A DNA stretch of 64,000 bases from positions 3,906,001 through 3,970,000 of the forward strand of contig NZ_CP034759.1 of assembly GCF_004295665.1 (NCBI RefSeq). The letters are read 5' to 3'. Below are positions 1-64,000 of the stretch, piece by piece. Each line of letters starts with the position of its first letter. The first letter of the stretch is position 1. Below the pieces are notes generated by a model. That model saw only the letters and a program-made list of their open reading frames with translations. It was not told the DNA's origin and made no database searches. The DNA comes from Litorilituus sediminis (GTDB taxonomy: Bacteria; Pseudomonadota; Gammaproteobacteria; Enterobacterales; Alteromonadaceae). A program made the translations under genes and the position numbers.

Positions 1-534
1 GCTATAAAAGTCTTCTAATAAGTGCGTGTAGAACTGGCGTCTTGTTAAAATATCTAGCCCCAGTGTTGGTTCATCTAAAATAAGTACTTTAGCGTCGATA
101 GCTAAAATTAATGCTAAATGAACTTGTACTATCATGCCTTTAGATAACTGTTTAATTTTAGACTTTTTGGCAATATTGGTTTTCGCGAGAAAAGCTTCGG
201 CTTTTTCTCGATCAAAATTAGGGTGAACACCAGCCATGTAAACTAGGGCTTGTTCAACTTTCATCCATTTAGGTAATACGGCGACGTCGGCGATGTAAGC
301 AACGTCTTTTAGCATTGCGGTGCGCTCTTTATTGGGGTTATAACCTAAAACATCAACGCTACCTTCAAAATCAGTTAACCCTAATATAGCCTGAAAACAC
401 GTGGTTTTACCTGCGCCATTAGGGCCAACTAACCCTAAAATTTGCCCTGCTTCAATCGTCAGGTTGACCTCATTTACGACCTTTTTATTATGGTATTGTT
501 TGCTTAAATTGTTCGTTGTGATCAATGTTGTCAT
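1..534 (-). CDS. ABC transporter ATP-binding protein, 3' end outside window
   Basis: ATPase subunit of an ABC transporter, probably of the YtrB / ABC-2 export type. Translating the minus strand from the ATG at 534 gives about 178 residues with Walker A (GPNGAGKT), a degenerate signature (LSKGMIVQ instead of LSGGQ) and Walker B followed by the D-loop region (VLILDEPTLGLD). The C-terminus runs off the left edge. The start overlaps the stop of the GntR gene by one base (TAATG), so the two are translationally coupled. In YtrA-type operons the regulator represses its own transporter. The substrate cannot be deduced because the permease lies outside the window. Confidence 0.9.
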   Translation of the reverse strand, partial: MTTLITTNNLSKQYHNKKVVNEVNLTIEAGQILGLVGPNGAGKTTCFQAILGLTDFEGSVDVLGYNPNKERTAMLKDVAYIADVAVLPKWMKVEQALVYMAGVHPNFDREKAEAFLAKTNIAKKSKIKQLSKGMIVQVHLALILAIDAKVLILDEPTLGLDILTRRQFYTHLLEDFYS

Positions 535-908
535 TACTTATCCTCCGTAATGTTGGCAAGTAACTCAGCAGCTGACAGTTGCAACCTAGAGATTTGCTGT
601 TTTATTTCTGGCCACTGCTTGGTTAAAAAGGCCTCTCTTTCTCTTGCTAGCATAATTTCTTGGGTTCCTTGTTTTACAAATAGACCTTTACCGCGTTGCT
701 TTTCTATTAGATTTTCGTCTTGCAACATTTGATAAGCTTTTGAAATGGTTATCGGGTTTAGTTGATATTGTGCCGCCACACTTCTTACTGAGGGGAGCGC
801 TTCACCTTCTTTGATATAGCCATCTATTATCCTTGAAACTACTTGCTGATAGAGCTGCAAGTAGATGGGAGTTTCATTATTCCATTGTGCTGTCATGTCA
901 TCGCCCAA
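534..908 (-). CDS. GntR-family transcriptional regulator, YtrA subfamily
   Basis: Short one-domain GntR repressor of 124 residues. The N-terminal winged helix-turn-helix covers about residues 10-80 (IYLQLYQQVVSRIIDGYI, then LPSVRSVAAQYQLNPITISK). A short helical tail of about 40 residues takes the place of a large effector domain, which is the hallmark of the YtrA subfamily. It is first in an operon with the ABC ATPase, with a one-base stop/start overlap. It most likely binds its own promoter in the 155-bp gap upstream. The inducing signal is unknown; YtrA relatives in other bacteria respond to cell-envelope stress. Confidence 0.9.
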   Translation of the reverse strand: MGDDMTAQWNNETPIYLQLYQQVVSRIIDGYIKEGEALPSVRSVAAQYQLNPITISKAYQMLQDENLIEKQRGKGLFVKQGTQEIMLAREREAFLTKQWPEIKQQISRLQLSAAELLANITEDK

Positions 909-1063
909 GTACTTTTTATAAATTTGTATATAGTGTTATACATCACCAGCACACCTAGAGCAAATTAAATTGTTAGCGTAAATGTAAAAAAGTATGTGAA
1001 AGGCCGTATTTTACTGCCTTAATTTTTACGCTCTTAACAACAGCTAGCTGGTTTTAAGTCAGG

Positions 1064-2170
1064 CTAATCTTGTACGCCAGCAATATCACCACGCATTACT
1101 GGGTAGCCTTGTTGCATCCAGCCAAAAATACCTTCCCATAGTACAGCGGTGCGTGTGTAGCCCTTGGCTCTTAACTTGTTGATGGTGTAGTCAGCTGCCG
1201 CCCTTGGACATGAGCAGTAGGCAACAATTTGCACATCTTTAGGAATGCCTTTTACCGTTTCATCAAGGTCAGCATAGTAGGGAAAGGGCACAGAGCCTTC
1301 AATATGGGCGGTTTGCCAAACAGATGTTACCCTAGTGTCCAGTAACACCATTTTCTTTTTGTTTGTCAGTGCTTGATGTAAATCTTTAGAGAGCACATAC
1401 ATATCATCTTTAAGGTTAAAGTTTGGATCTGTACCTTGTTTATTAATAACATATTCGTCCGGTGTTGGTAGGGCACGTAATATGGTGGTGTTGTCTTGCC
1501 AGCCAAGCGCTTTACTGCGTAAAAATGCGGTAATGCTATTAATATCTTGACTAGAAAGTTTGTCTTTAAAGGCCTGCATAGGAGTATCTTGGCGGCCATT
1601 TTGAATCGCGTGGCGAATAAACTCATCGGTGTTATGTGCCAAGGCAGATTGATTACCTAGTGCTGGTGCGGTAACACCTTCACCTTCTTTGCCGTGGCAT
1701 GTAGAGCACTCTTGTTGATAAAGCAGTTCACCTCGTGGTATGTCGCCATGCACAGGATTGGTGGTTAATGCTAAGCGATCATAGCCTGCTTGTTCAAATA
1801 ACCAGTAGGTTAAATCCCATGTCTCATCGAGTGTCATTGGGCCACCCACTTCATCTAAATAGCCACCCATTGCCGTGCCAACCCGACCATATTGCATAGG
1901 GCGTAATATGGCGTGCGGAACGCCAGACTCAAGCAGGCTTTTGCTACGTAGTGATGGCGCATGATCGTTGGCATGCCCTTGACGATCTTCGCCGTGACAT
2001 AGTGCGCAATATTTCTGGTAATTAGCGGCGGCAACTTCAGCCTGCTTTGTTGTTAATTTTCGTGGTGGCGGTAATGTGCCCACCTCGTCTGAGCTAGCGT
2101 AACTTACTGGTGTAATAAAGAAAATAGCTACTACGACTGATAGGGCGGAAGTAATGCTGAAATATTTCAT
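1064..2170 (-). CDS. Periplasmic dihaem cytochrome c with C-terminal rhodanese domain
   Basis: Exported 368-residue fusion protein. A signal peptide (about residues 1-25, ending SYA) is followed by two cytochrome c modules with CALCH (55-59) and CSTCH (155-159) haem-binding motifs. A rhodanese-like domain covers about 260-360, with LLDTR and the active-site loop YCSCPRAA (Cys319/Cys321). Haem attachment and the signal peptide place it in the periplasm. The rhodanese part suggests handling of sulfane sulfur or a thiol/persulfide redox reaction coupled to electron transfer; this is inference. It is not visibly part of a sox or respiratory operon. The domain order is clear, the physiological role is not. 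Confidence 0.85.
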   Translation of the reverse strand: MKYFSITSALSVVVAIFFITPVSYASSDEVGTLPPPRKLTTKQAEVAAANYQKYCALCHGEDRQGHANDHAPSLRSKSLLESGVPHAILRPMQYGRVGTAMGGYLDEVGGPMTLDETWDLTYWLFEQAGYDRLALTTNPVHGDIPRGELLYQQECSTCHGKEGEGVTAPALGNQSALAHNTDEFIRHAIQNGRQDTPMQAFKDKLSSQDINSITAFLRSKALGWQDNTTILRALPTPDEYVINKQGTDPNFNLKDDMYVLSKDLHQALTNKKKMVLLDTRVTSVWQTAHIEGSVPFPYYADLDETVKGIPKDVQIVAYCSCPRAAADYTINKLRAKGYTRTAVLWEGIFGWMQQGYPVMRGDIAGVQD

Positions 2171-2301
2171 GAGTGCTTTTAATTGTTGTTGAATGCTCTG
2201 CGATAAGCCTATAGGGCATTCAATTAATGTTCAATAAGATTACACTGCTTGTAACAAATTTTTCAGCACTTGATTACCGACACATGCACTTAGGTTTGCC
2301 T

Positions 2302-3003
2302 TTATTTTGCCTGCCCATAGAGGTGTTCGGCGCGATTAAACATAAGCCATGAGGTGACGACATACTTGTCATTAGAGATAGGGATATGACCCTTGTGGGT
2401 ATGAGTAAAACCTGCTGGAAATATAATAAGGTTGCCTTTTTTTGGCTTGGCTTTGATTTGTTGATAGTGAAACTCAGTTTCACCACCTTCTTCTACGTCA
2501 TTGAGGTAATATAAAAAGGCTAACACTCGGTGTAGTGGTTTATTATCTGGCAATTGCGGATAAATCTCTGAATGCCAGTAATGGTAGCCACCTTGGCCTT
2601 TATCATATTTTTGTACGGTAAAACCATCATACCTAAAGACATATTGAATCAGTTGATCAAGATAAGGTAAACCGACTTCATGAAAGTTATCTTTGGTTAC
2701 TTTGGTAGGCTCCCCTGTTTTAGGGTGTGTTACCGTAGGGTTTAATGCCGCGATAACTGCTAGATAGTGCTTTTCTAAATATGCGCGTAAGTGTGGGTAA
2801 CTGGATTGAATAATTTCTTGTTGTAGCTCCTGCCAACCTTCGCGGTGAATCATAGATACGTCATGGCTATCTTTTAATTTGATATCGACACCGCTACCAA
2901 CCCGCCCTTTAGTTACTTGATTGCTACTTTGATGACGACTGATGATTTTGTCACAGAGTTCATTCGTTAGCGCATTTTCATATACTTCAATAAATTGAGT
3001 CAT
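2302..3003 (-). CDS. 2OG-Fe(II) oxygenase, prolyl 4-hydroxylase-like
   Basis: Single-domain dioxygenase that would use 2-oxoglutarate, O2 and Fe(II) to hydroxylate a substrate. The double-stranded beta-helix core is in the second half. The iron ligands appear as the HSE triplet in YHYWHSEIYP and the distal His in FTHTHKGH, with a downstream Lys (DKYVVTSW) as probable 2OG anchor. The segment EEGGETEFHYQ is typical of the P4H family. I chose the start at MTQFIEVYENAL because it looks like the family N-terminus. In-frame starts at 3030 and 3069 would add 9 or 22 residues and no site has a strong Shine-Dalgarno sequence. The substrate is unknown. Confidence 0.8.
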   Translation of the reverse strand: MTQFIEVYENALTNELCDKIISRHQSSNQVTKGRVGSGVDIKLKDSHDVSMIHREGWQELQQEIIQSSYPHLRAYLEKHYLAVIAALNPTVTHPKTGEPTKVTKDNFHEVGLPYLDQLIQYVFRYDGFTVQKYDKGQGGYHYWHSEIYPQLPDNKPLHRVLAFLYYLNDVEEGGETEFHYQQIKAKPKKGNLIIFPAGFTHTHKGHIPISNDKYVVTSWLMFNRAEHLYGQAK

Positions 3004-3349
3004 TTTTTCTTTGTAATAGTCAATGACCATCACACCTTTGTAATTATTATTGTTACTGAATGTTAACATATCATATTGCCTACCGAGTGTTCTAGGCTGA
3101 TTTTTCTTTTAACTATAGTTGTATGTTAATTGATTGTATCTGGTCGTACCTTTGTTGCTTGCTGTGATTGATGTACGTTTTACAAGGTGCGCAGTGGTTT
3201 TTGTTGTCGAGTTTGTAATATTTCTAAGTGATAAAAATTAATATTGCATTAAATGTAATTTAAATGTTAATGTTTTGTTGCAAATTATTACAAAATAATA
3301 AGCAACATAAAAAAACTGATAATTATAACTACATACTCCAGGACTATTT

Positions 3350-5680
3350 ATGTCATATAAAAATAGATTAACCAAAACAGTCGTAAAAACATCGTCAGTA
3401 GTAGCTACTGCCAGTGTTTTGGCTTTAGCCGTATCTAACGCACTTTATGCGGCAGAGCCAAAAGGCGTGCAATTAACAGATAGCTTGTTAAAGGCGAGCC
3501 AAACCTCAAACCTTCCTAAACGTTATATTGTTAAATATAAGCAAATAGGTGCTGTAAATTCATTTGCTAATAACAGTGCAGAAATGGCTGTGCGCAATAC
3601 AATTAACGCACTTGGCGCAAAGGTTAAAGGTCAGTACCCAAACATTAATGTGATTTCAGCGGAATTGAGCGAACGTGATGCGCAACTTTTAGCCCGTGAT
3701 AGCAATGTTGAGTACGTTGAAGAAGATTTGCAGCGCCGTTTTATGGCGCAAACTATGCCTTATGGCATTGAAATGGTACAAGCAAGCCAAGTTGATGACA
3801 GTGTTGCCTCAGCATCTGCAGGTGGTAAAAAGATTTGTATTATTGACTCAGGTTTAGACTTACCGCACGAAGATATGGGAACTCGTGGTGGTACAATTTC
3901 AGGTACAAATGATAGCGGTACAGGGAATTGGTATGATCATGGTGGTCCACATGGTACACACGTAGCAGGTACTGTTGCTGCACTTAATAATGGTATTGGT
4001 GTACGTGGGGTTATTGGTAGTGATCCAAGTATGCATATTATTAAAGTATTTAATGAATCTGGCTGGGGTTACTCTTCTGAGCTAGTGAGCGCTATTAATA
4101 CTTGTGCTAATAATGGTGCAGACGTTATTAATATGAGTTTAGGTGGTACAGGCTCAAGTACCACGGAGCGAAATGGTATTAAAGCCGCTTATGATGCTGG
4201 CGTGTTATTAATTGCAGCAGCGGGTAATGATGGTGTGGCTTCAAGCACTACCGATGTTGAAAGTTATCCAGCTTCATATGATTCAGTGGTTTCGGTAGCC
4301 GCAATTGATAGCAATAAAGCACTCGCGGATTTTTCACAAAAAAATAGCCAAGTAGAAATTGCTGCCCCAGGTGTTGATGTTTTATCGGCATATCCTGAAG
4401 GTACTGGCTCTGTGGTTGAAGTGAGTGTCGCTGGTACAGGTTATTCAGCTAACGCTATGGAGAACTCAGGCTCTGCTTCTGCAAGCTTATATGATTTTGG
4501 TACTGGTGAAGCGACAGACTTTAGCGCCTCAGGTAGTATTTGTTTAATTCAGCGCGGTAATATTTCTTTCCACGATAAAGTTAAAGCGTGTCAAGACAGC
4601 GGTGGTGTCGGTGCCATTATCTATAATAATGCTGCTGGTAGTTTTGGTGGTACGTTAGGTACATCTAACGCGACTTCTATTCCTGCGGTAACTGTATCTG
4701 ATACTGATGGCGCAGCTATGCTCGCTAATGTAGGCAGCAATGCAAGTATCAATATTGGTGCGGGTAATTACGGTAAGATGAGCGGTACTTCAATGGCGTC
4801 GCCTCATGTTGCTGGTGTTGCTGCATTAGTATGGAGTCATCACCCAAGCTGTAGCAATGTTGAAATCCGTAATGTATTAAATGCCACAGCAGAAGACTTA
4901 GGCAGCGCGGGTCGCGATGTTAAGTTCGGTTACGGTTTAGTACAAACTAAAGCAGCTATCGACTATATCAGTGCAAATGGTTGTGACGGCTCTGGCAACG
5001 GTGGCGGCACAGGTGGCGGTGGTACTACGCCAACAGAAGGTGTATTAGAAAACGGTGTAACCCAATCTAATATTGCTGCTGATAAAGGTAATGATGTTGT
5101 CTTTACTTTTGATGTGCCAGCTGGCGCAACAGACATTAACTTTGCTATGAGTGGCGGTACAGGTGATGCTGACTTATATGTAAAATTTGGCTCAGCACCA
5201 ACGGATGATCTTTACGATTGTCGTCCTTGGGCAAATGGCAACAGTGAGTCGTGTACAGGTACAGATACTGATGGCACTTACTATGTTCGTGTTAAAGCTT
5301 ATAGCAGCTTTGATGGTGTTAACTTAACTGCATCGTACACTGAGCCAAGCACAGGTGGTGGCGGTAACGTTTCACCAATTAATGAAACTGTGACTAATAT
5401 TTCAGTAGATAGAAGAAGTTGGACACGTTACACCTATGATTTAGCGGCGGGTTATGATGACTTAACGATAACGCTAGTTGGTGGCAGCGGTGATGCTGAT
5501 TTGTATATTACTCAAGGTCAGCAATCAACACGTTCAAGCTATGATTGTCGCTCTTGGAACAACGGTAACGATGAAAGCTGTTCATTCTCAGCACCGGCTG
5601 AAGGTAGATGGTATATCGATATCTATGGTTACTCTGCTGCTTCAGGTTTTGATTTAAACCTAACAGCAACACCAAAATAG
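3350..5680 (+). CDS. Secreted subtilisin-like serine protease (S8) with PA and two PPC domains
   Basis: Extracellular protease of 776 residues. Order: signal peptide (1-35), inhibitor I9 propeptide (about 58-130), S8 catalytic domain, PA insert (about 365-470) between the His and Ser parts, Gly/Thr-rich linker, and two pre-peptidase C-terminal (PPC) domains (about 565-650 and 675-775). The triad is Asp166 (IDSGLD), His201 (HGTHVAGT) and Ser481 (GTSMASPHVAG); Asn293 (AGND) is the oxyanion residue. The PPC domains share GDADLY and YDCR..NGN.ESC, each with a likely disulfide. PPC domains are usually removed after secretion. This architecture is common in marine Alteromonadales that degrade proteins. 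It is monocistronic, with its own terminator. Confidence 0.95.
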   Translation: MSYKNRLTKTVVKTSSVVATASVLALAVSNALYAAEPKGVQLTDSLLKASQTSNLPKRYIVKYKQIGAVNSFANNSAEMAVRNTINALGAKVKGQYPNINVISAELSERDAQLLARDSNVEYVEEDLQRRFMAQTMPYGIEMVQASQVDDSVASASAGGKKICIIDSGLDLPHEDMGTRGGTISGTNDSGTGNWYDHGGPHGTHVAGTVAALNNGIGVRGVIGSDPSMHIIKVFNESGWGYSSELVSAINTCANNGADVINMSLGGTGSSTTERNGIKAAYDAGVLLIAAAGNDGVASSTTDVESYPASYDSVVSVAAIDSNKALADFSQKNSQVEIAAPGVDVLSAYPEGTGSVVEVSVAGTGYSANAMENSGSASASLYDFGTGEATDFSASGSICLIQRGNISFHDKVKACQDSGGVGAIIYNNAAGSFGGTLGTSNATSIPAVTVSDTDGAAMLANVGSNASINIGAGNYGKMSGTSMASPHVAGVAALVWSHHPSCSNVEIRNVLNATAEDLGSAGRDVKFGYGLVQTKAAIDYISANGCDGSGNGGGTGGGGTTPTEGVLENGVTQSNIAADKGNDVVFTFDVPAGATDINFAMSGGTGDADLYVKFGSAPTDDLYDCRPWANGNSESCTGTDTDGTYYVRVKAYSSFDGVNLTASYTEPSTGGGGNVSPINETVTNISVDRRSWTRYTYDLAAGYDDLTITLVGGSGDADLYITQGQQSTRSSYDCRSWNNGNDESCSFSAPAEGRWYIDIYGYSAASGFDLNLTATPK

Positions 5681-5706
5681 CATTGTTTGTTTACTTATAA
5701 ATTAAT

Positions 5707-5732
5707 TGGGCAACTTAGGTTGCCCTTTTTTG
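5707..5732 (+). terminator. Intrinsic terminator of the subtilase gene
   Basis: Stem GGGCAAC / GTTGCCC with a short TTAG loop followed by a run of six T, about 27 bases after the protease stop codon. Confidence 0.85.
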
Positions 5733-5788
5733 TATCTGCTTCAAACGTATAGGACAATTGTGATAAATTATCAGGAATTTATTAGATA

Positions 5789-7108
5789 ATGAGTATAAAC
5801 AATATGATGAAATTAAAACTTGGCTTGGTGGCATTCGCCATTTCGCTAACAACGGCCTGTGTTTCAGGCAACAGTGTTGATAAGGACGCGCAATTGCTTG
5901 CTAAGGCAAAGAGAATCCATAACAACGCCATTGTCTTAGATACTCATCATGATTTTAGTTTGGCAGACTTCTCTGAAGAACAAAACTATACCATGCGTCT
6001 TAGAAGTCAGGTTAACTTACCTAAAATGGATGAAGGTGGTTTAGATGTTTCTTGGCTTATTGTTTATACCAGCCAAGGAGAGCTTAATGAGCAAGGCTAT
6101 GCTAGGGCGCATAAACAGGCTTTAGCTAAGTTTGATGCTATTCATCGCCTTACCAGTGAAATTGCCCCTGATAAAATTGAATTAGCATTGAACTCTGATG
6201 ATGTACGCAGAATCGTAAAAAGCGGTAAAAAGGTTGCCATGATTGGCGTTGAAAATGGCTATCCAATCGGCACAGATGTTGGCAATGTGAAGAAGTTTTA
6301 TGATCTTGGCGCTAGGTATATGTCGATAGCACATAATGGTCATAGTCAGCTAAGTGATTCGAACACCGGCGAAAAAGATAGAATTTGGTTACATAATGGC
6401 TTAAGTCCGCTGGGTCGTGAAGTGATTGCTGAAATGAATAAATGGGGCATGATGATTGATATCTCACACCCATCAAAACAAGCGAATATGCAAATGATGC
6501 ATTTATCAAAAGCCCCAGTAATTGCATCGCATTCAGCAAGTCGCGCTTTGTATGATCACAGTCGTAATTTAAGCGATGAAGAATTATTGGCTTTAAAGAA
6601 AAATGGCGGTGTGGTACAAGCAGTAGCATTTCGTTCCTACATTGATGGCGATAAAAGCAAAGCCTTTAGTGAAGCTAAAAAAGCCATTTATCAAAAGTAT
6701 GCTGATCAAGTAGGCTTTGAGATTATCAGTTGGGATGAACGTAAGTTGTGGCCTGAACAAGAGCTGCAAGCATATCGCAAGGCATTTAATGGTATACGCG
6801 ATATTGCCAAAGTTGACATAGATAAAGCGGCAGCCTCAATAGAACAAGTAACGGTTAGCGACTTTGTTGATCATATTGACTATATGGTAAAACTTATTGG
6901 TATTGACCATGTTGGCATCAGCTCAGACTTTGATGGCGGTGGCGGCGTGCAAGGCTGGAATGATGCCTCTGAAACCTTCAATGTTACCTTAGAGTTAGTA
7001 AAACGTGGCTACAGTGAAGCGGACATTAATAAACTTTGGAGCGGTAATTTATTAAGAGTACTTGATGAGGTACAAGCTGTAGCGAAAGAAATTCAAGCAA
7101 ATAATTAA
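5789..7108 (+). CDS. Membrane dipeptidase (peptidase M19) lipoprotein
   Basis: Zinc dipeptidase of the renal dipeptidase family, 439 residues. The N-terminus is a lipoprotein signal ending in the lipobox LTTAC, so it should be anchored in a cell-envelope membrane. Metal-binding and active-site motifs appear in family order: DTHHDF near residue 50, GVENGYPIG, SIAHNGH, DISHPS, ASHSASR and GISSDFDGGGG near residue 380. The family hydrolyses dipeptides, often with broad specificity including D-residues at the second position. It lies between two terminators and is transcribed alone. With the upstream secreted protease it could help use external peptides, but that link is inference from proximity. 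Confidence 0.93.
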   Translation: MSINNMMKLKLGLVAFAISLTTACVSGNSVDKDAQLLAKAKRIHNNAIVLDTHHDFSLADFSEEQNYTMRLRSQVNLPKMDEGGLDVSWLIVYTSQGELNEQGYARAHKQALAKFDAIHRLTSEIAPDKIELALNSDDVRRIVKSGKKVAMIGVENGYPIGTDVGNVKKFYDLGARYMSIAHNGHSQLSDSNTGEKDRIWLHNGLSPLGREVIAEMNKWGMMIDISHPSKQANMQMMHLSKAPVIASHSASRALYDHSRNLSDEELLALKKNGGVVQAVAFRSYIDGDKSKAFSEAKKAIYQKYADQVGFEIISWDERKLWPEQELQAYRKAFNGIRDIAKVDIDKAAASIEQVTVSDFVDHIDYMVKLIGIDHVGISSDFDGGGGVQGWNDASETFNVTLELVKRGYSEADINKLWSGNLLRVLDEVQAVAKEIQANN

Positions 7109-7171
7109 CCTTTTGAACAGGTAGAACGGCTATTTTGACTGCTTGTGCCTGTATTATAATGGCTAAATTGA

Positions 7172-7207
7172 AAAGCCTTAGCAGGTTAACTGCTAAGGCT
7201 TTTTTAT
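7172..7207. terminator. Bidirectional intrinsic terminator between convergent genes
   Basis: Perfect 11-bp stem AGCCTTAGCAG / CTGCTAAGGCT with a GTTAA loop. A T-run follows on the plus strand and AAAA precedes it, so it can serve both the dipeptidase and tas. Confidence 0.9.
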
Positions 7208-7232
7208 TCGCTTTTTATAATGAACTACTAAC

Positions 7233-8285
7233 CTAGAATGGCATAGGGTGCTGTTTAAGAATATTACTAATTTCAGTTAATACTTCATTAGATAAAGGCT
7301 CACTATAAGCAGCAATATTTTCTTCTAACTGCGCCATGGTGGTTGCACCTATGATAGTTGATGTGACGCCGTTTACTTGGTCACACCAAGCCAAAGCAAG
7401 TTTGGCAGGGCTAATATGATGCTGGTTAGCTAAGTCGACAAATGCTTGCACAGCGTTATGTGCTTGTGGTGTATCTCTAAATAATCCGTTGCGCTGCATA
7501 AATGTCCATCGACTACCGGAAGGTCGTGCGCCATTTAAGTATTTACCTGTTAGCATGCCCGTTGCTAAAGGTGACCAAGGCAAATAGGCAATATCTTCAT
7601 GGACACATTGCTCTATTAGGTAAGGCCAGTCTTTGCTGTGCAATAAGCTGAACTCATTTTGAATAGAGACCATACGTGGCAGGTTGTGCTCTTTGGCAAG
7701 TGATAGGTACTGGCTTATACCCCAAGGGGTATCGTCTGATAAGCCGCAGTACCTAATTTTTCCCGCTTTAACGCAACTATCTAATCCTTGCAAAATATCT
7801 AGCATAGTTTCGCTTTGCTCTAGCGCATTAACTTCTGTAAAGGCAATACCATTAGGCCAGTGATTAGCAAAATGAGGTGATTGCCGGTTTGGCCAATGCA
7901 GTTGGTATAAATCAATATAATCTGTTTTTAGGCGCTTTAAAGACGTATCAACTGCTTGAATAACACTCTCGCCTGAAAGAGGAGAGCCCTCTCGAATATA
8001 TGAAAATCCTGGCCCAGCAGCTTTGGTTGCTAGTACGATTTCTTTGCGTCTAGAAGGATTTGCTTTTAGCCAGTTGCCTATGATTTCTTCGGTTTTACCG
8101 TAAGTTTCTTCTCTGGGAGGAATGGCGTACATTTCTGCTGTATCAATAAAATTGACTCCTTGCATTTGGGCATAATCAAGCTGCAAATTCGCGTCTTGTT
8201 GGTTGTTTTGCACACCCCAAGTCATAGTGCCTAAACAAATACGTGATACTTCAAGACTGCTGCTACCTAATCTTACATATTTCAT
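7233..8285 (-). CDS. tas: NADP(H)-dependent aldo-keto reductase Tas
   Basis: Cytosolic aldo-keto reductase of 350 residues that closely matches the pattern of E. coli Tas from its first residues (SSLEVS, LGTMT, NFIDTAEMY, PPREETYGKTE). The (beta/alpha)8 barrel carries the catalytic tetrad as Asp48 and Tyr53 in DTAEMY, a Lys in ATKAAG near 88 and a His in LYQLHWPN near 129. The NADPH-binding segment near the C-terminus is STIIGATTMAQLEENI. The family reduces aldehydes and ketones; the natural substrate of Tas is not established. The gene is convergent with the dipeptidase and has no operon partner. Confidence 0.93.
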   Translation of the reverse strand: MKYVRLGSSSLEVSRICLGTMTWGVQNNQQDANLQLDYAQMQGVNFIDTAEMYAIPPREETYGKTEEIIGNWLKANPSRRKEIVLATKAAGPGFSYIREGSPLSGESVIQAVDTSLKRLKTDYIDLYQLHWPNRQSPHFANHWPNGIAFTEVNALEQSETMLDILQGLDSCVKAGKIRYCGLSDDTPWGISQYLSLAKEHNLPRMVSIQNEFSLLHSKDWPYLIEQCVHEDIAYLPWSPLATGMLTGKYLNGARPSGSRWTFMQRNGLFRDTPQAHNAVQAFVDLANQHHISPAKLALAWCDQVNGVTSTIIGATTMAQLEENIAAYSEPLSNEVLTEISNILKQHPMPF

Positions 8286-8439
8286 TGGTTATCCTTATCA
8301 GCTGTTTTAATGATTTGCATCATGGAGTTAAGTCACCACTTTATCTCAAATGTGATATATTGACAGTGAATTTTTATTAGTCAGTTAGTTATACTAAATA
8401 AAACGGTTTGAGTTGATAGGTATTTTGTAAAGGTTTTTT

Positions 8440-8817
8440 ATGCAAAAGCACGGGCATTATCATATTGAAGTTATTGGTAACATTCTGATAAGTCGGTTTT
8501 ATGGTGCTTGGAATTACGAACAAACTAAGGCCTATCAGGAGCAAGTTAAACTTGAAGCCGCCGATATTATTAGCTCGCCATGGGCAAGAATTGTTGACCT
8601 AAGTCAGTGGGAAGGTGGTGGTGAAGAAACCATCGCTCCATTGCTTATGTTGCAAAAATGGTCTGAGCAACATAACTGCCAATTTGTCATCTTTGTTAAC
8701 CCGCCACTGGTGCCAGCATTTATGTTGGAAAAATATGGTGATCCTTACGGTGATTACAAAGTCGTTGACTCAATTGCCGAGGCAATTAGCTGGGCTAAAT
8801 CTTGCTTGGCTAAATAA
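8440..8817 (+). CDS. Conserved hypothetical protein, STAS-like
   Basis: Protein of 125 residues with no signal peptide or membrane segment. The alternation of beta-strand-like and helix-like segments (IEVIGNILISRFYGAWN, WARIVDLSQWEGG, CQFVIFVNPP) resembles small STAS / SpoIIAA-like domains, but no diagnostic motif was recognised, so the fold is inference. The next gene downstream is a decayed chemotaxis receptor, and a half-MITE begins 11 bases after the stop. An original link to that receptor is therefore possible but untestable here. Confidence 0.7.
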   Translation: MQKHGHYHIEVIGNILISRFYGAWNYEQTKAYQEQVKLEAADIISSPWARIVDLSQWEGGGEETIAPLLMLQKWSEQHNCQFVIFVNPPLVPAFMLEKYGDPYGDYKVVDSIAEAISWAKSCLAK

Positions 8818-8828
8818 ATTTATCTTTA

Positions 8829-8918
8829 TACCAAGTGAAATAATTATTTGACCAGTTCAGAGCTATGTCAGGGAGGTGAGAATAAAGCAAATTTATGCCG
8901 CTGTAGTCATTCTCCAGC

Positions 8919-8925
<7 letters not shown>
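8829..8925 (-). repeat. Half copy of the MITE-like dispersed repeat
   Basis: About 91-97 bases match, in reverse orientation, the right end of the full element at 56044-56305. It begins with the terminal sequence TACCAAGTGAAATAATTATT and continues past GCTGTAGTCATTCTCCAGC, where identity fades. Only this one end is present, and its inner edge joins directly to the remains of a chemotaxis receptor gene. Confidence 0.85.
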
Positions 8926-9879
<954 letters not shown>

Positions 9880-9893
9880 TTATCGGGGCTTAA

Positions 9894-10898
9894 TCACATT
9901 GACCAAATCAGTGATAAAGAGCCGTAGCCGTGCCATGTTTTTGCATCACTGGTGTAATCTTTTGTGTAGCCATTAAAGCTCCAATCGATGGCAAAGCTTG
10001 ATAAAGACCAAATAAACCCTAACGCTACTTTTGCTTGTTGGTGCTGAACCTTAACGTAGGATTGATAAGGTAAGTCTCCTTCAATGGATAGATCATTAAA
10101 GCGATAACCTCGCTGCACTTTGGTATAGGCAATAATAGCACTGCTATCAACTTGGCTAGTTATATTACCAAGTTGAGCATAATGGCTACTTAGTCTGCCA
10201 AAAGTATTCGCTAGATTGCTGCCCCAGCGCAGCATTAACCCTAGGTCTGCCTGGCTTCTAAAATTACCTAGCTCAATATGGCTATAGCCACTGATTTCCC
10301 AATCGGTATTGGCAATACTTGCTTGTCGATAAAGCAAAGTGTCAACTTCATAAGCAAGCTGTACCGTGAGCTGCTGTTCAATTTGATATGACCAACCCTT
10401 TGGCTTAGATGCATCACGCCAATCATGTATGTACTTTTGTACTTGTTTTGCTCCTGAGGCCGGGCCTGTAACGCCAATAGCAAACCAGTTTTTTTGCGCA
10501 TAGTTGCTTTTATAGCTGCTGGTATGACTTTCAAGCTGTAATAGACCAGCATAGGGACGATCATAGGGTTGGGGGCTAGTGATCTTTATTTCATTTGGCG
10601 TCCACATTCGCTGATTAAGTTTAATACCGTAGCTATTTTGGCTATTACGCTGTGAAATTAAAAAGGCATGTTGCCAATGAAACCATAACGGTAGTTTTTG
10701 TTGTCTCAGTGTTAAATCAGTTATAGGGGCACTTTCCCAGCCTAAAGCTAAGGCATTGGTGTAATTGCCATCTTGAGCAAATGTCGCGTCATTTTCTATT
10801 TGTGCATGCCACTGGGAGGCTAGTGCAGGCGCTAGTACAAATAAAGTGCAAGCTACAAGGAGAAATAGTTTTGCAAAAAAGAACTGAAAATAGAGCAT
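9894..10898 (-). CDS. lpxR: LpxR-like outer-membrane lipid A 3'-O-deacylase (DUF2219)
   Basis: Outer-membrane beta-barrel of 334 residues with a signal peptide ending near ALA|SQW. LpxR enzymes are calcium-dependent and remove the 3'-acyloxyacyl chains from lipid A. Active-site signatures visible in family order are Asn-Asp in QIENDATF, Thr in GNYTNAL, the PYDRPYAG box, and the His of YIHDWRD after VTGPASGAKQVQ. Alternating hydrophobic strands fill the rest and the protein ends in an aromatic-rich strand (SLSLIWSM) as outer-membrane proteins often do. It is convergent with the chemoreceptor remnant. The family is clear; activity on lipid A in this organism is inferred. Confidence 0.85.
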   Translation of the reverse strand: MLYFQFFFAKLFLLVACTLFVLAPALASQWHAQIENDATFAQDGNYTNALALGWESAPITDLTLRQQKLPLWFHWQHAFLISQRNSQNSYGIKLNQRMWTPNEIKITSPQPYDRPYAGLLQLESHTSSYKSNYAQKNWFAIGVTGPASGAKQVQKYIHDWRDASKPKGWSYQIEQQLTVQLAYEVDTLLYRQASIANTDWEISGYSHIELGNFRSQADLGLMLRWGSNLANTFGRLSSHYAQLGNITSQVDSSAIIAYTKVQRGYRFNDLSIEGDLPYQSYVKVQHQQAKVALGFIWSLSSFAIDWSFNGYTKDYTSDAKTWHGYGSLSLIWSM

Positions 10899-11220
10899 GC
10901 TAAATCTTACCGCTATCTACTACCTTAATTATAGTGGCAAAAATTATGTAATGATTTGAGGTGAGAAAACTTTACTGTCTACTTTTAATGGGCGCTTTTA
11001 TAAGCTAATGCCACAAAGTGTTGTGAAAGCTATAAGTTAGCTATTGAATCATTGCAGAGAATAGCGCTGATTGATAACTCCATTAATTTTATCCTAAAAA
11101 CTATCCTTTCGTTTCGTAAGTGATATTTACAAAATGAATGCTAAATATTTTGCTTCAAAGGTTACAAATGAAAGTTTTTGTGTAATAATTCAACTGTGGT
11201 AACAATTGTTGGAGGCTATT
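10899..11220. other. Intergenic region between divergent lpxR and a small ORF
   Basis: AT-rich gap of 322 bases. Apart from the GGAGG ribosome-binding site at 11211-11215 for the next ORF, I see no repeat, RNA gene or clear operator. It should hold the promoters of both flanking genes. Confidence 0.5.
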
Positions 11221-11382
11221 ATGGCCCATGAGGAAAGACGTACTATGTCACAAAAAGCAGAAGCGAACTTAGATAACCTTTCAAACGAGCATGAATCAAC
11301 CTTACAACAGTTAGCTGATGCTAATCGTGAAATTGAAGAGCTTAAGCTACAAATTGCCTGGCTTGAGCGTTCATACGAGTAA
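11221..11382 (+). CDS. Small coiled-coil protein, 53 residues
   Basis: Short ORF with a strong ribosome-binding site (GGAGG, five bases before ATG) and its own downstream terminator, so it is probably real. The product is charged and helical, with a leucine-spaced C-terminal half (LQQLADANREIEELKLQIAW) that looks like a coiled coil. A second in-frame ATG at 11245, preceded by GAGGAAAG, would give a 45-residue form. It vaguely resembles SlyX in size and character, but the sequence does not match closely enough to name it. Function unknown. Confidence 0.7.
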   Translation: MAHEERRTMSQKAEANLDNLSNEHESTLQQLADANREIEELKLQIAWLERSYE

Positions 11383-11427
11383 CAGCCTAGCTAGGTAACT
11401 AACCTAGAAAATTTGCCCTTTGATTAT

Positions 11428-11465
11428 AAAAAAGCAGATATAGTGAACTATATCTGCTTTTTTGT
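11428..11465 (+). terminator. Intrinsic terminator of the small coiled-coil gene
   Basis: Stem AAAAGCAGATATAG / CTATATCTGCTTTT with a TGAA loop and a T-run. A half MITE begins right at its distal edge. Confidence 0.9.
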
Positions 11466-11526
11466 TTGCCTTGCCTATAAGCCTTTTAACTCTCGCTGAA
11501 TGAACAACTAGTTAACTCAATTGGTA
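11465..11526 (-). repeat. Half copy of the MITE-like dispersed repeat (other end)
   Basis: About 62 bases match, reverse-complemented, the left end of the full element at 56044. They run inward from the terminal TACCAATTGA through TTCATTCAGCGAGA and AAAAGGCTTATAGGCAAGG. The right half is absent. The inner edge coincides with the T-run of the preceding terminator. Confidence 0.85.
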
Positions 11527-11649
11527 TAATTCCTATTTCATTCATGGCTAAGTTGTTTTCATTACTCAGTGAACATGCTATTTTTGCCACAATTATTATG
11601 ATTTCAATAACTACCTTTAATTAGCAAAGGTTTTATTTAAGGATTTAGT

Positions 11650-12222
11650 ATGCCAAAGGCAAGTGAAATAAAGAAAAATGCAGCCATAGAACATAATGGT
11701 AAAGTGCTTATTGTTAGAGATATTACTCGCTCAGTACCTCAAGGTAGAGCAGGTGGTAGCCTATACCGTATGCGTTTATACGATGTGGTTACAGGTGGTA
11801 AAGTTGATGAAACATTTAAAGCAGAAGATATGCTAAACCTAGCTGACTTGAGCCGCAGACCTGCGATGTTCTCGTACCTAGATGGCGATGAGTATGTTTT
11901 CATGGATAACGAAGACTATACCCCGTATAACTTGAATAAAGAATCTATCAGTGAAGAAGTACTTTATATTAATGAAGACACGGAAGGCCTTTCAGTCATC
12001 ATAGTTGATGGCAACCCAGTAGGTATTGATTTACCGGCTAGCGTTGAATTAGTGATCACTGAAACTGATCCGTCAATAAAAGGCGCTTCAGCAAGTGCGC
12101 GCACAAAGCCTGCAACGTTATCAACAGGTTTGGTTGTTCAAGTACCTGAGCACATCTCTACTGGTGATAAAATTAAAGTGAACACCGCTGAGCAGAAGTT
12201 TATGGGACGTGCTGATAAGTAA
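11650..12222 (+). CDS. efpL: Elongation factor P-like protein EfpL (YeiP)
   Basis: EF-P paralogue of 190 residues that would bind stalled ribosomes and relieve pausing at difficult peptide bonds. Three EF-P domains are recognisable: the KOW-like N-domain ([20 protein letters not shown]), a middle OB domain ([17 protein letters not shown]) and a C-terminal OB domain ([20 protein letters not shown]). The domain-I loop reads [12 protein letters not shown], with an Arg at the tip where canonical EF-P has a modified Lys or Arg. The MPKASEIKK start and ASASAR..PATLSTG block are characteristic of YeiP/EfpL rather than Efp. The first gene of a likely pair with the M14 peptidase 21 bases downstream. 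Confidence 0.95.
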
Positions 12223-12243
12223 CGCGCTGTAAGAGGAATTTTT

Positions 12244-13173
12244 ATGAAAAATGGCGAAGCTTATCCAATTGGCACACCAGGGGTGAAGTGGGCAGAGCAA
12301 GAGAAACAGGCTTGGTTTGCTCAGCAAAGCATAAAGCGCAGCTATCAAGATGAAGTATTGGTTAAGTTAAGGCCTTTATCAGAGCACTTTGAGCTCAGCC
12401 AATATGGTGCGTTGACCATTGATGACAGTCGATATCCTTTATATGCACTGCAAAGTAAAACCTGGCAAAGTCAAAACAAAACCATTTTAGTTACTGGTGG
12501 TGTGCACGGTTATGAAACAAGTGGTGTGCAGGGGGCAATTCGCTTTTTAGAAAATGAAGTGAATAATATTAGCCAGTACAACAAGCAGTTTAATATTATT
12601 GTTGCTCCTTGTGTCAGCCCGTGGGGATATGAAACCATTAATCGATGGAACCCAAAGGCTATTGACCCTAACCGCTCATTTTATCCGCAAAGCCCTGCAC
12701 AAGAGTCAGCCGCATTAATGGAATTTATCAATAACTTAGATGTTGATATTGCTTTGCACATTGATTTACATGAAACAACAGATACGGATAATAGTGAGTT
12801 TAGACCTGCACTAGCGGCACGAGATGCGGTTGAGCATAACAACTGGAATATTCCTGATGGTTTTTATTTGGTCGGCGATAGCACAAAGCCAGAAGCAGAT
12901 TTTCAAAAAGCCATTATTTCAGGTGTTGAAAAAGTGACTCATATTGCCCCGCCTGATAGTAATAATCAATTAATTGGTGTGGAACTTGAGCAGTGGGGCG
13001 TAATTAATTATGCCGCCAGAGAGCTAGGTTTATGTATGGGTTTTACCAATGCTGATTTGGTCACTACAACAGAGGTTTACCCTGATAGCCCAATTGTGGA
13101 TGATGAAAACTGTATTTTGGCGCAAGTCGCGGCAATTAGCGCTGCCTTAGATTTTCTTGCTGAGCAAAAGTAA
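12244..13173 (+). CDS. M14-family zinc carboxypeptidase / deacylase-like protein
   Basis: Metallopeptidase-fold protein of 309 residues without a signal peptide, so cytosolic. Zinc ligands are His88 and Glu91 in GGVHGYE and His176 in IDLHETTD. A substrate-binding Arg sits in DPNRSF (144). These spacings fit the M14 family near the succinylglutamate desuccinylase/aspartoacylase branch. The substrate cannot be told from sequence. It follows efpL by 21 bases with GAGG upstream of its ATG, so co-transcription is likely. Its terminator, about 30 bases downstream, has been split by IS4 element 1; the coding sequence itself is intact. Confidence 0.85.
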   Translation: MKNGEAYPIGTPGVKWAEQEKQAWFAQQSIKRSYQDEVLVKLRPLSEHFELSQYGALTIDDSRYPLYALQSKTWQSQNKTILVTGGVHGYETSGVQGAIRFLENEVNNISQYNKQFNIIVAPCVSPWGYETINRWNPKAIDPNRSFYPQSPAQESAALMEFINNLDVDIALHIDLHETTDTDNSEFRPALAARDAVEHNNWNIPDGFYLVGDSTKPEADFQKAIISGVEKVTHIAPPDSNNQLIGVELEQWGVINYAARELGLCMGFTNADLVTTTEVYPDSPIVDDENCILAQVAAISAALDFLAEQK

Positions 13174-13232
13174 CCGCTATTAACTCGCTTTCAATCATTT
13201 TAAAAAGTCACCAATTGGTTAACACATGTCAA

Positions 13233-14558
13233 TTAAGCATGTTTTGATTTGACAGGGTAGCGGGTTTTAGAAATACGAACGGTCCGGGCTTTGGGCCGTT
13301 TTCGTTTCTCTGGCAATATAAATTGTTTTACGTTTTCCCGCATCGCCCTCAACTTTTTAGGAATACTACCTGGTGAGGCTATTGCACACCACATAAACTC
13401 ATCTTGGATAAATCGCATTGCCATCACAAAGCTTATGCGTAACGGAGAGACTTGTGCTTCTGTCGCTATTTGACTTATCTCGGCTCTAATTAGGTTATAC
13501 GCAATTAATAATCCCCATATTTCTTGCTTTACGCCCTGAACTGTTTGGCTTCTAAGCAATATTGCATTATCAAGTTGAAATTGCTTTAACTCCCCATAGC
13601 CATTTTCTATCTCCCAACGCTCGAAGTACACTGCCAGAATATCTTCTGCTTTGTATTTATTAATGTCAGTTAAAGAGCTCAGGAGCCCTTTAATATGATT
13701 ACTTTGTTTGTTTTCTGGGTAAGTAACGAGGCGAGCTTGCCAAACTTCAGGTAAACTCGGGTCTTGTTTTCTGGCATGATTTGATACTGACATTTCAATG
13801 AGAAAATCATGTTCACTGTACTGTTCAATGACACGGTATTTGGTATTACTTTTTATGGGGGTTAACCAGTGCTGCTCTTGGTTATGCCGTTGCCAATTCA
13901 TCATAAGTTCTGCGCTTAGGTAGCACCTATCAAAAATAGTGAGTGAATTTGCTGATGCTGATGAAATTAACTGTTTCGCATAATTAACCTCGCCAACTCG
14001 GCTTGAGCCAAATGCGACATCTTTTATTAGGCGACTACGCAATGACATTAATGCACATAATCGTACTACTGGATATTCAAGGTGCTTATCTTGGCGGTGC
14101 TTGATATACCCAAACTCGCTTGCAGTTTCTGGCGTGTCTGCACAACGAAGCTGTGTGCCATCCACTGAAAAAAGTGATAGCCCACACCAAGTATCATCCC
14201 CATCTTGTTGTTGTGACCAATGTGTCGCCGTCAATTTAAATAGTTCAGCTAATGGAGTGTCACTTAAGCGCTTTCGTGCTTGCGGGATTGCACTGGGAGC
14301 AAGTGTTTCACCCAGTTTATCTGACAGTATTAGGTCAAGTTTATCAACAACCTCGGTAATAGGGCGATTACGATAAAGGCCTATTCCCACGATGAGCCAG
14401 ACAACAAGCTCAGCTGGTAGTTTGCGCCTTCTCATACTGGCTTTATCCGTTTCAACGAGTACCTTCTCTATCCATTCCATTGGCAAATGTTTTTGGAAAA
14501 CAGATAAATCTTCGGGAGCAGCAAAAGTGTCTGTATCGAGTAACCAATTTGAAAGCAT
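13233..14558 (-). CDS. IS4-family DDE transposase, copy 1
   Basis: Transposase of 441 residues from the ATG at 14558. An N-terminal IS4-type domain (RRRKLPAELVVWLIVGIGLY) precedes the DDE catalytic core. The first Asp is in LFSVDGTQL, the second in TIFDRCYLS, and the Glu in the YREK-like segment YFERWEIENGYGELK. An upstream in-frame ATG at 14585 would start inside a hairpin. I prefer 14558 because it matches the position of the start in IS4 copy 2 relative to the same hairpin. The frame is intact and all three catalytic residues are present, so the enzyme may be active. Confidence 0.92.
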   Translation of the reverse strand: MLSNWLLDTDTFAAPEDLSVFQKHLPMEWIEKVLVETDKASMRRRKLPAELVVWLIVGIGLYRNRPITEVVDKLDLILSDKLGETLAPSAIPQARKRLSDTPLAELFKLTATHWSQQQDGDDTWCGLSLFSVDGTQLRCADTPETASEFGYIKHRQDKHLEYPVVRLCALMSLRSRLIKDVAFGSSRVGEVNYAKQLISSASANSLTIFDRCYLSAELMMNWQRHNQEQHWLTPIKSNTKYRVIEQYSEHDFLIEMSVSNHARKQDPSLPEVWQARLVTYPENKQSNHIKGLLSSLTDINKYKAEDILAVYFERWEIENGYGELKQFQLDNAILLRSQTVQGVKQEIWGLLIAYNLIRAEISQIATEAQVSPLRISFVMAMRFIQDEFMWCAIASPGSIPKKLRAMRENVKQFILPEKRKRPKARTVRISKTRYPVKSKHA

Positions 14559-14592
14559 AAAAAAAATCCAGTGACTTGTGATCACTGGATTT
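14559..14592 (-). promoter_or_regulatory. Terminator-like hairpin abutting the transposase start (IS4 copy 1)
   Basis: On the transposase strand, stem AATCCAGTGA / TCACTGGATT is followed by an uninterrupted T-run ending one base pair before the ATG. No Shine-Dalgarno sequence is visible between hairpin and start codon. The structure looks like an intrinsic terminator that would limit transcription entering the transposase gene. The same arrangement occurs in copy 2. Confidence 0.75.
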
Positions 14593-14661
14593 TGACAGAT
14601 TGTAAAGATCGTTCAACCGATCATAATAATTTTCTTAACTGATCGGTGTTAACCAATTGGT

Positions 14662-14922
14662 GGCTTTTGTTTTTTGGGGCTATGTAAATACAATAATTAA
14701 AAAATAATAAATTCCATTTTATTTGTTACAAGTTGTTGTTTTTTTAATTAAAAATCTTTTTGTTTATATCAATGCAAAATAAAAATGAAAAAAAATCGAG
14801 ATTATTAAAACTATTTATACAAGTCACGCTACCTTATAAATAGAACGAGTTAAATGCAGATATAAAAATTAAAGCGCTTAAATAAATTATGCAAAATTAC
14901 CAACAAAATAAAAGGCTAGCCT
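14662..14922. other. AT-rich region upstream of the ECF sigma operon
   Basis: The first bases are the displaced 3' half of the peptidase terminator (GGCTTTTG and T-run). The rest is very AT-rich and must contain the sigma operon promoter. I could not identify a confident -35/-10 pair and see no ORF or RNA gene. Confidence 0.5.
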
Positions 14923-15525
14923 GTGTTTGAACGCAGTGATGAAGCACTTATCAGGCAAGCATTGGCTGGCAAGAAAAAAGCATGGGTGTCATTGGTTAAA
15001 CGTTATGAAAAGAATGTTTACAACTATGCGCTGAGGATGGTGAATAACCAAGCTGATGCAATGGATTTAATGCAAGATATTTTTCTTGCCGTATTTCGTA
15101 ATTTATCAAGCTTTCGCGGCGATGCACCTTTTAAAGGCTGGCTTTTTAGAATTGCCCATTATAGGTGTCTTGAACATTACCGGAAAAAGCGCCCGACAAG
15201 CTCAATTGATGATCTGCCAGAGCAAGAAAGTGAAGATGCTAGCTTATGCCCAGAGCAGCAATTGTTTTCGAGTCAGAGAGCATCTGTGTTGGTGGAGGCA
15301 ATGAAGTTGTTGCCAATCAAACAGAAACTGGTGGTAGAGCTAAAATTCTTTCAGCAGTGTACTTTTGAAGAAATTGCTCAACAACTTGATATATCAAGTA
15401 ATACAGCAAAGTCGCAATTGTACAGTGGCCTAGAAAAGCTGAAAAGCCATTTGGCTAGTCAAGATGGCGAGCTAGATGTAGTTGCAAAAGATGATGTAAA
15501 AAACATGGGAGTTAGTCATGTTTAA
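14923..15525 (+). CDS. ECF RNA polymerase sigma factor
   Basis: Sigma-70-family ECF factor of 200 residues, starting with GTG. Region 2 covers about residues 10-85 (YNYALRMVNNQADAMDLMQDIFLAVF, then FKGWLFRIAHYRCLEHYRK). Region 4 covers about 125-180 (LPIKQKLVVELKFFQQCTFEEIAQQLDISSNTAKSQLYSGLEKLK) with its helix-turn-helix. There is no regulatory extension, so activity is probably controlled by the next gene, whose start lies 8 bases inside this one. ECF operons often regulate themselves. The stimulus is unknown. The immediate upstream neighbour is IS4 copy 1, but the gene itself is intact. Confidence 0.92.
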   Translation: MFERSDEALIRQALAGKKKAWVSLVKRYEKNVYNYALRMVNNQADAMDLMQDIFLAVFRNLSSFRGDAPFKGWLFRIAHYRCLEHYRKKRPTSSIDDLPEQESEDASLCPEQQLFSSQRASVLVEAMKLLPIKQKLVVELKFFQQCTFEEIAQQLDISSNTAKSQLYSGLEKLKSHLASQDGELDVVAKDDVKNMGVSHV

Positions 15526-16246
15526 TCAAGATAGTAGTGATAAAAAAAGCACTCAACAAAGGATAACCTCTGAGCAAATAGAGCAGCATGCTGATTTTGA
15601 AGAGTATTTAGCTCAGCAGGCAAGGCAAGTACAAGATGAAGAGGTGCCACATTGGAATCGAGCCGCTGCATTTGAGCAATGCATGAGCGAGCAAACCGTG
15701 ATAGAAAAAGTTCAAACAGGCATTAAAAGCTTGTGGGTAATGCCGGTGGTTTCCATGGCTTGTTCGCTTGTTGCAGTTGTTGCGCTGATGCCTTTTTTAG
15801 CACCCAGCAGCAAGATGGATGAGCAAACAATAGCGGCGCTAGTTGAGCAAGGTGTGCAGCAACAAATTGCAAGCAAAGTCGATGATATGGTTGCAATTAA
15901 ACTTAGAGAGTTTGCCGCTGAGCAGCAAGTTATATTAGCGAATTATCGTGCAGATATGTTAACTCAACAGCAAAGCAGTAACTTAGAGTTGGCAAGTTAT
16001 ATATTAACGGCGTCAAGGCAAGAGCGAAAAGAAGATATGGCTGACTTTATTAGCTTTATCAATGCGCAACGTAAAGATGAGCAGCTGATGCAGAAAATTA
16101 AGTTTCAACAGTTACAACAGGAAATCAGTTTACAGAAGCTAAATTATGCCACCTATAACGGTTTACCTGCGACGGAGCAGCCAGCAGGACTAGATAAGCA
16201 AATGCCAGCTCAAGGCTTAATAAAGCAACCGTTAGATAAAAGTTAA
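15518..16246 (+). CDS. Putative membrane anti-sigma factor
   Basis: Protein of 242 residues overlapping the sigma gene by 8 bases. An N-terminal soluble, acidic, Gln-rich segment (about 1-70, including VPHWNRAAAFEQC) is followed by one membrane helix (about 73-95, LWVMPVVSMACSLVAVVALMPF). The remaining 145 residues are Gln/Glu-rich and helical, outside the cytoplasm by this topology. The layout of a short cytoplasmic domain, one membrane span and a periplasmic part, directly coupled to an ECF gene, is typical of anti-sigma factors. No ZAS zinc motif (HxxxCxxC) is present, so the assignment rests on context and topology. Confidence 0.65.
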   Translation: MFNQDSSDKKSTQQRITSEQIEQHADFEEYLAQQARQVQDEEVPHWNRAAAFEQCMSEQTVIEKVQTGIKSLWVMPVVSMACSLVAVVALMPFLAPSSKMDEQTIAALVEQGVQQQIASKVDDMVAIKLREFAAEQQVILANYRADMLTQQQSSNLELASYILTASRQERKEDMADFISFINAQRKDEQLMQKIKFQQLQQEISLQKLNYATYNGLPATEQPAGLDKQMPAQGLIKQPLDKS

Positions 16247-16295
16247 CAGTGTGAGAAAGCTACTACCGCTGGAAGTAGTATTGTAAGGAGTTAAA

Positions 16296-17258
16296 ATGAA
16301 AATGCAGAACGATTACACCAGAATTAAGGCGGTGAATAAAATGAAACAAGTTATAGCTGGCGCCCTGTTTGTCTCAGGCTTGATGATTACCAGCAGCGTA
16401 TATGCAAAACCTGTGGACTTAACGAGTATACAGAAGCAAATGTTGGTGATGAATAATATCATTAAATCATCAGTAAAAGCTCAGCGCGGAACAGGTGGCG
16501 GTAAGATAAGCGCAATTGATAGTGTTTATTTGCAAGGGCAAGGGGCAATTTTCACTATCAGTGCACATGGCTTTAACCGTAGTCGTCATGACTTTAATTT
16601 TGTTATGCCAACCGCGCCAGTTGCGCCTACTGCACCAGGGGCATTTTTAGATGATGATATACATGTTGAGGTCATCGAGTTTGATGAAGATATCTATGCT
16701 GACATGGAATCACAAGCAAGAGAGTTTGAACAAGCCGTTAAAGTGTTTGAAAAGCAGCAAGAGCATGCCAGAAGTTTACGGGATGAACAAAGAGAAATTG
16801 CTTATGAAATGCGAGAATTATCACGAGAAAGTAAAGATATCGCTTATCAACAACGCCGAGCAGATAAAGAAACCAAGGCTAAACTGGCCGTCAAGGTACA
16901 AGAAATAGAAAAAAAACAAAAAGCACTTAAGGAAACAAAAGTTAGTTTAGAAAAGCAAGTTAAACAGCTTAATGAGCAACAGAAAAAGCAAAAATTGGCA
17001 CAAGCGAAAGAGCGCGAAGCTTACTTTAAAAGTTTATCCAATGGTTTAATAGAAACCCTATGTTTATACGGAAATGGCTTAAGAGCAGTACCGAAAAATG
17101 AGCATGTTAGCTTTATTATTAAGTCTGCAGGAGAAAGAGAAGGTCGCAACTATAAAGATGTTGTTTATGTGTTTAGTAAAAGTGATATTAACGACTGCGC
17201 TAGCGATAAAATTTCTATGAAAAAGCTGTTAGCCAAAGCATCGCATTATCAGTTTTAA
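16296..17258 (+). CDS. Exported coiled-coil protein of the ECF sigma operon
   Basis: Unrecognised 320-residue protein. The start at 16296 has a strong ribosome-binding site (AAGGAG). A hydrophobic signal segment (KQVIAGALFVSGLMITSSVYA) ends at about residue 37; a start at Met16 would give a classic signal peptide. A mixed domain with a Pro/Ala-rich stretch (MPTAPVAPTAPGAF) follows, then a long charged coiled coil (about 130-245, rich in Glu, Lys and Gln) and a C-terminal globular part with two cysteines (ETLCLYGNG, INDCASDK) that could form a disulfide. It lies 49 bases after the putative anti-sigma gene and is probably a regulated output or periplasmic partner of that system. Confidence 0.7.
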   Translation: MKMQNDYTRIKAVNKMKQVIAGALFVSGLMITSSVYAKPVDLTSIQKQMLVMNNIIKSSVKAQRGTGGGKISAIDSVYLQGQGAIFTISAHGFNRSRHDFNFVMPTAPVAPTAPGAFLDDDIHVEVIEFDEDIYADMESQAREFEQAVKVFEKQQEHARSLRDEQREIAYEMRELSRESKDIAYQQRRADKETKAKLAVKVQEIEKKQKALKETKVSLEKQVKQLNEQQKKQKLAQAKEREAYFKSLSNGLIETLCLYGNGLRAVPKNEHVSFIIKSAGEREGRNYKDVVYVFSKSDINDCASDKISMKKLLAKASHYQF

Positions 17259-17313
17259 TAATAAGCAGTTTTAATATTCAGCAATTTTAATTTTGCAACT
17301 GCTGTATCTATGT

Positions 17314-17350
17314 TAAACCTTAATAGCCAAGCGTTATTAAGGTTTTTTTT
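17314..17350. terminator. Terminator between convergent ECF operon and lysR gene
   Basis: Stem AAACCTTAATA / TTATTAAGGTTT with an 8-base loop and a run of eight T on the plus strand. Confidence 0.85.
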
Positions 17351-17364
17351 AATGTTTTGCCAGT

Positions 17365-18258
17365 TTAATGTTTTGCCGGTTTAGTGTTTTGTTCAAGTTG
17401 GTAAATAAGCTGCTTTAGGCGCTTGCTGGCATGACTGGGGTTATACACTAAACATATCTGTTCAATATTCTTTTGCAACTTTTCATCTAATTCTAAGGTT
17501 ATGAGATCAGCATTTTGCGCTATATCAGGAATATAGGCGATGGCTTTTGCATCACTGACTATGGCTTTTAGTGAGGATAGGCTATCACATCGATAAGCGA
17601 TATTTCTTGGGTGCTGATGATCAGGCCAACCGTCAGAGCCAATACCACGTGTTATACCACAAAAGGGTGAACTGCTCGGAATGGCAAATGCGGCGCGACA
17701 CACCTGTGACATGGTGAGCGGTTGCTTTTGAGCTAGAGGGTGTGACTTGGCTGCGACCAGTTTAAACTCGCTTTGTGTTAATACTAGGCTCTTTAAATTG
17801 TCGTTTTGTCTGCCACTAATGGCTTCTAGGGTGGTTATTGCTATGTCGGCACGGTTGCTTTCTAGGCGCTTAATGGCTTCCCCTTCATAAACCGTTACTA
17901 GATTTAGTTCTATATCTTGAGTATTTAGCGCTGGTATTATGCTGGTCAAGCAATAATCTACCAATATCGCAGGGCCTGCAATATTAAGCCATGTTTTTGT
18001 TTTGGGATTAGAAAATTCAGTCAGCATGGTGTCGTAGGAGTTAAGTAGGCTTTTGCCATGCTGAAAAAACTTTTGGCCATTACTATTGGCTTTGATATTT
18101 CTACCAATGCGATCAAATAACTGGGTATTTATTACGTTTTCAATTCGCTTTAACTTTTTAGAAAGCGCTCCAGAGGTAATGTGAAAGGTATTCGCAGTAG
18201 TCTTTAGATCTTCGCTTTGCAATAGGTGCAAGATTATTCGTATATCATTTATTTGCAT
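17365..18258 (-). CDS. LysR-family transcriptional regulator
   Basis: DNA-binding regulator of 297 residues. The N-terminal winged helix-turn-helix (about 1-60) reads IILHLLQSEDLKTTANTFHITSGALSKKLKRIE. The rest is a LysR substrate-binding domain (about 88-290), with the two lobes seen as repeated beta/alpha segments and an effector cleft that cannot be matched to a known ligand. It is divergent from the hypothetical gene at 18368 with about 110 bases between them, the usual layout when a LysR protein controls its neighbour. That target is therefore a reasonable guess only. Confidence 0.9.
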   Translation of the reverse strand: MQINDIRIILHLLQSEDLKTTANTFHITSGALSKKLKRIENVINTQLFDRIGRNIKANSNGQKFFQHGKSLLNSYDTMLTEFSNPKTKTWLNIAGPAILVDYCLTSIIPALNTQDIELNLVTVYEGEAIKRLESNRADIAITTLEAISGRQNDNLKSLVLTQSEFKLVAAKSHPLAQKQPLTMSQVCRAAFAIPSSSPFCGITRGIGSDGWPDHQHPRNIAYRCDSLSSLKAIVSDAKAIAYIPDIAQNADLITLELDEKLQKNIEQICLVYNPSHASKRLKQLIYQLEQNTKPAKH

Positions 18259-18367
18259 TTCGTTTCCTTTATGGAAATGATTGTTGCTGCTTTTTCGCTA
18301 ATTATTCATCAAAATATTGGCTAATATCCAGTTTAATTTTTAGGATTTCCGCAGCAAAGGTTACAAG

Positions 18368-19045
18368 ATGTATATATTTAAGTGTTATTTTTTACTTACT
18401 CTGTTAATGGTGGGGCTTTTTTTAGCGCCAATAACCAGTAGTAAAGAAAGGCATAATCATAAACGCATTGGTTATCACGGCATGGTATTGTTTTCAGATA
18501 GTCATAATAACTTATACGCTAGTCACATGCCCTTGTATGCAAGCCCTCATGACTATCAAATTATTTATCAGCTAGAGCTTAAAAATAAAGAGGTGTTAAC
18601 TGAGCACCTTCAACAGGGGCTAGTGACAATATTACCAGAGCAATTCGACCTTAATCACTTAATCCAGGGGGAACGTTTAGCGCTCGATGCTCAGTTTTAT
18701 ACAGGACATTTTGAACGTGGAGGACAAGAACTTAATAGCCAGAAGATTGTCTTTTCTAACGCTATTCTAATTGAAAGAGTGGATAAATCATTTCGTGCCA
18801 ATGAACTGATGTTTTATGCTGAGCAACTAGCTGATGGCAATTGGTTACTGGTACATAAAATTCAACAGCCACCTTCTTTTGATTTACTGGCAATAGCCAA
18901 ACCTATGAAAAAAAATCAGTTAGCAAATTTGAGTTGTTTAAAGCCTGAGCCGTTTAAGCTTAAGCTAGACATAACTGATGATTGGCTTAGTCATTGTCCT
19001 ATCAAGAGCATTAAGTACTTTGAACGTGATGACTTCGCTCATTAG
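18368..19045 (+). CDS. Conserved hypothetical secreted protein
   Basis: Protein of 225 residues starting with a hydrophobic signal segment (YFLLTLLMVGLFLAPITSS). No known domain was recognised. A His/Tyr-rich first part (GYHGMVLFSDSHNNLYASHM, then PLYASPHDYQIIYQLEL) and a later FYTGHFERGGQEL segment suggest a beta-rich periplasmic domain. Two cysteines near the C-terminus (LSCLKPE, LSHCPIK) could pair. It is divergent from the LysR gene, which may regulate it. It ends before the metal-resistance operon, from which it is separated by a MerR-type promoter. Confidence 0.7.
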   Translation: MYIFKCYFLLTLLMVGLFLAPITSSKERHNHKRIGYHGMVLFSDSHNNLYASHMPLYASPHDYQIIYQLELKNKEVLTEHLQQGLVTILPEQFDLNHLIQGERLALDAQFYTGHFERGGQELNSQKIVFSNAILIERVDKSFRANELMFYAEQLADGNWLLVHKIQQPPSFDLLAIAKPMKKNQLANLSCLKPEPFKLKLDITDDWLSHCPIKSIKYFERDDFAH

Positions 19046-19085
19046 TTTTAGTCAATAAAAAAATGCTTAGAGCAGAATATTTTTA

Positions 19086-19117
19086 TTGACCTTAGAGTGT
19101 ACTCCAAGCTTTATGCT
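19086..19117 (+). promoter_or_regulatory. MerR/ZntR-type promoter with operator dyad
   Basis: A -35 TTGACC (19086-19091) and a -10 TATGCT (19112-19117) are separated by 20 bases, the overlong spacer typical of MerR-family promoters. Within the spacer lies the dyad CTTAGAGT-GT-ACTCCAAG, very like known ZntR operators. It should drive zntR and the permease gene and be controlled by ZntR itself. Confidence 0.8.
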
Positions 19118-19159
19118 AGTGTATATTGATTAACTATCACAATGGTGTGGAACAATGTC

Positions 19160-19576
19160 ATGTACAAAATAGGTGAGCTAGCAAACAAGCTTTCAGTATC
19201 GACTGATACATTAAGGTACTATGAAAAGCATAAACTTCTTATGGCAACGAGTAGAGCTGATAATGGTTACCGTTTATACAATGAAGAATCGCTGCGGGTA
19301 ATGCAATTTATTATTCGCGCTAAAGATGTCGGCTTTAGTTTAAATGAAATCAATGAACTGCTCTCTATTAAGGTGGATAAAGCAAGTCATAGTTGTGCTG
19401 AGGTTAAATCGTTTACGCAACAAAAACTAGCGCAGGTTGAAGTAAAAATAGCAGAGCTTGAGCGCTTTAAAAGCTCTTTAAAATTACTGGTTGATGCCTG
19501 TTGTGGTGGAGAAGAGCAAGCCACTCACTGTTCTATTTTACAAGCACTGGAGAATGTTGATGCAACTGTTAACTAA
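19160..19576 (+). CDS. zntR: MerR-family metal-responsive regulator ZntR
   Basis: Regulator of 138 residues from the ATG that begins MYKIGELA; an in-frame ATG at 19142 would add six residues. The N-terminal MerR helix-turn-helix is KIGELANKLSVSTDTLRYYEK and the dimerisation helix is about 80-115. The metal loop has Cys in HSCAEVK and a C-terminal Cys cluster DACCGGEEQATHCSIL, the pattern of Zn(II)-sensing ZntR proteins. It activates transcription when metal binds by untwisting its overlong promoter spacer. Its 3' end overlaps the permease gene by 17 bases, so the two form one operon. Confidence 0.92.
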   Translation: MYKIGELANKLSVSTDTLRYYEKHKLLMATSRADNGYRLYNEESLRVMQFIIRAKDVGFSLNEINELLSIKVDKASHSCAEVKSFTQQKLAQVEVKIAELERFKSSLKLLVDACCGGEEQATHCSILQALENVDATVN

Positions 19577-20693
19577 CTTTTGGCAATTGTTTGTATTATC
19601 TGCACCTTGGTTAATGCTTGGTTTACTTATTGCCGGTATTATTAATGTCTATTTACCAAAGGACTTTCTCAATAAGCATTTAGGGAAGAATGGCTTATTC
19701 ACAACCATTAAAGCGGCACTTATTGGCGCACCTATGCCGCTTTGCTCATGTGGTGTAATACCTGCCGCGCTTGGCTTACGTCGCTCTGGTGCTTCAAAAA
19801 GTGCCACAACGGCTTTTTTAGTCTCAACACCAGAAACAGGCGTAGATTCAATTTCCGTCTCTTATGTTTTGCTAGGACCATTTATGGCGATTATTCGACC
19901 AATTGCTGCGGTTTCTAGCGCTATTGTTGCCGGTGTTATGGTTGGTAGTGATAGACAAGAAAAAACCAGTGAAAAAGCAAGCTCAGCGGTTAAGGCAACG
20001 TCATGTTGTAGTAAAGACGTTGAAAAGGTAGAGGTCAGTAGTTGCTGCGATAGTAAGCCAGAGGTAGAAACGACTTGTTGTGCTACGAGTAAAAAAGCCC
20101 CTGAGCCAGAGCAGACTTGCTGTAGCAAACAAGAAAAAGCTCAGGAAACTATGTGGCAAAAGTTGCAAAAAGCTGTACATTTTAGCTGCACAAAATTACT
20201 TAGTGACACGGCTAAGTGGTTATTAATCGGGTTAGTTTTTGCAGCATTAGTACAAACTTATGTTCCGGTGAGCTTTTTTAGTCAGTGGGGTAGTGGCATT
20301 CTCGCTATGACGGTGGTGATCTTAATCTCCATTCCCATGTATGTGTGCGCTACTGCATCAACCCCCATTGCCGCAGGGTTATTATTATCGGGCGTGTCGC
20401 CAGGGGCTGTTTTGGTCTTTATGTTAGCAGGGCCGGCAACCAATATTGCAACCTTAGGTGTGGTCGCCAGTGAATTAGGTAAACGAGCGGTATTTTCTTA
20501 CTTAACTGGGGTGATTGGTGTAGCGATATTATTTGGTTTTCTAACTGACTACTTAGTTGCAAACTATCAGATTTCTGTTGCGCCTATGTTAGGAGAACAC
20601 CATGAAGTACTACCACATTGGTTATCACTTCTATGCTCTGTGGTATTGGTTTTATTGCTATTAAGGTTATTAGTACTTAAATATAAAAGCTGA
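19560..20693 (+). CDS. SO_0444-family Cu/Zn efflux permease
   Basis: Inner-membrane permease (DUF318 type) of 377 residues from the ATG at 19560, which is 8 bases after GGAG; a start at 19554 is possible. About eight to ten membrane helices lie in two blocks, each with a signature (GAPMPLCSCGVIPAALGL in the first; YVCATASTPIAAGLLLSG in the second). The central cytoplasmic loop (about residues 135-200) contains four CC pairs within SCCSK, SCCDS, TCCAT and TCCSK, which should bind metal before export. The CSCG motif in the first block may take part in transport. Coupling to zntR argues for Zn(II) or a related soft metal as substrate. Confidence 0.9.
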   Translation: MQLLTNFWQLFVLSAPWLMLGLLIAGIINVYLPKDFLNKHLGKNGLFTTIKAALIGAPMPLCSCGVIPAALGLRRSGASKSATTAFLVSTPETGVDSISVSYVLLGPFMAIIRPIAAVSSAIVAGVMVGSDRQEKTSEKASSAVKATSCCSKDVEKVEVSSCCDSKPEVETTCCATSKKAPEPEQTCCSKQEKAQETMWQKLQKAVHFSCTKLLSDTAKWLLIGLVFAALVQTYVPVSFFSQWGSGILAMTVVILISIPMYVCATASTPIAAGLLLSGVSPGAVLVFMLAGPATNIATLGVVASELGKRAVFSYLTGVIGVAILFGFLTDYLVANYQISVAPMLGEHHEVLPHWLSLLCSVVLVLLLLRLLVLKYKS

Positions 20694-20816
20694 TTATTAT
20701 AGGAAATATTGACTATTTCCCATTTAGTAGGATTTTTTTTATATTGCACTGCTTGTTTTTTGAGCGAAATGTACTAGACTTTGCACGTTATTATTATTTT
20801 TACAAGGATGTAAGCT

Positions 20817-20978
20817 ATGACAGAAGAGCAAAATAAGCGCCTCGAGCAGTTAACTACTTATTTAGTTGATCGCTGCATAAGCGAGGCCGAGTACTGTGAA
20901 TATCTAGAACTAAGTGAGTTATTGCTAATGGATATGAAGCATATCCGTGATAACAAGAAGGTTTTAGATAGCTACTAA
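20817..20978 (+). CDS. Small conserved-looking protein, 53 residues
   Basis: Short ORF starting at ATG 20817 with AAGG upstream and followed by its own terminator, which argues that it is expressed. The product is acidic and helical (MTEEQNKRLEQLTTYLVDRC...), with two cysteines (DRCISEAEYCEY) and no membrane segment. It does not match a family I recognise. It lies after the metal permease gene with a 120-base gap, so it probably has its own promoter. Confidence 0.65.
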   Translation: MTEEQNKRLEQLTTYLVDRCISEAEYCEYLELSELLLMDMKHIRDNKKVLDSY

Positions 20979-21015
20979 AGTTAAAGACTCAGGCTAACCT
21001 GTCGTACATAAATTT

Positions 21016-21053
21016 AAAAAAGCTTTTCAGTATAACTGAAAAGCTTTTTTTAT
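21016..21053. terminator. Bidirectional terminator
   Basis: Stem AAAAAGCTTTTCAG / CTGAAAAGCTTTTT with a TATAA loop, followed by T on the plus strand and preceded by A. It lies between the small ORF and the convergent lipoprotein gene. Confidence 0.9.
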
Positions 21054-21406
21054 TTTACCTGCCAATGTACCAGCTTTTTGTTGATGAAATAGAAGGCAAT
21101 TTTTTGCTGATATGTTTGTATTTTTTCGGCAGTATCGCTGTGCTTAAGCTGATAGGCTTGCTCAAAGTTAACTTCATAGATAGTGTTTTTCATATTATCT
21201 GAAGCTAAAGTAAGCGCTGGAAACTTTTCTTTAATCTCATTGATGTAGTCTCCTACCTTAATTGAGGATAACTGCTTTTTATAATGATCTTTAATGCTGA
21301 TTAATTCAAGGCTTGGATCTTCAATGCTAGGAATGCTTGAATTACTCGTGGTGCTGCATGCTGATAATAACAGTATTAGTAGAACACTTAATGTGATTAG
21401 CTTCAT
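21050..21406 (-). CDS. Small lipoprotein of unknown function
   Basis: Protein of 118 residues with a lipoprotein signal peptide (ITLSVLLILLLSAC; the Cys at about 17 is the lipidation site). Ser follows the lipidated Cys, so export to the outer membrane by Lol is likely. The mature part resembles small BamE/SmpA-like folds in size and in the segment IKVGDYINEIKEKFPAL followed by a Tyr-rich beta region, but the match is weak. It has no operon partner, and the function is unknown. Confidence 0.75.
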   Translation of the reverse strand: MKLITLSVLLILLLSACSTTSNSSIPSIEDPSLELISIKDHYKKQLSSIKVGDYINEIKEKFPALTLASDNMKNTIYEVNFEQAYQLKHSDTAEKIQTYQQKIAFYFINKKLVHWQVK

Positions 21407-21523
21407 AAACGTACCTGTAATGCGATTTCTTATGCGCTATTGTATCTCTATATAGCCTTTTGATTTATTAAAGAATGTTGTTTAGTTGACCCTAATCAAA
21501 GATTGTTTTAATGAAATCAAGAT

Positions 21524-21551
21524 GAAAAAAAGACGCAATCAAGCGTCTTTC
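21524..21551 (-). terminator. tmRNA terminator
   Basis: On the minus strand, stem AAAGACGC / GCGTCTTT with a TTGATT loop followed by a run of T, 38 bases beyond the tmRNA 3' end. Confidence 0.85.
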
Positions 21552-21588
21552 TAATTAAGGTAATCAGATGGTGAGCATCTGATGAATT

Positions 21589-21939
21589 TGGTGGAGCGGG
21601 GGGGAGTTGAACCCCCGTCCAAAAAACCTACATCCTCGGTCCTACATGCTTAGTCGATTATTTATTTAGCCAATTAGACGCCAATCGACAGGCTTCGTCA
21701 TGGTGAGCTTGATACTATTTCGCGGTTCAGCCTCAAGCGTGCTTCCCTCGCTAGCCTACTTAGGGTGACCATCGATCCTCAAGACAATAGGCGAGACTAT
21801 GAGGTGATGGCTAGCATTAAGCTGCTAGTGCGAACGTTTCGTCGTTTGCAATTATAGTTTTGCGGCTTTTTACCAGGCCAACCGCCCCTGGGCATGCACC
21901 TTGGGTTTCGTGAATCTTGTCGAATCCTGAATCCGCCCC
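21589..21939 (-). ncRNA. ssrA: tmRNA (transfer-messenger RNA)
   Basis: Single-piece tmRNA of about 351 nt that rescues ribosomes stalled on broken mRNAs. The 5' end GGGGCGGATT pairs with the 3' end ...CGCTCC followed by encoded ACCA. The T-arm GTTCAACTC lies near the 3' end. The mRNA-like part has the resume codon GCA and encodes ANDETFALAA then a TAA stop, giving the tag AANDETFALAA with the Ala carried by tmRNA. This tag is of the usual gammaproteobacterial type (AANDENYALAA in E. coli). Its partner smpB lies 110 bases upstream on the same strand. Confidence 0.97.
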
Positions 21940-22048
21940 AAAGTTTATTTTGCTACAAAGTACAAATTATGCACTCTATAGGCCGATTATACCGTGCTTT
22001 GCTGGTTAAAACCAAGTGTTAAATAAATAAGTTGATGATAAAGCGTCA

Positions 22049-22531
22049 TTAAACTTTGTGCTTCATCATTCTACCTTGCTCTACTTTCCACTCTCGGTCT
22101 TTAATATCAGCGCGTTTATCGTGATCTTTCTTACCTTTACCTAAGTAAAACTCAAGTTTGACCCAGCATTGCTTCCAATACATTGCCGTGGCAATGAGTG
22201 AAAAACCATTACGCTCAACAGCACCAATTAGTTTATCCAGTTCGCGTCTGTTTAAAAGTAGCTTACGAGGTCTAGTTGGTTCACATACCACATGACTTGA
22301 CGCAGCCGTAAGTGGCTGTATTTCAGCACCCACTAAATAGGCTTCTCTGTCTTTGATATGGACATAGCAGTCAGAAATATTAACTTTGCCGCTACGAATA
22401 CTTTTGATTTCCCAACCTTGTAAGCTCATGCCTGCTTCGAACTTATCTGTTAAGTTGTAGTTGTGGCGAGCTTTTTTATTTAAAGCAATGGTATTGCTGT
22501 TGGATTTGTTTTTAGATTTCTTTTTAGCCAT
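22049..22531 (-). CDS. smpB: SsrA-binding protein SmpB
   Basis: RNA-binding protein of 160 residues that delivers tmRNA to stalled ribosomes. The OB-fold core is visible as [38 protein letters not shown], and the conserved central part as [22 protein letters not shown]. The basic C-terminal tail ([29 protein letters not shown]) enters the mRNA channel. The N-terminus is an extra Lys/Ser/Asn-rich stretch. Encoded directly upstream of ssrA on the same strand and divergent from ratA, an arrangement conserved in many gammaproteobacteria. Confidence 0.97.
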
Positions 22532-22680
22532 GTTCTTCTATGCCGTGTTAATCGGCGATGATTATACAAGCAATTTTCACTATTTACATGAAATTTATTA
22601 TTCGCCATTAAAATATCTAGATTAATGCGATTTTCAATGGAGTTTGTTATCATAGCGCGGTTCAAAGTAGAGGGGGTTTA

Positions 22681-23121
22681 ATGCCAACCATAAGTCGTAG
22701 TGCTTTAGTTATGCACAGTGTTGATCAAATGTATCAATTAGTTAATGATATTCCGCAATACCCCAAGTTTTTGCCTGATTGTAGTAACAGCAAGATAATC
22801 TCCCAAGACGGTCAAACCGTGACTGCGGCATTATTGGTATCTAAAGGCGGTTTAAATAAGTGGTTTACTACACGAAACACGCTTATTTCAAATGAAAAAA
22901 TTCATTTGTCTTTGGTTGATGGACCATTTAAAAAGCTAGAAGGCTATTGGCAGTTTACGCCATTGTCTGAAGACTCTTGTAAAGTAAGTTTGCAGCTTGA
23001 GTATGAGTTCTCGAGTAAAATAATTGCTTTTGCTTTTGGTAAGGTGTTTAGCCACTTTAGCCAAACCTTAGTGCAAGCTTTTACCCAAAGAGCTAAGCAA
23101 GTTTATGGGCATAACGGCTAG
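22681..23121 (+). CDS. ratA: RatA / coenzyme Q-binding START-domain protein
   Basis: START/polyketide-cyclase-like protein of 146 residues (COQ10 family). It begins PTISRSALVMHSVDQMYQLVNDIPQYPKFLPDC, the family signature, and ends with an amphipathic helix (FSQTLVQAFTQRAKQVYG). E. coli RatA was described as a toxin blocking 70S assembly, while eukaryotic COQ10 homologues bind coenzyme Q; which role applies here is open. It forms an operon with rnfH, 12 bases downstream, and is divergent from smpB. Confidence 0.93.
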   Translation: MPTISRSALVMHSVDQMYQLVNDIPQYPKFLPDCSNSKIISQDGQTVTAALLVSKGGLNKWFTTRNTLISNEKIHLSLVDGPFKKLEGYWQFTPLSEDSCKVSLQLEYEFSSKIIAFAFGKVFSHFSQTLVQAFTQRAKQVYGHNG

Positions 23122-23133
23122 TAAGGAGTGAAA

Positions 23134-23487
23134 ATGTCTGAGAATCAAATCCAAATTGAAGTGGTGTATGGGTTAGCACACAAGCAAAAACTTTTGACCT
23201 TGCCTGTAGCCGAAGGAACCACGGTTGAGCAAGCTATTGTTGAATCTGGCATATTGAGCATATTTCCAGAGATTGATTTAAAGTCTAATAAAGTTGGTAT
23301 ATGGAATCGCGCGGTTAAGCTAAATCAAGAGCTAGCAGATTTAGATAGAATAGAAATTTATCGACCGTTAATTGCTGACCCTAAAGAGGTGAGAAAGCGT
23401 AGAGCAGAAAAAGCGGTTCAAGAAGGGCGAGCAGACAAGACTACTGGCGGTAGGGTAAATCCTTTAAGAGCAGAAGCTAAGAAATAG
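23134..23487 (+). CDS. rnfH: RnfH / RatB family protein
   Basis: Ubiquitin-like-fold protein of the UPF0125 family, 117 residues. The core is IQIEVVYGLAHKQKLLTLPVAEGTTVEQAI, and PEIDLKSNKVGIWNRAVKL and DRIEIYRPLIADPKEVRKRRAE are the conserved family blocks. I chose ATG 23134 because AAGGAG lies five bases upstream; a GTG at 23128 would start inside that site. The C-terminus is extended by a basic tail. Function is not established although the gene regularly follows ratA. Its terminator has been duplicated by the insertion of the IS1182-family element. Confidence 0.93.
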   Translation: MSENQIQIEVVYGLAHKQKLLTLPVAEGTTVEQAIVESGILSIFPEIDLKSNKVGIWNRAVKLNQELADLDRIEIYRPLIADPKEVRKRRAEKAVQEGRADKTTGGRVNPLRAEAKK

Positions 23488-23546
23488 AGTTACTTTGCTA
23501 TTTTTCGAGTCACAAGAAAGCAAAAGAGCAGTCATTAGACTGCTCT

Positions 23547-25175
23547 CAGATTACTGACAAACCCCGTCATTCTGTTCGGGGTTTGTCTTTTATGAGCAGC
23601 CGTAGGCTGCGATCTCGATATTTTTCTAGCCACGTCTTTTCTATTTTATTTGGTTTTTCTGGACTTGTTTGGGGCTTATCTTCCCTATTTGGCGTGTTAA
23701 TGTCTCGAATTGAGCTTTTAAAGGGCTATCCTTTTTAGATTGCCATTATTTGGGGAATATTTGATAGCGTCATTGCTATCTTCTTCATATTTTGTGCTGC
23801 CGCAGCCATATATGCTTGCATTTGAACATTATGCTTACCTCGGTATCTTGCATACCTGTGACCATGGTGTTGCTTTGCATCAGCAAAACTTCTTTCAACG
23901 GTTTCGCATCGTCGTTTGTAAAGGTATTTACCAAGGCTTGTTAAGCGAAATTCATTAGCCCGATCTTGACTCGCAGCCATTACGTGGCGTGTTATCACTT
24001 TCTTATGACTTTTACTCTTAGTGCAATCTTTTAATTGAGGGCAATTAACGCATACCTTGGGGTCAGAATGATATTCTCGGTAACCCTCTCGACTGGTGGT
24101 CGAGTAGATTAACGTTTGCTCTTGCGGGCAGGTATACGTATCTGCTTTCTCGTCGTATTTGAAGTGCTTTTTCTTAATGGCATTCTTCGTTCGTGAAGGA
24201 CGACGGTAACCAAACACCCCTTGGATGTTACGTTGTTCCAGATTAAAACAGACGGGCGCTGTGAAGTAGCCTGCATCAATACCAACAAATTCAGGGATAG
24301 TGCAAAGCGATTTTCAATGGCATCAAGGCGAGCAATGTATGGTTGAGAATCGTGGACATTACCTGGCGTAATATGCGTATCTACAATAATGTTATAGTCG
24401 TTATCTACGGTTCTGTGGTCTAGGTAGAAAAAACCTTTTGGCTTTTCATCTCGGTGCATATAACCGCTATCACTATCGGTTTTACTTACCTTATTCCGCT
24501 TTATCTCACAATAGCCTTTATCCTTGAGTGGCTTTTTTCCAGCCGCTTTACGGTCTGCCTCCACAGCTTTGTTGATTTGCTTAATATAGGCACTGGTTGA
24601 GACGGGTTTGAGCTTGTTGGTGAACTTTCGTTTATTGGCGTTTGCTTTTAAGTGTGTGCTGTCGGTGAATAAGGCTTTGCCCCCAACTAGACCATGTTTA
24701 ATGGCTTGTTGGACGATGTGATTAAATATACGTTCAAATACATCTGTGCCATTGAAACGACGAATACGATTTTGACTAAGTGTTGAGGCATCGATAACTT
24801 TCTCGGTAAGCCCCATGCGGAGAAACCATCGATACGCGACATTTACTTCGATGTCTTTGATGATTTGGCGCTCACTTTTAATACCAAATAAGTACCCAAG
24901 TAGCATAATTTTAAATAGCTGGACTGGCTCCACCGGAGGACGACCATTATCAGTGCAATATAAGTCTTTGACTTCATCTCGAATAAACTCAAAGTCAATA
25001 TACTTATCGAGTTTACGAACTAGATGGTTGGCTGGAACTAACTGGTCTAGCGTGACCATTTCGAGTTCATGTTGTTGCGGGGAAGGTTCTCTTAACATGG
25101 TTAATTTTTGTAATTTTCCATGTTTTTATTAGATCAAAGTCCTAGACTACTGTCTAGGACTTTGTCATCAGTCTG
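23547..25175 (-). mobile_element. IS1182-family insertion sequence with frameshifted transposase (1629 bp)
   Basis: The ends form an inverted repeat (CAGATTACTGACAAA on the left; CAGACTGATGACAAA read inward from the right). Just inside each end is a strong hairpin (CAAACCCCG/CGGGGTTTG; CAAAGTCCTAGAC/GTCTAGGACTTTG). The element is flanked by a 22-base direct repeat (23525-23546 and 25176-25197). Each copy is a complete hairpin, AGAGCAGTC-ATTA-GACTGCTCT, which with flanking A and T runs is the original terminator between rnfH and bamE. So the target terminator was duplicated whole. Long duplications are known in this family. Confidence 0.9.
23735..25098 (-). pseudogene. IS1182-family transposase, frameshifted
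   Basis: The N-terminal frame (25098 to about 24300) carries the DUF772-type domain (HELEMVTLDQLVPANHLVRK, VQLFKIMLLGYLFGIKSERQ) and the first DDE residues (ALFTDSTHLKANANK). At about 24290-24310 the homologous sequence shifts frame. The other frame continues with PEFVGIDAGYF and the zinc-finger-like part CVNCPQLKDC, to the Glu-containing end CETVERSFADAKQHHGHRYAR and a stop at 23735. The first frame instead ends in 66 unrelated residues. Members of this family normally have one continuous ORF, so I call it a pseudogene; programmed frameshifting is the less likely alternative. Confidence 0.85.
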
Positions 25176-25212
25176 AGAGCAGTCATTAGACTGCTCTTTT
25201 GCTTCAGAAACA

Positions 25213-25276
25213 TACTGCTTAAATGAGTTACAGAGCTACTGCTTAAATGAGTTACAGAGCTACTGCTTAAATGAGC
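25213..25276 (-). repeat. 24-bp tandem repeat at the 3' end of bamE
   Basis: Two perfect 24-base units (25213-25236, 25237-25260) plus a 16-base partial unit. In the bamE frame each full unit contains SFKQ followed by a TAG stop, so the expansion carries the stop codon with it. Reading past both stops gives SFKQYVSEAKEQS, which may be the ancestral C-terminus. Confidence 0.85.
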
Positions 25277-25646
25277 TTGTTTCCTCTTCTGCTTCGGCAG
25301 GGGCATTAAATGGCGTGTAAAAATTTTCCGATAATTCAAAATCACCGCTGGCATCTACTAATTTATCTTCTTCAAACTGTAAGACAAAAGATTTTTTTGT
25401 GTTGAATTTTTCACTTCTACCCGATTTAAATTTATACACATAATGCCAAGCATCTTGATTAAAGGCATCGACAACTACTGGGCTGCCTAAAATAAACTTA
25501 ACCTGCTCTTTAGTCATACCTACTTGTAATTTCTCTATACTTTTTTGCTCAAGATAATTACCTTGTGGGATATCGATACGATAAACCCAGCTAGAACAAG
25601 CTGAAAGAGACAAGGCAATAGTAATAGCGGCAACACGAAACAACAT
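25260..25646 (-). CDS. bamE: Outer membrane assembly lipoprotein BamE
   Basis: BamE (SmpA) is a small lipoprotein of the Bam complex that inserts beta-barrel proteins into the outer membrane. The 128-residue product has a signal peptide ending in LSAC (Cys17), then the conserved core YRIDIPQGNYLEQK and LQVGMTKEQVKFILGSPVVVDAFNQDAWHYVY, where the GMT..QV..ILG.P block and W.Y are diagnostic. The tail is acidic (EAEEETSSFKQ) and ends in a 24-bp tandem repeat that has probably moved the stop. Convergent with rnfH, with the IS1182 element now between them. Confidence 0.95.
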   Translation of the reverse strand: MLFRVAAITIALSLSACSSWVYRIDIPQGNYLEQKSIEKLQVGMTKEQVKFILGSPVVVDAFNQDAWHYVYKFKSGRSEKFNTKKSFVLQFEEDKLVDASGDFELSENFYTPFNAPAEAEEETSSFKQ

Positions 25647-25748
25647 TAATCTTTTATCCTAAAAACTGTGAGCAGGCATAATAACTAAGCATGACACGAG
25701 TTACAAAGTTATTTTTAATTTCTGAGTAATTATTTAGTTACAACTGAC

Positions 25749-27434
25749 CTAACTTGCCAGTAGTTCTTGTGCATTGGCTAAGCTGTGCTCAGAAATTTTA
25801 TCGCCTGCTAATAAACGGGCAATTTCTTTGATACGACTTTGCTCGCTTAGTTCCGTTACTTTTGTTTCTGTATGCTCGCCATCTGTTAATTTGCTAACAA
25901 AGAGTTGTTGGTGTCCTTTACAGGCCACTTGAGGCAGGTGAGTCACACAAATAACTTGGGTATTTTTAGCTAGTTGCTGCAACTTGCTGCCAACCATAGA
26001 GGCGGTTGGTCCACTAATACCTACATCGACTTCGTCAAAGATTAAGCTAGGCGTGACGACTTTTTCCGCTAAGATAACTTGCATAGCCAAACTAATACGA
26101 GACAGCTCTCCTCCTGAAGCAACCTTGTTCATTGCTTCAAGCGCTTGACCCGGGTTAATACTCACGAGGAAATTAATTACATCAGTCCCTTTGCTAGTGC
26201 CCATACCATCAGTGATATTACCTTCGCTAATATCTACGGCAAATTGTCCGTGTGGCATATTAAGTTCTTGCATACTTTTAGTGATAAGTTTGCTGAGCTT
26301 TTTACCGGCAGCTTGCCTTGAACGTGTTAAATTATTGGCAGCATCACGATAATAGTTTTGTGTGCTTTCAAGTTCATGAATAATGATATCAATTCGAGAT
26401 TCATCATGTGAGATAGCTTGTAATTGCTGGCTTAACTCTTGATGAAAGCTAACTAAGTTTTCCGGCGAAACTTGATGCTTTTTAGCTAGCTGTAGTGCTT
26501 TTGAGTAGCGCTCTTCTATTATGCTGTAGCTTTCGGGATCAAGCTCTAGCTGTTGATAGTAATGCGTTAAATCACTACTCGCTTCATTTAATTGAATAAG
26601 TGCGTCTGACAGTAATATCGCCACATTATTAAGCTGCGAATCCATACGCGCTAAAGTGTTGATGTTGTCACTGCATTGACGTAACGAATCAATAATATTA
26701 ACGCTTGGGTTTTCAGATAATAGCTGAATAGAAGATAGCGTGGTATCTAGCAGCTCTTGAGCATTACTAAAGCGTTTAAAATCAGCTTCTAAGGTTGAGA
26801 ACTCGCCTTCTTGTAAGCCAAATTCATCAAGCTCTTCAACTTGATATTGAATGAGCTGTTTTTTCGCTTCACTTTCTTGTTTATTTTGTTGAAGTAGTAC
26901 TAATTCTTTGTTTAAGCCTTGCCATTGCTTGTAATAGTGCTTTACTTCATCGAGTAATGTTTGGTGATTTGCATAATCGTCAAGTAAGCGACATTGCTGA
27001 CTAGATTTAACAATCAGTTGATGATCATGCTGTCCATGGATGTTAATTAATAATTGACCAATTTCTTTAAGTTGCGCTAGAGGTACTTGGCTGCCGTTGA
27101 TATACGCTTTTGAACGGCCTTCGCTGGAGATGACGCGACGTAATATACATTCAAAATTTGCATGGCTGTCTTCTTGATTGAGCTCATGTGATTTTAGCCA
27201 CTTTTGCGCGGCTGGGTTTTTTTCGGTATCGAAGGTTGCGGCAAGTTCGGCTTTTTTACAGTTAGGTCTAACAACATTGGTGGTCGCACGTTCGCCTAGG
27301 CATAAGCCTAACGCATCAATCGCAATAGATTTACCTGCACCAGTTTCACCTGTGATGGTGGTCATGCCTGATTGCCAATCGATATCTAATGAGCGAACGA
27401 TAGCAAAGTTTTGAATATTGAGTTGCAACAACAT
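25749..27434 (-). CDS. recN: DNA repair protein RecN
   Basis: SMC-like ATPase of 561 residues that acts in double-strand-break repair. Walker A lies near residue 30 (ITGETGAGKSIAIDALGL). Two coiled-coil arms follow (about 160-360). The signature and Walker B segments are near the C-terminus (ASGGELSRISLAMQVIL and PSLIFDEVDVGISG), then the His-loop ICVTHLPQVA. The N-terminus LLQLNIQNFAIVRSLDIDW is typical. A perfect LexA dyad lies 37 bases upstream, so it should be SOS-induced, as in E. coli. Confidence 0.97.
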   Translation of the reverse strand: MLLQLNIQNFAIVRSLDIDWQSGMTTITGETGAGKSIAIDALGLCLGERATTNVVRPNCKKAELAATFDTEKNPAAQKWLKSHELNQEDSHANFECILRRVISSEGRSKAYINGSQVPLAQLKEIGQLLINIHGQHDHQLIVKSSQQCRLLDDYANHQTLLDEVKHYYKQWQGLNKELVLLQQNKQESEAKKQLIQYQVEELDEFGLQEGEFSTLEADFKRFSNAQELLDTTLSSIQLLSENPSVNIIDSLRQCSDNINTLARMDSQLNNVAILLSDALIQLNEASSDLTHYYQQLELDPESYSIIEERYSKALQLAKKHQVSPENLVSFHQELSQQLQAISHDESRIDIIIHELESTQNYYRDAANNLTRSRQAAGKKLSKLITKSMQELNMPHGQFAVDISEGNITDGMGTSKGTDVINFLVSINPGQALEAMNKVASGGELSRISLAMQVILAEKVVTPSLIFDEVDVGISGPTASMVGSKLQQLAKNTQVICVTHLPQVACKGHQQLFVSKLTDGEHTETKVTELSEQSRIKEIARLLAGDKISEHSLANAQELLAS

Positions 27435-27459
27435 GTGCTAGCCTTATAAATATATGAAC

Positions 27460-27502
27460 AAAAAACCAGTTACTGTTAATTTATACAGTAACTGGTTTTT
27501 AT
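27460..27502 (-). terminator. nadK terminator that contains the LexA box
   Basis: Stem AAAACCAGTTACTGT / ACAGTAACTGGTTTT with an 8-base loop and flanking T-run on the minus strand, between nadK and recN. The inner part of the stem is the LexA dyad. Confidence 0.8.
27471..27490 (-). promoter_or_regulatory. LexA (SOS) box upstream of recN
   Basis: TACTGT-N8-ACAGTA, a perfect match to the gammaproteobacterial LexA consensus in both half-sites, 37 bases before the recN start. A TATAAA element lies in the spacer region on the recN strand, so LexA would cover the promoter. It is embedded in the nadK terminator stem. Confidence 0.9.
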
Positions 27503-27574
27503 GCAAGCTATTTGCTTAAAATTTATCAGTCTATTTGCTAGCTGTTTGTTTAAGTTAGAAATTTAATAGGCAGC

Positions 27575-28456
27575 TTAGTAAAGCTTGTTGCCCCAACTTA
27601 ACTTACTTCGCAGCACATTAAAGTAATCATGATCAAGCGGATGAATAAGCCTAATGGTGTACTCACTTTTTTTGATGATAACTTCATCACCTGGCATAAC
27701 CGCAAGAATAACGTGACCATCGCAACTTACTTGTAAGTTTTCGTGGTTATCATTGGCTAAAATCAGTTTTATTTCACTGTCGCCATCAACTACTATAGGC
27801 CTACTTGTCAGTGTATGTGGGAACATAGGCACAAGTGATAAGGCATTTAGGTTAGGCGTTAAAATTGGTCCGCCCGCTGACATTGAATAAGCGGTTGAGC
27901 CAGTTGGCGTGGAAACAATAAGGCCATCAGAGCGCTGACTAAACATAAATGAACCGTCTATGTAGACTTCAAACTCAATCATGCTGGCTACTTTACCAGC
28001 ATGCAGTACCGCTTCGTTTACTGCGCTATTTGAGCTTTTAAGTTTTCCATGTCGATAAACTTCAGCTTCAATGATAAAGCGCTGCTCTTGTCGTGATTTT
28101 CCCGCCAGTATTTGTTCTAGTGGCGTGATAATATCTTGTGGGCTTAAGTCGGTTAAAAAGCCTAAGTTGCCACGGTTAACGCCGATGACACCAATATCAT
28201 AACAGGCTAAAACTCTGGCTGCGCCTAGCATATAACCATCACCACCAACAACAATAGCTAAATCAGCTTGTTCACCAATATCAGTCAATAGACCTGTGGT
28301 CATATTGTCAATGTTAAGTGATTGTGCAACTGCGTGCTCAACGATAACTTGGTAGTTATTTTTTAATAAATAATCGTGTAAAATTTCAATGGTATTGCTG
28401 GCGCCATCATGATGTGGCTTGCCAATTAAACCTATGGTTTTATATTGTTGAGTCAT
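27575..28456 (-). CDS. nadK: NAD kinase
   Basis: Cytosolic enzyme of 293 residues that phosphorylates NAD+ to NADP+ with ATP. The catalytic GGDG motif is in [18 protein letters not shown] (near 70), and [11 protein letters not shown] and the NE/D block [11 protein letters not shown] follow. The conserved Gly-rich C-terminal domain is [23 protein letters not shown]. The gene is divergent from grpE and precedes recN on the same strand, the order nadK-recN-bamE that is common in gammaproteobacteria. A second, distantly related NAD-kinase-fold protein is encoded at 41083. Confidence 0.97.
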
Positions 28457-28564
28457 AACGTTATTTCAACTTTTTTAATGAGCAATATGCTCGCTATATG
28501 GGAAGTTTCGCTGGAATTTCTTCTGATGTAAAGTTCACTTTTTACAAATTGTTTTGAAATCACG

Positions 28565-28592
28565 CTTGAATCATGTAACTGAATCCCCATAA
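28565..28592 (+). promoter_or_regulatory. Sigma-32 heat-shock promoter of grpE
   Basis: CTTGAAT (-35, 28565-28571) and CCCCATAA (-10, 28585-28592) are separated by 13 bases, a near-consensus RpoH promoter (CTTGAAA, N13-15, CCCCATnT). The grpE start lies about 35 bases downstream. Confidence 0.85.
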
Positions 28593-28626
28593 TGACAGCA
28601 ATAAAAGTTTTAATTTGGAGTTTTTC

Positions 28627-29259
28627 ATGACAACAGAGTCAAATGAGCATAAAAGTGCTGAAGAGTTAACGCCAGAGCAGTTAGCAGAAGAAATTGTTCA
28701 ACAAGCAGAAGAGCAAGTTGAGGAGCAGCATGAGCATGCTCATGAAATTATTAGCGAAGAGCAAGAGAGAATCAATGAACTTGAACTTGCTTTAGCAGCA
28801 GCAAAAGCAACGGTAGCTGATCAAAAGGATTCTGTGATCCGTGCAAAAGCAGAAGTGGATAATATTCGTCGTCGTTCTGCCCAAGATGTAGAAAAAGCAC
28901 AAAAGTTCGCTTTAGAAAAGTTCGCTGGTGAAATGTTAACTACGGTTGATAACTTAGAGCGTGCTTTACAAAGCATCGATAAAGAAGATGAGAGTAACAA
29001 AGCCGTTGTTGAAGGTATTGAATTAACTTTACAAGGCTTAATTTCATCGTTAGAGAAGTTTGCAATTAAGGCTATTGACCCACAAGATCAACCATTCAAC
29101 CCTGATCAGCATCAAGCTATGTCAATGCAAGAAGTACCAGGTGTTGCGCCAAATACGGTTATTGCCGTAATGCAAAAAGGCTATGAGTTAAATGGCCGCT
29201 TAATTCGTCCTGCTATGGTTATGGTATCAAAAGCACCAAGTGTTGATGCTAGCGCCTAA
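28627..29259 (+). CDS. grpE: Nucleotide exchange factor GrpE
   Basis: Co-chaperone of 210 residues that releases ADP from DnaK. The N-terminal half is an acidic, Gln/Glu-rich long helix (about 1-110, including [29 protein letters not shown]). The C-terminal beta-domain is [42 protein letters not shown], the family signature. I chose ATG 28627, which has GGAG seven bases upstream, over a TTG at 28615 that would start within that site. A sigma-32 promoter precedes it. It is separated from dnaK by a thioredoxin-like gene. Confidence 0.97.
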
Positions 29260-29283
29260 GTCACTTTATTAGCTCAACATAGT

Positions 29284-29317
29284 AAAAAGCAAAGGCGATT
29301 GTCTTTGCTTTTTTTGT
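29284..29317 (+). terminator. grpE terminator
   Basis: Stem AAAAAGCAAAG / CTTTGCTTTTT with an 8-base loop and T-run. Confidence 0.88.
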
Positions 29318-29418
29318 GCCTGCTGAACTGAACCCAGAAAGTAAAATTCATTTACTTTGAAAGTTAATTTGTCTTAGCGGGTCTTTTTCAAAACATGTTT
29401 TTTAATATTGTTTTAATT

Positions 29419-29901
29419 ATGACTCAGACATTTACTCGATACACTCTCTTTATCGTTAGCTTTTTCTTTAGCATGTCAGCCTACAGCGCAGATAAAGCCA
29501 TGCCTTGGCAATTAAAAACACAATCTGGTGAAGATATTAGCTTATCTCAATATCAAGGTAAGCCTGTTATTTTGCACTTTTGGGCTACTTGGTGTCCGTA
29601 TTGTAAAAAGCTACAACCTAGCTTAGTTGCATTGCAAAAACAGTATCAAGCACAAGGAGTAACCTTACTTGCTATTAGTTTTCGTGAAGATGAAGGCGCA
29701 AAACCTCAAGATGAAATTAACAATCGTGGTTTCGATTTTATCACTGCAGTTAATGGCGAGCAGGTTGCTAAAGATTATGAGGTACGCGGTACGCCAACAA
29801 CTTACTTTTTAAATCGCCATCATGAAGTGATTTTTAAAACCACTAGTTCAAAAACTGATGACCCTAGATTAGCTCTGGCGCTTAAAGAAATGATCAAGTA
29901 G
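29419..29901 (+). CDS. TlpA/ResA-like periplasmic thiol-disulfide oxidoreductase
   Basis: Thioredoxin-fold protein of 160 residues. The signal segment (TLFIVSFFFSMSAYSA) directs it to the periplasm. The redox-active site is WCPYC in FWATWCPYCKKL, and the cis-Pro is in RGTPTTYFL. The family usually reduces apocytochromes or resolves wrong disulfides. It could also be started at 29395 (adding MFFNIVLI); neither start has a clear ribosome-binding site, and I chose the one that gives a normal signal peptide. It sits between grpE and dnaK but has no visible link to them; grpE has its own terminator and dnaK its own promoter. Confidence 0.85.
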   Translation: MTQTFTRYTLFIVSFFFSMSAYSADKAMPWQLKTQSGEDISLSQYQGKPVILHFWATWCPYCKKLQPSLVALQKQYQAQGVTLLAISFREDEGAKPQDEINNRGFDFITAVNGEQVAKDYEVRGTPTTYFLNRHHEVIFKTTSSKTDDPRLALALKEMIK

Positions 29902-30092
29902 CTGTAAGCTCTTACACCTTTTGGTGCTTTTTCCAATGTTGGTTTTGCAAAACAGCCCATTTTTCTTTGCTTAGCTGGCGAAAGCACCTTTTTTCTTGCC
30001 TATATATCCTGCCTTTGCACAGCTACCTTTAAATATTGAGCATGTTTTTTGCACCATATATCAATAAAAAAGAAAATTTTTTAATTTTTTCT

Positions 30093-30120
30093 ATTGAAAA
30101 GCATTTTGCTGACCCCACTT
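30093..30120 (+). promoter_or_regulatory. Probable sigma-32 promoter of dnaK
   Basis: ATTGAAA (-35, 30093-30099) and CCCCACTT (-10, 30113-30120) are 13 bases apart, close to the RpoH consensus. The dnaK start lies 51 bases downstream. Confidence 0.75.
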
Positions 30121-30171
30121 AGTATTTCAACAACAGATTTAACTTATTTCTAATGAATAGGAGCTCCAAAG

Positions 30172-32100
30172 ATGGGCAAAATTATTGGTATTGACCTAGG
30201 AACAACTAACTCATGTGTTGCGGTTTTAGACGGTGACAGTGTACGTGTTATTGAAAATGCAGAAGGCGATCGTACTACGCCATCTATCATAGGTTATACA
30301 GCAGAAGGCGAAACTTTAGTTGGTCAACCAGCTAAGCGTCAAGCAGTTACAAACCCAAAAAATACTTTATTCGCGATTAAGCGTTTAATTGGTCGTCGTT
30401 TTGAAGACAAAGAAGTTCAACGTGATATCGAAATTATGCCATTTGGCATCGTTAAAGCTGATAATGGCGATGCTTGGGTTGAAGCAAAAGGCGAAAAAGT
30501 AGCGCCACCACAAGTGTCTGCTGAAGTACTGAAGAAAATGAAGAAAACTGCGGAAGACTTCTTAGGTGAAACAGTATCTGAAGCGGTAATTACGGTACCT
30601 GCTTACTTTAACGATTCACAACGTCAAGCTACTAAAGATGCTGGTCGTATCGCAGGTCTTGATGTTAAGCGTATTATCAACGAGCCAACAGCTGCTGCAC
30701 TTGCCTATGGCATGGATAAAGCACAAGGCGATAAAGTTGTAGCTGTATATGACCTTGGTGGTGGTACTTTCGATATTTCAATCATTGAAATTGATGAAGT
30801 TGAAGGCGAGCACACTTTTGAAGTATTAGCGACTAACGGTGATACGCACTTAGGTGGTGAAGATTTCGATAATAAACTAATTAACTATCTAGTTAGTGAG
30901 TTTAAGAAAGAGCAAGGTATGGATTTAACAGCTGATCCGCTTGCGATGCAACGCTTAAAAGAAGCAGCAGAAAAAGCAAAATGTGAGCTTTCTTCAGCAC
31001 AGCAAACAGACGTTAACTTACCATACATCACAGCGGATGCTTCAGGTCCTAAGCACATGAACATCAAAGTGACTCGCGCTAAGTTAGAGTCATTAGTTGA
31101 AGAGATGGTTAAGGCAACATTAGAGCCGTTAAAAATGGCCCTTAAAGATGCTGACTTATCAGTAAGTGACGTAGATGACGTTATCTTAGTGGGTGGTCAA
31201 ACACGTATGCCATTAGTACAAAAAACGGTAACGGACTTCTTTGGCAAAGAGCCACGTAAAGATGTTAACCCTGATGAAGCTGTAGCTTCTGGTGCTGCAG
31301 TACAAGCAGGTGTATTAGCGGGTGATGTAACTGACGTATTGTTATTAGACGTAACACCATTATCTCTAGGTATTGAGACTATGGGTGGTGTGATGACTAA
31401 GGTAATTGACAAGAACACGACAATTCCTACTAAGCAATCACAAACTTTCTCAACGGCTGAAGATAACCAAGCGGCAGTAACTGTTCATGTTGTACAAGGT
31501 GAGCGTAAGCAAGCGGCAGCGAACAAGTCTTTAGGTCAGTTTAACTTAGAAGGTATTGACCCAGCACCACGTGGTACGCCACAAATCGAAGTAACCTTCG
31601 ATATCGATGCTGATGGTATCCTTCATGTAACGGCAAAAGATAAGAACACAGGTAAAGAGCAGAAGATTACTATTAAAGCCTCTTCAGGTTTATCAGATGA
31701 TGAAGTAGAGCAAATGGTACGTGACGCTGAAGCGAATGCTGATGCTGATGCTAAGTTTGAAGAATTAATTCAAGCACGTAACCAAGCTGACGGCATTGTT
31801 CACGCAACGCGTAAGCAAGTTGAAGAAGCGGGTGATGAGTTACCTTCTGAAGATAAAGAGAAAATCGAAGCAGCTATCACTGAACTTGAAGAAGCAATCA
31901 AGGGCGACGACAAAGAAGTGATTGAAGCTAAGCAACAAGCCTTAATGGAAGCATCAGCTAAGTTAATGGAAATTGCACAAGCTAAAGCGCAAGCACAAGG
32001 TGCACCAGCAGGTGATGCAGGTCAAGCACAAGATGCCGGTCAAGCGCCAGCAGATGATGTGGTAGACGCTGAGTTTGAAGAAGTGAAAGACGATAAGTAA
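30172..32100 (+). CDS. dnaK: Molecular chaperone DnaK (Hsp70)
   Basis: Hsp70 of 642 residues. The nucleotide-binding domain (1-385) has phosphate loops [13 protein letters not shown] and [14 protein letters not shown] and the [11 protein letters not shown] segment; the linker is [13 protein letters not shown]. The substrate-binding domain follows, with [16 protein letters not shown]. The C-terminal lid ends in an Ala/Gln/Gly-rich tail and EFEEVKDDK, the EEVKD-type end of bacterial DnaK. It works with DnaJ (next gene) and GrpE. A sigma-32-like promoter lies just upstream; a long hairpin separates it from dnaJ. Confidence 0.99.
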
Positions 32101-32122
32101 TTTTTTACGTAGCTAAGCTGTC

Positions 32123-32206
32123 GTTATATTGCTTAATTTCGGCGTCGAAGGTACTCACGTATAATTATACGCTCCGTGCCTTCTCCTTGAACTAAAGCGA
32201 TATAAC
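32123..32206. repeat. Long imperfect palindrome between dnaK and dnaJ
   Basis: Two arms of about 42 bases: GTTATATTGCTT...CGTATAA on the left and its imperfect complement ending AAGCGATATAAC on the right, with inner pairing GAAGGTAC / GTGCCTTC and ACGTATAA / TTATACGC. There is no T-run directly after it. It could be a dispersed repeat or an RNA processing or stability signal; the sequence does not decide. Confidence 0.7.
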
Positions 32207-32246
32207 TTAATCTTAGCGAGTAAAAGAGTTAGACTACGTCCTCTTT

Positions 32247-32276
32247 AGAAAGCGTCGATATTTTCGGCGCTTTTTG
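32247..32276 (+). terminator. Possible terminator or attenuator between dnaK and dnaJ
   Basis: Stem AAAGCGTCGA / TCGGCGCTTT (one G-T pair) with a short loop followed by TTTTTG. Together with the 297-base gap it suggests dnaJ is at least partly transcribed separately. Confidence 0.7.
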
Positions 32277-32397
32277 TATGCTGGAAAGCATTAGTTAGTT
32301 ATTAAGTTGGTGCTGATTTTCTTGGTTTTTTGTTTATTTGGTTTAAAAGAAATTAAGCAAATTAGTACCCATCAAGATGAAGTAAAGAAATAGATTT

Positions 32398-33543
32398 ATG
32401 GCAAAACGTGATTATTATGAAGTGTTAGGTGTTTCAAAAGACGCCACAGAACGCGAAATTAAAAAAGCTTATAAAAAGTTAGCTATGAAATATCACCCTG
32501 ATAGAACTAAGGGCGATAAAGGCATGGAAGAGACTTTTAAAGAAGTAAAAGAAGCTTATGAAGTACTAAATGATGATCAAAAACGTGCTGCTTACGATCA
32601 ATACGGTCATGCAGCCTTTGAACAAGGTGGTCATGGTGGTTTTGGCGGCGGCTTTGGCGGTGGTCATGGTGACTTTGGTGATGCCTTCGGTGATATCTTT
32701 GGTGATATTTTCGGTGGTGGCCGCGGTCGTGGTGGTCAACAGCGAGCACGTCGTGGCTCCGACTTACGCTACAATGTTGAATTAAACCTTGAAGATGCGG
32801 TTAAGGGTAAGAGCTTAGAAATTAAAGTACCTACTTATGTTACTTGTGAACCATGTGATGGTTCAGGTGCGAAAAAAGGTACTAGCGCGAAAACTTGTTC
32901 GACTTGTCATGGTCATGGTCAAGTACAAATGCGCCAAGGCTTGTTTGCTGTTCAGCAAACCTGTCCAACCTGTAGTGGTAAAGGTAAAGTGATTACCGAT
33001 CCTTGTACTTCATGTCGTGGTCAAGGTCGCGTTGAGAAAACAAAAACTTTATCCGTTAAAATTCCTGCTGGTGTTGATACTGGCGATAGAATTCGTTTAT
33101 CAGGTGAAGGTGAAGCAGGTGAAAGCGGCGCACCAGCGGGTGATTTATACGTACAGGTTAATGTGAAAGATCATCCAATTTTTGTGCGTGATGAAAACCA
33201 CTTATATTGTGAAGTACCGATTAGTTTCACAACGGCTGCACTTGGTGGTGAAATTGAAGTACCTACCTTAGCGGGTAAAGTGAAGCTGAAAGTACCAAAA
33301 GAAACGCAAACAGGAAAAATGTTCCGTTTACGTGGTAAGGGTGTGAAATCAGTACGTAGTTCTTCTACTGGTGATTTAATGTGTAAAGTAGTCATTGAAA
33401 CGCCGGTGAATTTATCTGGCGATCAAGCTGAATTATTACGTAACTTAGAAGAGAAAATGGGCAAGAGCAGTAAAAAGCACAGCCCGAAAGAAACTGGCTT
33501 CTTTGATGGCGTGAAAAAGTTTTTTGATGACCTAAAAAGCTAA
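32398..33543 (+). CDS. dnaJ: Co-chaperone DnaJ (Hsp40)
   Basis: Type I Hsp40 of 381 residues that delivers substrates to DnaK and stimulates its ATPase. J domain residues 1-70 with the HPD motif (MKYHPDRTK). A Gly/Phe-rich linker (about 75-120) is followed by a zinc-binding domain with four CxxCxGxG repeats ([32 protein letters not shown]) at about 150-215, then two C-terminal peptide-binding domains. All motifs are intact. It lies 297 bases after dnaK. Confidence 0.99.
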
Positions 33544-33565
33544 TTTAGCTGAATAGTTAAGCTTG

Positions 33566-33603
33566 CAAAGGCGATAAGTGCTGACACTTATCGCCTTTTT
33601 TAT
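33566..33603. terminator. dnaJ terminator (bidirectional)
   Basis: Perfect stem AAAGGCGATAAGTG / CACTTATCGCCTTT with a CTGA loop and T-run. The convergent Lrp-family gene begins its 3' end 30 bases later. Confidence 0.92.
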
Positions 33604-33634
33604 TCTGCGTGTTTAGGAGACTATAGCGTTAGGA

Positions 33635-34105
33635 TTACTCTTCACTAAAGTTGGGCAGGGTACCGCTGCGGCTGTGTTCAAATACCAGCGAGGTTTCTAC
33701 TGTGGTCACTTCATCACGCGAGGTAATATTTTTAAAGACAAATTGGCGTAAATGCTCACTGTCTTTTACTGACATATGAATATAATAGTCGTAGCTACCA
33801 CCCATATGATAAAGGTTGAGGATTTCTGGGAACTTAAGTAAGTCATCACGAAACTGATTTACAATTTGCTCAGAGTAGGGCTGTAATCTAATTGCGGCAA
33901 TTGCTTCAATATTACCACCTATGGTGTTGAGGTTAACATCGATAAAGGCACCTTTAATGACACCACTTTGTTTGAGTCGCTTAACACGCTCTAAACATGT
34001 TGAAGGGGCAATGCCAATTTTGGCGGCTAATTCCTTATTGGTGATGTCAGCATCGTTATATAGAATGGTTAAAACGCGCAAGTCGATACTGTCGAGTTTT
34101 TTCAT
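33635..34105 (-). CDS. Lrp/AsnC-family transcriptional regulator
   Basis: Regulator of 156 residues. The N-terminal helix-turn-helix is LDSIDLRVLTILYNDADITNKELAAKIGIAPSTCLERVKRLK (about 3-45). The C-terminal RAM effector domain (about 65-145) includes IAAIRLQPYSEQIVNQF and the beta-strand segment MGGSYDYYIHMSV, where family members bind amino acids at the dimer interface. It is divergent from the mrp operon with 322 bases between, so it might regulate that operon or only itself. The effector is unknown. Confidence 0.93.
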   Translation of the reverse strand: MKKLDSIDLRVLTILYNDADITNKELAAKIGIAPSTCLERVKRLKQSGVIKGAFIDVNLNTIGGNIEAIAAIRLQPYSEQIVNQFRDDLLKFPEILNLYHMGGSYDYYIHMSVKDSEHLRQFVFKNITSRDEVTTVETSLVFEHSRSGTLPNFSEE

Positions 34106-34427
34106 AAGTCACCTTTATGTTTAATTACGACTTTATTTTGGCAAATTCTACACTTAAAGTAGTTCAATAAACTAGTGAAAAAGTTATGTCGTTTGAATAT
34201 TTAACGTTTAAAGTGGCATTATCCGAATTATTTTTAGTATTGGTTGATAGATTTTGCCAATTACCGTGATAAAGTCGTTACAAACTTTCACAGTGATAAT
34301 GTTTGCTTGCGCTAGGTGGTTTGACATATTATGACCATGTTTATTGCTATCATTACATAAGTGCTTGCTAAGCTTGTTTTTAAATGAGTTTAGCGCGCAG
34401 ACAGGAAGAATTAAAAAGGCTTATTTT
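34106..34427. other. Divergent promoter region between lrp-like gene and mrp operon
   Basis: Gap of 322 bases. A TTGACA hexamer at 34321-34326 may be a -35 box for the mrp operon, but its -10 is unclear. There is no repeat, RNA gene or ORF that I can support. Confidence 0.45.
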
Positions 34428-37220
34428 ATGACTTTGATTTGGATACCCTTGTTATCCTTACTCGGTAGTATCATTTCTGCAAGAACAGGGAAATTGACAC
34501 GCAACCAATCAACCACATTAGCTTTGATCATGCCGGTTATTGCGCTATTGATGACTATTAGTCTTGCGCCTGTGGTCTTTTCTGGCAAGGTCATTAGAGA
34601 GTCATTTTCTTGGGTGCCAACACTGGGAATCGATTTATCTTTTAGGCTAGATGGTCTTTCCTTATTGTTTGTTTTTATGATCTTAGTGATCGGAATACTC
34701 GTTATTTTCTATGCCCGGTATTATCTTAGTAGTAAAGACTCCTTACCTAAACTATATGCCTATTTAATGTTGTTTATGACCGCCATGCTTGGTGTGGTTA
34801 TGTCAAACAATGTTATTCAGCTATGGTTTTTTTGGGAACTAACCAGTATTAGTTCATTTTTATTGATTAGTTATTGGTGGCAGCAATCAAAAGCGCGTGA
34901 AGGCGCTGTTATGGCGTTAACTATCACAGGGGCGGGTGGTTTAGCATTATTAGCGGGTTTACTGCTACTAGGTAATATTGTTGGCAGCTATAACCTTGAT
35001 GTTATTTTAGCGAGTAAAGAACTTATTCAAGCGCATGATTGGTATGAGGTCGCATTAATTTTAGTGCTCTTAGGTGCTTTTACCAAATCTGCTCAGTTCC
35101 CATTTCACTTCTGGTTACCACATGCCATGGCTGCACCTACGCCAGTAAGTGCCTATTTACACTCAGCGACTATGGTAAAGGCTGGGGTGTTTTTATTAGC
35201 TCGCTTTTACCCAGCGCTGGCCGGGACTGATATTTGGTTCTTGATAGTAAGCTTTACCGGTCTCGCTACACTGATTTTTGCCGCTTATATTGCGCTATTT
35301 AAGCATGACCTAAAAGGATTACTAGCCTATTCAACCATTAGTCATTTAGGCTTGATAACCTTGCTATTTGGTTTAGGTACTGAGCTTGCTGCTGTTGCTG
35401 CTATTTTTCATATTATTAACCATGCCACGTTTAAAGCGTCACTGTTTATGGCAACAGGTATTATCGACCATGAAACCGGCACGCGCGATATGCGTAAGTT
35501 AAACGGTATGTGGCGCTTTATGCCTTATACGGCAACTTTAGCCATGGTAGCCGCCGCCGCTATGGCAGGCGTTCCGCTATTAAATGGCTTTTTATCTAAA
35601 GAAATGTTCTTTGCTGAAACCTTACATCAGCAATTATTAGGCTCAATGTCATGGTTAATTCCGGTGTTAGCAACGGTTGCTGGCGCTTTTGCTGTAGCCT
35701 ATTCAGCGCGATTTATTCACGATGTATTCTTTAATGGTGAACCCGTTGATTTACCTAAGCAGCCAAGTGAAGCGCCGCGTTATATGCGGGTACCAATTGA
35801 AATATTGGTAGCCTTATGTTTATTAGTGGGGATCACGCCTAACTTTGCTGTAAAAGATATTTTAAGTGCAGCATCACTTGCGGTATTAGGTGGTCAATTA
35901 CCTGAGTTTAAGGTGGCATTATGGCACGGTTTTAATTTGCCGTTATTAATGAGTGCTATAGCTGTTTGTGGTGGTTTGTTGCTGTATACGCAGCGCCGTC
36001 ATTTATTTAAATTTCAAGCGTCACTGTCCTATGTTAGTGCCAAGCAAACTTTCGATAATACCTTAAAAACCGTGATTACTTGGTGTCGAGAGAAAATTAA
36101 TGATATTGAGAATGGCTCATTACAGCGTTATCTATTTTTTATGTTTGCCATGGTGCTGGTTTTTGCCGGTTGGCCATTGTTTGAAATGAGTCAACTCGGT
36201 GGAGATAAAGCCCCTACGCCGATTGATATGCATAATGCCATGGGCGCTTCATTACTTATTATTGGTGCTATTAGTACCGTGATTTGGTATAGCTCTCGTG
36301 TGATCTCACTATTAATGCTATCGGTTGTTGGTTTAATGGTGTCTATTGCATTTACGCGTTTTTCTGCGCCAGATTTAGCCTTGACTCAGTTAACCGTAGA
36401 AGTGGTTACTATTATATTGCTCATGCTGGCTTTATTTTTCTTACCACAGCGCTCACCTAGAGAGTCTGGCTCTTCTCGCATTGTTAGGGATTTAGCCATC
36501 TCTGGCGCTTTAGGGATTATTGTTGCCAGTATTTGTTACGCTATGGTAACGCGCCCGTTAGAGTCTATTTCAGAGTACTTCCTTGTTAATGCTAAAACTG
36601 GCGGCGGTGGTACGAATGTTGTTAACGTTATCTTAGTGGATTTTCGAGGCTTTGATACCTTAGGTGAAATTTGTGTACTCGCCATAGCCGCTTTAGGTAT
36701 ATATAAATTGTTAATTAATTTGCCATTAATTATGCCTAAGACTGATAGCCAAGGTCGCCCATGGGCAAAAGAACGTTATCCCATGTTATTGGCTAGTATT
36801 TCACAATCGCTATTACCATTGGCCTTGTTAGTGTCTTTTTATATTTTCTTACGTGGTCATAATTTACCTGGCGGTGGCTTTATTGCCGGCTTAGTTACTG
36901 CGGTTGCCTTTATATTGCAATATATTGCTCATGGCTCGAATTGGATTGCCGCTAGGTTAACGATTAATTATCGCAAAATTATCTCAGCTGGTGTGGCAAT
37001 TGCGGCATTTACTGGTGTTGGTAGTTGGCTGTTTGCTAAGCCGTTTATGAAAACGTGGTTTGATTATTTTGATATACCATTGATTGGGGAAATTGAGTTA
37101 GCCAGTGCTTTAGTATTTGACTTAGGTGTCTATATTACAGTGGTTGGCTCAACGCTTATGATACTAGCAAGCCTTGGTCAGTTAACCGCGAATGAGGCGA
37201 AGAAAGAGGTGAATGTTTAA
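34428..37220 (+). CDS. mrpA: Na+/H+ antiporter subunit MrpA fused to MrpB
   Basis: Large membrane subunit (930 residues) of the Mrp-type multisubunit cation/proton antiporter, homologous to respiratory complex I subunit NuoL. The complex-I-like proton-translocating part covers about residues 60-500 ([51 protein letters not shown]). The MrpA C-terminal part follows, and an MrpB domain covers about 790-930 ([21 protein letters not shown]). The A-B fusion is usual in gammaproteobacteria. I chose ATG 34428; a TTG further upstream has no support. The stop overlaps the mrpC start (TAATG). Confidence 0.95.
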
Positions 37221-37567
37221 TGGAATTACTCTACGCATCTTGTATTGGAGTATTAGTATTTTGTGGCGTTTTTCTTATTTTACGCGCAAGAACTTTTCCC
37301 GTGGTTTTAGGGCTTACTATGCTTTCTTATGCGGTAAATTTATTTCTCTTTTCAGCAGGGCGATTAAGTTTAAATAAAGCTGCTGTGCTTGGATATAGCA
37401 CTGAATATGCCGACCCTTTGCCACAAGCTCTGGTATTAACTGCCATTGTTATTGGCTTTGCTATGACAGCTTTTGTGGTAATTTTAGCGATTCGTGCGCG
37501 TGCCGATTTAGGTACAGATCATGTTGATGGTAAAGAGTCAGCTAAAAAAGGTAAGGTGTCATCATGA
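37220..37567 (+). CDS. mrpC: Na+/H+ antiporter subunit MrpC
   Basis: NuoK-like membrane subunit of 115 residues with three helices. Typical segments are GVFLILRARTFPVVLGLTMLSYAVNLFLFSAG and DPLPQALVLTAIVIGFAMTAFVVILAIRA, the PLPQALVLTAIVI block being diagnostic. It overlaps mrpA by one base and mrpD by four (ATGA), so translation of the three is coupled. The Arg-rich, Lys-rich tail is cytoplasmic. Confidence 0.96.
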   Translation: MELLYASCIGVLVFCGVFLILRARTFPVVLGLTMLSYAVNLFLFSAGRLSLNKAAVLGYSTEYADPLPQALVLTAIVIGFAMTAFVVILAIRARADLGTDHVDGKESAKKGKVSS

Positions 37568-39081
37568 GTATGCACTTAACTTTTTTACCTATTTTACTGC
37601 CAATGTTGGCAGGTGTCTTTTTGTTGATGTCGCCATTTGGTAAATACAGCAGCAATCGCAGACTCACCTCGATAATTGCCAGTATTCTTACCTTTATTGC
37701 CTCATTATTGTTACTTATTAAGGTGCAAAACACTGGTGTGCAAATATATGCTATTGGTGATTGGTCTGCGCCATTTGGCATTGTTCTTGTCGCAGATCCT
37801 TTATCGACCTTACTGGTTTGTTTAACAACATTACTAGGTGTTGTCTGTGTGTTGTATGCCAGTGCCGGAGACGATAAAAAAGGCAGCTTCTTTCACCCGT
37901 TAGCGCACTTTTTAATTTTAGGCGTAAATGGTGCGTTTTTAACTGGGGATGCCTTTAATTTATTTGTGTTTTTTGAGGTGCTACTTATTGCCTCATATGC
38001 CTTGCTTATGCATGGTGGCAATAAAGCGAATACCCGAGCCGCACTGCAATATGTCATTATGAATTTAGTGGGCTCAGCGGTATTCTTAATTGCCTTAGGT
38101 GTGCTTTATGGTGTGCTAGGTACACTGAATATGGCTGATATGGCGCAGAAGATTGCGCTTTTACAAGGAGATGATGTTTACCTTGCTAAAGTTGGTGGCC
38201 TATTGTTATTAGTGGTTTTTGCATTAAAGGGTGCATTGTTACCCCTGCATTTATGGCTACCTAATACCTATGCTAGCGCTATGCCTGTAGTCGCTGCATT
38301 ATTTGCGATTATGACGAAAGTTGGCATTTACTCTATGTTGCGTATTTACACCTTAATTTTTGGTGAGCAAGCGGGGGAGTTAAGTCATATTGCACAGCCA
38401 TGGTTGTGGTGGTTGGCTATGGCAACCATAGCTATGGGCACTTTAGGCGTGTTAGCGAGTAAGAACTTACTTAAGTTAACCGCTAACTTAGTCATTATTT
38501 CAGTAGGTACTTTAGTTGCGCTTGTTGCGATGCAAACCGTTGCTGCAAGTGCTGCGGCAATTTATTACCTAGTTCATTCTACCTTAGTGACTGCAGCCTT
38601 ATTTATTTTGGCAGATTTGATAGCTCGCCAGCGTGGTCAGGTAAAAGATCGTATTGTTGCCGGCCCGCCATTATTACAACCTAAGCTACTTGGTGTGTGC
38701 TTTTTTGTTGCCGCGCTAACGGTTATTGGTATGCCACCATTATCTGGCTTTATCGCTAAAGTTTGGTTGTTAAGAGAGACTGTTTCAGCTGAATATGTTT
38801 GGTTATTCTGGCCGCTTTATTTGCTGGCAAGTCTTGCGGTATTGCTGTCGGTAAGTAAAGCCGGTAGTACGGTGTTTTGGCATCATCAAGAGGATGCTGT
38901 GATCATTAAAAAGGCGCATCGCGTCAAGTCAATACAGCTAGTTGCACTAATAACACTGATTATGGCTGCGCCATTAATGAGTATTTTTGCTGGCCCTTTA
39001 AGTGATTATGCTATTGGTGCGGCAACGCAGTTGCATGATGTAACAAGCAATATTAATTCAGTGCTTTCAGGAGGTTTGTAA
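37564..39081 (+). CDS. mrpD: Na+/H+ antiporter subunit MrpD
   Basis: NuoN/NuoM-like subunit of 505 residues with about 14 membrane helices. Key segments are NLFVFFEVLLIASYALLMHGG with the membrane Glu typical of the family, ALKGALLPLHLWLPNTYASAMPVVAALFAIMTKVG with the functional Lys/His residues, and the late IGMPPLSGFIAKVWLL. With MrpA it is thought to carry the proton path. The stop overlaps the mrpE start by one base (TAATG). Confidence 0.96.
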   Translation: MSMHLTFLPILLPMLAGVFLLMSPFGKYSSNRRLTSIIASILTFIASLLLLIKVQNTGVQIYAIGDWSAPFGIVLVADPLSTLLVCLTTLLGVVCVLYASAGDDKKGSFFHPLAHFLILGVNGAFLTGDAFNLFVFFEVLLIASYALLMHGGNKANTRAALQYVIMNLVGSAVFLIALGVLYGVLGTLNMADMAQKIALLQGDDVYLAKVGGLLLLVVFALKGALLPLHLWLPNTYASAMPVVAALFAIMTKVGIYSMLRIYTLIFGEQAGELSHIAQPWLWWLAMATIAMGTLGVLASKNLLKLTANLVIISVGTLVALVAMQTVAASAAAIYYLVHSTLVTAALFILADLIARQRGQVKDRIVAGPPLLQPKLLGVCFFVAALTVIGMPPLSGFIAKVWLLRETVSAEYVWLFWPLYLLASLAVLLSVSKAGSTVFWHHQEDAVIIKKAHRVKSIQLVALITLIMAAPLMSIFAGPLSDYAIGAATQLHDVTSNINSVLSGGL

Positions 39082-39617
39082 TGCGAACAGAAGCGCGATT
39101 TAAATGGTTACCAGCACCTATTCTAAGCTTGTTATTGTTTCTGGTTTGGTTATTTTTGAATAATAGTGTATCACCTGGGCATATTTTATTGGCGGCAGTT
39201 TTAGCCATTTCAATTCCTCTTGCTACTGCGCCATTTCGTAGTAAGCAGCCTTTGCTTGTAAAACCAGGCTTAGCTTTTCGTCATTTACTCTTGGTACTTT
39301 ACGATATCATTACCGCGAATGTTCAGGTGGCAATATTAATACTGGGGCCGACAAAAAAACTCACCCCAGGATTTGTGAAAGTGCCTTTAGATTTAACCGA
39401 TAGCCTGCCAATAACTATTTTAGCTAGTACGGTATCGTTAACGCCTGGTACTGTCAGTGCCGAAGTTTACCCTTGGGTGGAGTGTATGAACAATGATGTT
39501 GAACAAGAGCTGCGTTACTTATTAATACATGTACTTAATCTAGAAGATGAGCAAGCGTTGATTGATACCATCAAGCAACGATATGAAGCACCGCTTAAGG
39601 AGATATTTCAATGTTAG
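39081..39617 (+). CDS. mrpE: Na+/H+ antiporter subunit MrpE
   Basis: Subunit of 178 residues with two N-terminal membrane helices (LSLLLFLVWLFLNNSVSPGHILLAAVLAISI) and a cytoplasmic C-terminal domain. The conserved MrpE stretch is FRHLLLVLYDIITANVQVA, followed by PITILASTVSLTPGTVSAEV. It is needed for assembly of the complex in studied species. It overlaps mrpF by seven bases. Confidence 0.95.
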   Translation: MRTEARFKWLPAPILSLLLFLVWLFLNNSVSPGHILLAAVLAISIPLATAPFRSKQPLLVKPGLAFRHLLLVLYDIITANVQVAILILGPTKKLTPGFVKVPLDLTDSLPITILASTVSLTPGTVSAEVYPWVECMNNDVEQELRYLLIHVLNLEDEQALIDTIKQRYEAPLKEIFQC

Positions 39618-39880
39618 AGACGGTTATTTTAGTGGTATTTGCCATGATAGGTGTGTCTTTGTTGCTAAACCTTTGGCGGCTTTTAGTTGGTCCTTCTATT
39701 CCTGATAGAATTTTAGCGCTTGATACCATGTATATTAATAGTATTGCACTGATTATTTTATACGGGATGAGTTTAGGCACAACACTTTATTTTGAAGCGG
39801 CATTGTTAATTGCCATGCTTGGTTTTGTTAGTACAGTAGCTGTGTGTAAATATTTACTGCGCGGCGATATTATCGAGTAG
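39611..39880 (+). CDS. mrpF: Na+/H+ antiporter subunit MrpF
   Basis: Three-helix subunit of 89 residues. The family signature is LLVGPSIPDRILALDTMYINSIALIIL, where the conserved Pro-Asp-Arg lies in the first loop. It ends FVSTVAVCKYLLRGDIIE. The last third of the gene (from 39802) is duplicated just downstream by a 115-bp tandem duplication, but this first copy is complete. Confidence 0.95.
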   Translation: MLETVILVVFAMIGVSLLLNLWRLLVGPSIPDRILALDTMYINSIALIILYGMSLGTTLYFEAALLIAMLGFVSTVAVCKYLLRGDIIE

Positions 39881-40031
39881 GGGATTAGATATGACTGAAT
39901 GGATAATTTCTATTTTATTGTTAATTGCCATGCTTGGTTTTGTTAGTACAGTAGCTGTGTGTAAATATTTACTGCGCGGCGATATTATCGAGTAGGGGAT
40001 TAGATATGACTGAATGGATAATTTCTATTTT
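39802..40031 (+). repeat. 115-bp perfect tandem duplication at the mrpF/mrpG junction
   Basis: 39802-39916 and 39917-40031 appear identical. Each contains the 3' end of mrpF, its stop, the mrpG ribosome-binding region and start, and the first mrpG codons. The short sequence ATTGTTAATTG occurs at both junctions and once more at 40032, so slippage or recombination between an 11-base microhomology in mrpF and mrpG explains it. No divergence between copies was seen, so the event is recent. Confidence 0.95.
39891..39995 (+). other. Chimeric 34-codon ORF (MrpG start + MrpF end) made by the duplication
   Basis: From a second mrpG start signal, the ORF reads MTEWIISILLLI from MrpG, then AMLGFVSTVAVCKYLLRGDIIE from MrpF, and stops. 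It has the same ribosome-binding context as mrpG, so it is probably translated, giving one membrane-helix peptide. It is an accident of the duplication and has no evolved function that I can support. Confidence 0.75.
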
Positions 40032-40338
40032 ATTGTTAATTGGTGGCTGTTTTGTTTTAGTTGGCTCTATTGGTTTAGTGAAAATGCCTGATTTTTTTAT
40101 GCGACTGCATGGGCCTACTAAGGCGACCACTTTAGGTATGGCCTCGTTATTAACGGCTTCAATGATCTTCTTTAGTACAACGCAAGCAGGCTTGAGCATC
40201 AAAGAAATATTGATATCCTTGTTTTTATTACTAACAGCACCAATTAGTGGCTATATGATGATTAAATCGGCCATTCACCATAAGTTAGAGAGTATTGATA
40301 GAACCACAGGTAAAGATAATATTGAGGATGATGTGTAA
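40006..40338 (+). CDS. mrpG: Na+/H+ antiporter subunit MrpG
   Basis: Last subunit of the Mrp complex, 110 residues with three helices. The start MTEWIISILLLIGGCFVLVGSIGLVKMPDFFMRLHGPTKATTLGM is the family signature (GLVRLPDFYTRLHAATKA type). A polar C-terminal tail follows. Because of the 115-bp duplication it begins 125 bases after mrpF instead of ten. The coding sequence is intact. A strong terminator follows the operon. Confidence 0.95.
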   Translation: MTEWIISILLLIGGCFVLVGSIGLVKMPDFFMRLHGPTKATTLGMASLLTASMIFFSTTQAGLSIKEILISLFLLLTAPISGYMMIKSAIHHKLESIDRTTGKDNIEDDV

Positions 40339-40414
40339 ATTCTTTTGGCAAACTTACTTTGTTTTACTAAATTCAAAAATATACCAAGTTAGCAAAATTT
40401 AATTGTGTTTAACT

Positions 40415-40446
40415 GAAAATTGGCGATGTAACTATCGCCAATTTTC
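40415..40446 (+). terminator. mrp operon terminator
   Basis: Perfect stem GAAAATTGGCGAT / ATCGCCAATTTTC with a GTAACT loop. The trailing T-run is short. Confidence 0.75.
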
Positions 40447-40523
40447 GTTAAAATAGTGCAAATATTCATGAAGCAGTCTTGCCTGCGCTTACCTGTTATT
40501 AACTTGGTTATTTTTAAACTACA

Positions 40524-41096
40524 ATGCAGCATAACTATCAGGATTTAATCCAGCTTTTTAATCAAACCTTTAAAGAAACGTATAATACCGTTTTAGTAAA
40601 AGGTGGCGATGAGCCTATCTATTTACCTGCCAATAAAGATTGCCCATTTAACCAAGTTATTTTTGCTCATGGTTTTTATGCCAGCGCTTTTCATGAAATA
40701 GCCCATTGGTGTCAGGCGGGCAAGGAAAGACGAAAGCTTGAAGATTTTGGTTACTGGTATGTGCCGGATGGTCGTGATGAGTCGCAACAGAAAAAATTTG
40801 AGCAAGTAGAAGTTTATCCGCAAGCGATTGAATGGGGCTTTAACGTTGCTGCCAAGCGAAAGTTTACTGTTTCGTCAGATAACTTAAATGGCTTTCAAGC
40901 AGACACTGAAGGTTTTAAAGAAAAAGTTTACCAACAAGTGCTGGTGTTTTTAGCGCATGGTTTTCCGCCACGTGCCCAACAATTTATTGAAGTGTTAGCA
41001 GAGTTTTATGGAACAAGCTTGCCGTTAACAAAAGATATGTTTGCGTATCAGGCTAAGCCTGAAGCATATAAGGAGTCATATTGTGAGTCAGTTTAA
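40524..41096 (+). CDS. epmC: Elongation factor P hydroxylase EpmC
   Basis: EpmC (YfcM) hydroxylates the beta-lysylated Lys of EF-P, the last step of that modification. The 190-residue protein has the metal site FHEIAHWCQAG, the conserved FGYWYVPDGRDESQQKKFEQVEVYPQAIEW block and HGFPPRAQQF. The E. coli order epmC-yfcL is partly kept here: epmC, AcoX-like gene, yfcL. The next gene starts 14 bases before this one ends. The presence of EpmC implies that EpmA and EpmB exist elsewhere; efp itself is not in the window. Confidence 0.95.
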   Translation: MQHNYQDLIQLFNQTFKETYNTVLVKGGDEPIYLPANKDCPFNQVIFAHGFYASAFHEIAHWCQAGKERRKLEDFGYWYVPDGRDESQQKKFEQVEVYPQAIEWGFNVAAKRKFTVSSDNLNGFQADTEGFKEKVYQQVLVFLAHGFPPRAQQFIEVLAEFYGTSLPLTKDMFAYQAKPEAYKESYCESV

Positions 41097-42255
41097 ACTC
41101 GGTTTTATTATCAACCCCATTGCAGGCATAGGTGGTAGCGTTGCTTTAAAAGGCAGTGATGGTGTGGCTGAGCAGGCTTTAGAGCTTGGCGCAAAACCTA
41201 AGGCAAATGAGCGAGCTGCGCTGGCATTAGAGATATTAGCTCCTTATAAAGCTCAAATTCAGGTGTTTACCTGTAATAATGATATGGGTGAGCGCTGCGC
41301 ATCACAGCTAGGTTTTAATACTCAAGTGGTTTATCAAAGCCAAGCGGCACAAACTAGCGCAGATGATACTGAAAATGCTGTTAGGGCATTGCTTGAAAAT
41401 CAAGTCGATATCATTTTGTTTGCTGGTGGCGATGGGACTGCACGAAATATTGCCAAGGTCGTGTCAGAGCACTCCGAAGTACATGGTGGCGCGCAAGTGC
41501 CAGTACTTGGTATACCCGCAGGTTGTAAAATTCATTCTGGTGTTTATGCTATAACCCCTAAAGCGGCTGGTCGTGTTGTTGAAATGATGGTGAACAAGGA
41601 GCTAGTCACTTTAGCCGAAGGCGATGTTATGGATATTGATGAAAGTTTATTTCGTCAAGGTGTGGTGAAAGCTAAACGCTATGGCGAGATGCAGATACCG
41701 AGCGAGCTACGCTATGTTCAAGCGGTCAAATCAGGCGGTAAAGAGTGTGACGAGCTAGTACTTCAGGATATTGCCGCTAATGTGATTGAAGAGATGGCCG
41801 ATGAAGATGAGTCTTTATTTATTATTGGCTCAGGCTCAACAACGGCTTTTTTGATGGCCGAACTTGGTTTAGATAATACCTTGTTGGGCGTAGACTTAGT
41901 TCATGAGCAAAGCTTAGTCGCTAATGATTTAACAGAAGCAGAGCTTTGGCAGCATATTCAGCAGCATCAAGGTGAATGTAGATTAGTCATCACCTTGATT
42001 GGCGGCCAAGGGCATATTTTTGGTCGAGGTAATCAGCAACTTAGCCCTAGAATTATTCGTCATATTATTTCGCAGCCTGGTGGTAAAGATAATATTACCA
42101 TTATTGCCACTAAAACTAAGCTTGCGGCGTTAAATAATAGGCCGTTAATTAGTGATACAGGTGATGGTGAGTTAGAACAGGCGTTATCAGGTTATATGGC
42201 AGTAACAACAGGTTATAAAGATCAAGTGTTATACCCAGTAGCAAGTCCAGAGTAA
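41083..42255 (+). CDS. ATP-NAD kinase-like (AcoX family) protein
   Basis: Protein of 390 residues starting at GTG 41083, eight bases after AGGAG. The start matches the family opening SQFKLGFIINPIAGIGGSVALKGSDG. The kinase motif GGDGTARNI lies near residue 115, with LGIPAGCKIHSGVYA and IGSGSTTAFLMAELGLDNTLLGVD further on. The fold is that of NAD/diacylglycerol kinases, related to AcoX. True NadK is encoded at 27575, so this protein probably has another substrate; none is known. It overlaps epmC by 14 bases and precedes yfcL by 15, forming one operon. Confidence 0.88.
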   Translation: MSQFKLGFIINPIAGIGGSVALKGSDGVAEQALELGAKPKANERAALALEILAPYKAQIQVFTCNNDMGERCASQLGFNTQVVYQSQAAQTSADDTENAVRALLENQVDIILFAGGDGTARNIAKVVSEHSEVHGGAQVPVLGIPAGCKIHSGVYAITPKAAGRVVEMMVNKELVTLAEGDVMDIDESLFRQGVVKAKRYGEMQIPSELRYVQAVKSGGKECDELVLQDIAANVIEEMADEDESLFIIGSGSTTAFLMAELGLDNTLLGVDLVHEQSLVANDLTEAELWQHIQQHQGECRLVITLIGGQGHIFGRGNQQLSPRIIRHIISQPGGKDNITIIATKTKLAALNNRPLISDTGDGELEQALSGYMAVTTGYKDQVLYPVASPE

Positions 42256-42270
42256 TAAAGATAAGTAGAA

Positions 42271-42549
42271 ATGAATAATACAATTAGCACATTAGTCGAG
42301 TTATACGAGTTTTTAGATAGCTTATTTGATCAAGATTGCGATGCCGATACCTTATTTGCTAGCGGTTATTTACGCGGTTTTATTTCCTTAGTTGCCAGTG
42401 AGTTTGGCGATGAAAATATGAAAATAACAACTGATTTTATTGAAGCAATTTCACAGGGCGTGAGTAAGGCAAAGTCAGAGTTATCACCACAAGACAGTGT
42501 TATTGTAAATAACTTTTGGTTGCAGCTTCAGCATAAATTTACAGCCTAG
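42271..42549 (+). CDS. yfcL: YfcL family protein
   Basis: Small acidic helical protein of 92 residues matching the YfcL family (DUF) in size, acidic character and context beside epmC. Typical segments are YEFLDSLFDQDCDADTLFASGYLRGFISL and LSPQDSVIVNNFWLQL. It is cytosolic with no known function. The stop codon lies inside the stem of the operon terminator. Confidence 0.88.
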   Translation: MNNTISTLVELYEFLDSLFDQDCDADTLFASGYLRGFISLVASEFGDENMKITTDFIEAISQGVSKAKSELSPQDSVIVNNFWLQLQHKFTA

Positions 42550-42570
42550 CAGAGCTAGGCTGTTGTTTTG
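42541..42570 (+). terminator. epmC-yfcL operon terminator
   Basis: Stem ACAGCCTAG / CTAGGCTGT with a CAGAG loop and TTGTTTTG tail. It includes the yfcL stop codon. Confidence 0.8.
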
Positions 42571-42633
42571 ATTTACTACTATAAAAAAGTAGATGATATT
42601 CAGTTTGGCATTGTTTTTTATGCAAAACTGAAC

Positions 42634-43446
42634 TTAGTTAGGCTTTATCCAAGAGGCATATTTATTTTGTTTAGTGCTTTCTACTTCATAAAGCTTAGTA
42701 ATATTGTTCATATCTTTTAGCAGTGACTCAGTGACTACTTTGATTGTTTTAGGTGAGAAGTTACCTTCATTAGAGCCATCAAATTTAGTTTTGTAGAAGC
42801 TCCACTGGCTTGCGACTTCTTCAAGAGATTCATTTATTTCAGGGGTGTTCTCTCTCGCTTTCATTAGCTTTTCTAAAGCTTGACCAAACTGTCTAGCGGT
42901 TTTGTGCATTTCTTGCTTAAATATTTTTTGGTTATAGCCTGAATTGCTCGCATAGTAGAGCATAGCTAAGCGTTGCGATAGCATACGTTGCCTGCCAGAC
43001 AGGTTAACTAAATGATCACTATTGGCGCGCGAAGTATATTCAATGCTTAGCACTAAATCATTGGCTGATTTAAGTAATTCTGTACTGCGCTTAACTACCT
43101 GCTCAGTATTCTCTTTACTGGCCTTTGATAAGGCAAACATTCTAAAGGCGTACCATCTTTTCTTCAGCGCTTTTAATGCTTGCTTTGATTTTTCATCATT
43201 AACGGATGCCGTTAAATTAAATAGATTCTCTTCAAAAAGAGCAGCGCTCTCATCTAGCTCATTGGTTGCTGCTTGCGTACCAATATCTTGGCTGATTAAT
43301 ATATAATTTTTTGCCATGCGCTGTGACAGCATACGCTGTAAGCCTGCTTGGTTAATTGATTCTGAAAGGTTTAATTGTTGTGCGTTAACATTCCCTGTAA
43401 TGGTAAGTAATAGCACTAAAAAGAGCAGTGTTACTTTGGTTTTCAT
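42634..43446 (-). CDS. Periplasmic PilJ/NarX-type sensor-domain protein
   Basis: Exported protein of 270 residues with a cleaved signal peptide (LLFLVLLLTITGNVNA). Two repeats of a helical module each start with the P-box-like motif: NQAGLQRMLSQRMAKNYI near residue 32 and NLSGRQRMLSQRLAMLYY near 148. These are hallmarks of the type IV pili methyl-accepting / NarX sensor N-terminal domain, usually attached to a kinase or chemoreceptor. Here the domain stands alone with no membrane anchor after it. It may be a free periplasmic ligand-binding or accessory protein. A broken periplasmic binding protein is encoded next to it on the same strand. Confidence 0.85.
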   Translation of the reverse strand: MKTKVTLLFLVLLLTITGNVNAQQLNLSESINQAGLQRMLSQRMAKNYILISQDIGTQAATNELDESAALFEENLFNLTASVNDEKSKQALKALKKRWYAFRMFALSKASKENTEQVVKRSTELLKSANDLVLSIEYTSRANSDHLVNLSGRQRMLSQRLAMLYYASNSGYNQKIFKQEMHKTARQFGQALEKLMKARENTPEINESLEEVASQWSFYKTKFDGSNEGNFSPKTIKVVTESLLKDMNNITKLYEVESTKQNKYASWIKPN

Positions 43447-43544
43447 AATGAAAATTACCTAATTGATTATCCTGACGATACCTTAATGAATTATTTGCTA
43501 TTAAGTGTTGATTTAGCACAACTTTATTTGATTATATTGGCCAG

Positions 43545-44660
43545 CTAGTGCTGAGACTTTAGTGATAGTTCTAGTTTTTCTAATAGAGGTAAATGACTTG
43601 CTTTATTTGTATTGATAAACAGCTCAGCTAATTGCGTGAAGTATATCTTGTCATAGGATAAGTTTTGCACCAAAGCTAGCTTAGCTTGAATATTGGCTTG
43701 GCTTAATAAATCGAGTGCAAAGCTATAGCTTACCTTGTTTAAGATAGTGGAATGCTTTATTTGTTGGTGATCATGGTAAGCAGCAATTACGGCAATAGCG
43801 CCCATAATATAGTGACCACCTACGCTGGCTGTGAGTTCACCTTGCTCAATGCTGATAAGGGCGCTGTTTATCCAATCAAAGCCACCTACGAAAACATCCT
43901 TTGAAGGCAGCATGCCGAGTGATTTTACGGCATCAATAACGCCCAGCGCCATGGTGTCAGAGGCACACCATATCACTGAAAGATCAGGGTAACGCTTGAG
44001 TAGTTTTACCGCTTTATCAAAGGCATTGTCTCTTGACCAATTGGCGTGAACGATTTGAGTCAGTTGTGCTTGCTCTTGCTCAACCATTTCAACTAAACCA
44101 TTGCTTCTTAATTTCGACTCAGAGCCAAAGTGACCATTTATTCCAGCGACCACAAGTGGTTTCTTGTCTCGCTAAGCTTGGCTGATTAATGCTTTTGCAA
44201 GTAGGCTTCCAGCTTGTTTATTGCTAAAAATAACTTCCGCAAGCCAATTGGGGTAAATGTCACCCGGTATACTTATGGCGAGTTTCTCTTGATCAGATAT
44301 AGTTTGCTCTATGGTGATAATTTTACTTGGGTAATTACGCAACAAGTCCATGGTCGCTTTAGCATTACCTGGGTAATTAATCATAATCACATAATCAGGT
44401 GCTTTATTATTTTCTAAATAACGTTTTAACTCTTCATACTGAAAAAAGCGGGTGCCGTCACCATAGATAACAGAAATATCAAATTGCAATTGTTGTGCGG
44501 CTTCTAATGCAAACCGTTGTGTTTTTTGCCAAAAAACATCGTTTTTTATACTCGGGTTAACAAATAATATAGATGGCTTTGTTTTTTCAATAAGGGATGC
44601 CGCCATATGTGGCGGTACATACAGTAAGGTAATTGATAGCAACAAAGCTCTAATTAGCAA
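43545..44660 (-). pseudogene. Periplasmic sugar-binding-type protein, interrupted by an amber codon
   Basis: Type I periplasmic binding protein of about 371 codons (RbsB/LuxP-like). It starts with a signal peptide (LIRALLLSITLLYVPPHMAA), then the first lobe IEKTKPSILFVNPSIKNDVFWQKT. An in-frame TAG at 44172-44174 follows ALISQA. Translation could resume at a GTG at 44153, continuing with the second lobe (VVAGINGHFGSESK; LSVIWCASDTMALGVIDAVKSLG). No frameshift is needed; one base change would restore the gene. In related bacteria such proteins often feed a sensor kinase or diguanylate cyclase, but none is next to it here. Confidence 0.88.
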
Positions 44661-44725
44661 GGTAACACCTGACTAGTGATTTAAAGTCTATTTATCAATT
44701 ACAGCATAAATGTTACAAGCTAGCA

Positions 44726-46801
44726 TTATGTTATGGCTATTTTTCTTTTAATAATATCTCTAATTACAAAGCGATTCGGACTTAAATTAAATAGCATTTT
44801 GCTATCAACTGGGTATGGATTGTTGCAAATATCTGCGCTAAGGATATCAGCCGCTAATGGAGCTGAGCACAGGCCTCGCGCCCCAAGCCCTAACATAACA
44901 TAGAGGTTGTCAATTGTTGGGGCCGCTTCTTGATAACGCCAGTTTTTATCTTTCGCCAAATGTGGGTAGGTTTCAATATGTGCTTGAATATCAGGCATAG
45001 GACCAACAACCGGCAGATGATCTTGAGACATGCAGCGTAATCTGGCTTTGCTGCCATGAATATCACTTTCTTGCCAAGCAATGTTATTCGCTAAATTTGG
45101 TAGGCATTTGCTTAACATGGCCAAATTGTATTTATCATCTTCTGGGCTGGCGAGTGTACTGGTGTTATTTTTATCGAAAGTGGCTCCGATACAATGAATG
45201 CCTTTATTTTCAGGGGTTAGGTAACCTTTATGGCAAATTACAGTAGAGAGAGAGTCAATCTTGCTATTGGTCTGCATGCTAGTTACTTGACCACGAGTCG
45301 CACTCAGCGGCAGAGCTTTGCTATGCTCGAGTGTTAAAGCCTCTGCGCCACCACAAATTACAAGTACACTTGCTTTTAGCTCTCCTTTATTGCTATCAAG
45401 CAGCCAACTTGTTTTTTGTTTATCGCTAACTTTGGTAATTTTAGTAATATGTGTATTGGTTTTTACTTTTAATCGGCCGCTTTGTGTTGCCGCTAAAAAT
45501 ATTTGCTGTACTAATTGCTGAGGTGCAGCCCAACCAGCGTTTGGCATAAATAATCCGCCGTGTTCAAGTGATACGTTGGCAACTTTAGATGCTTGCGCTA
45601 CATTGACACTATGAATAAGCTCAGATGGCCAAGCATTTAATTGTTCAAACGCTTGCTGTCTGCTTATTAATGCTTGCTTATATGACACTTCAAGTAAGCC
45701 GCACCAATTATGGTCAAACTCATAGCCTTGCTGATAAACACTATTGTATAGATCTTTGGCGTGCCAAAACGCTTGTTGGTAAAATAAGCTAATATCGTCG
45801 GCACTTTGGTGTAATAGCGGATATAAAGCGCCGATAGCATTACTTGAGCCGCCCTGGGCAATGGCGTCATCTTTACAGTACACAGTAACCTTAACGCCTT
45901 GTTTTGTTAGTGCCAAGGCTAAGCACGCTGAGGCAATACCACCACCAATAATGCTAACATGTTGTGGTTTCGTAATTATTGGTCTTTGTTGATAGCCTTT
46001 TGACTTAGGCGTTGGTTGAAAAACTGCGCGTAATATTTCTTTCTTTTTACCTTGGCTAGCAACTTTTTCCAGCCTAAAACCAACAGATTGTAATTTTCTT
46101 TTAACAAAGCCAGCTACGGTAAACGTGGTTAATGTTGCTTGTTCCTTACTTAAGTTTGCTATTGCTTGGAATAGCTCATCACTCCACATGTCTGGATTTT
46201 TGGCAGGGGAGAAGCCATCAAGATACCAAATATCAATAAGGCCAGCGAAGGACTTGCTATTTTTTACCTTAGCTTGATAGAGGTTTTCTAACGCCGTGCT
46301 GGCATCGTCAAAGAGAATGGTCAGTTTTACTTTGCCATTAAAAAACTCGGCATGAAACGACTCGCCAAATTGGCTGGCATCGCCACTAGGGTATTGAGAC
46401 ACGAGTAATTCAGTAAGTGCACTTAGTTGAGGCAAGATACTTAATGATTGACTTAATTGTGCTTTAGTAAGCGGGTATTTCTCGACACTAATAAAATGTA
46501 CTTCGCCTAAGGCATGTTCTGCCTGCTCAGTTGCATTTTGGTACGCTTGTAAGGTCAATAGGAAATTTAGCCCTGTGCCAAAGCCGGTTTCTGCAATGGT
46601 AATAGTTTTTTTAGCGGTTAAAAAACGCTGAAAAATATTATTGGCTGTAATAAAAATGTCACTACTTTGCTGGTAACCTGAGTTGCTATCAAAGTAGATA
46701 TCATTAAAGCGTAAACAATAAGGAGCGCCGTCTGATTGAAAGCTTAATTGGCTAGATACATGATTATTATTGCTGTTTTTTGGTTGATTATTTTCAGACA
46801 A
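44726..46801 (-). CDS. mnmC: Bifunctional tRNA 5-methylaminomethyl-2-thiouridine biosynthesis protein MnmC
   Basis: Two-domain enzyme of 691 residues for the last steps of mnm5s2U synthesis at tRNA wobble position 34. The N-terminal SAM-dependent methyltransferase (about 1-250) has [15 protein letters not shown] and [16 protein letters not shown]. The C-terminal FAD-dependent oxidase (about 280-680) has the Rossmann motif [17 protein letters not shown] and a late [17 protein letters not shown]. The domain order is as in E. coli MnmC. It is divergent from fabB, also as in E. coli and relatives. Confidence 0.97.
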
Positions 46802-46941
46802 AACAGATTCCTAGTGTGGCTGTTAGGTTATTTACCGTGACAATTTTACGCTATATTTTGATCGTGATCAGGGTTAATTGCACTTTGATGCTTGATATTC
46901 ATCAAAAGAGCGTAGAAATAATTGAACGAATAATTTAACAT

Positions 46942-46980
46942 TGTGTACAAGTGTACGCTGGATGTTGTACAAGTACTACC
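46942..46980 (+). promoter_or_regulatory. FabR-like operator dyads upstream of fabB
   Basis: On the minus strand 46959-46942 reads AGCGTACACTTGTACACA, close to the FabR operator pattern of E. coli fabA/fabB (AGCGTACA-N2-TGTtcGCT type). A second related sequence, TTGTACAAGTACTA, lies just downstream. A TATAAT at 47001-47006 is a likely -10. FabR represses fabB in response to unsaturated acyl chains, so regulation of this kind is expected; the match was made by eye. Confidence 0.65.
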
Positions 46981-47040
46981 AGTTGGCTGGATAATACTTG
47001 TATAATACCGCAGATTTTAAAATAAAAGATGGTTAGTTAA

Positions 47041-48252
47041 ATGAAACGTGTAGTGATCACAGGTATTGGTATTGTATCAAGTATTGGTAACAATGCAGAC
47101 GAAGTATTAGCTTCATTAAAAGCAGGTAAGTCAGGGATTTCTCGTTCAGAAAGCTTCGAAGAGCAAGGGTTACGTAGCCAAGTTTGGGGCAAGCCAGCAC
47201 TTGAAACTAAAGATCATATTGATCGTAAAGCACTGCGTTTTATGGGTGATGCTGCAGGTTACGCATACATAGCTATGGAACAAGCAATTGCAGATTCAAA
47301 GCTAACCAAAGAGCAAGTATCAGATTATCGTACTGGTATTGTTGCCGGCTCTGGTGGCGCTTCATCAGCAAATATTGTTGCTTCAACAGACACATTACGT
47401 AATCGTGGTATTCGTCGTGTAGGTCCTTATGCAGTACCAAAAACTATGGGCAGTACCTGTTCAGCGTGTTTAGCAACACCGTTTGAAATTAAAGGTGTTA
47501 ACTATTCAATTAGCTCAGCTTGTGCTACCAGTGCTCACTGTATTGGTCATGCAATGGAGTTAATCCAATTAGGCAAGCAAGATGTTGTTTTTGCCGGTGG
47601 TGGTGAAGAGGTTGATTGGTCATTAGCCATGATGTTTGATGGTATGGGCGCATTATCAACTAAGTATAATGATAACCCTGAGCTTGCATCTCGTACATAC
47701 GATGCAGACCGAGATGGTTTTGTTATCTCTGGCGGTGGCGGTATGGTTGTTGTGGAAGAGCTAGAGCATGCCTTAGCGCGAGGTGCACACATCTATGCAG
47801 AAATCGTCGGTTATGGTGCTACATCTGATGGCTATGATATGGTAGCGCCAAGCGGTGAAGGTGCGGTACGTTGTATGCAGCAAGCTATGCAGGGTGTGGA
47901 AGGTAAAATTGATTACTTAAATACTCATGGTACTTCAACGCCTGTAGGTGACGTGAAAGAGCTAGGTGCTATTCAAGAGCTATTTGGCGAAGACTCACCT
48001 GCGATTAGCGCAACAAAAGCGATGACTGGTCACGCTCTAGGTGCTGCTGGTGTTCATGAAGCCATTTACTCTATTTTGATGATGGAGAATAACTTTGTTG
48101 CACCATCAATTAATGTTGATAATTTAGATGAGCAAGCACAAGGTTTAGATATTGTTACTGAAAAACGCGATACCGAATTAAACTTGATTATGTCTAACAG
48201 TTTCGGTTTTGGTGGCACAAACGCAACCTTAGTGATGAAAAAGTATAAATAA
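47041..48252 (+). CDS. fabB: Beta-ketoacyl-ACP synthase I (FabB)
   Basis: Condensing enzyme of 403 residues that elongates fatty acids and is needed for unsaturated chains. The active-site Cys is in [15 protein letters not shown] (near 163) and the two His residues are in [11 protein letters not shown] (near 298) and [13 protein letters not shown] (near 333). The [11 protein letters not shown] end is typical. It matches FabB rather than FabF in the [15 protein letters not shown] start and the overall length. It is divergent from mnmC. Its terminator (48280s) was split by IS4 copy 2. Confidence 0.97.
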
Positions 48253-48359
48253 TTATTAATTGCTTAATGTTATTGAGAAAAGCCACTTTTTAGTGTAATG
48301 CCGATCAGTTAAGGCAAAAAAGTTTGGGGATCAATTGAACGATCCCTACAATATGTAAG

Positions 48360-48391
48360 AATCCGATAAATAAAGTTTATCGGATTTTTTT
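48360..48391 (+). promoter_or_regulatory. Terminator-like hairpin abutting the transposase start (IS4 copy 2)
   Basis: Stem AATCCGATAAA / TTTATCGGATT with a TAAAG loop, then a run of seven T that ends at the ATG (48392). There is no Shine-Dalgarno sequence between them. The stem differs in sequence from copy 1 but the position and form are the same. Confidence 0.8.
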
Positions 48392-49723
48392 ATGCGCTTT
48401 GAAAGTGAACTTGCTACAGCCTTTAGTTCTTGTAATACCTTCCACACCTTTGAGAAATACGCAGAGTTGCTCTCCCCTGAGTTGATTAAACAAGGCTTTA
48501 AACAAGCTGGCGTCGCCACAATTAGAAAAAGGCGCCTACCACTTGAAACCGTGCTTTGGTCAATTATCGGTATGGCACTATATCGTCAGAAGTCGGTTTG
48601 GGATATAGCCACTCAGATGGATATCATGTTGCCTGATAAAAAGCCATTAGTGGCACCAAGCGCACTGGTTCAAGCAAGACAAAGGTTAGGCGCAGATGCC
48701 GTTAAAGAAGTGTTTAAAGTGATGGCACAGCATGGTTATGAATCGAACCAGTTTGAAACATGGGCGGGCTTGAACCTGCTAGCCGTTGATGGTGTCGTAT
48801 GGCGAGTCGCCGATACTGCTGAAAACCACAAAGTATTTGAAACGCAAAGTAACCAGCATAGAGAAAATATTTATCCTCAAATCCGTATGGTTTGTCACAT
48901 GGAAATTACGAGCCACCAGCTAATCAACAGCGTATTTTCAGGTTACCGAACTAATGAAATGAAATTAGCAGAAGGGCTAATAGAAACGACACCAGATAAT
49001 ACATTAACTATCTTCGATAAAGGCTATTACTCGCTTGGTTTGCTCAATCGATGGCATCAAGCAGGAGAACAAAGACACTGGATGATACCAGCTCGTAAAG
49101 ACTTAAATTACGATGTCATCCAGAGTTTGGGCAAGAATGATAAACGTATTCGGTTAACAACAACGCCTCAAGCTCGTAAAAAATTTAATGACCTACCAGA
49201 ACATATTGAAGCCAGATTAGTGAGTAAAAAAATTAAAGGTAAAGAGTACCGTATTCTGACCTCAATGGTCGACCCAATACGCTTTCCAAGCGAAGAAATG
49301 GTTGAGTTATACCGGTATCGCTGGGAAATAGAATTAGGCTATCGAGAGATGAAACAATCGCTACTTAACAGCGCTTATACTTTAAGAAGCAAGCGACCAG
49401 ATATGATTGAACAGGAGTTATGGGGACTCCTTCTGTGCTACAACTTGATAAGGCAAGGGATGACAGCGGCAGCAAGAAAGCTTAATAGCACTTGGCCTAA
49501 TCAGCTTAGCTTCACGAGTTGCTCAATGGCAATTACTCAGTTCTTTGCCACATTGCCTCTGTCTAGCCCTGGCAATATTCCCAAACACTATGAAGCTTTA
49601 CTGACACAAATGACTTATTTTAAATTACCAGAGCGGCGTGAAGAGAGGCAATACCCAAGGTGGGTTAAGGCAAAACCCCAAAGGTATCCAAGGAATACAA
49701 AAAATGCCAATCAGCTTAACTGA
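48392..49723 (+). CDS. IS4-family DDE transposase, copy 2
   Basis: Transposase of 443 residues, homologous to copy 1 with the same length but clearly different sequence. The N-terminal domain is [22 protein letters not shown]. The DDE residues are in [18 protein letters not shown] and the YREK segment [16 protein letters not shown]. The frame is intact with all catalytic residues. The stop codon lies within the right inverted repeat. The ATG directly follows a T-run of a hairpin, as in copy 1. Confidence 0.93.
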
Positions 49724-49807
49724 CTGGCATTACACTTTTTAGTGGCTTTTTTATTGGGAAAAGAAAATAATTGTCAAAAAAAGATAATGTCGGGAAATTA
49801 AAAGTTA

Positions 49808-50950
49808 GTGAAAATTTTTTACGATGAAAATATGCCATTTGCCGAGGAGTTTTTTCGTGATTTTGGTGAGTTAGTGCCATTTTCTGGTCGATCATTGACG
49901 GCTGAACAAGTAAAAGATGCCGATGCTTTATTGGTAAGATCGATAACCCAAGTTAATGAAGCGTTATTAGCACAAAACAGCACTATCAGTTTTGTTGGTA
50001 GCGCAACCATAGGTACAGATCATGTCGACAAAGAGTATTTAAGTAAACGAGGTATCCGTTTTCATTCTGCCCCTGGTTGTAATGCCATTTCTGTTGCTGA
50101 ATATGTGGTAAGTGCTTTAGTGGTATTAGCTGAGCGTTACTTAATTGATTTATCTAAGTTAACTGTTGGTATTGTTGGCGCAGGTAACACAGGGACGAGA
50201 TTAAGTGAAAAACTTGATGCTTTAGGCATTAATTACAAGCTGTGTGACCCTCTTTTAGCAGAAAAACAAAAACACCCTGATTCAAATGACACCCGCCAAT
50301 ATGTCGCACTTGAAGAAGCTTTAACTTGTGATGTTATCTCGCTTCATGTTCCGAAAACTATGTCTGGTGAACATGCTACTTATCAATTGCTTAACAAAGC
50401 TAATTTGTCTCAGTTAACCGATAAGCAAATTTTAATCAGTGCTTGTCGTGGGGAAGTAATAGATAATGATGCTTTATTAGCGTTAAAGCAGGCGGGACAT
50501 GGCGTTAAGCTGGTATTAGACGTATGGCAGGGAGAGCCAAATGTACTACAAGAGTTAATTGCTTACACTGAAATAGCAACCGCCCATATTGCTGGTTATA
50601 GCTTAGAAGGAAAAGCTCGTGGCAGCGAAATGCTCTATCAGGCATTATGTCAGCATATCAATTGTACTGAAAAATATCGCTTATCTGACTTTTTGCCTGA
50701 CCCAAGTATCTCTTTGGTTAAAATAAAGCAAAAATTTGATCAAATAGTACTAAACCAGATAGTGAAAATGGTTTACGATGTCAGAAGAGATGACGCAATT
50801 TTTCGTCAGCAATTAGCAGTACAAGGTTTTGACAGTATCAGAAAAAATTATCCGGTAAGACGAGAGTTTTCTGCATTGTCCGTAGCGATTTCAACAGATG
50901 CCTATAGTGATGTGCCACATCGCTTAGGTTTTAGTAAAACGTCCAATTAA
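49808..50950 (+). CDS. pdxB: 4-phosphoerythronate dehydrogenase PdxB
   Basis: NAD-dependent enzyme of 380 residues for the second step of pyridoxal 5'-phosphate synthesis. It starts at GTG with KIFYDENMPFAEEFF, the family start. The Rossmann motif is VGIVGAGNTGTRL (near 120), and the catalytic Arg, Glu and His are in SACRGEVID, VWQGEP and TAHIAGYSLEGKARG. A C-terminal PdxB dimerisation domain (about 290-380) is present. It lies 13 bases before asd, so they are co-transcribed, as in many relatives. IS4 copy 2 lies just upstream, but 63 bases of original leader remain. Confidence 0.96.
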   Translation: MKIFYDENMPFAEEFFRDFGELVPFSGRSLTAEQVKDADALLVRSITQVNEALLAQNSTISFVGSATIGTDHVDKEYLSKRGIRFHSAPGCNAISVAEYVVSALVVLAERYLIDLSKLTVGIVGAGNTGTRLSEKLDALGINYKLCDPLLAEKQKHPDSNDTRQYVALEEALTCDVISLHVPKTMSGEHATYQLLNKANLSQLTDKQILISACRGEVIDNDALLALKQAGHGVKLVLDVWQGEPNVLQELIAYTEIATAHIAGYSLEGKARGSEMLYQALCQHINCTEKYRLSDFLPDPSISLVKIKQKFDQIVLNQIVKMVYDVRRDDAIFRQQLAVQGFDSIRKNYPVRREFSALSVAISTDAYSDVPHRLGFSKTSN

Positions 50951-50963
50951 AAGAGAGAGGATC

Positions 50964-51983
50964 ATGGCACAAAAATTTGATGTATGCATACTTGGCGCAA
51001 CAGGGCTAGTTGGCAAAACCATTATGGAAATCCTTGAAGAAAGAGACTTTCCAGTCAATAAATTATACCCATTAGCAAGTGCTCGCTCTGCTGGTGAGTT
51101 TATTGAATTTAATGGTGAAAGCATTGAAGTGCTAGATGCAGATCATTTTGATTGGAGCCAAGCACAAATTGGCTTCTTCTCAGCAGGCGGTGCTACTTCT
51201 GCTAAATATGCACCTTTAGCAGGTGATGCCGGCTGTATTGTTATTGATAATACGTCAGAGTTTCGCTATGAAGCGGATATTCCGTTGGTAGTGCCAGAAG
51301 TGAATCCTCATGCATTAGCTGAGTATCGTAATCGTAATATTATTGCTAACCCTAATTGTTCAACCATTCAGATGTTAGTTGCACTTAAGCCTATTCATGA
51401 TGCTGTTGGTGTTAGTCGAGTAAATGTGAGCACTTATCAATCAGTTTCTGGTGGCGGCAAAGAGTGTATGGATGAGCTTGCTAAGCAAACAGCGGATCTG
51501 TTAAGCGGCAAGCCTGTAGAAAGCAAAAACTTTTCACGTCAAATTGCATTTAATGTGATTCCACAAATTGATGTATTTCTTGATAATGGTTATACCAAAG
51601 AAGAAATGAAAATGGTTTGGGAAACCAAGAAAATCCTTGGTGATGACAATGTCTTAGTTAACCCGACAGCGGTACGTGTGCCAGTATTCTATGGTCATGG
51701 TGAAGCGCTACACATAGAAACTAACGCACCTATTTCTGCGGAAGAAGTGAAAGAGTTATTAGCACAAGCGCCAGGCCTGGTAGTTTGTCCAAATGATGAA
51801 GACTTCCCAACGCAAATTGGCGATGCCAGTGGTAAGGATGAGACTTACGTGGGTCGTATTCGTGAAGATATCAGCCACAATAGCGGCATAAATATGTGGA
51901 TTGTTGCTGATAATGTTCGCAAAGGTGCGGCAACTAACAGTGTTCAAATCGCCGAATTGTTGATTAAAGAGCATCTTAACTAA
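50964..51983 (+). CDS. asd: Aspartate-semialdehyde dehydrogenase
   Basis: Enzyme of 339 residues that reduces aspartyl phosphate to aspartate semialdehyde for Lys, Thr, Met and diaminopimelate synthesis. The NADP-binding start is FDVCILGATGLVGKTIMEIL. The active-site Cys is in NPNCSTIQMLVALKP (near 132), and the catalytic His is in RVPVFYGHGEALHIE (near 240). It belongs to the Usg/Asd type found next to pdxB, truA and accD. In some relatives the neighbour is an inactive homologue (Usg), but here the Cys and His are both present. Confidence 0.93.
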   Translation: MAQKFDVCILGATGLVGKTIMEILEERDFPVNKLYPLASARSAGEFIEFNGESIEVLDADHFDWSQAQIGFFSAGGATSAKYAPLAGDAGCIVIDNTSEFRYEADIPLVVPEVNPHALAEYRNRNIIANPNCSTIQMLVALKPIHDAVGVSRVNVSTYQSVSGGGKECMDELAKQTADLLSGKPVESKNFSRQIAFNVIPQIDVFLDNGYTKEEMKMVWETKKILGDDNVLVNPTAVRVPVFYGHGEALHIETNAPISAEEVKELLAQAPGLVVCPNDEDFPTQIGDASGKDETYVGRIREDISHNSGINMWIVADNVRKGAATNSVQIAELLIKEHLN

Positions 51984-52309
51984 GCTAGTATAATAAAGAA
52001 CAATTTTAAGCTGTTCTTATAAAGAACACTTAAGCTTTTCAAAAACCCGTCGTTAACGAGAGTAGTTAATGACGGGTTTTTTATTTTTTAGCCTATTAAA
52101 TTCTTTTTTACTCGAATAAAGCAAGACAAATCAAAGCACTTTGGTATAAGCTTTGCTTATTTTACAAATAGAAATAAATATCGTCTCTTTAAGCCTTTTG
52201 CCGTCAATTACTTGGCACACCATTATTTTTTGCTTAAAGTGGCCTTATAATAATAAACGCTATTGGTAACGGTACTAATGGCTAGCGATCTCAATACTAG
52301 GAAGTCTCA
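51984..52309. other. asd-hubP intergenic region
   Basis: Gap of 326 bases. The first part holds the asd terminator (52041-52085). The remainder is AT-rich and must contain the hubP promoter; I see no defined boxes, repeats or small ORFs with ribosome-binding sites. Confidence 0.5.
52041..52085 (+). terminator. pdxB-asd terminator
   Basis: Stem AAAACCCGTCGTTAAC / GTTAATGACGGGTTTT with one mismatch, a 7-base loop and a T-run. Confidence 0.9.
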
Positions 52310-55300
52310 ATGCAAAATATAGTACGTCTGTGCCTATGGCCGCTTGTTATTATTAGCATATTGTTCGTGCAAATGCCCATTATGGCTGAGGAAGAGCGTG
52401 GCATTCGCATGCGAGGCCCTAAAAGTACCGATGTATTTCCTTATGATCGTTATGGGCCAATCACCTCAAGAGACACCCTTTGGAATATTGCTTTAACCGT
52501 TCGACCTGATAGCCGTTTAACGGTTTATCAAGTAATGCAGGCGTTATTTCAAGAAAACCCGCAAGCCTTTGTTGAAAATAATCGTAATCATTTAGTAGAA
52601 GGTCAATACATCAAGATTCCTTCGTTTGAACGCATGATGTCAATTGACAGCCAAATTGCTCGCAAAAACACTGAGATGGATGAGCAAGCTTGGCAAGATA
52701 AACAACCTAAAATTGTTAAGCCTAAGAAAAAAGCAGCAGAGCCGAGCGTTAATAAAAAAGATCTTGATACCGTAAAGGTTGAGATCAATGAGCAAATCAA
52801 AACCCTTGATAGTGCCCAGCAGCAAAGATTAGAAACCATACAAAATGATGTTTTAGACTCCATTGATGGCTTGCAAGCGATTTTAAAAGAGAATGAATCG
52901 TTAAGACAACGTTTGACCTCATTTAGCGATAAGCTAGGAGTGATGCAAGCAGAAGTGGCTAAAGGCAAAGAAATCAAGTCGCAAATGGATGACATGATTA
53001 AGCTGCAACAAGAGTTGCTTGCTAAAGCTGAAGCGCGAGAACAACAGCTGTTATTAGAAAAACAACAAGCTGAATTAGAAAAAAATGACTTTACCTCGAG
53101 CTTCTGGTTTACCGTGTTAATGTCTACTGTGCCTGCTTTGCTGATACTTTCTATTGCTTTTTTCATCCTAAGACGCGGCAATAAAGATAACGAGCAATTT
53201 GCTGAAGACTTATTTGAGCCAAAAGCCAAAGCAGCCAAAGTTAGCGATGAAAGCAAGAGCTTAGATGATGAACTTGGCTTAGATGACGATTTATCTTTAG
53301 ATGATGACTTAGGGTTAACTGATGATTTATCAATTGATGATGAGTTAGGCCTAGATGACGATTTATCGTTAGACGATGAATTGGATTTAGATGATGAACT
53401 TAACTTAGATGATGATTTGTCAATTGATCTGCTTGAAGGTGATGACAAAGAAAGTGAAGATGATGCCATTCATCTTGATGATGATGACGCCTTAGATGAT
53501 TTAGACGATTTGGAAGACATCTTATTAGATGATGATAGTGACGTTGAAACATTAGAAGGCGGTGAGCTTGGTCAAGGAGATTTAGATTCTTTGTTGTCAG
53601 GTCTTGATGAAGAAGCTGAAGATGAACCGGCTGAGAGTGTCGGTGAAGCATTGCCAGGTGGAGAACTCAATCAAAATGATTTGAATGATTTATTGGGGAG
53701 CCTAGATGAAGAGCAAGCCGATGATGAAGTGGATGCCGACTCTATTATTGAAACAGATGATGTTATCGAAGATGAAGTAGGCATTGAAGAAATAGATATT
53801 GATGAAGCCTTAGAACAAGCGACTAAAGCAAAACAGCCCTCAGCTGAATTAGACGATAGTGCTGAAGCTACAGACCCTGATGATATTGATGCTTTACTTG
53901 ATTCTATGGGCACTGAGTCTAGTGAAGATAAAGCGGAAGAAGAACCTGCGCCAGAAGCTTCAGTTGCCGATGACTTGCCAGATGAAGTCACCGATCCTGA
54001 TGATATTGATGCTTTACTTGATTCTATGGGCGCTGAGTCTAGTGACGATAAAGCACAAGAAGAAACAACAGCTCCAGCTGAAGAACCAGTGCCAGAAGCT
54101 TCAGTTGCCGATGACTTGCCAGATGAAGTCACCGATCCAGATGATATTGATGCTTTACTTGATTCAATGGGCACTGATTCTAGTGACGATAAAGTAGAAG
54201 AAGAAACAACAGCTCCAGCTGAAGAGCCTGCGCAAGCATCTTCAGTCGCGGATGATTTGCCAGATGAAGTCACCGATCCTGATGATATAGACGCTTTACT
54301 TGACTCTATGGGCGCTGAGTCTAGTGACGATAAAGCGGAAGAAGAAACAACAGCTCCAGCTGAAGAGCCTGCGATAGAAGCTTCAGTAGCTGATGAATTG
54401 CCAGACGAAGTCACAGACCCTGATGATATAGACGCTTTACTTGACTCTATGGGCACTGAGTCTAGTGACGATAAAGCGGAAGAAGAAACAGCAACTCCAG
54501 CTGAAGAAGCAGTGCCAGAATCTTCTGTAGCCGATGACTTGCCGGATGAAGTAACCGATCCTGATGATATAGACGCTTTACTTGATTCTATGGGCGCTGA
54601 GTCTAGTGACGATAAAGCGGAAGAAGAAACAGCAACTCCAGCTGAAGAAGCAGTGCCAGAATCTTCTGTAGCCGATGACTTGCCAGATGAAGTAACCGAT
54701 CCTGATGATATAGACGCTTTACTTGATTCTATGGGCGCTGAGTCTAGTGACGATAAAGCAGAAGAAGAATCACCAACAGATTCAGTGGCAGAAGCTTCAG
54801 TAGCCGATGACTTGCCAGATGAAGTAACCGATCCTGATGATATAGACGCTTTACTTGATTCTATGGGCGCTGAGTCTAGTGATGATAAAGCAGAAGAAGA
54901 AACAACAGCTCCAGCTGAAGAACCTGCGCCAGAAGCTTCAGTTGCCGATGACTTGCCAGATGAAGTTACTGATCCTGATGATATAGACGCTTTACTTGAT
55001 TCTATGGGGGCAGATGTTCACGAGGTTGAAGATAAACCTGTAGAAGAGCAAGTTCCGTCAGGGGCTTCGCAAGCAATGGCAACTGATGCCTTAGTTGATG
55101 AGAATGAGCAAGCTGAGCCAGTCGATTCAGAAAATGCAGATAAGATAGCACAAATGACTGCTGAATATGTTGAGCCGTTCTTAACTGCTGATTTTAGCGA
55201 TGTCTTAACAGGCAAGATTGAAGATACGCAAGAGCTTTCTTCAGAAGAGCAGGTGCAAGAGCCAGACGTTGATGCGGCAATTGATGATGAAATTGATATA

Positions 55301-56035
55301 GATGCCTTAATCTCAGAAGTAAATGACGCAGCAAACAGTGGTGCAGCAAGCGACGAGCCATCAGTAAGTGATGAACTATTGGATGTTGGTGATAGCTTAC
55401 TTGATGACAGTAACGCGGCTGTGCCAGATTTTTCTGATGAAAATGTTTTGGCAGATCTCTTGTCAGAAAATGAAGCAGAAATGTCTTCTGATGAAGTTGT
55501 TGACGATGTTGTCGAAGATGCCGATAGTCACAGCCAAGCGACAGAAATAGAAGATATTGAAGAGCTGGATAATGTCGACTTTGATGAGTTGCTAGCTAAC
55601 ATTGAAGAAGATAACCAAGCTGCTGATATTGAAAATGCGCCGATATTAGATGATATCGGTGACTCGATTACAGATACGGTTGAAGCAGAAGAACAGCCAA
55701 ATGAAGCAGAAAAAGCACCTGAAAAATCTGCTTCGCAAGACTATGTTTCTGTCGATGACTTATTAACTGAGTCCATGCTTGAAGTTGAAGAAAGCGAGCC
55801 TTACGATAAAGCTAATATTGATGTCGGTTTAAATGAGTATTCAGAGTTTGCTGAAGATGCCAATGCAGTCGATGTTGATGAGCAGAGTGATATTACTGGT
55901 AAGTTAGACTTAGCTAAAATGTATTTAGAAATAGGTGATAATGATAATGCTCAAGCAGCTCTGCAAGAGGTAATTAATCAAGGTGATAGTGAACAGCAAG
56001 CATATGCTCAGGAACTTCTGGATAGTATCAAATAG
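52310..56035 (+). CDS. hubP: FimV/HubP-family polar landmark protein
   Basis: Large acidic membrane protein of 1241 residues. Order: signal peptide (1-26), periplasmic FimV N-terminal domain with LysM-like fold (about 30-105, YGPITSRDTLWNIALTVRPD, LVEGQYIKIPS), coiled coil (about 150-260), one membrane helix (265-289), and a very acidic cytoplasmic part. The latter has Asp/Leu repeats (GLDDDLSLDDELD type, 315-375), nine repeats with DPDDIDALLDSMG (about 520-900), and a C-terminal FimV/TPR domain (about 1195-1241, KLDLAKMYLEIGDNDNAQAALQEV). HubP/FimV proteins recruit chromosome-, flagellum- and pilus-related proteins to the pole. The location between asd and truA is conserved. Confidence 0.93.
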   Translation: MQNIVRLCLWPLVIISILFVQMPIMAEEERGIRMRGPKSTDVFPYDRYGPITSRDTLWNIALTVRPDSRLTVYQVMQALFQENPQAFVENNRNHLVEGQYIKIPSFERMMSIDSQIARKNTEMDEQAWQDKQPKIVKPKKKAAEPSVNKKDLDTVKVEINEQIKTLDSAQQQRLETIQNDVLDSIDGLQAILKENESLRQRLTSFSDKLGVMQAEVAKGKEIKSQMDDMIKLQQELLAKAEAREQQLLLEKQQAELEKNDFTSSFWFTVLMSTVPALLILSIAFFILRRGNKDNEQFAEDLFEPKAKAAKVSDESKSLDDELGLDDDLSLDDDLGLTDDLSIDDELGLDDDLSLDDELDLDDELNLDDDLSIDLLEGDDKESEDDAIHLDDDDALDDLDDLEDILLDDDSDVETLEGGELGQGDLDSLLSGLDEEAEDEPAESVGEALPGGELNQNDLNDLLGSLDEEQADDEVDADSIIETDDVIEDEVGIEEIDIDEALEQATKAKQPSAELDDSAEATDPDDIDALLDSMGTESSEDKAEEEPAPEASVADDLPDEVTDPDDIDALLDSMGAESSDDKAQEETTAPAEEPVPEASVADDLPDEVTDPDDIDALLDSMGTDSSDDKVEEETTAPAEEPAQASSVADDLPDEVTDPDDIDALLDSMGAESSDDKAEEETTAPAEEPAIEASVADELPDEVTDPDDIDALLDSMGTESSDDKAEEETATPAEEAVPESSVADDLPDEVTDPDDIDALLDSMGAESSDDKAEEETATPAEEAVPESSVADDLPDEVTDPDDIDALLDSMGAESSDDKAEEESPTDSVAEASVADDLPDEVTDPDDIDALLDSMGAESSDDKAEEETTAPAEEPAPEASVADDLPDEVTDPDDIDALLDSMGADVHEVEDKPVEEQVPSGASQAMATDALVDENEQAEPVDSENADKIAQMTAEYVEPFLTADFSDVLTGKIEDTQELSSEEQVQEPDVDAAIDDEIDIDALISEVNDAANSGAASDEPSVSDELLDVGDSLLDDSNAAVPDFSDENVLADLLSENEAEMSSDEVVDDVVEDADSHSQATEIEDIEELDNVDFDELLANIEEDNQAADIENAPILDDIGDSITDTVEAEEQPNEAEKAPEKSASQDYVSVDDLLTESMLEVEESEPYDKANIDVGLNEYSEFAEDANAVDVDEQSDITGKLDLAKMYLEIGDNDNAQAALQEVINQGDSEQQAYAQELLDSIK
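53870..55010 (+). repeat. In-frame tandem repeats in hubP (about 141 bp units)
   Basis: Eight consecutive units plus the start of a ninth, each beginning TDPDDIDALLDSMG and ending VADDLPDEV. Most are 47 codons long; the first is 40 and the seventh 44. DNA identity between adjacent units is high (units 5 and 6 are nearly identical), so units have recently duplicated or converted. Length variation between strains is expected. Confidence 0.93.
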
Positions 56036-56043
56036 AAATTTAA

Positions 56044-56305
56044 TACCAATTGAATTAACTATTTGCTCATTCAGCGAGAATTAAAAGGCTTATAGGCAAG
56101 GCATTGATTGCAGAGAATGGCTTTTCCCTTGTCAAAATCAATAACACCGCATATAAGCCTTTTAAACTCGCCCTTGGGAGCTTGTCAGGAAGATGATAAT
56201 TTCACAAATTTCTTTGCTGGAGAATGACTACAGCAGCATAAATTTTCTTTATTCTCACCACCCTGACACAGCTCTGAACTGTTCAAATAATTATTTCACT
56301 TGGTA
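56044..56305 (+). repeat. Full-length MITE-like dispersed repeat (262 bp)
   Basis: Non-coding element between hubP and truA with imperfect terminal inverted repeats of about 31 bases: TACCAATTGAATTAACTATT on the left and TACCAAGTGAAATAATTATT read inward from the right. TA occurs at both outer edges, which would fit the TA target of IS630/mariner-type transposition. An inner inverted repeat AAAAGGCTTATA / TATAAGCCTTTT is present. Two half copies occur at 8829 and 11465. It has no ORF, so it would need a transposase in trans. Confidence 0.85.
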
Positions 56306-56386
56306 TAAAGCATAGCATAGCGCATTAAAATAAAGGATAATGCGCTGAAATTTTGAATGTGATGTGTTTTAAGGTGGCAACTTCTT

Positions 56387-57166
56387 ATGCGTTATGCGTT
56401 AGGTGTTGAGTATGACGGTAAAAATTACTGTGGTTGGCAACGGCAAAAATCGGTTAAAAGTGTTCAGGAAACACTAGAAAAAGCCTTGTCAAAAATTGCA
56501 GATGAACCCATTGAAGTTGTTTGTGCTGGTCGCACTGATACTGGGGTTAATGCAACTAATCAGGTTGTGCATTTTGATACTGATAAAATAAGAAAAGATG
56601 TTGCTTGGACCTTAGGCGTTAATACCCATCTACCTAAAGATATATCGGTAACTTGGGTAAAACAAGTTTCAACAGAGTTTCACGCTAGGTTTAGCGCTAC
56701 CGCAAGGCGCTATCGTTATATTATTTATAATAATAATTTAAGAAGCGCCATTTTAAGTCATGGCATTAGCCACTGTCATTATCCTCTGGATGAGCAGCTT
56801 ATGCAGGAAGGAGCGCAGCACCTTATTGGTCGACATGACTTTACTTCCTTTAGAACAGTTCACTGTCAATCGCATTCACCAGTACGCACTATAGAGCACT
56901 GTCAAGTGACCCGTCATGGTCAGTATATTGTTGTTGATATTAAAGCAAATGCATTTTTACATCACATGGTTAGAAACATTGTTGGTAGTTTAATGCGTGT
57001 TGGTCAATCACTAGAAAAAACGACTTGGATAAAAGACGTCCTAGCATTAAAAAATCGTTGTATGGCAGGTGTAACAGCACTACCTGAAGGTCTCTATTTT
57101 GTTGATGTTGACTACCCTGAAGAGTTTGAAATCCCCAAGCGCAATTTAGGGCCATTATTTCTCTAG
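56387..57166 (+). CDS. truA: tRNA pseudouridine(38-40) synthase TruA
   Basis: Enzyme of 259 residues that makes pseudouridine at tRNA positions 38-40. The catalytic Asp is in [19 protein letters not shown] (near 52). The start is [19 protein letters not shown], and [19 protein letters not shown] and [16 protein letters not shown]-type motifs are in the second half. It is separated from hubP by the MITE, and followed after 217 bases by accD. Confidence 0.97.
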
Positions 57167-57383
57167 TCTTTCTGGTCGCTTAGGCTGATTTTTCACCTAA
57201 ATTGGCATTATGAAAGTATGTGATACAAAAAGTTACACAGCAGACCAGTTTTTTATATAAAATATGGGCTAAACTGTGCTCTAATACGCGGTTTAAATTA
57301 GCATTATTTTAAAATGATGATTGATGAACAAGTTTTCATCAGTTAATCGATTTATATTCGTTGCAACAGGCAAAAATAAAATT

Positions 57384-58241
57384 ATGAGCTGGATAGAAAA
57401 GATTCTCCCTAAGGCAAAGTCAACACAAAAGCGCAATATCCCTGAAGGGGTATGGAGTAAGTGTACATCATGTAATGCCGTACTTTATAAAACTGAATTA
57501 GATCGACAAATTTCAGTATGTCCAAAATGTGATCACCATATGCGCATCAGTGCTCGTAAGCGTATTGATAGCTTTTTGGATCAAGACAATCGTTTAGAGC
57601 TTGGTGAAGAGCTTGAAGCGCAAGACGTGCTTAAATTTAAAGATTCAAAGCGATATAAAGATCGTTTAAGTTCAGCACGTAAAAATACCGGTGAAAAGGA
57701 TGCTCTGGTTGTAATGAAAGGTGAATTACATGGTATGCCGGTTGTCGCGGCTGCGTTTGAGTTCTCATTTTTAGGTGGCTCAATGGCGTCGGTAGTTGGC
57801 GCACGCTTTGTTAAAGGTGTCGAGTACTGTTTAGAGCACAACTTGCCATTTATTTGCTTCTCAGCAAGTGGTGGTGCTCGTATGCAAGAAGCATTGTTCT
57901 CATTAATGCAAATGGCAAAAACCAGTGCAGCGTTAGCTAAAATGAGTGAAAAAGGCTTACCTTATGTTTCTGTATTAACAGATCCAACTATGGGTGGTGT
58001 TTCAGCAAGTTTGGCTATGTTAGGTGATATTAATGTTGCTGAGCCAAAAGCCTTAATTGGTTTTGCTGGCCCTCGTGTAATTGAACAAACAGTACGCGAA
58101 AAATTACCAGAAGGGTTCCAACGTAGTGAATTCTTATTGGAAAAAGGGGCTATTGATATGATTGTTGATCGCCGCGAAATGAGACCAACCTTAGCGCGTA
58201 TGTTAGCTAAGTTTATGGGACACCCAAGCCCAGTAGCTTAA
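57384..58241 (+). CDS. accD: Acetyl-CoA carboxylase carboxyltransferase subunit beta
   Basis: Beta subunit of 285 residues that, with AccA, transfers carboxyl from carboxybiotin to acetyl-CoA, the first committed step of fatty-acid synthesis. The N-terminal zinc ribbon has four Cys ([16 protein letters not shown]). The crotonase-like core contains [37 protein letters not shown] and [17 protein letters not shown] chose ATG 57384 ([10 protein letters not shown]), the usual start; an ORF from 57321 would add 21 atypical residues. It is followed by folC after eight bases. Confidence 0.97.
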
Positions 58242-58249
58242 ACCTATTC

Positions 58250-59626
58250 ATGACTATGTTTGAAAACAATTCAAGCCACTCAAAAGACTTATCAAGTCTT
58301 GATGAGTGGCTTTCTTATTTAGAAACCATCCACTTTACCGAAATTGATTTGGGCTTAACGCGTATTAGCCAAGTAGCTAAAAGGCTAAATATTTGTTTTG
58401 ACTTTGCCACTGTAATTACCGTAGCAGGGACCAATGGTAAAGGAACAAGCTGCGCATTTTTAGAAAATGCATTACTGGATAAAGCCAATATAAATCAATT
58501 AACTGATAGCGAAAAAAACCTTAAATCTTCAGGCGTCGCTGTTTATTCATCACCGCATATCAAGCGCTTTAATGAAAGACTTAGAGTTAATCAAGAAGAT
58601 GTCTCTGATGAGCTTTTTATCCAAGCCTTTAAACAAGTAGAACAAGCTCGGCAAGAGATATCATTAAGCTATTATGAGTACACAACGTTAGCAGCGTTTT
58701 TGATATTAATGCAGCTTAAGCCTCGCGTTATTATCTTAGAAGTGGGCTTAGGTGGACGACTTGATGCTACTAACATAATTGATGCTGATGTTTCGGTGCT
58801 CACGACCATAGATTTAGATCACCAAGCCTTTTTAGGTGACACTCGTGAAAAAATTGGCTTTGAAAAAGCAGGTATTATGCGCGCTGAACAAATCATTGTT
58901 GTTGGCGATATAGATGCACCGAAATCAGTGATAGCTCATGCTAATTCTTTAGCAAGTCATGATGGTGTGGACAATGCGTTGTTGAGTGTGCGCAATAAAG
59001 ATTTTTACATAACAGAGCAAGCTGGCGGGTTTTGGTCTTGGCATTACCAGAGTAGGGTGTTAACCGATTTAGTAAGACCACATATTCCTCGTGATAATGT
59101 TGCTACTGCACTAATGGTGCTAACAAAGCTAGGTGTTGAGCTTAGCACAACATCTGTAAATGCTATTATTGAAGCAACTAAAGTTGCCGGCAGAACGGAG
59201 TTGATATCTCCAGGTGATATTAAGCATTATCAACTGCAGTGTGATGTTATGCTAGATGTTGGTCATAACCCGCAAGCAGCACGCTATTTAGCGCAGCAGC
59301 TAGCTAAGCTAAAAGAGCAAGGTAGGTATGTTAATGTGCATGCTGTGATTGCTATGCTAGTTGATAAAGATATTGAAAGTAGCTTAAATGCCCTTAAAAG
59401 TGAGGTTGAGCATTGGTATATTGGTCAGCTTTCTGTGCCTAGGGCTTCAACAGCTGAACAGGCGGCAAGCAGTTTGCGTGCAAGTGGTGATGCAGTCAAT
59501 TGCTTTGACAATGTCACTGAGGCATTTAAAATAGCCAATGAAAATGCTAATTCCAATGATCTAATTTTAGTGTGTGGCTCTTTCTTTACTGTCGCAGAGA
59601 TCAGAGAGTTATTGCTACAAAGCTAG
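58250..59626 (+). CDS. folC: Bifunctional folylpolyglutamate/dihydrofolate synthase
   Basis: ATP-dependent ligase of 458 residues that makes dihydrofolate and adds glutamates to folate. The P-loop is ITVAGTNGKGTSCAFLE (near 60). Further motifs are VYSSPHIKRFNERLRVN, LEVGLGGRLDATNIID and LDVGHNPQAARYLAQQL. The order accD-folC-dedD-cvpA-purF is the conserved enterobacterial/gammaproteobacterial operon. An ATG six bases downstream is an alternative start; neither has a strong ribosome-binding site. Confidence 0.96.
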   Translation: MTMFENNSSHSKDLSSLDEWLSYLETIHFTEIDLGLTRISQVAKRLNICFDFATVITVAGTNGKGTSCAFLENALLDKANINQLTDSEKNLKSSGVAVYSSPHIKRFNERLRVNQEDVSDELFIQAFKQVEQARQEISLSYYEYTTLAAFLILMQLKPRVIILEVGLGGRLDATNIIDADVSVLTTIDLDHQAFLGDTREKIGFEKAGIMRAEQIIVVGDIDAPKSVIAHANSLASHDGVDNALLSVRNKDFYITEQAGGFWSWHYQSRVLTDLVRPHIPRDNVATALMVLTKLGVELSTTSVNAIIEATKVAGRTELISPGDIKHYQLQCDVMLDVGHNPQAARYLAQQLAKLKEQGRYVNVHAVIAMLVDKDIESSLNALKSEVEHWYIGQLSVPRASTAEQAASSLRASGDAVNCFDNVTEAFKIANENANSNDLILVCGSFFTVAEIRELLLQS

Positions 59627-59659
59627 TGTTTATTATTGGTTGTCTATTTGGAGTATACC

Positions 59660-60298
59660 TTGTCTACACCTTTTCAAAATCGTCTGGTTGGTACCATCAT
59701 AGTAGCTGCCATTATTGTTATATTTTTACCTGATATTTTAGATGGTAAGAAAAATAGCAATAAGGCAGAGTTTGAGTCTATTCCACAAACGCCAGTTTTT
59801 CAGGGCAAGCTAACTGATCGAAAGTTTCCTACAGATAAGCTAGAGTCTAGAGCTGAGCCTAGCTTGAGTAATGAAACAGCGCTTGATGAGGTGGTTGCTG
59901 AGAATGATACTTCGTTAGAGGATTCAGCTAAAGAAGCCATTAACATTTCGATAGAGCAAGAAACTTCAACCGCTAAAATATCGCCAGCTAAGCAAGATGA
60001 AGAGATTGTTGAGAAGGTTGCTACAAGCGCACTACCAGAGAAAGCAGAAGTTAAACAGGCGTGGGTAATACATTTAGGTAGTTTTAAACATAAGCAAAAT
60101 GTTGCCCAGTTATTAGCGAAATTAAAGGATAATGGTTACACCGCTTTTACTAGGCCAATTAAAACCAAGCAAGGTACATTAACCAAGGTTTTTATCGGTC
60201 CTGAGTTAATAAAATCCTCATTAACTAAGAAGCTGCCAGCGCTGAAGAAGTTGACAAATACGCAAGGTAAAGTCGCTCCGTTTGAGCCACTTAAATAG
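59660..60298 (+). CDS. dedD: Cell-division SPOR-domain protein DedD
   Basis: Inner-membrane protein of 212 residues. A short cytoplasmic segment (STPFQNRLVG) precedes one membrane helix (TIIVAAIIVIFLPDIL, about 11-27), then a charged linker (about 30-140) and a C-terminal SPOR domain (about 140-212, WVIHLGSFKHKQNVAQLLAKL, VFIGPELIKSSL) that binds denuded glycan at the septum. I chose TTG 59660 because GGAG lies nine bases upstream and the product starts like other DedD proteins. A TTG at 59636 would add eight residues and lacks a site. Confidence 0.9.
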   Translation: MSTPFQNRLVGTIIVAAIIVIFLPDILDGKKNSNKAEFESIPQTPVFQGKLTDRKFPTDKLESRAEPSLSNETALDEVVAENDTSLEDSAKEAINISIEQETSTAKISPAKQDEEIVEKVATSALPEKAEVKQAWVIHLGSFKHKQNVAQLLAKLKDNGYTAFTRPIKTKQGTLTKVFIGPELIKSSLTKKLPALKKLTNTQGKVAPFEPLK

Positions 60299-60377
60299 AT
60301 AAAATTCGATAAAATAGTAGGGTTCTTTTGTCGCTTCTGTTAGAATGCGCGCCTCTAATCATTGAGAAACTCAAATT

Positions 60378-60863
60378 ATGGTTTGGATAGATTACGCCAT
60401 TTTGGCAGTTATAGGTGTGTCAACACTGATTAGCTTGGTACGAGGCTTTGTCAAGGAAGCTGTTTCATTAGCTGTGTGGATTAGTGCCTTCTTTATCGCC
60501 AGTAGTTTTTACGCAAACCTAGCCAATCTTCTCACCAATATTTCTGATGAGTTTTTACGTAATGCGGCTGCTGTCGCCATTCTTTTTATAACCACCTTAA
60601 TTCTTGGTGCGTTGGTTAATTATGTAATAGGTCAATTAGTAAATAAAACCGGGCTGTCAGGCACAGATCGTGTATTAGGTCTCGTCTTTGGCGCAATGCG
60701 AGGTGTGCTTGTTGTCAGTGCCGTTTTATTTTTTATGGATGCATTCACCAGTGCGGCTAGCGCAGCTTGGTGGAAGAGCTCTCAATTAATTCCTGAGTTT
60801 ACCTTGGTGATTGAATGGTTTTTTGAATATATCAAAGAAACCTCAAGTTTTTTAACTAACTAG
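60378..60863 (+). CDS. cvpA: CvpA family membrane protein
   Basis: Inner-membrane protein of 161 residues with four helices. Family segments are [33 protein letters not shown] at the start, [19 protein letters not shown] in the second half and WWKSSQLIP near the end. CvpA is needed for colicin V production in E. coli and has been linked to envelope stress resistance; its molecular activity is unsettled. Downstream is purF, as in E. coli. Confidence 0.95.
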
Positions 60864-60937
60864 TACAGCTAGTTGCTTTGATACGGATTGTTCCGTTATA
60901 TGCTCTCAATAGCTTTTGTTGATAGCGTTAAAATACT

Positions 60938-60971
60938 CACTTAGTTGCATGCTGTAGCATGTTACTAAGTG
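60938..60971. promoter_or_regulatory. 34-bp dyad just upstream of purF
   Basis: CACTTAGT..CATGCT-GT-AGCATG..ACTAAGTG: 14 paired bases out of 16 on each arm, ending 30 bases before the purF start. It has no T-run, so a terminator is unlikely, and it does not resemble the PurR box. It could be an operator or an mRNA leader structure. Confidence 0.6.
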
Positions 60972-61001
60972 CCGTACTATTTATTTTGTGGAGAAAATTT
61001 C

Positions 61002-62519
61002 ATGTGTGGTATTGTTGGCATTGTCGGTAAAACCCCTGTTAGTCAATATTTATATGATGGTTTAACGGTACTTCAACACCGCGGCCAAGATGCAGCGGGT
61101 ATTGTCACTATTCATGACAATACGTTTAGGTTACGTAAAGCAAACGGCTTAGTGAAAGATGTCTTTCATACTCGTCATATGTTGCGCTTACAAGGTAATA
61201 TCGGTATCGGCCATATTCGCTATCCAACCGCTGGAACGTCTAGCTCATCGGAAGCTCAGCCGTTTTATGCTAACTCTCCTTTTGGTATTTCACTCGCTCA
61301 TAATGGTAACTTAACCAATGCTGATGAATTAAAGCAATGGTTACAAACTGAAGCCCGCCGTCATGTAAATACCACCTCTGATTCTGAATTATTATTAAAT
61401 ATTTTAGGCCATGAACTTCAGCAAACTGAAAACTTAGCATTAACACCAGATGATATCTTTACTGCCATAGGTAATGTGCACAAGCGTGTGCGTGGTGCTT
61501 ATGCTACAGTGGCTCTGATTATCGGTCACGGTATGGTGGCATTTCGTGATCCTAACGGTATTCGCCCACTAGTATTTGGTAAGCGTGAAACTGAACACGG
61601 TGTTGAGTACATGGTTGCCTCAGAGTCGGTTGCTCTTGATGCTTGTTCATTTGAGTTTGTTCGTGATATTGCACCAGGCGAAGCTATTTTCTTCTCTGAA
61701 AATGGTCAAATTCATAGTCATCAATGTGCAGAAAACCCAGTTTATAATCCGTGTATTTTTGAGTTTGTATACTTTGCTCGCCCTGACTCGACAATTGATA
61801 AGATGTCTGTTTATGCATCAAGAGTTGAGATGGGTACTAAGCTTGGTAAGAAGATTGCCTCAGAATGGGAAGATGTTGATATTGATGTCGTGATTCCTAT
61901 TCCTGAAACATCGTGTGATATTGCTTTACAAATTGCACATGAACTTGATATTCCATATCGTCAAGGCTTTGTTAAGAACCGCTATATTGGCCGTACTTTC
62001 ATTATGCCAGGCCAAGCTCAGCGTAAGAAGTCTGTTCGTCAAAAGCTAAATGCAATTAGCGCTGAATTTAAAGGCAAGAATGTACTTTTAGTTGATGACT
62101 CGATTGTGCGTGGCACAACATCTGAGCAAATTATAGAGATGGCTCGTGCTTCTGGCGCGAAAAAAGTTTATTTTGCTTCTGCGGCACCTGAAGTTCGCTT
62201 CCCGAATGTATATGGTATCGATATGCCGAGTGCGAATGAGCTGGTTGCTCATGGCAGAGAGCTAGATGATATTTGTTCATTAATTGGTGCTGATAAATTA
62301 ATTTATCAATCAATTGATGACTTGGTTACTGCTGTGAGTTTAGGAAACCCTGAGATTAAATCATTTGACACTTCTGTATTCGATGGCAATTATGTCACTA
62401 ATGATATTGATCAGACCTACTTAGAGCGCCTTGATGCATTGCGTAATAATACAAGCAAAGAAAAATCAGATAAAAACGCAGACTCTATCATTGATATGCA
62501 CAACGAAGGTGCAGAATAA
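61002..62519 (+). CDS. purF: Amidophosphoribosyltransferase PurF
   Basis: Enzyme of 505 residues for the first committed step of purine synthesis (PRPP + Gln to phosphoribosylamine). The start at MCGIVGIVG is fixed by the N-terminal nucleophile Cys after Met removal; an ORF from 60969 would add 11 residues. The glutaminase domain (1-230) has [20 protein letters not shown] and LAHNGNL. The phosphoribosyltransferase domain has the PRPP loop [18 protein letters not shown] (near 365). There is no propeptide and no Fe-S Cys pattern, as in E. coli. Confidence 0.97.
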
Positions 62520-62545
62520 TCAATTAAGCTTTTGAGTTGATATAC

Positions 62546-62583
62546 AAAAAAGCACTAACTTTGAAAAGGTTAGTGCTTTTTTA
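62546..62583. terminator. purF terminator (bidirectional)
   Basis: Stem AAAAAGCACTAAC / GTTAGTGCTTTTT with a 9-base loop and T-run, between purF and the convergent Yip1-family gene. Confidence 0.92.
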
Positions 62584-62613
62584 TTGCGTGTTATTTATTA
62601 CCTATCTAAATTG

Positions 62614-63213
62614 CTAAGCAACGAATTCAGGGCCAAAGCCCATACTCCACATGATAACGGTAAATGCTAGAATAGCTACTAACAATACCAGTCCACAAGT
62701 AACTACTGAGCTAGAGTAGATAAAGCCTTTTTCTTCTGGAATATTCATCATAATAGGTACGCCAGAGTAGAGTAGGTAAACCGAATATGCGACGGCGCAC
62801 ATGCCGGCTAAGGCGACAAACCAAAGTACCGGGTATAGCGCAGCAACGCCAATCATTAATACCGGCGTTGCGGTATAGGCTGCTAGCTCTAAACTTTGAA
62901 CAAAGTTAGGTGAGGAATCAAAGGTTTTAGCCATCCATTGAATTAAATAAGCTAACGAAAATACCCCAAAAACTAAGGCAAAATACATAGATATTGCCAT
63001 TAAAGTAGCGCTGGATTTACTGATGGTGATTGGGTCGCCTACACCTATAGTCCAACCAATATGTGCTGCGGCATAATAGCCACATATCGATGGAATTAAT
63101 GAAATGGTTAGAATATGCATCAAGCTGTACATTAAGCTTTCATGACGCTTTTCTATAGTATGCCATTCATCTTTCGGGTGAGCGTATAAACCCCAAATGT
63201 GATTTAGTATCAT
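62614..63213 (-). CDS. Yip1-family integral membrane protein
   Basis: Membrane protein of 199 residues with five predicted helices and a short N-terminal segment (LNHIWGLYAHPKDEWHTIEK) typical of bacterial Yip1-domain proteins. The helices begin near residue 30 (YSLMHILTISLIPSICGYY) and continue to a final helix ending MWSMGFGPEFVA. I chose ATG 63213, with AGAGG eight bases upstream; an ATG six codons earlier is possible. Bacterial Yip1 proteins have no firm function. It is transcribed alone, convergent with purF. Confidence 0.85.
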   Translation of the reverse strand: MILNHIWGLYAHPKDEWHTIEKRHESLMYSLMHILTISLIPSICGYYAAAHIGWTIGVGDPITISKSSATLMAISMYFALVFGVFSLAYLIQWMAKTFDSSPNFVQSLELAAYTATPVLMIGVAALYPVLWFVALAGMCAVAYSVYLLYSGVPIMMNIPEEKGFIYSSSVVTCGLVLLVAILAFTVIMWSMGFGPEFVA

Positions 63214-63410
63214 TATTATGTCCTCTTGCAATCCAAATAGCGGAACAACTCAAGCCACTAATAAGTATATCGACTGTAGTATTTTTTTATTGTCGATACT
63301 TAAGTTATGGAATAAAGACGTGCTTTCGTCAAGAATTGACTTAAAAACAATCAATAATTATCTGTTTTTTACACTTTTAATAACTTTAAGTGCTAATAGG
63401 TGCAGGTGAG

Positions 63411-63716
63411 TTAGCTAACTTTAATGCGCACTATGTTCATTACTTCAATCTCAAAACCAGCTACTTCTTCTTTGCTTGGATAGTAAGTAATATTGACCCG
63501 TTGACCATTTAACGATTTATACAGCTGTTTGCGTTTATATTTAAACGGTACATTGATATTTTCCAGCATTAAGGTGTTGATATACCAATCGTCTTGTTCT
63601 CGTTGTACATGAGAGATAACTTTAATACCTTCAGTATGTGTTAACGATTGATGCTTGTAGGCAAGTTTTTTACCTGCAGATGAATTATTAAGCGGTGCTT
63701 TAAAGTTGCCGGCCAT
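63411..63716 (-). CDS. Conserved hypothetical protein, 101 residues
   Basis: Cytosolic, basic protein with no signal peptide or recognised domain. It has many Lys, Asn and Tyr residues and a beta-rich second half (NVPFKYKRKQLYKSLNGQRVNITYYPS, FEIEVMNIVRIKV). It is divergent from miaE, with about 97 bases between the starts. It has a proper gene length and codon use like the neighbours, so I keep it, but I do not recognise it. Confidence 0.6.
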   Translation of the reverse strand: MAGNFKAPLNNSSAGKKLAYKHQSLTHTEGIKVISHVQREQDDWYINTLMLENINVPFKYKRKQLYKSLNGQRVNITYYPSKEEVAGFEIEVMNIVRIKVS

Positions 63717-63813
63717 AAGTTTGATCTTGCCTGGTTAATTGCAATATTTTTCTAGTATCTCAATAAATTCGCTTTTAAAATAGTGGTATTGAAAATATTA
63801 CGCCTTATTTATT

Positions 63814-64000
63814 ATGTCTGAAGCTGAGCAGTTATTAGCACCTATCAATCAATTCCTTCAATGTGAAACGCCTGATTCATGGATAGAAGAAGCGAAAAAG
63901 CCTGAAAATTTGCCTATTATCCTGAAAGATCATTTAGCTTGTGAGCTAAAGGCGGGGCAAACAGCCATGTTTCTTATACGTAAATATGCTGTCGATAAAG
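63814..64000 (+). CDS. miaE: tRNA-(ms2io6A)-hydroxylase MiaE, N-terminal part
   Basis: The first 62 codons are in the window and the rest lies beyond the right edge. MiaE is a diiron monooxygenase that hydroxylates the isopentenyl group of ms2i6A37 in tRNA. The visible part contains the first iron-ligand helix (WIEEAKKPENLPIILKDHLACELKAGQTAM), with a Glu in CELKAG and surroundings as in known MiaE. The ATG at 63814 begins MSEAEQLLAPINQFL. Confidence 0.8.
   Translation, partial: MSEAEQLLAPINQFLQCETPDSWIEEAKKPENLPIILKDHLACELKAGQTAMFLIRKYAVDK

Follow-up and report, generated by a model that had tools for sequence, protein, structure and literature searches.

An IS1182-family insertion sequence in Litorilituus sediminis is flanked by duplicated terminator hairpins of its host

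In the gap between rnfH and bamE of Litorilituus sediminis, an insertion sequence (IS) lies between two identical copies of a host stem-loop, which raises the question of how a complete hairpin comes to be duplicated around an inserted element. The length of a target duplication is usually near-constant and reflects transposition-complex geometry. Here the duplication varies in length with the target hairpin, a behavior that links the choice of target to secondary structure in the DNA. We examined the locus within a window of 64,000 nucleotides (contig NZ_CP034759.1, positions 3,906,001 to 3,970,000; positions below are counted from the first base of this window), along with the other copies of the IS in the genome and its relatives in other bacteria.

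The element, its flanking hairpins, and the host genes that converge on it are listed in Table 1. The first-pass annotation of this DNA had placed an IS1182-family element between two copies of the rnfH/bamE terminator hairpin, and this was borne out: the 22-nt stem-loop AGAGCAGTC-ATTA-GACTGCTCT, derived from the rnfH/bamE gap, stands exact on both sides, outside the IS ends. The annotation had further described the duplicated sequence as an entire stem-loop, which holds insofar as the stem-loop is exact in both copies, but the perfect palindrome at this site continues for 7 pairs outside the repeat, and the repeat thus comprises the core stem-loop rather than the whole palindrome. The element is assigned to the IS1182 family by its terminal inverted repeats (CAGATTACTGACAAA and CAGACTGATGACAAA, the latter being the right end in reverse complement), by the score of the transposase of the intact copy L002 against the NCBIfam model NF033551, transpos_IS1182 (490 bits, with a cut-off of 270), and by the make-up of that transposase, a single ORF of 454 aa that carries a DUF772 and a DDE_Tnp_1_6 domain. 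Compared with L002, the window copy has a single 1-nt gap, and its transposase frame is split; the frame is open in the remaining 15 genome copies. Tandem repeats of 24 bp at 25214-25275 adjoin the right hairpin and extend into the 3' end of bamE.

Table 1. Features of the occupied rnfH-bamE gap, in window positions.
Feature	Position	Strand	Remarks
rnfH (Ub-RnfH)	23128-23487	+	Host gene upstream of target terminator
Left terminator stem-loop copy, AGAGCAGTC-ATTA-GACTGCTCT	23525-23546		A-tract side kept, equal to a T-run for leftward transcripts; scanner match on - strand
IS1182-family insertion sequence, 1629 bp	23547-25175	-	Transposase on - strand
Hairpin in transposase-stop end of IS, GACAAACCCCG..CGGGGTTTGTC, then TTTT inward	23556-23587		Terminator-like for transcripts from rnfH
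Transposase C-terminal part, DDE_Tnp_1_6	23735-24217	-	Separated from N-terminal part in window copy
Transposase N-terminal part, DUF772	24109-25098	-	Split frame; 1-nt gap relative to L002
Hairpin in transposase-start end of IS, CAAAGTCCTAGAC-AGTA-GTCTAGGACTTTG	25135-25164		Upstream of transposase start; no T-run behind
Right terminator stem-loop copy	25176-25197		T-run for rightward transcripts kept
bamE	25260-25646	-	Convergent host gene, far side of terminator

A DNA search of the L. sediminis genome (one contig of 4,275,717 bases) returned 16 places with this IS, all full length, and when the flanks of all 16 were read and their direct repeats listed, every copy proved to lie at a terminator hairpin. 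In 14 of these, the direct repeat is exact and forms a dyad-symmetric stem-loop of 16-34 nt, with a different sequence in every case. The other two (L004 and L010; G000:C1 2901120 and 2910179), which lie in opposite orientation ∼7.4 kb apart, each have a whole hairpin on either side, but with exchanged partners: one copy has X on its left and Y on its right, and the other has rcX and rcY, as is predicted by an inversion between two IS copies. A composite transposon was also considered for this pair and dropped, because the loci are given in genome orientation and the flanks fit a plain inversion. Under a rough rule based on the longest ORF to either side, 12 of the 16 copies lie between convergent genes, a gentle way of colonizing a genome, and excerpts of a published survey list IS1182 among the families over-represented between convergent genes (PMC9208149). 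As against these 16 near-identical copies, no relative was found at E<=1e-60 in 38 genomes of the same genus. Overall, only one of 98 other genomes (G077) had a match at E<=1e-60, with 33% identity and no element ends found there, and a class-wide search of 369 genomes at E<=1e-90 produced matches in L. sediminis alone. Judging from these comparisons, the IS likely arrived recently in this genome and spread in a burst.

The correspondence between repeat and hairpin was quantified in 34 copies with exact repeats, 14 from L. sediminis and 20 from other bacteria, leaving out the two inverted copies, three mixed copies, L065, L100, L117, L136, and L137. At least 5 outer Watson-Crick pairs in exact register were found in 31 of the 34 duplicates, including all 14 from L. 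sediminis (the exceptions, with fewer than 5, were L069, L075, and L103), as compared to 3378 of 2,175,254 random window stretches of matched lengths (1.55e-3), and the symmetry of the repeats is thus beyond chance. Repeat length ranged from 16 to 34 nt and tracked the size of the hairpin. Insertion could in principle be untargeted, with selection sparing only those copies that landed in terminators, and the position of most copies between convergent genes, where a terminator is a harmless site, is in line with this; selection, however, cannot align the length and register of a repeat with a hairpin, and the gulf between 31 of 34 and the random frequency makes this account very improbable. Insertions outside hairpins may still be lost by selection and hence be missing from our counts. 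As for the boundaries, 31 of the 34 repeats start with A and finish with T, and 30 have at least 4 A in the preceding 8 bases plus at least 4 T in the following 8. Extra Watson-Crick pairs extend beyond the repeat in 27 copies, often as an A/T tract, which places the cut away from the base of the perfect palindrome.

Hairpins on both sides of an IS might alternatively belong to the element itself or travel along with it, a reading for which we found no support and which can be dismissed for practical purposes, since the 14 exact genome repeats all differ and related sites without the element hold the hairpin once. The latter were found among plasmids: a megablast search with ∼500-base flanks recovered element-free records for all six of the occupied plasmid loci searched, and the one record read for each (L111-L116) has a single hairpin. 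Three of them are identical to flank plus one repeat plus flank (140/140, 148/148, and 139/139 bases), a fourth matches at 143/145, and the last two (L115 and L116) carry indels and substitutions, yet one hairpin is visible in their sequence. In these plasmid elements, therefore, the repeat is a target duplication, and the hairpin is host DNA rather than an IS end, as the first-pass annotation had held. For the window locus itself, 18 same-genus loci were fetched and the rnfH-bamE gap was compared in the 13 that had both genes, none of which provided a sequence-level empty site. As judged by eye, 12 of the 13 have a single terminator between the two genes, with a sequence other than that of the window, and L052 has none.

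Hairpin duplication extends well beyond L. sediminis. Exact whole-hairpin repeats were found in 23 of 32 same-group loci outside this genome, with some host genomes contributing more than one copy: 11 of 17 loci from named genomes (17 of 34 relatives were read, the remaining 17 being fragments or interrupted by contig ends), 10 of 12 plasmid loci (hand-picked, mostly from environmental hosts, and non-random, with 13 taken from the best 40 of 954 matches and, in a second set chosen likewise, 7 from the best 60 of 1196), and L136 and L137. Their hosts are Salinivibrio, Vibrio, Klebsiella, Cellvibrio, Rhizobium, Sphingobium, Aminobacter, Bacillus, Alkalihalophilus, Siminovitchia, Sporosarcina, Cytobacillus, Niallia, Paenibacillus, Enterococcus, Acetoanaerobium, and a clostridial MAG, such that the pattern spans several classes of Pseudomonadota and Bacillota. 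The exact whole-hairpin repeat of L100 has a changed tip base. Elsewhere, whole hairpins are present on both sides but differ from each other (L078, L102, and L109), the repeat is imperfect (L065), or a hairpin is present at one side only (L117, from Enterococcus), and element ends were not found in four of the 32 loci (L071, L072, L081, and L084).

Distant members of the family, with 27-30% identity to L002, behave differently. Short repeats (4-7 bp) were found in four of the five examined, although the search for their ends favors ends with a repeat and makes these short repeats the weaker evidence: 4 bp in Dinoroseobacter (L132) and Sulfitobacter (L133), 5 bp in Sinorhizobium (L134), and, in Bradyrhizobium (L138), 5 or 7 bp according to where the end is placed, with no clear repeat in L135. 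The four with repeats are annotated as IS1182 family or transposase and are similar in size to the window element, from which they differ in the shortness of the repeat. A tree of 27 transposases, which came with long-branch warnings, splits the hairpin-repeat group and the distant group at one branch (100/97). Some of its labels were set ahead of or without proof ('hairpinTSD' for L100, L065, L102, and L109, and 'shortTSD' for L135), that of L100 being confirmed later. The 27 transposases do not include that of IS1272, from which the hairpin-repeat group is set apart by its product.

Whether a duplication of hairpin length is dictated by the site or by the transposase can be judged from two IS4-family elements in the same window (13220-14651 and 48296-49732), which also lie within terminator palindromes but whose repeats, of 10 and 12 bp, cover the loop and split the stem. 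The first of these has six full copies in the genome, five of them in terminators with repeats of 10-11 bp across the loop and one (L121) without a repeat. Because IS4 elements yield 10-12 bp at the same kind of target, the hairpin-long repeat is a property of the IS1182-type transposase and not of the site. The contention that all three insertion sequences of the window, from two families, used terminators holds for the elements found (the IS1182-family element and the two IS4 elements), in a search by Pfam of 22 of 64 listed ORFs of at least 100 aa that leaves room for further elements.

The closest comparison is with IS1272/TnSha1 of staphylococci, which is likewise of the IS1182 family and inserts at inverted repeats or terminator hairpins that vary in sequence and size (excerpts of PMC5678879 and PMC4923244). 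According to these excerpts, IS1272 deletes the target stem-loop without target duplication, for which the authors argue an attack at the 3' foot (PMC5678879), and Furi and co-workers describe partial deletion of the hairpin by IS1272/TnSha1, again with no duplication (PMC4923244). The window element shares with this 'IR-replacing' type an inverted-repeat target without fixed sequence. Where IS1272/TnSha1 removes the stem-loop wholly or partly, however, the window element keeps and duplicates it, and the six related empty sites have one copy. It also departs from the IS1182 members with ∼4-5 bp duplications, such as the 4-bp ones listed for ISPse1 (PMC3281130) and ISCaa15 (PMC3196728) in the text available from these papers, as its repeats measure 16-34 nt. 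As judged from sequence, it is an IS1182-family member and, by its product, not of the IS1272 hairpin-deleting type. Its product is instead that of pathway b in Fig. 13 of Wan and co-workers (PMC5678879), an alternative in which attack at the 5' foot leaves the whole stem-loop at both IS ends; the excerpted part of that paper names no element for this drawing, and the present elements give its product. Within one family they therefore form a counterpart to hairpin deletion by IS1272, which makes the model of 5'-foot versus 3'-foot attack testable by comparing two transposases. Named groups are also represented: L104, from Bacillota, is annotated as ISBspe1 family and has an exact whole-hairpin repeat like that of the window element, differing in that the hairpin of its transposase-start end begins at nt 2 rather than nt 12, and L136, also from Bacillota and with such a repeat, is among Enterococcus matches of which others are annotated as ISEfa7. 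Reports on IS1182-related transposases differ as to whether the target is duplicated, deleted, or neither, and as to whether sequence or structure is targeted (excerpt of PMC12056078), and a 2015 review by Siguier is cited by the authors of PMC4923244 and PMC5678879, in the portions available, as noting palindromic targets. Duplication of a whole stem-loop by a named element, or as a stable trait, was not found in the partly available literature searched; curated IS databases may list palindromic repeats.

With a probability of roughly 0.6, we favor the reading that this multicopy IS1182-family element has a transposase that targets intrinsic-terminator palindromes by their shape and attacks extruded hairpins at their 5' feet. 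The extrusion, the points of attack, and the gap filling are what we infer from the end products. The target palindrome would be extruded as a cruciform or as paired hairpins, and, most likely, the hairpin of each strand is attacked at its 5' foot by one of the two IS 3'-OH ends. The two points would be spatially close, like those of ordinary strand transfer, and a whole hairpin apart in sequence; gap filling would then duplicate the hairpin, leaving one complete copy per side. A/T tracts around terminators would ease extrusion, and branch migration within them would often place the cut inside the A/T extension rather than at the palindrome base. That the element lands on terminator hairpins and leaves one on either side suggests that the transposase reads DNA shape and not letters. 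A transposase dimer might achieve much the same by binding the palindrome arms in plain double-stranded form, at flexible spacing and without hairpin extrusion; DDE transposases act as dimers, the repeats are symmetric, and the A...T bounds of 31 of 34 could be a weak half-site. Past the boundary A/T, however, the arms appear unrelated by eye, and a spacing range of 16-34 nt is large for B-DNA bound by a rigid dimer, so we think this unlikely. Targeting could also be coupled to transcription or replication, with the transposase acting on single-stranded hairpins exposed where RNA polymerase pauses or on the template of the lagging strand. In its favor, all 16 sites in L. sediminis are terminators, mostly between convergent genes, and A- and T-rich tracts lie on both sides of 30 of 34 repeats. 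We give such coupling little credence, as the symmetry of the repeats demands equivalent attack on both strands and IS1272/TnSha1 enters a coding-region hairpin too (excerpt of PMC4923244).

The insertion was said to have left a functional terminator on each side, of which the hairpins stand, but only the outward-facing T-run is retained in each duplicated hairpin: termination is thus predicted for leftward transcripts at the left copy and for rightward transcripts at the right copy. Of these hairpins, a simple consensus scanner picked up the left copy alone, and this just on the - strand; the right copy and the IS end hairpins were not listed. A transcript from rnfH would first meet a hairpin that lacks a T-run, followed by the IS hairpin with its TTTT; on the bamE side, the IS end hairpin has no T-run. 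Transcripts that run out of the element, among them the transposase mRNA at its left end, would be stopped by the duplicated hairpins. In general, the outer halves of the duplicated terminator would halt outgoing transcripts and the IS end hairpins, many with an inward T-run, probably halt incoming ones, and with both stopped, we propose that insertion between convergent genes does little harm.

The IS ends are themselves structured. All 46 ends of 23 elements, some of them non-independent, have a hairpin with dG < -10 that starts within the first 13 nt, and 43 of the 46 exceed the best of 20 dinucleotide shuffles in stability. An inward tail with at least 4 T in 9 nt follows at 35 of the 46 ends, a rough count because several folds include distant closing pairs; since such a tail is absent at the transposase-start end of the window element among others, the presence of inward terminators cannot be generalized. 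When 17 of 26 Bacillota ends, selected after the folds were seen, were aligned, an 11-pair helix from nt 2 had 95.2% of its cells paired and 20 cells changed on both sides. Its covariation score was reached by 0 of 500 shuffles and slid versions pair at <=49.7%, while the count of pairs changed on both sides (4) was matched in 119 of 500 shuffles. In Bacillota, stems are predicted to start at nt 1-3 for 12 of 13 transposase-start ends and for 8 of 13 transposase-stop ends, an arrangement under which cleavage of the donor and attack on the target could each take place at a hairpin foot. From this arises the tentative and rather doubtful idea that the transposase recognizes hairpins on both sides of the reaction, as a DDE transposase that would read DNA secondary structure in donor and target alike; the stems of the window element, which start only at nt 12 (transposase-start) and nt 10 (transposase-stop), count against it.

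The window contains other repeats. Dispersed pieces at 8824-8924, 11467-11527, and 56043-56310 are similar to one another (93-94% complementary) and are possibly MITE-like remnants. A perfect tandem duplication of 115 bp is present at 39802-40031, and tandem repeats of ∼141 bp lie at 53798-55075, inside an ORF of 1241 aa.
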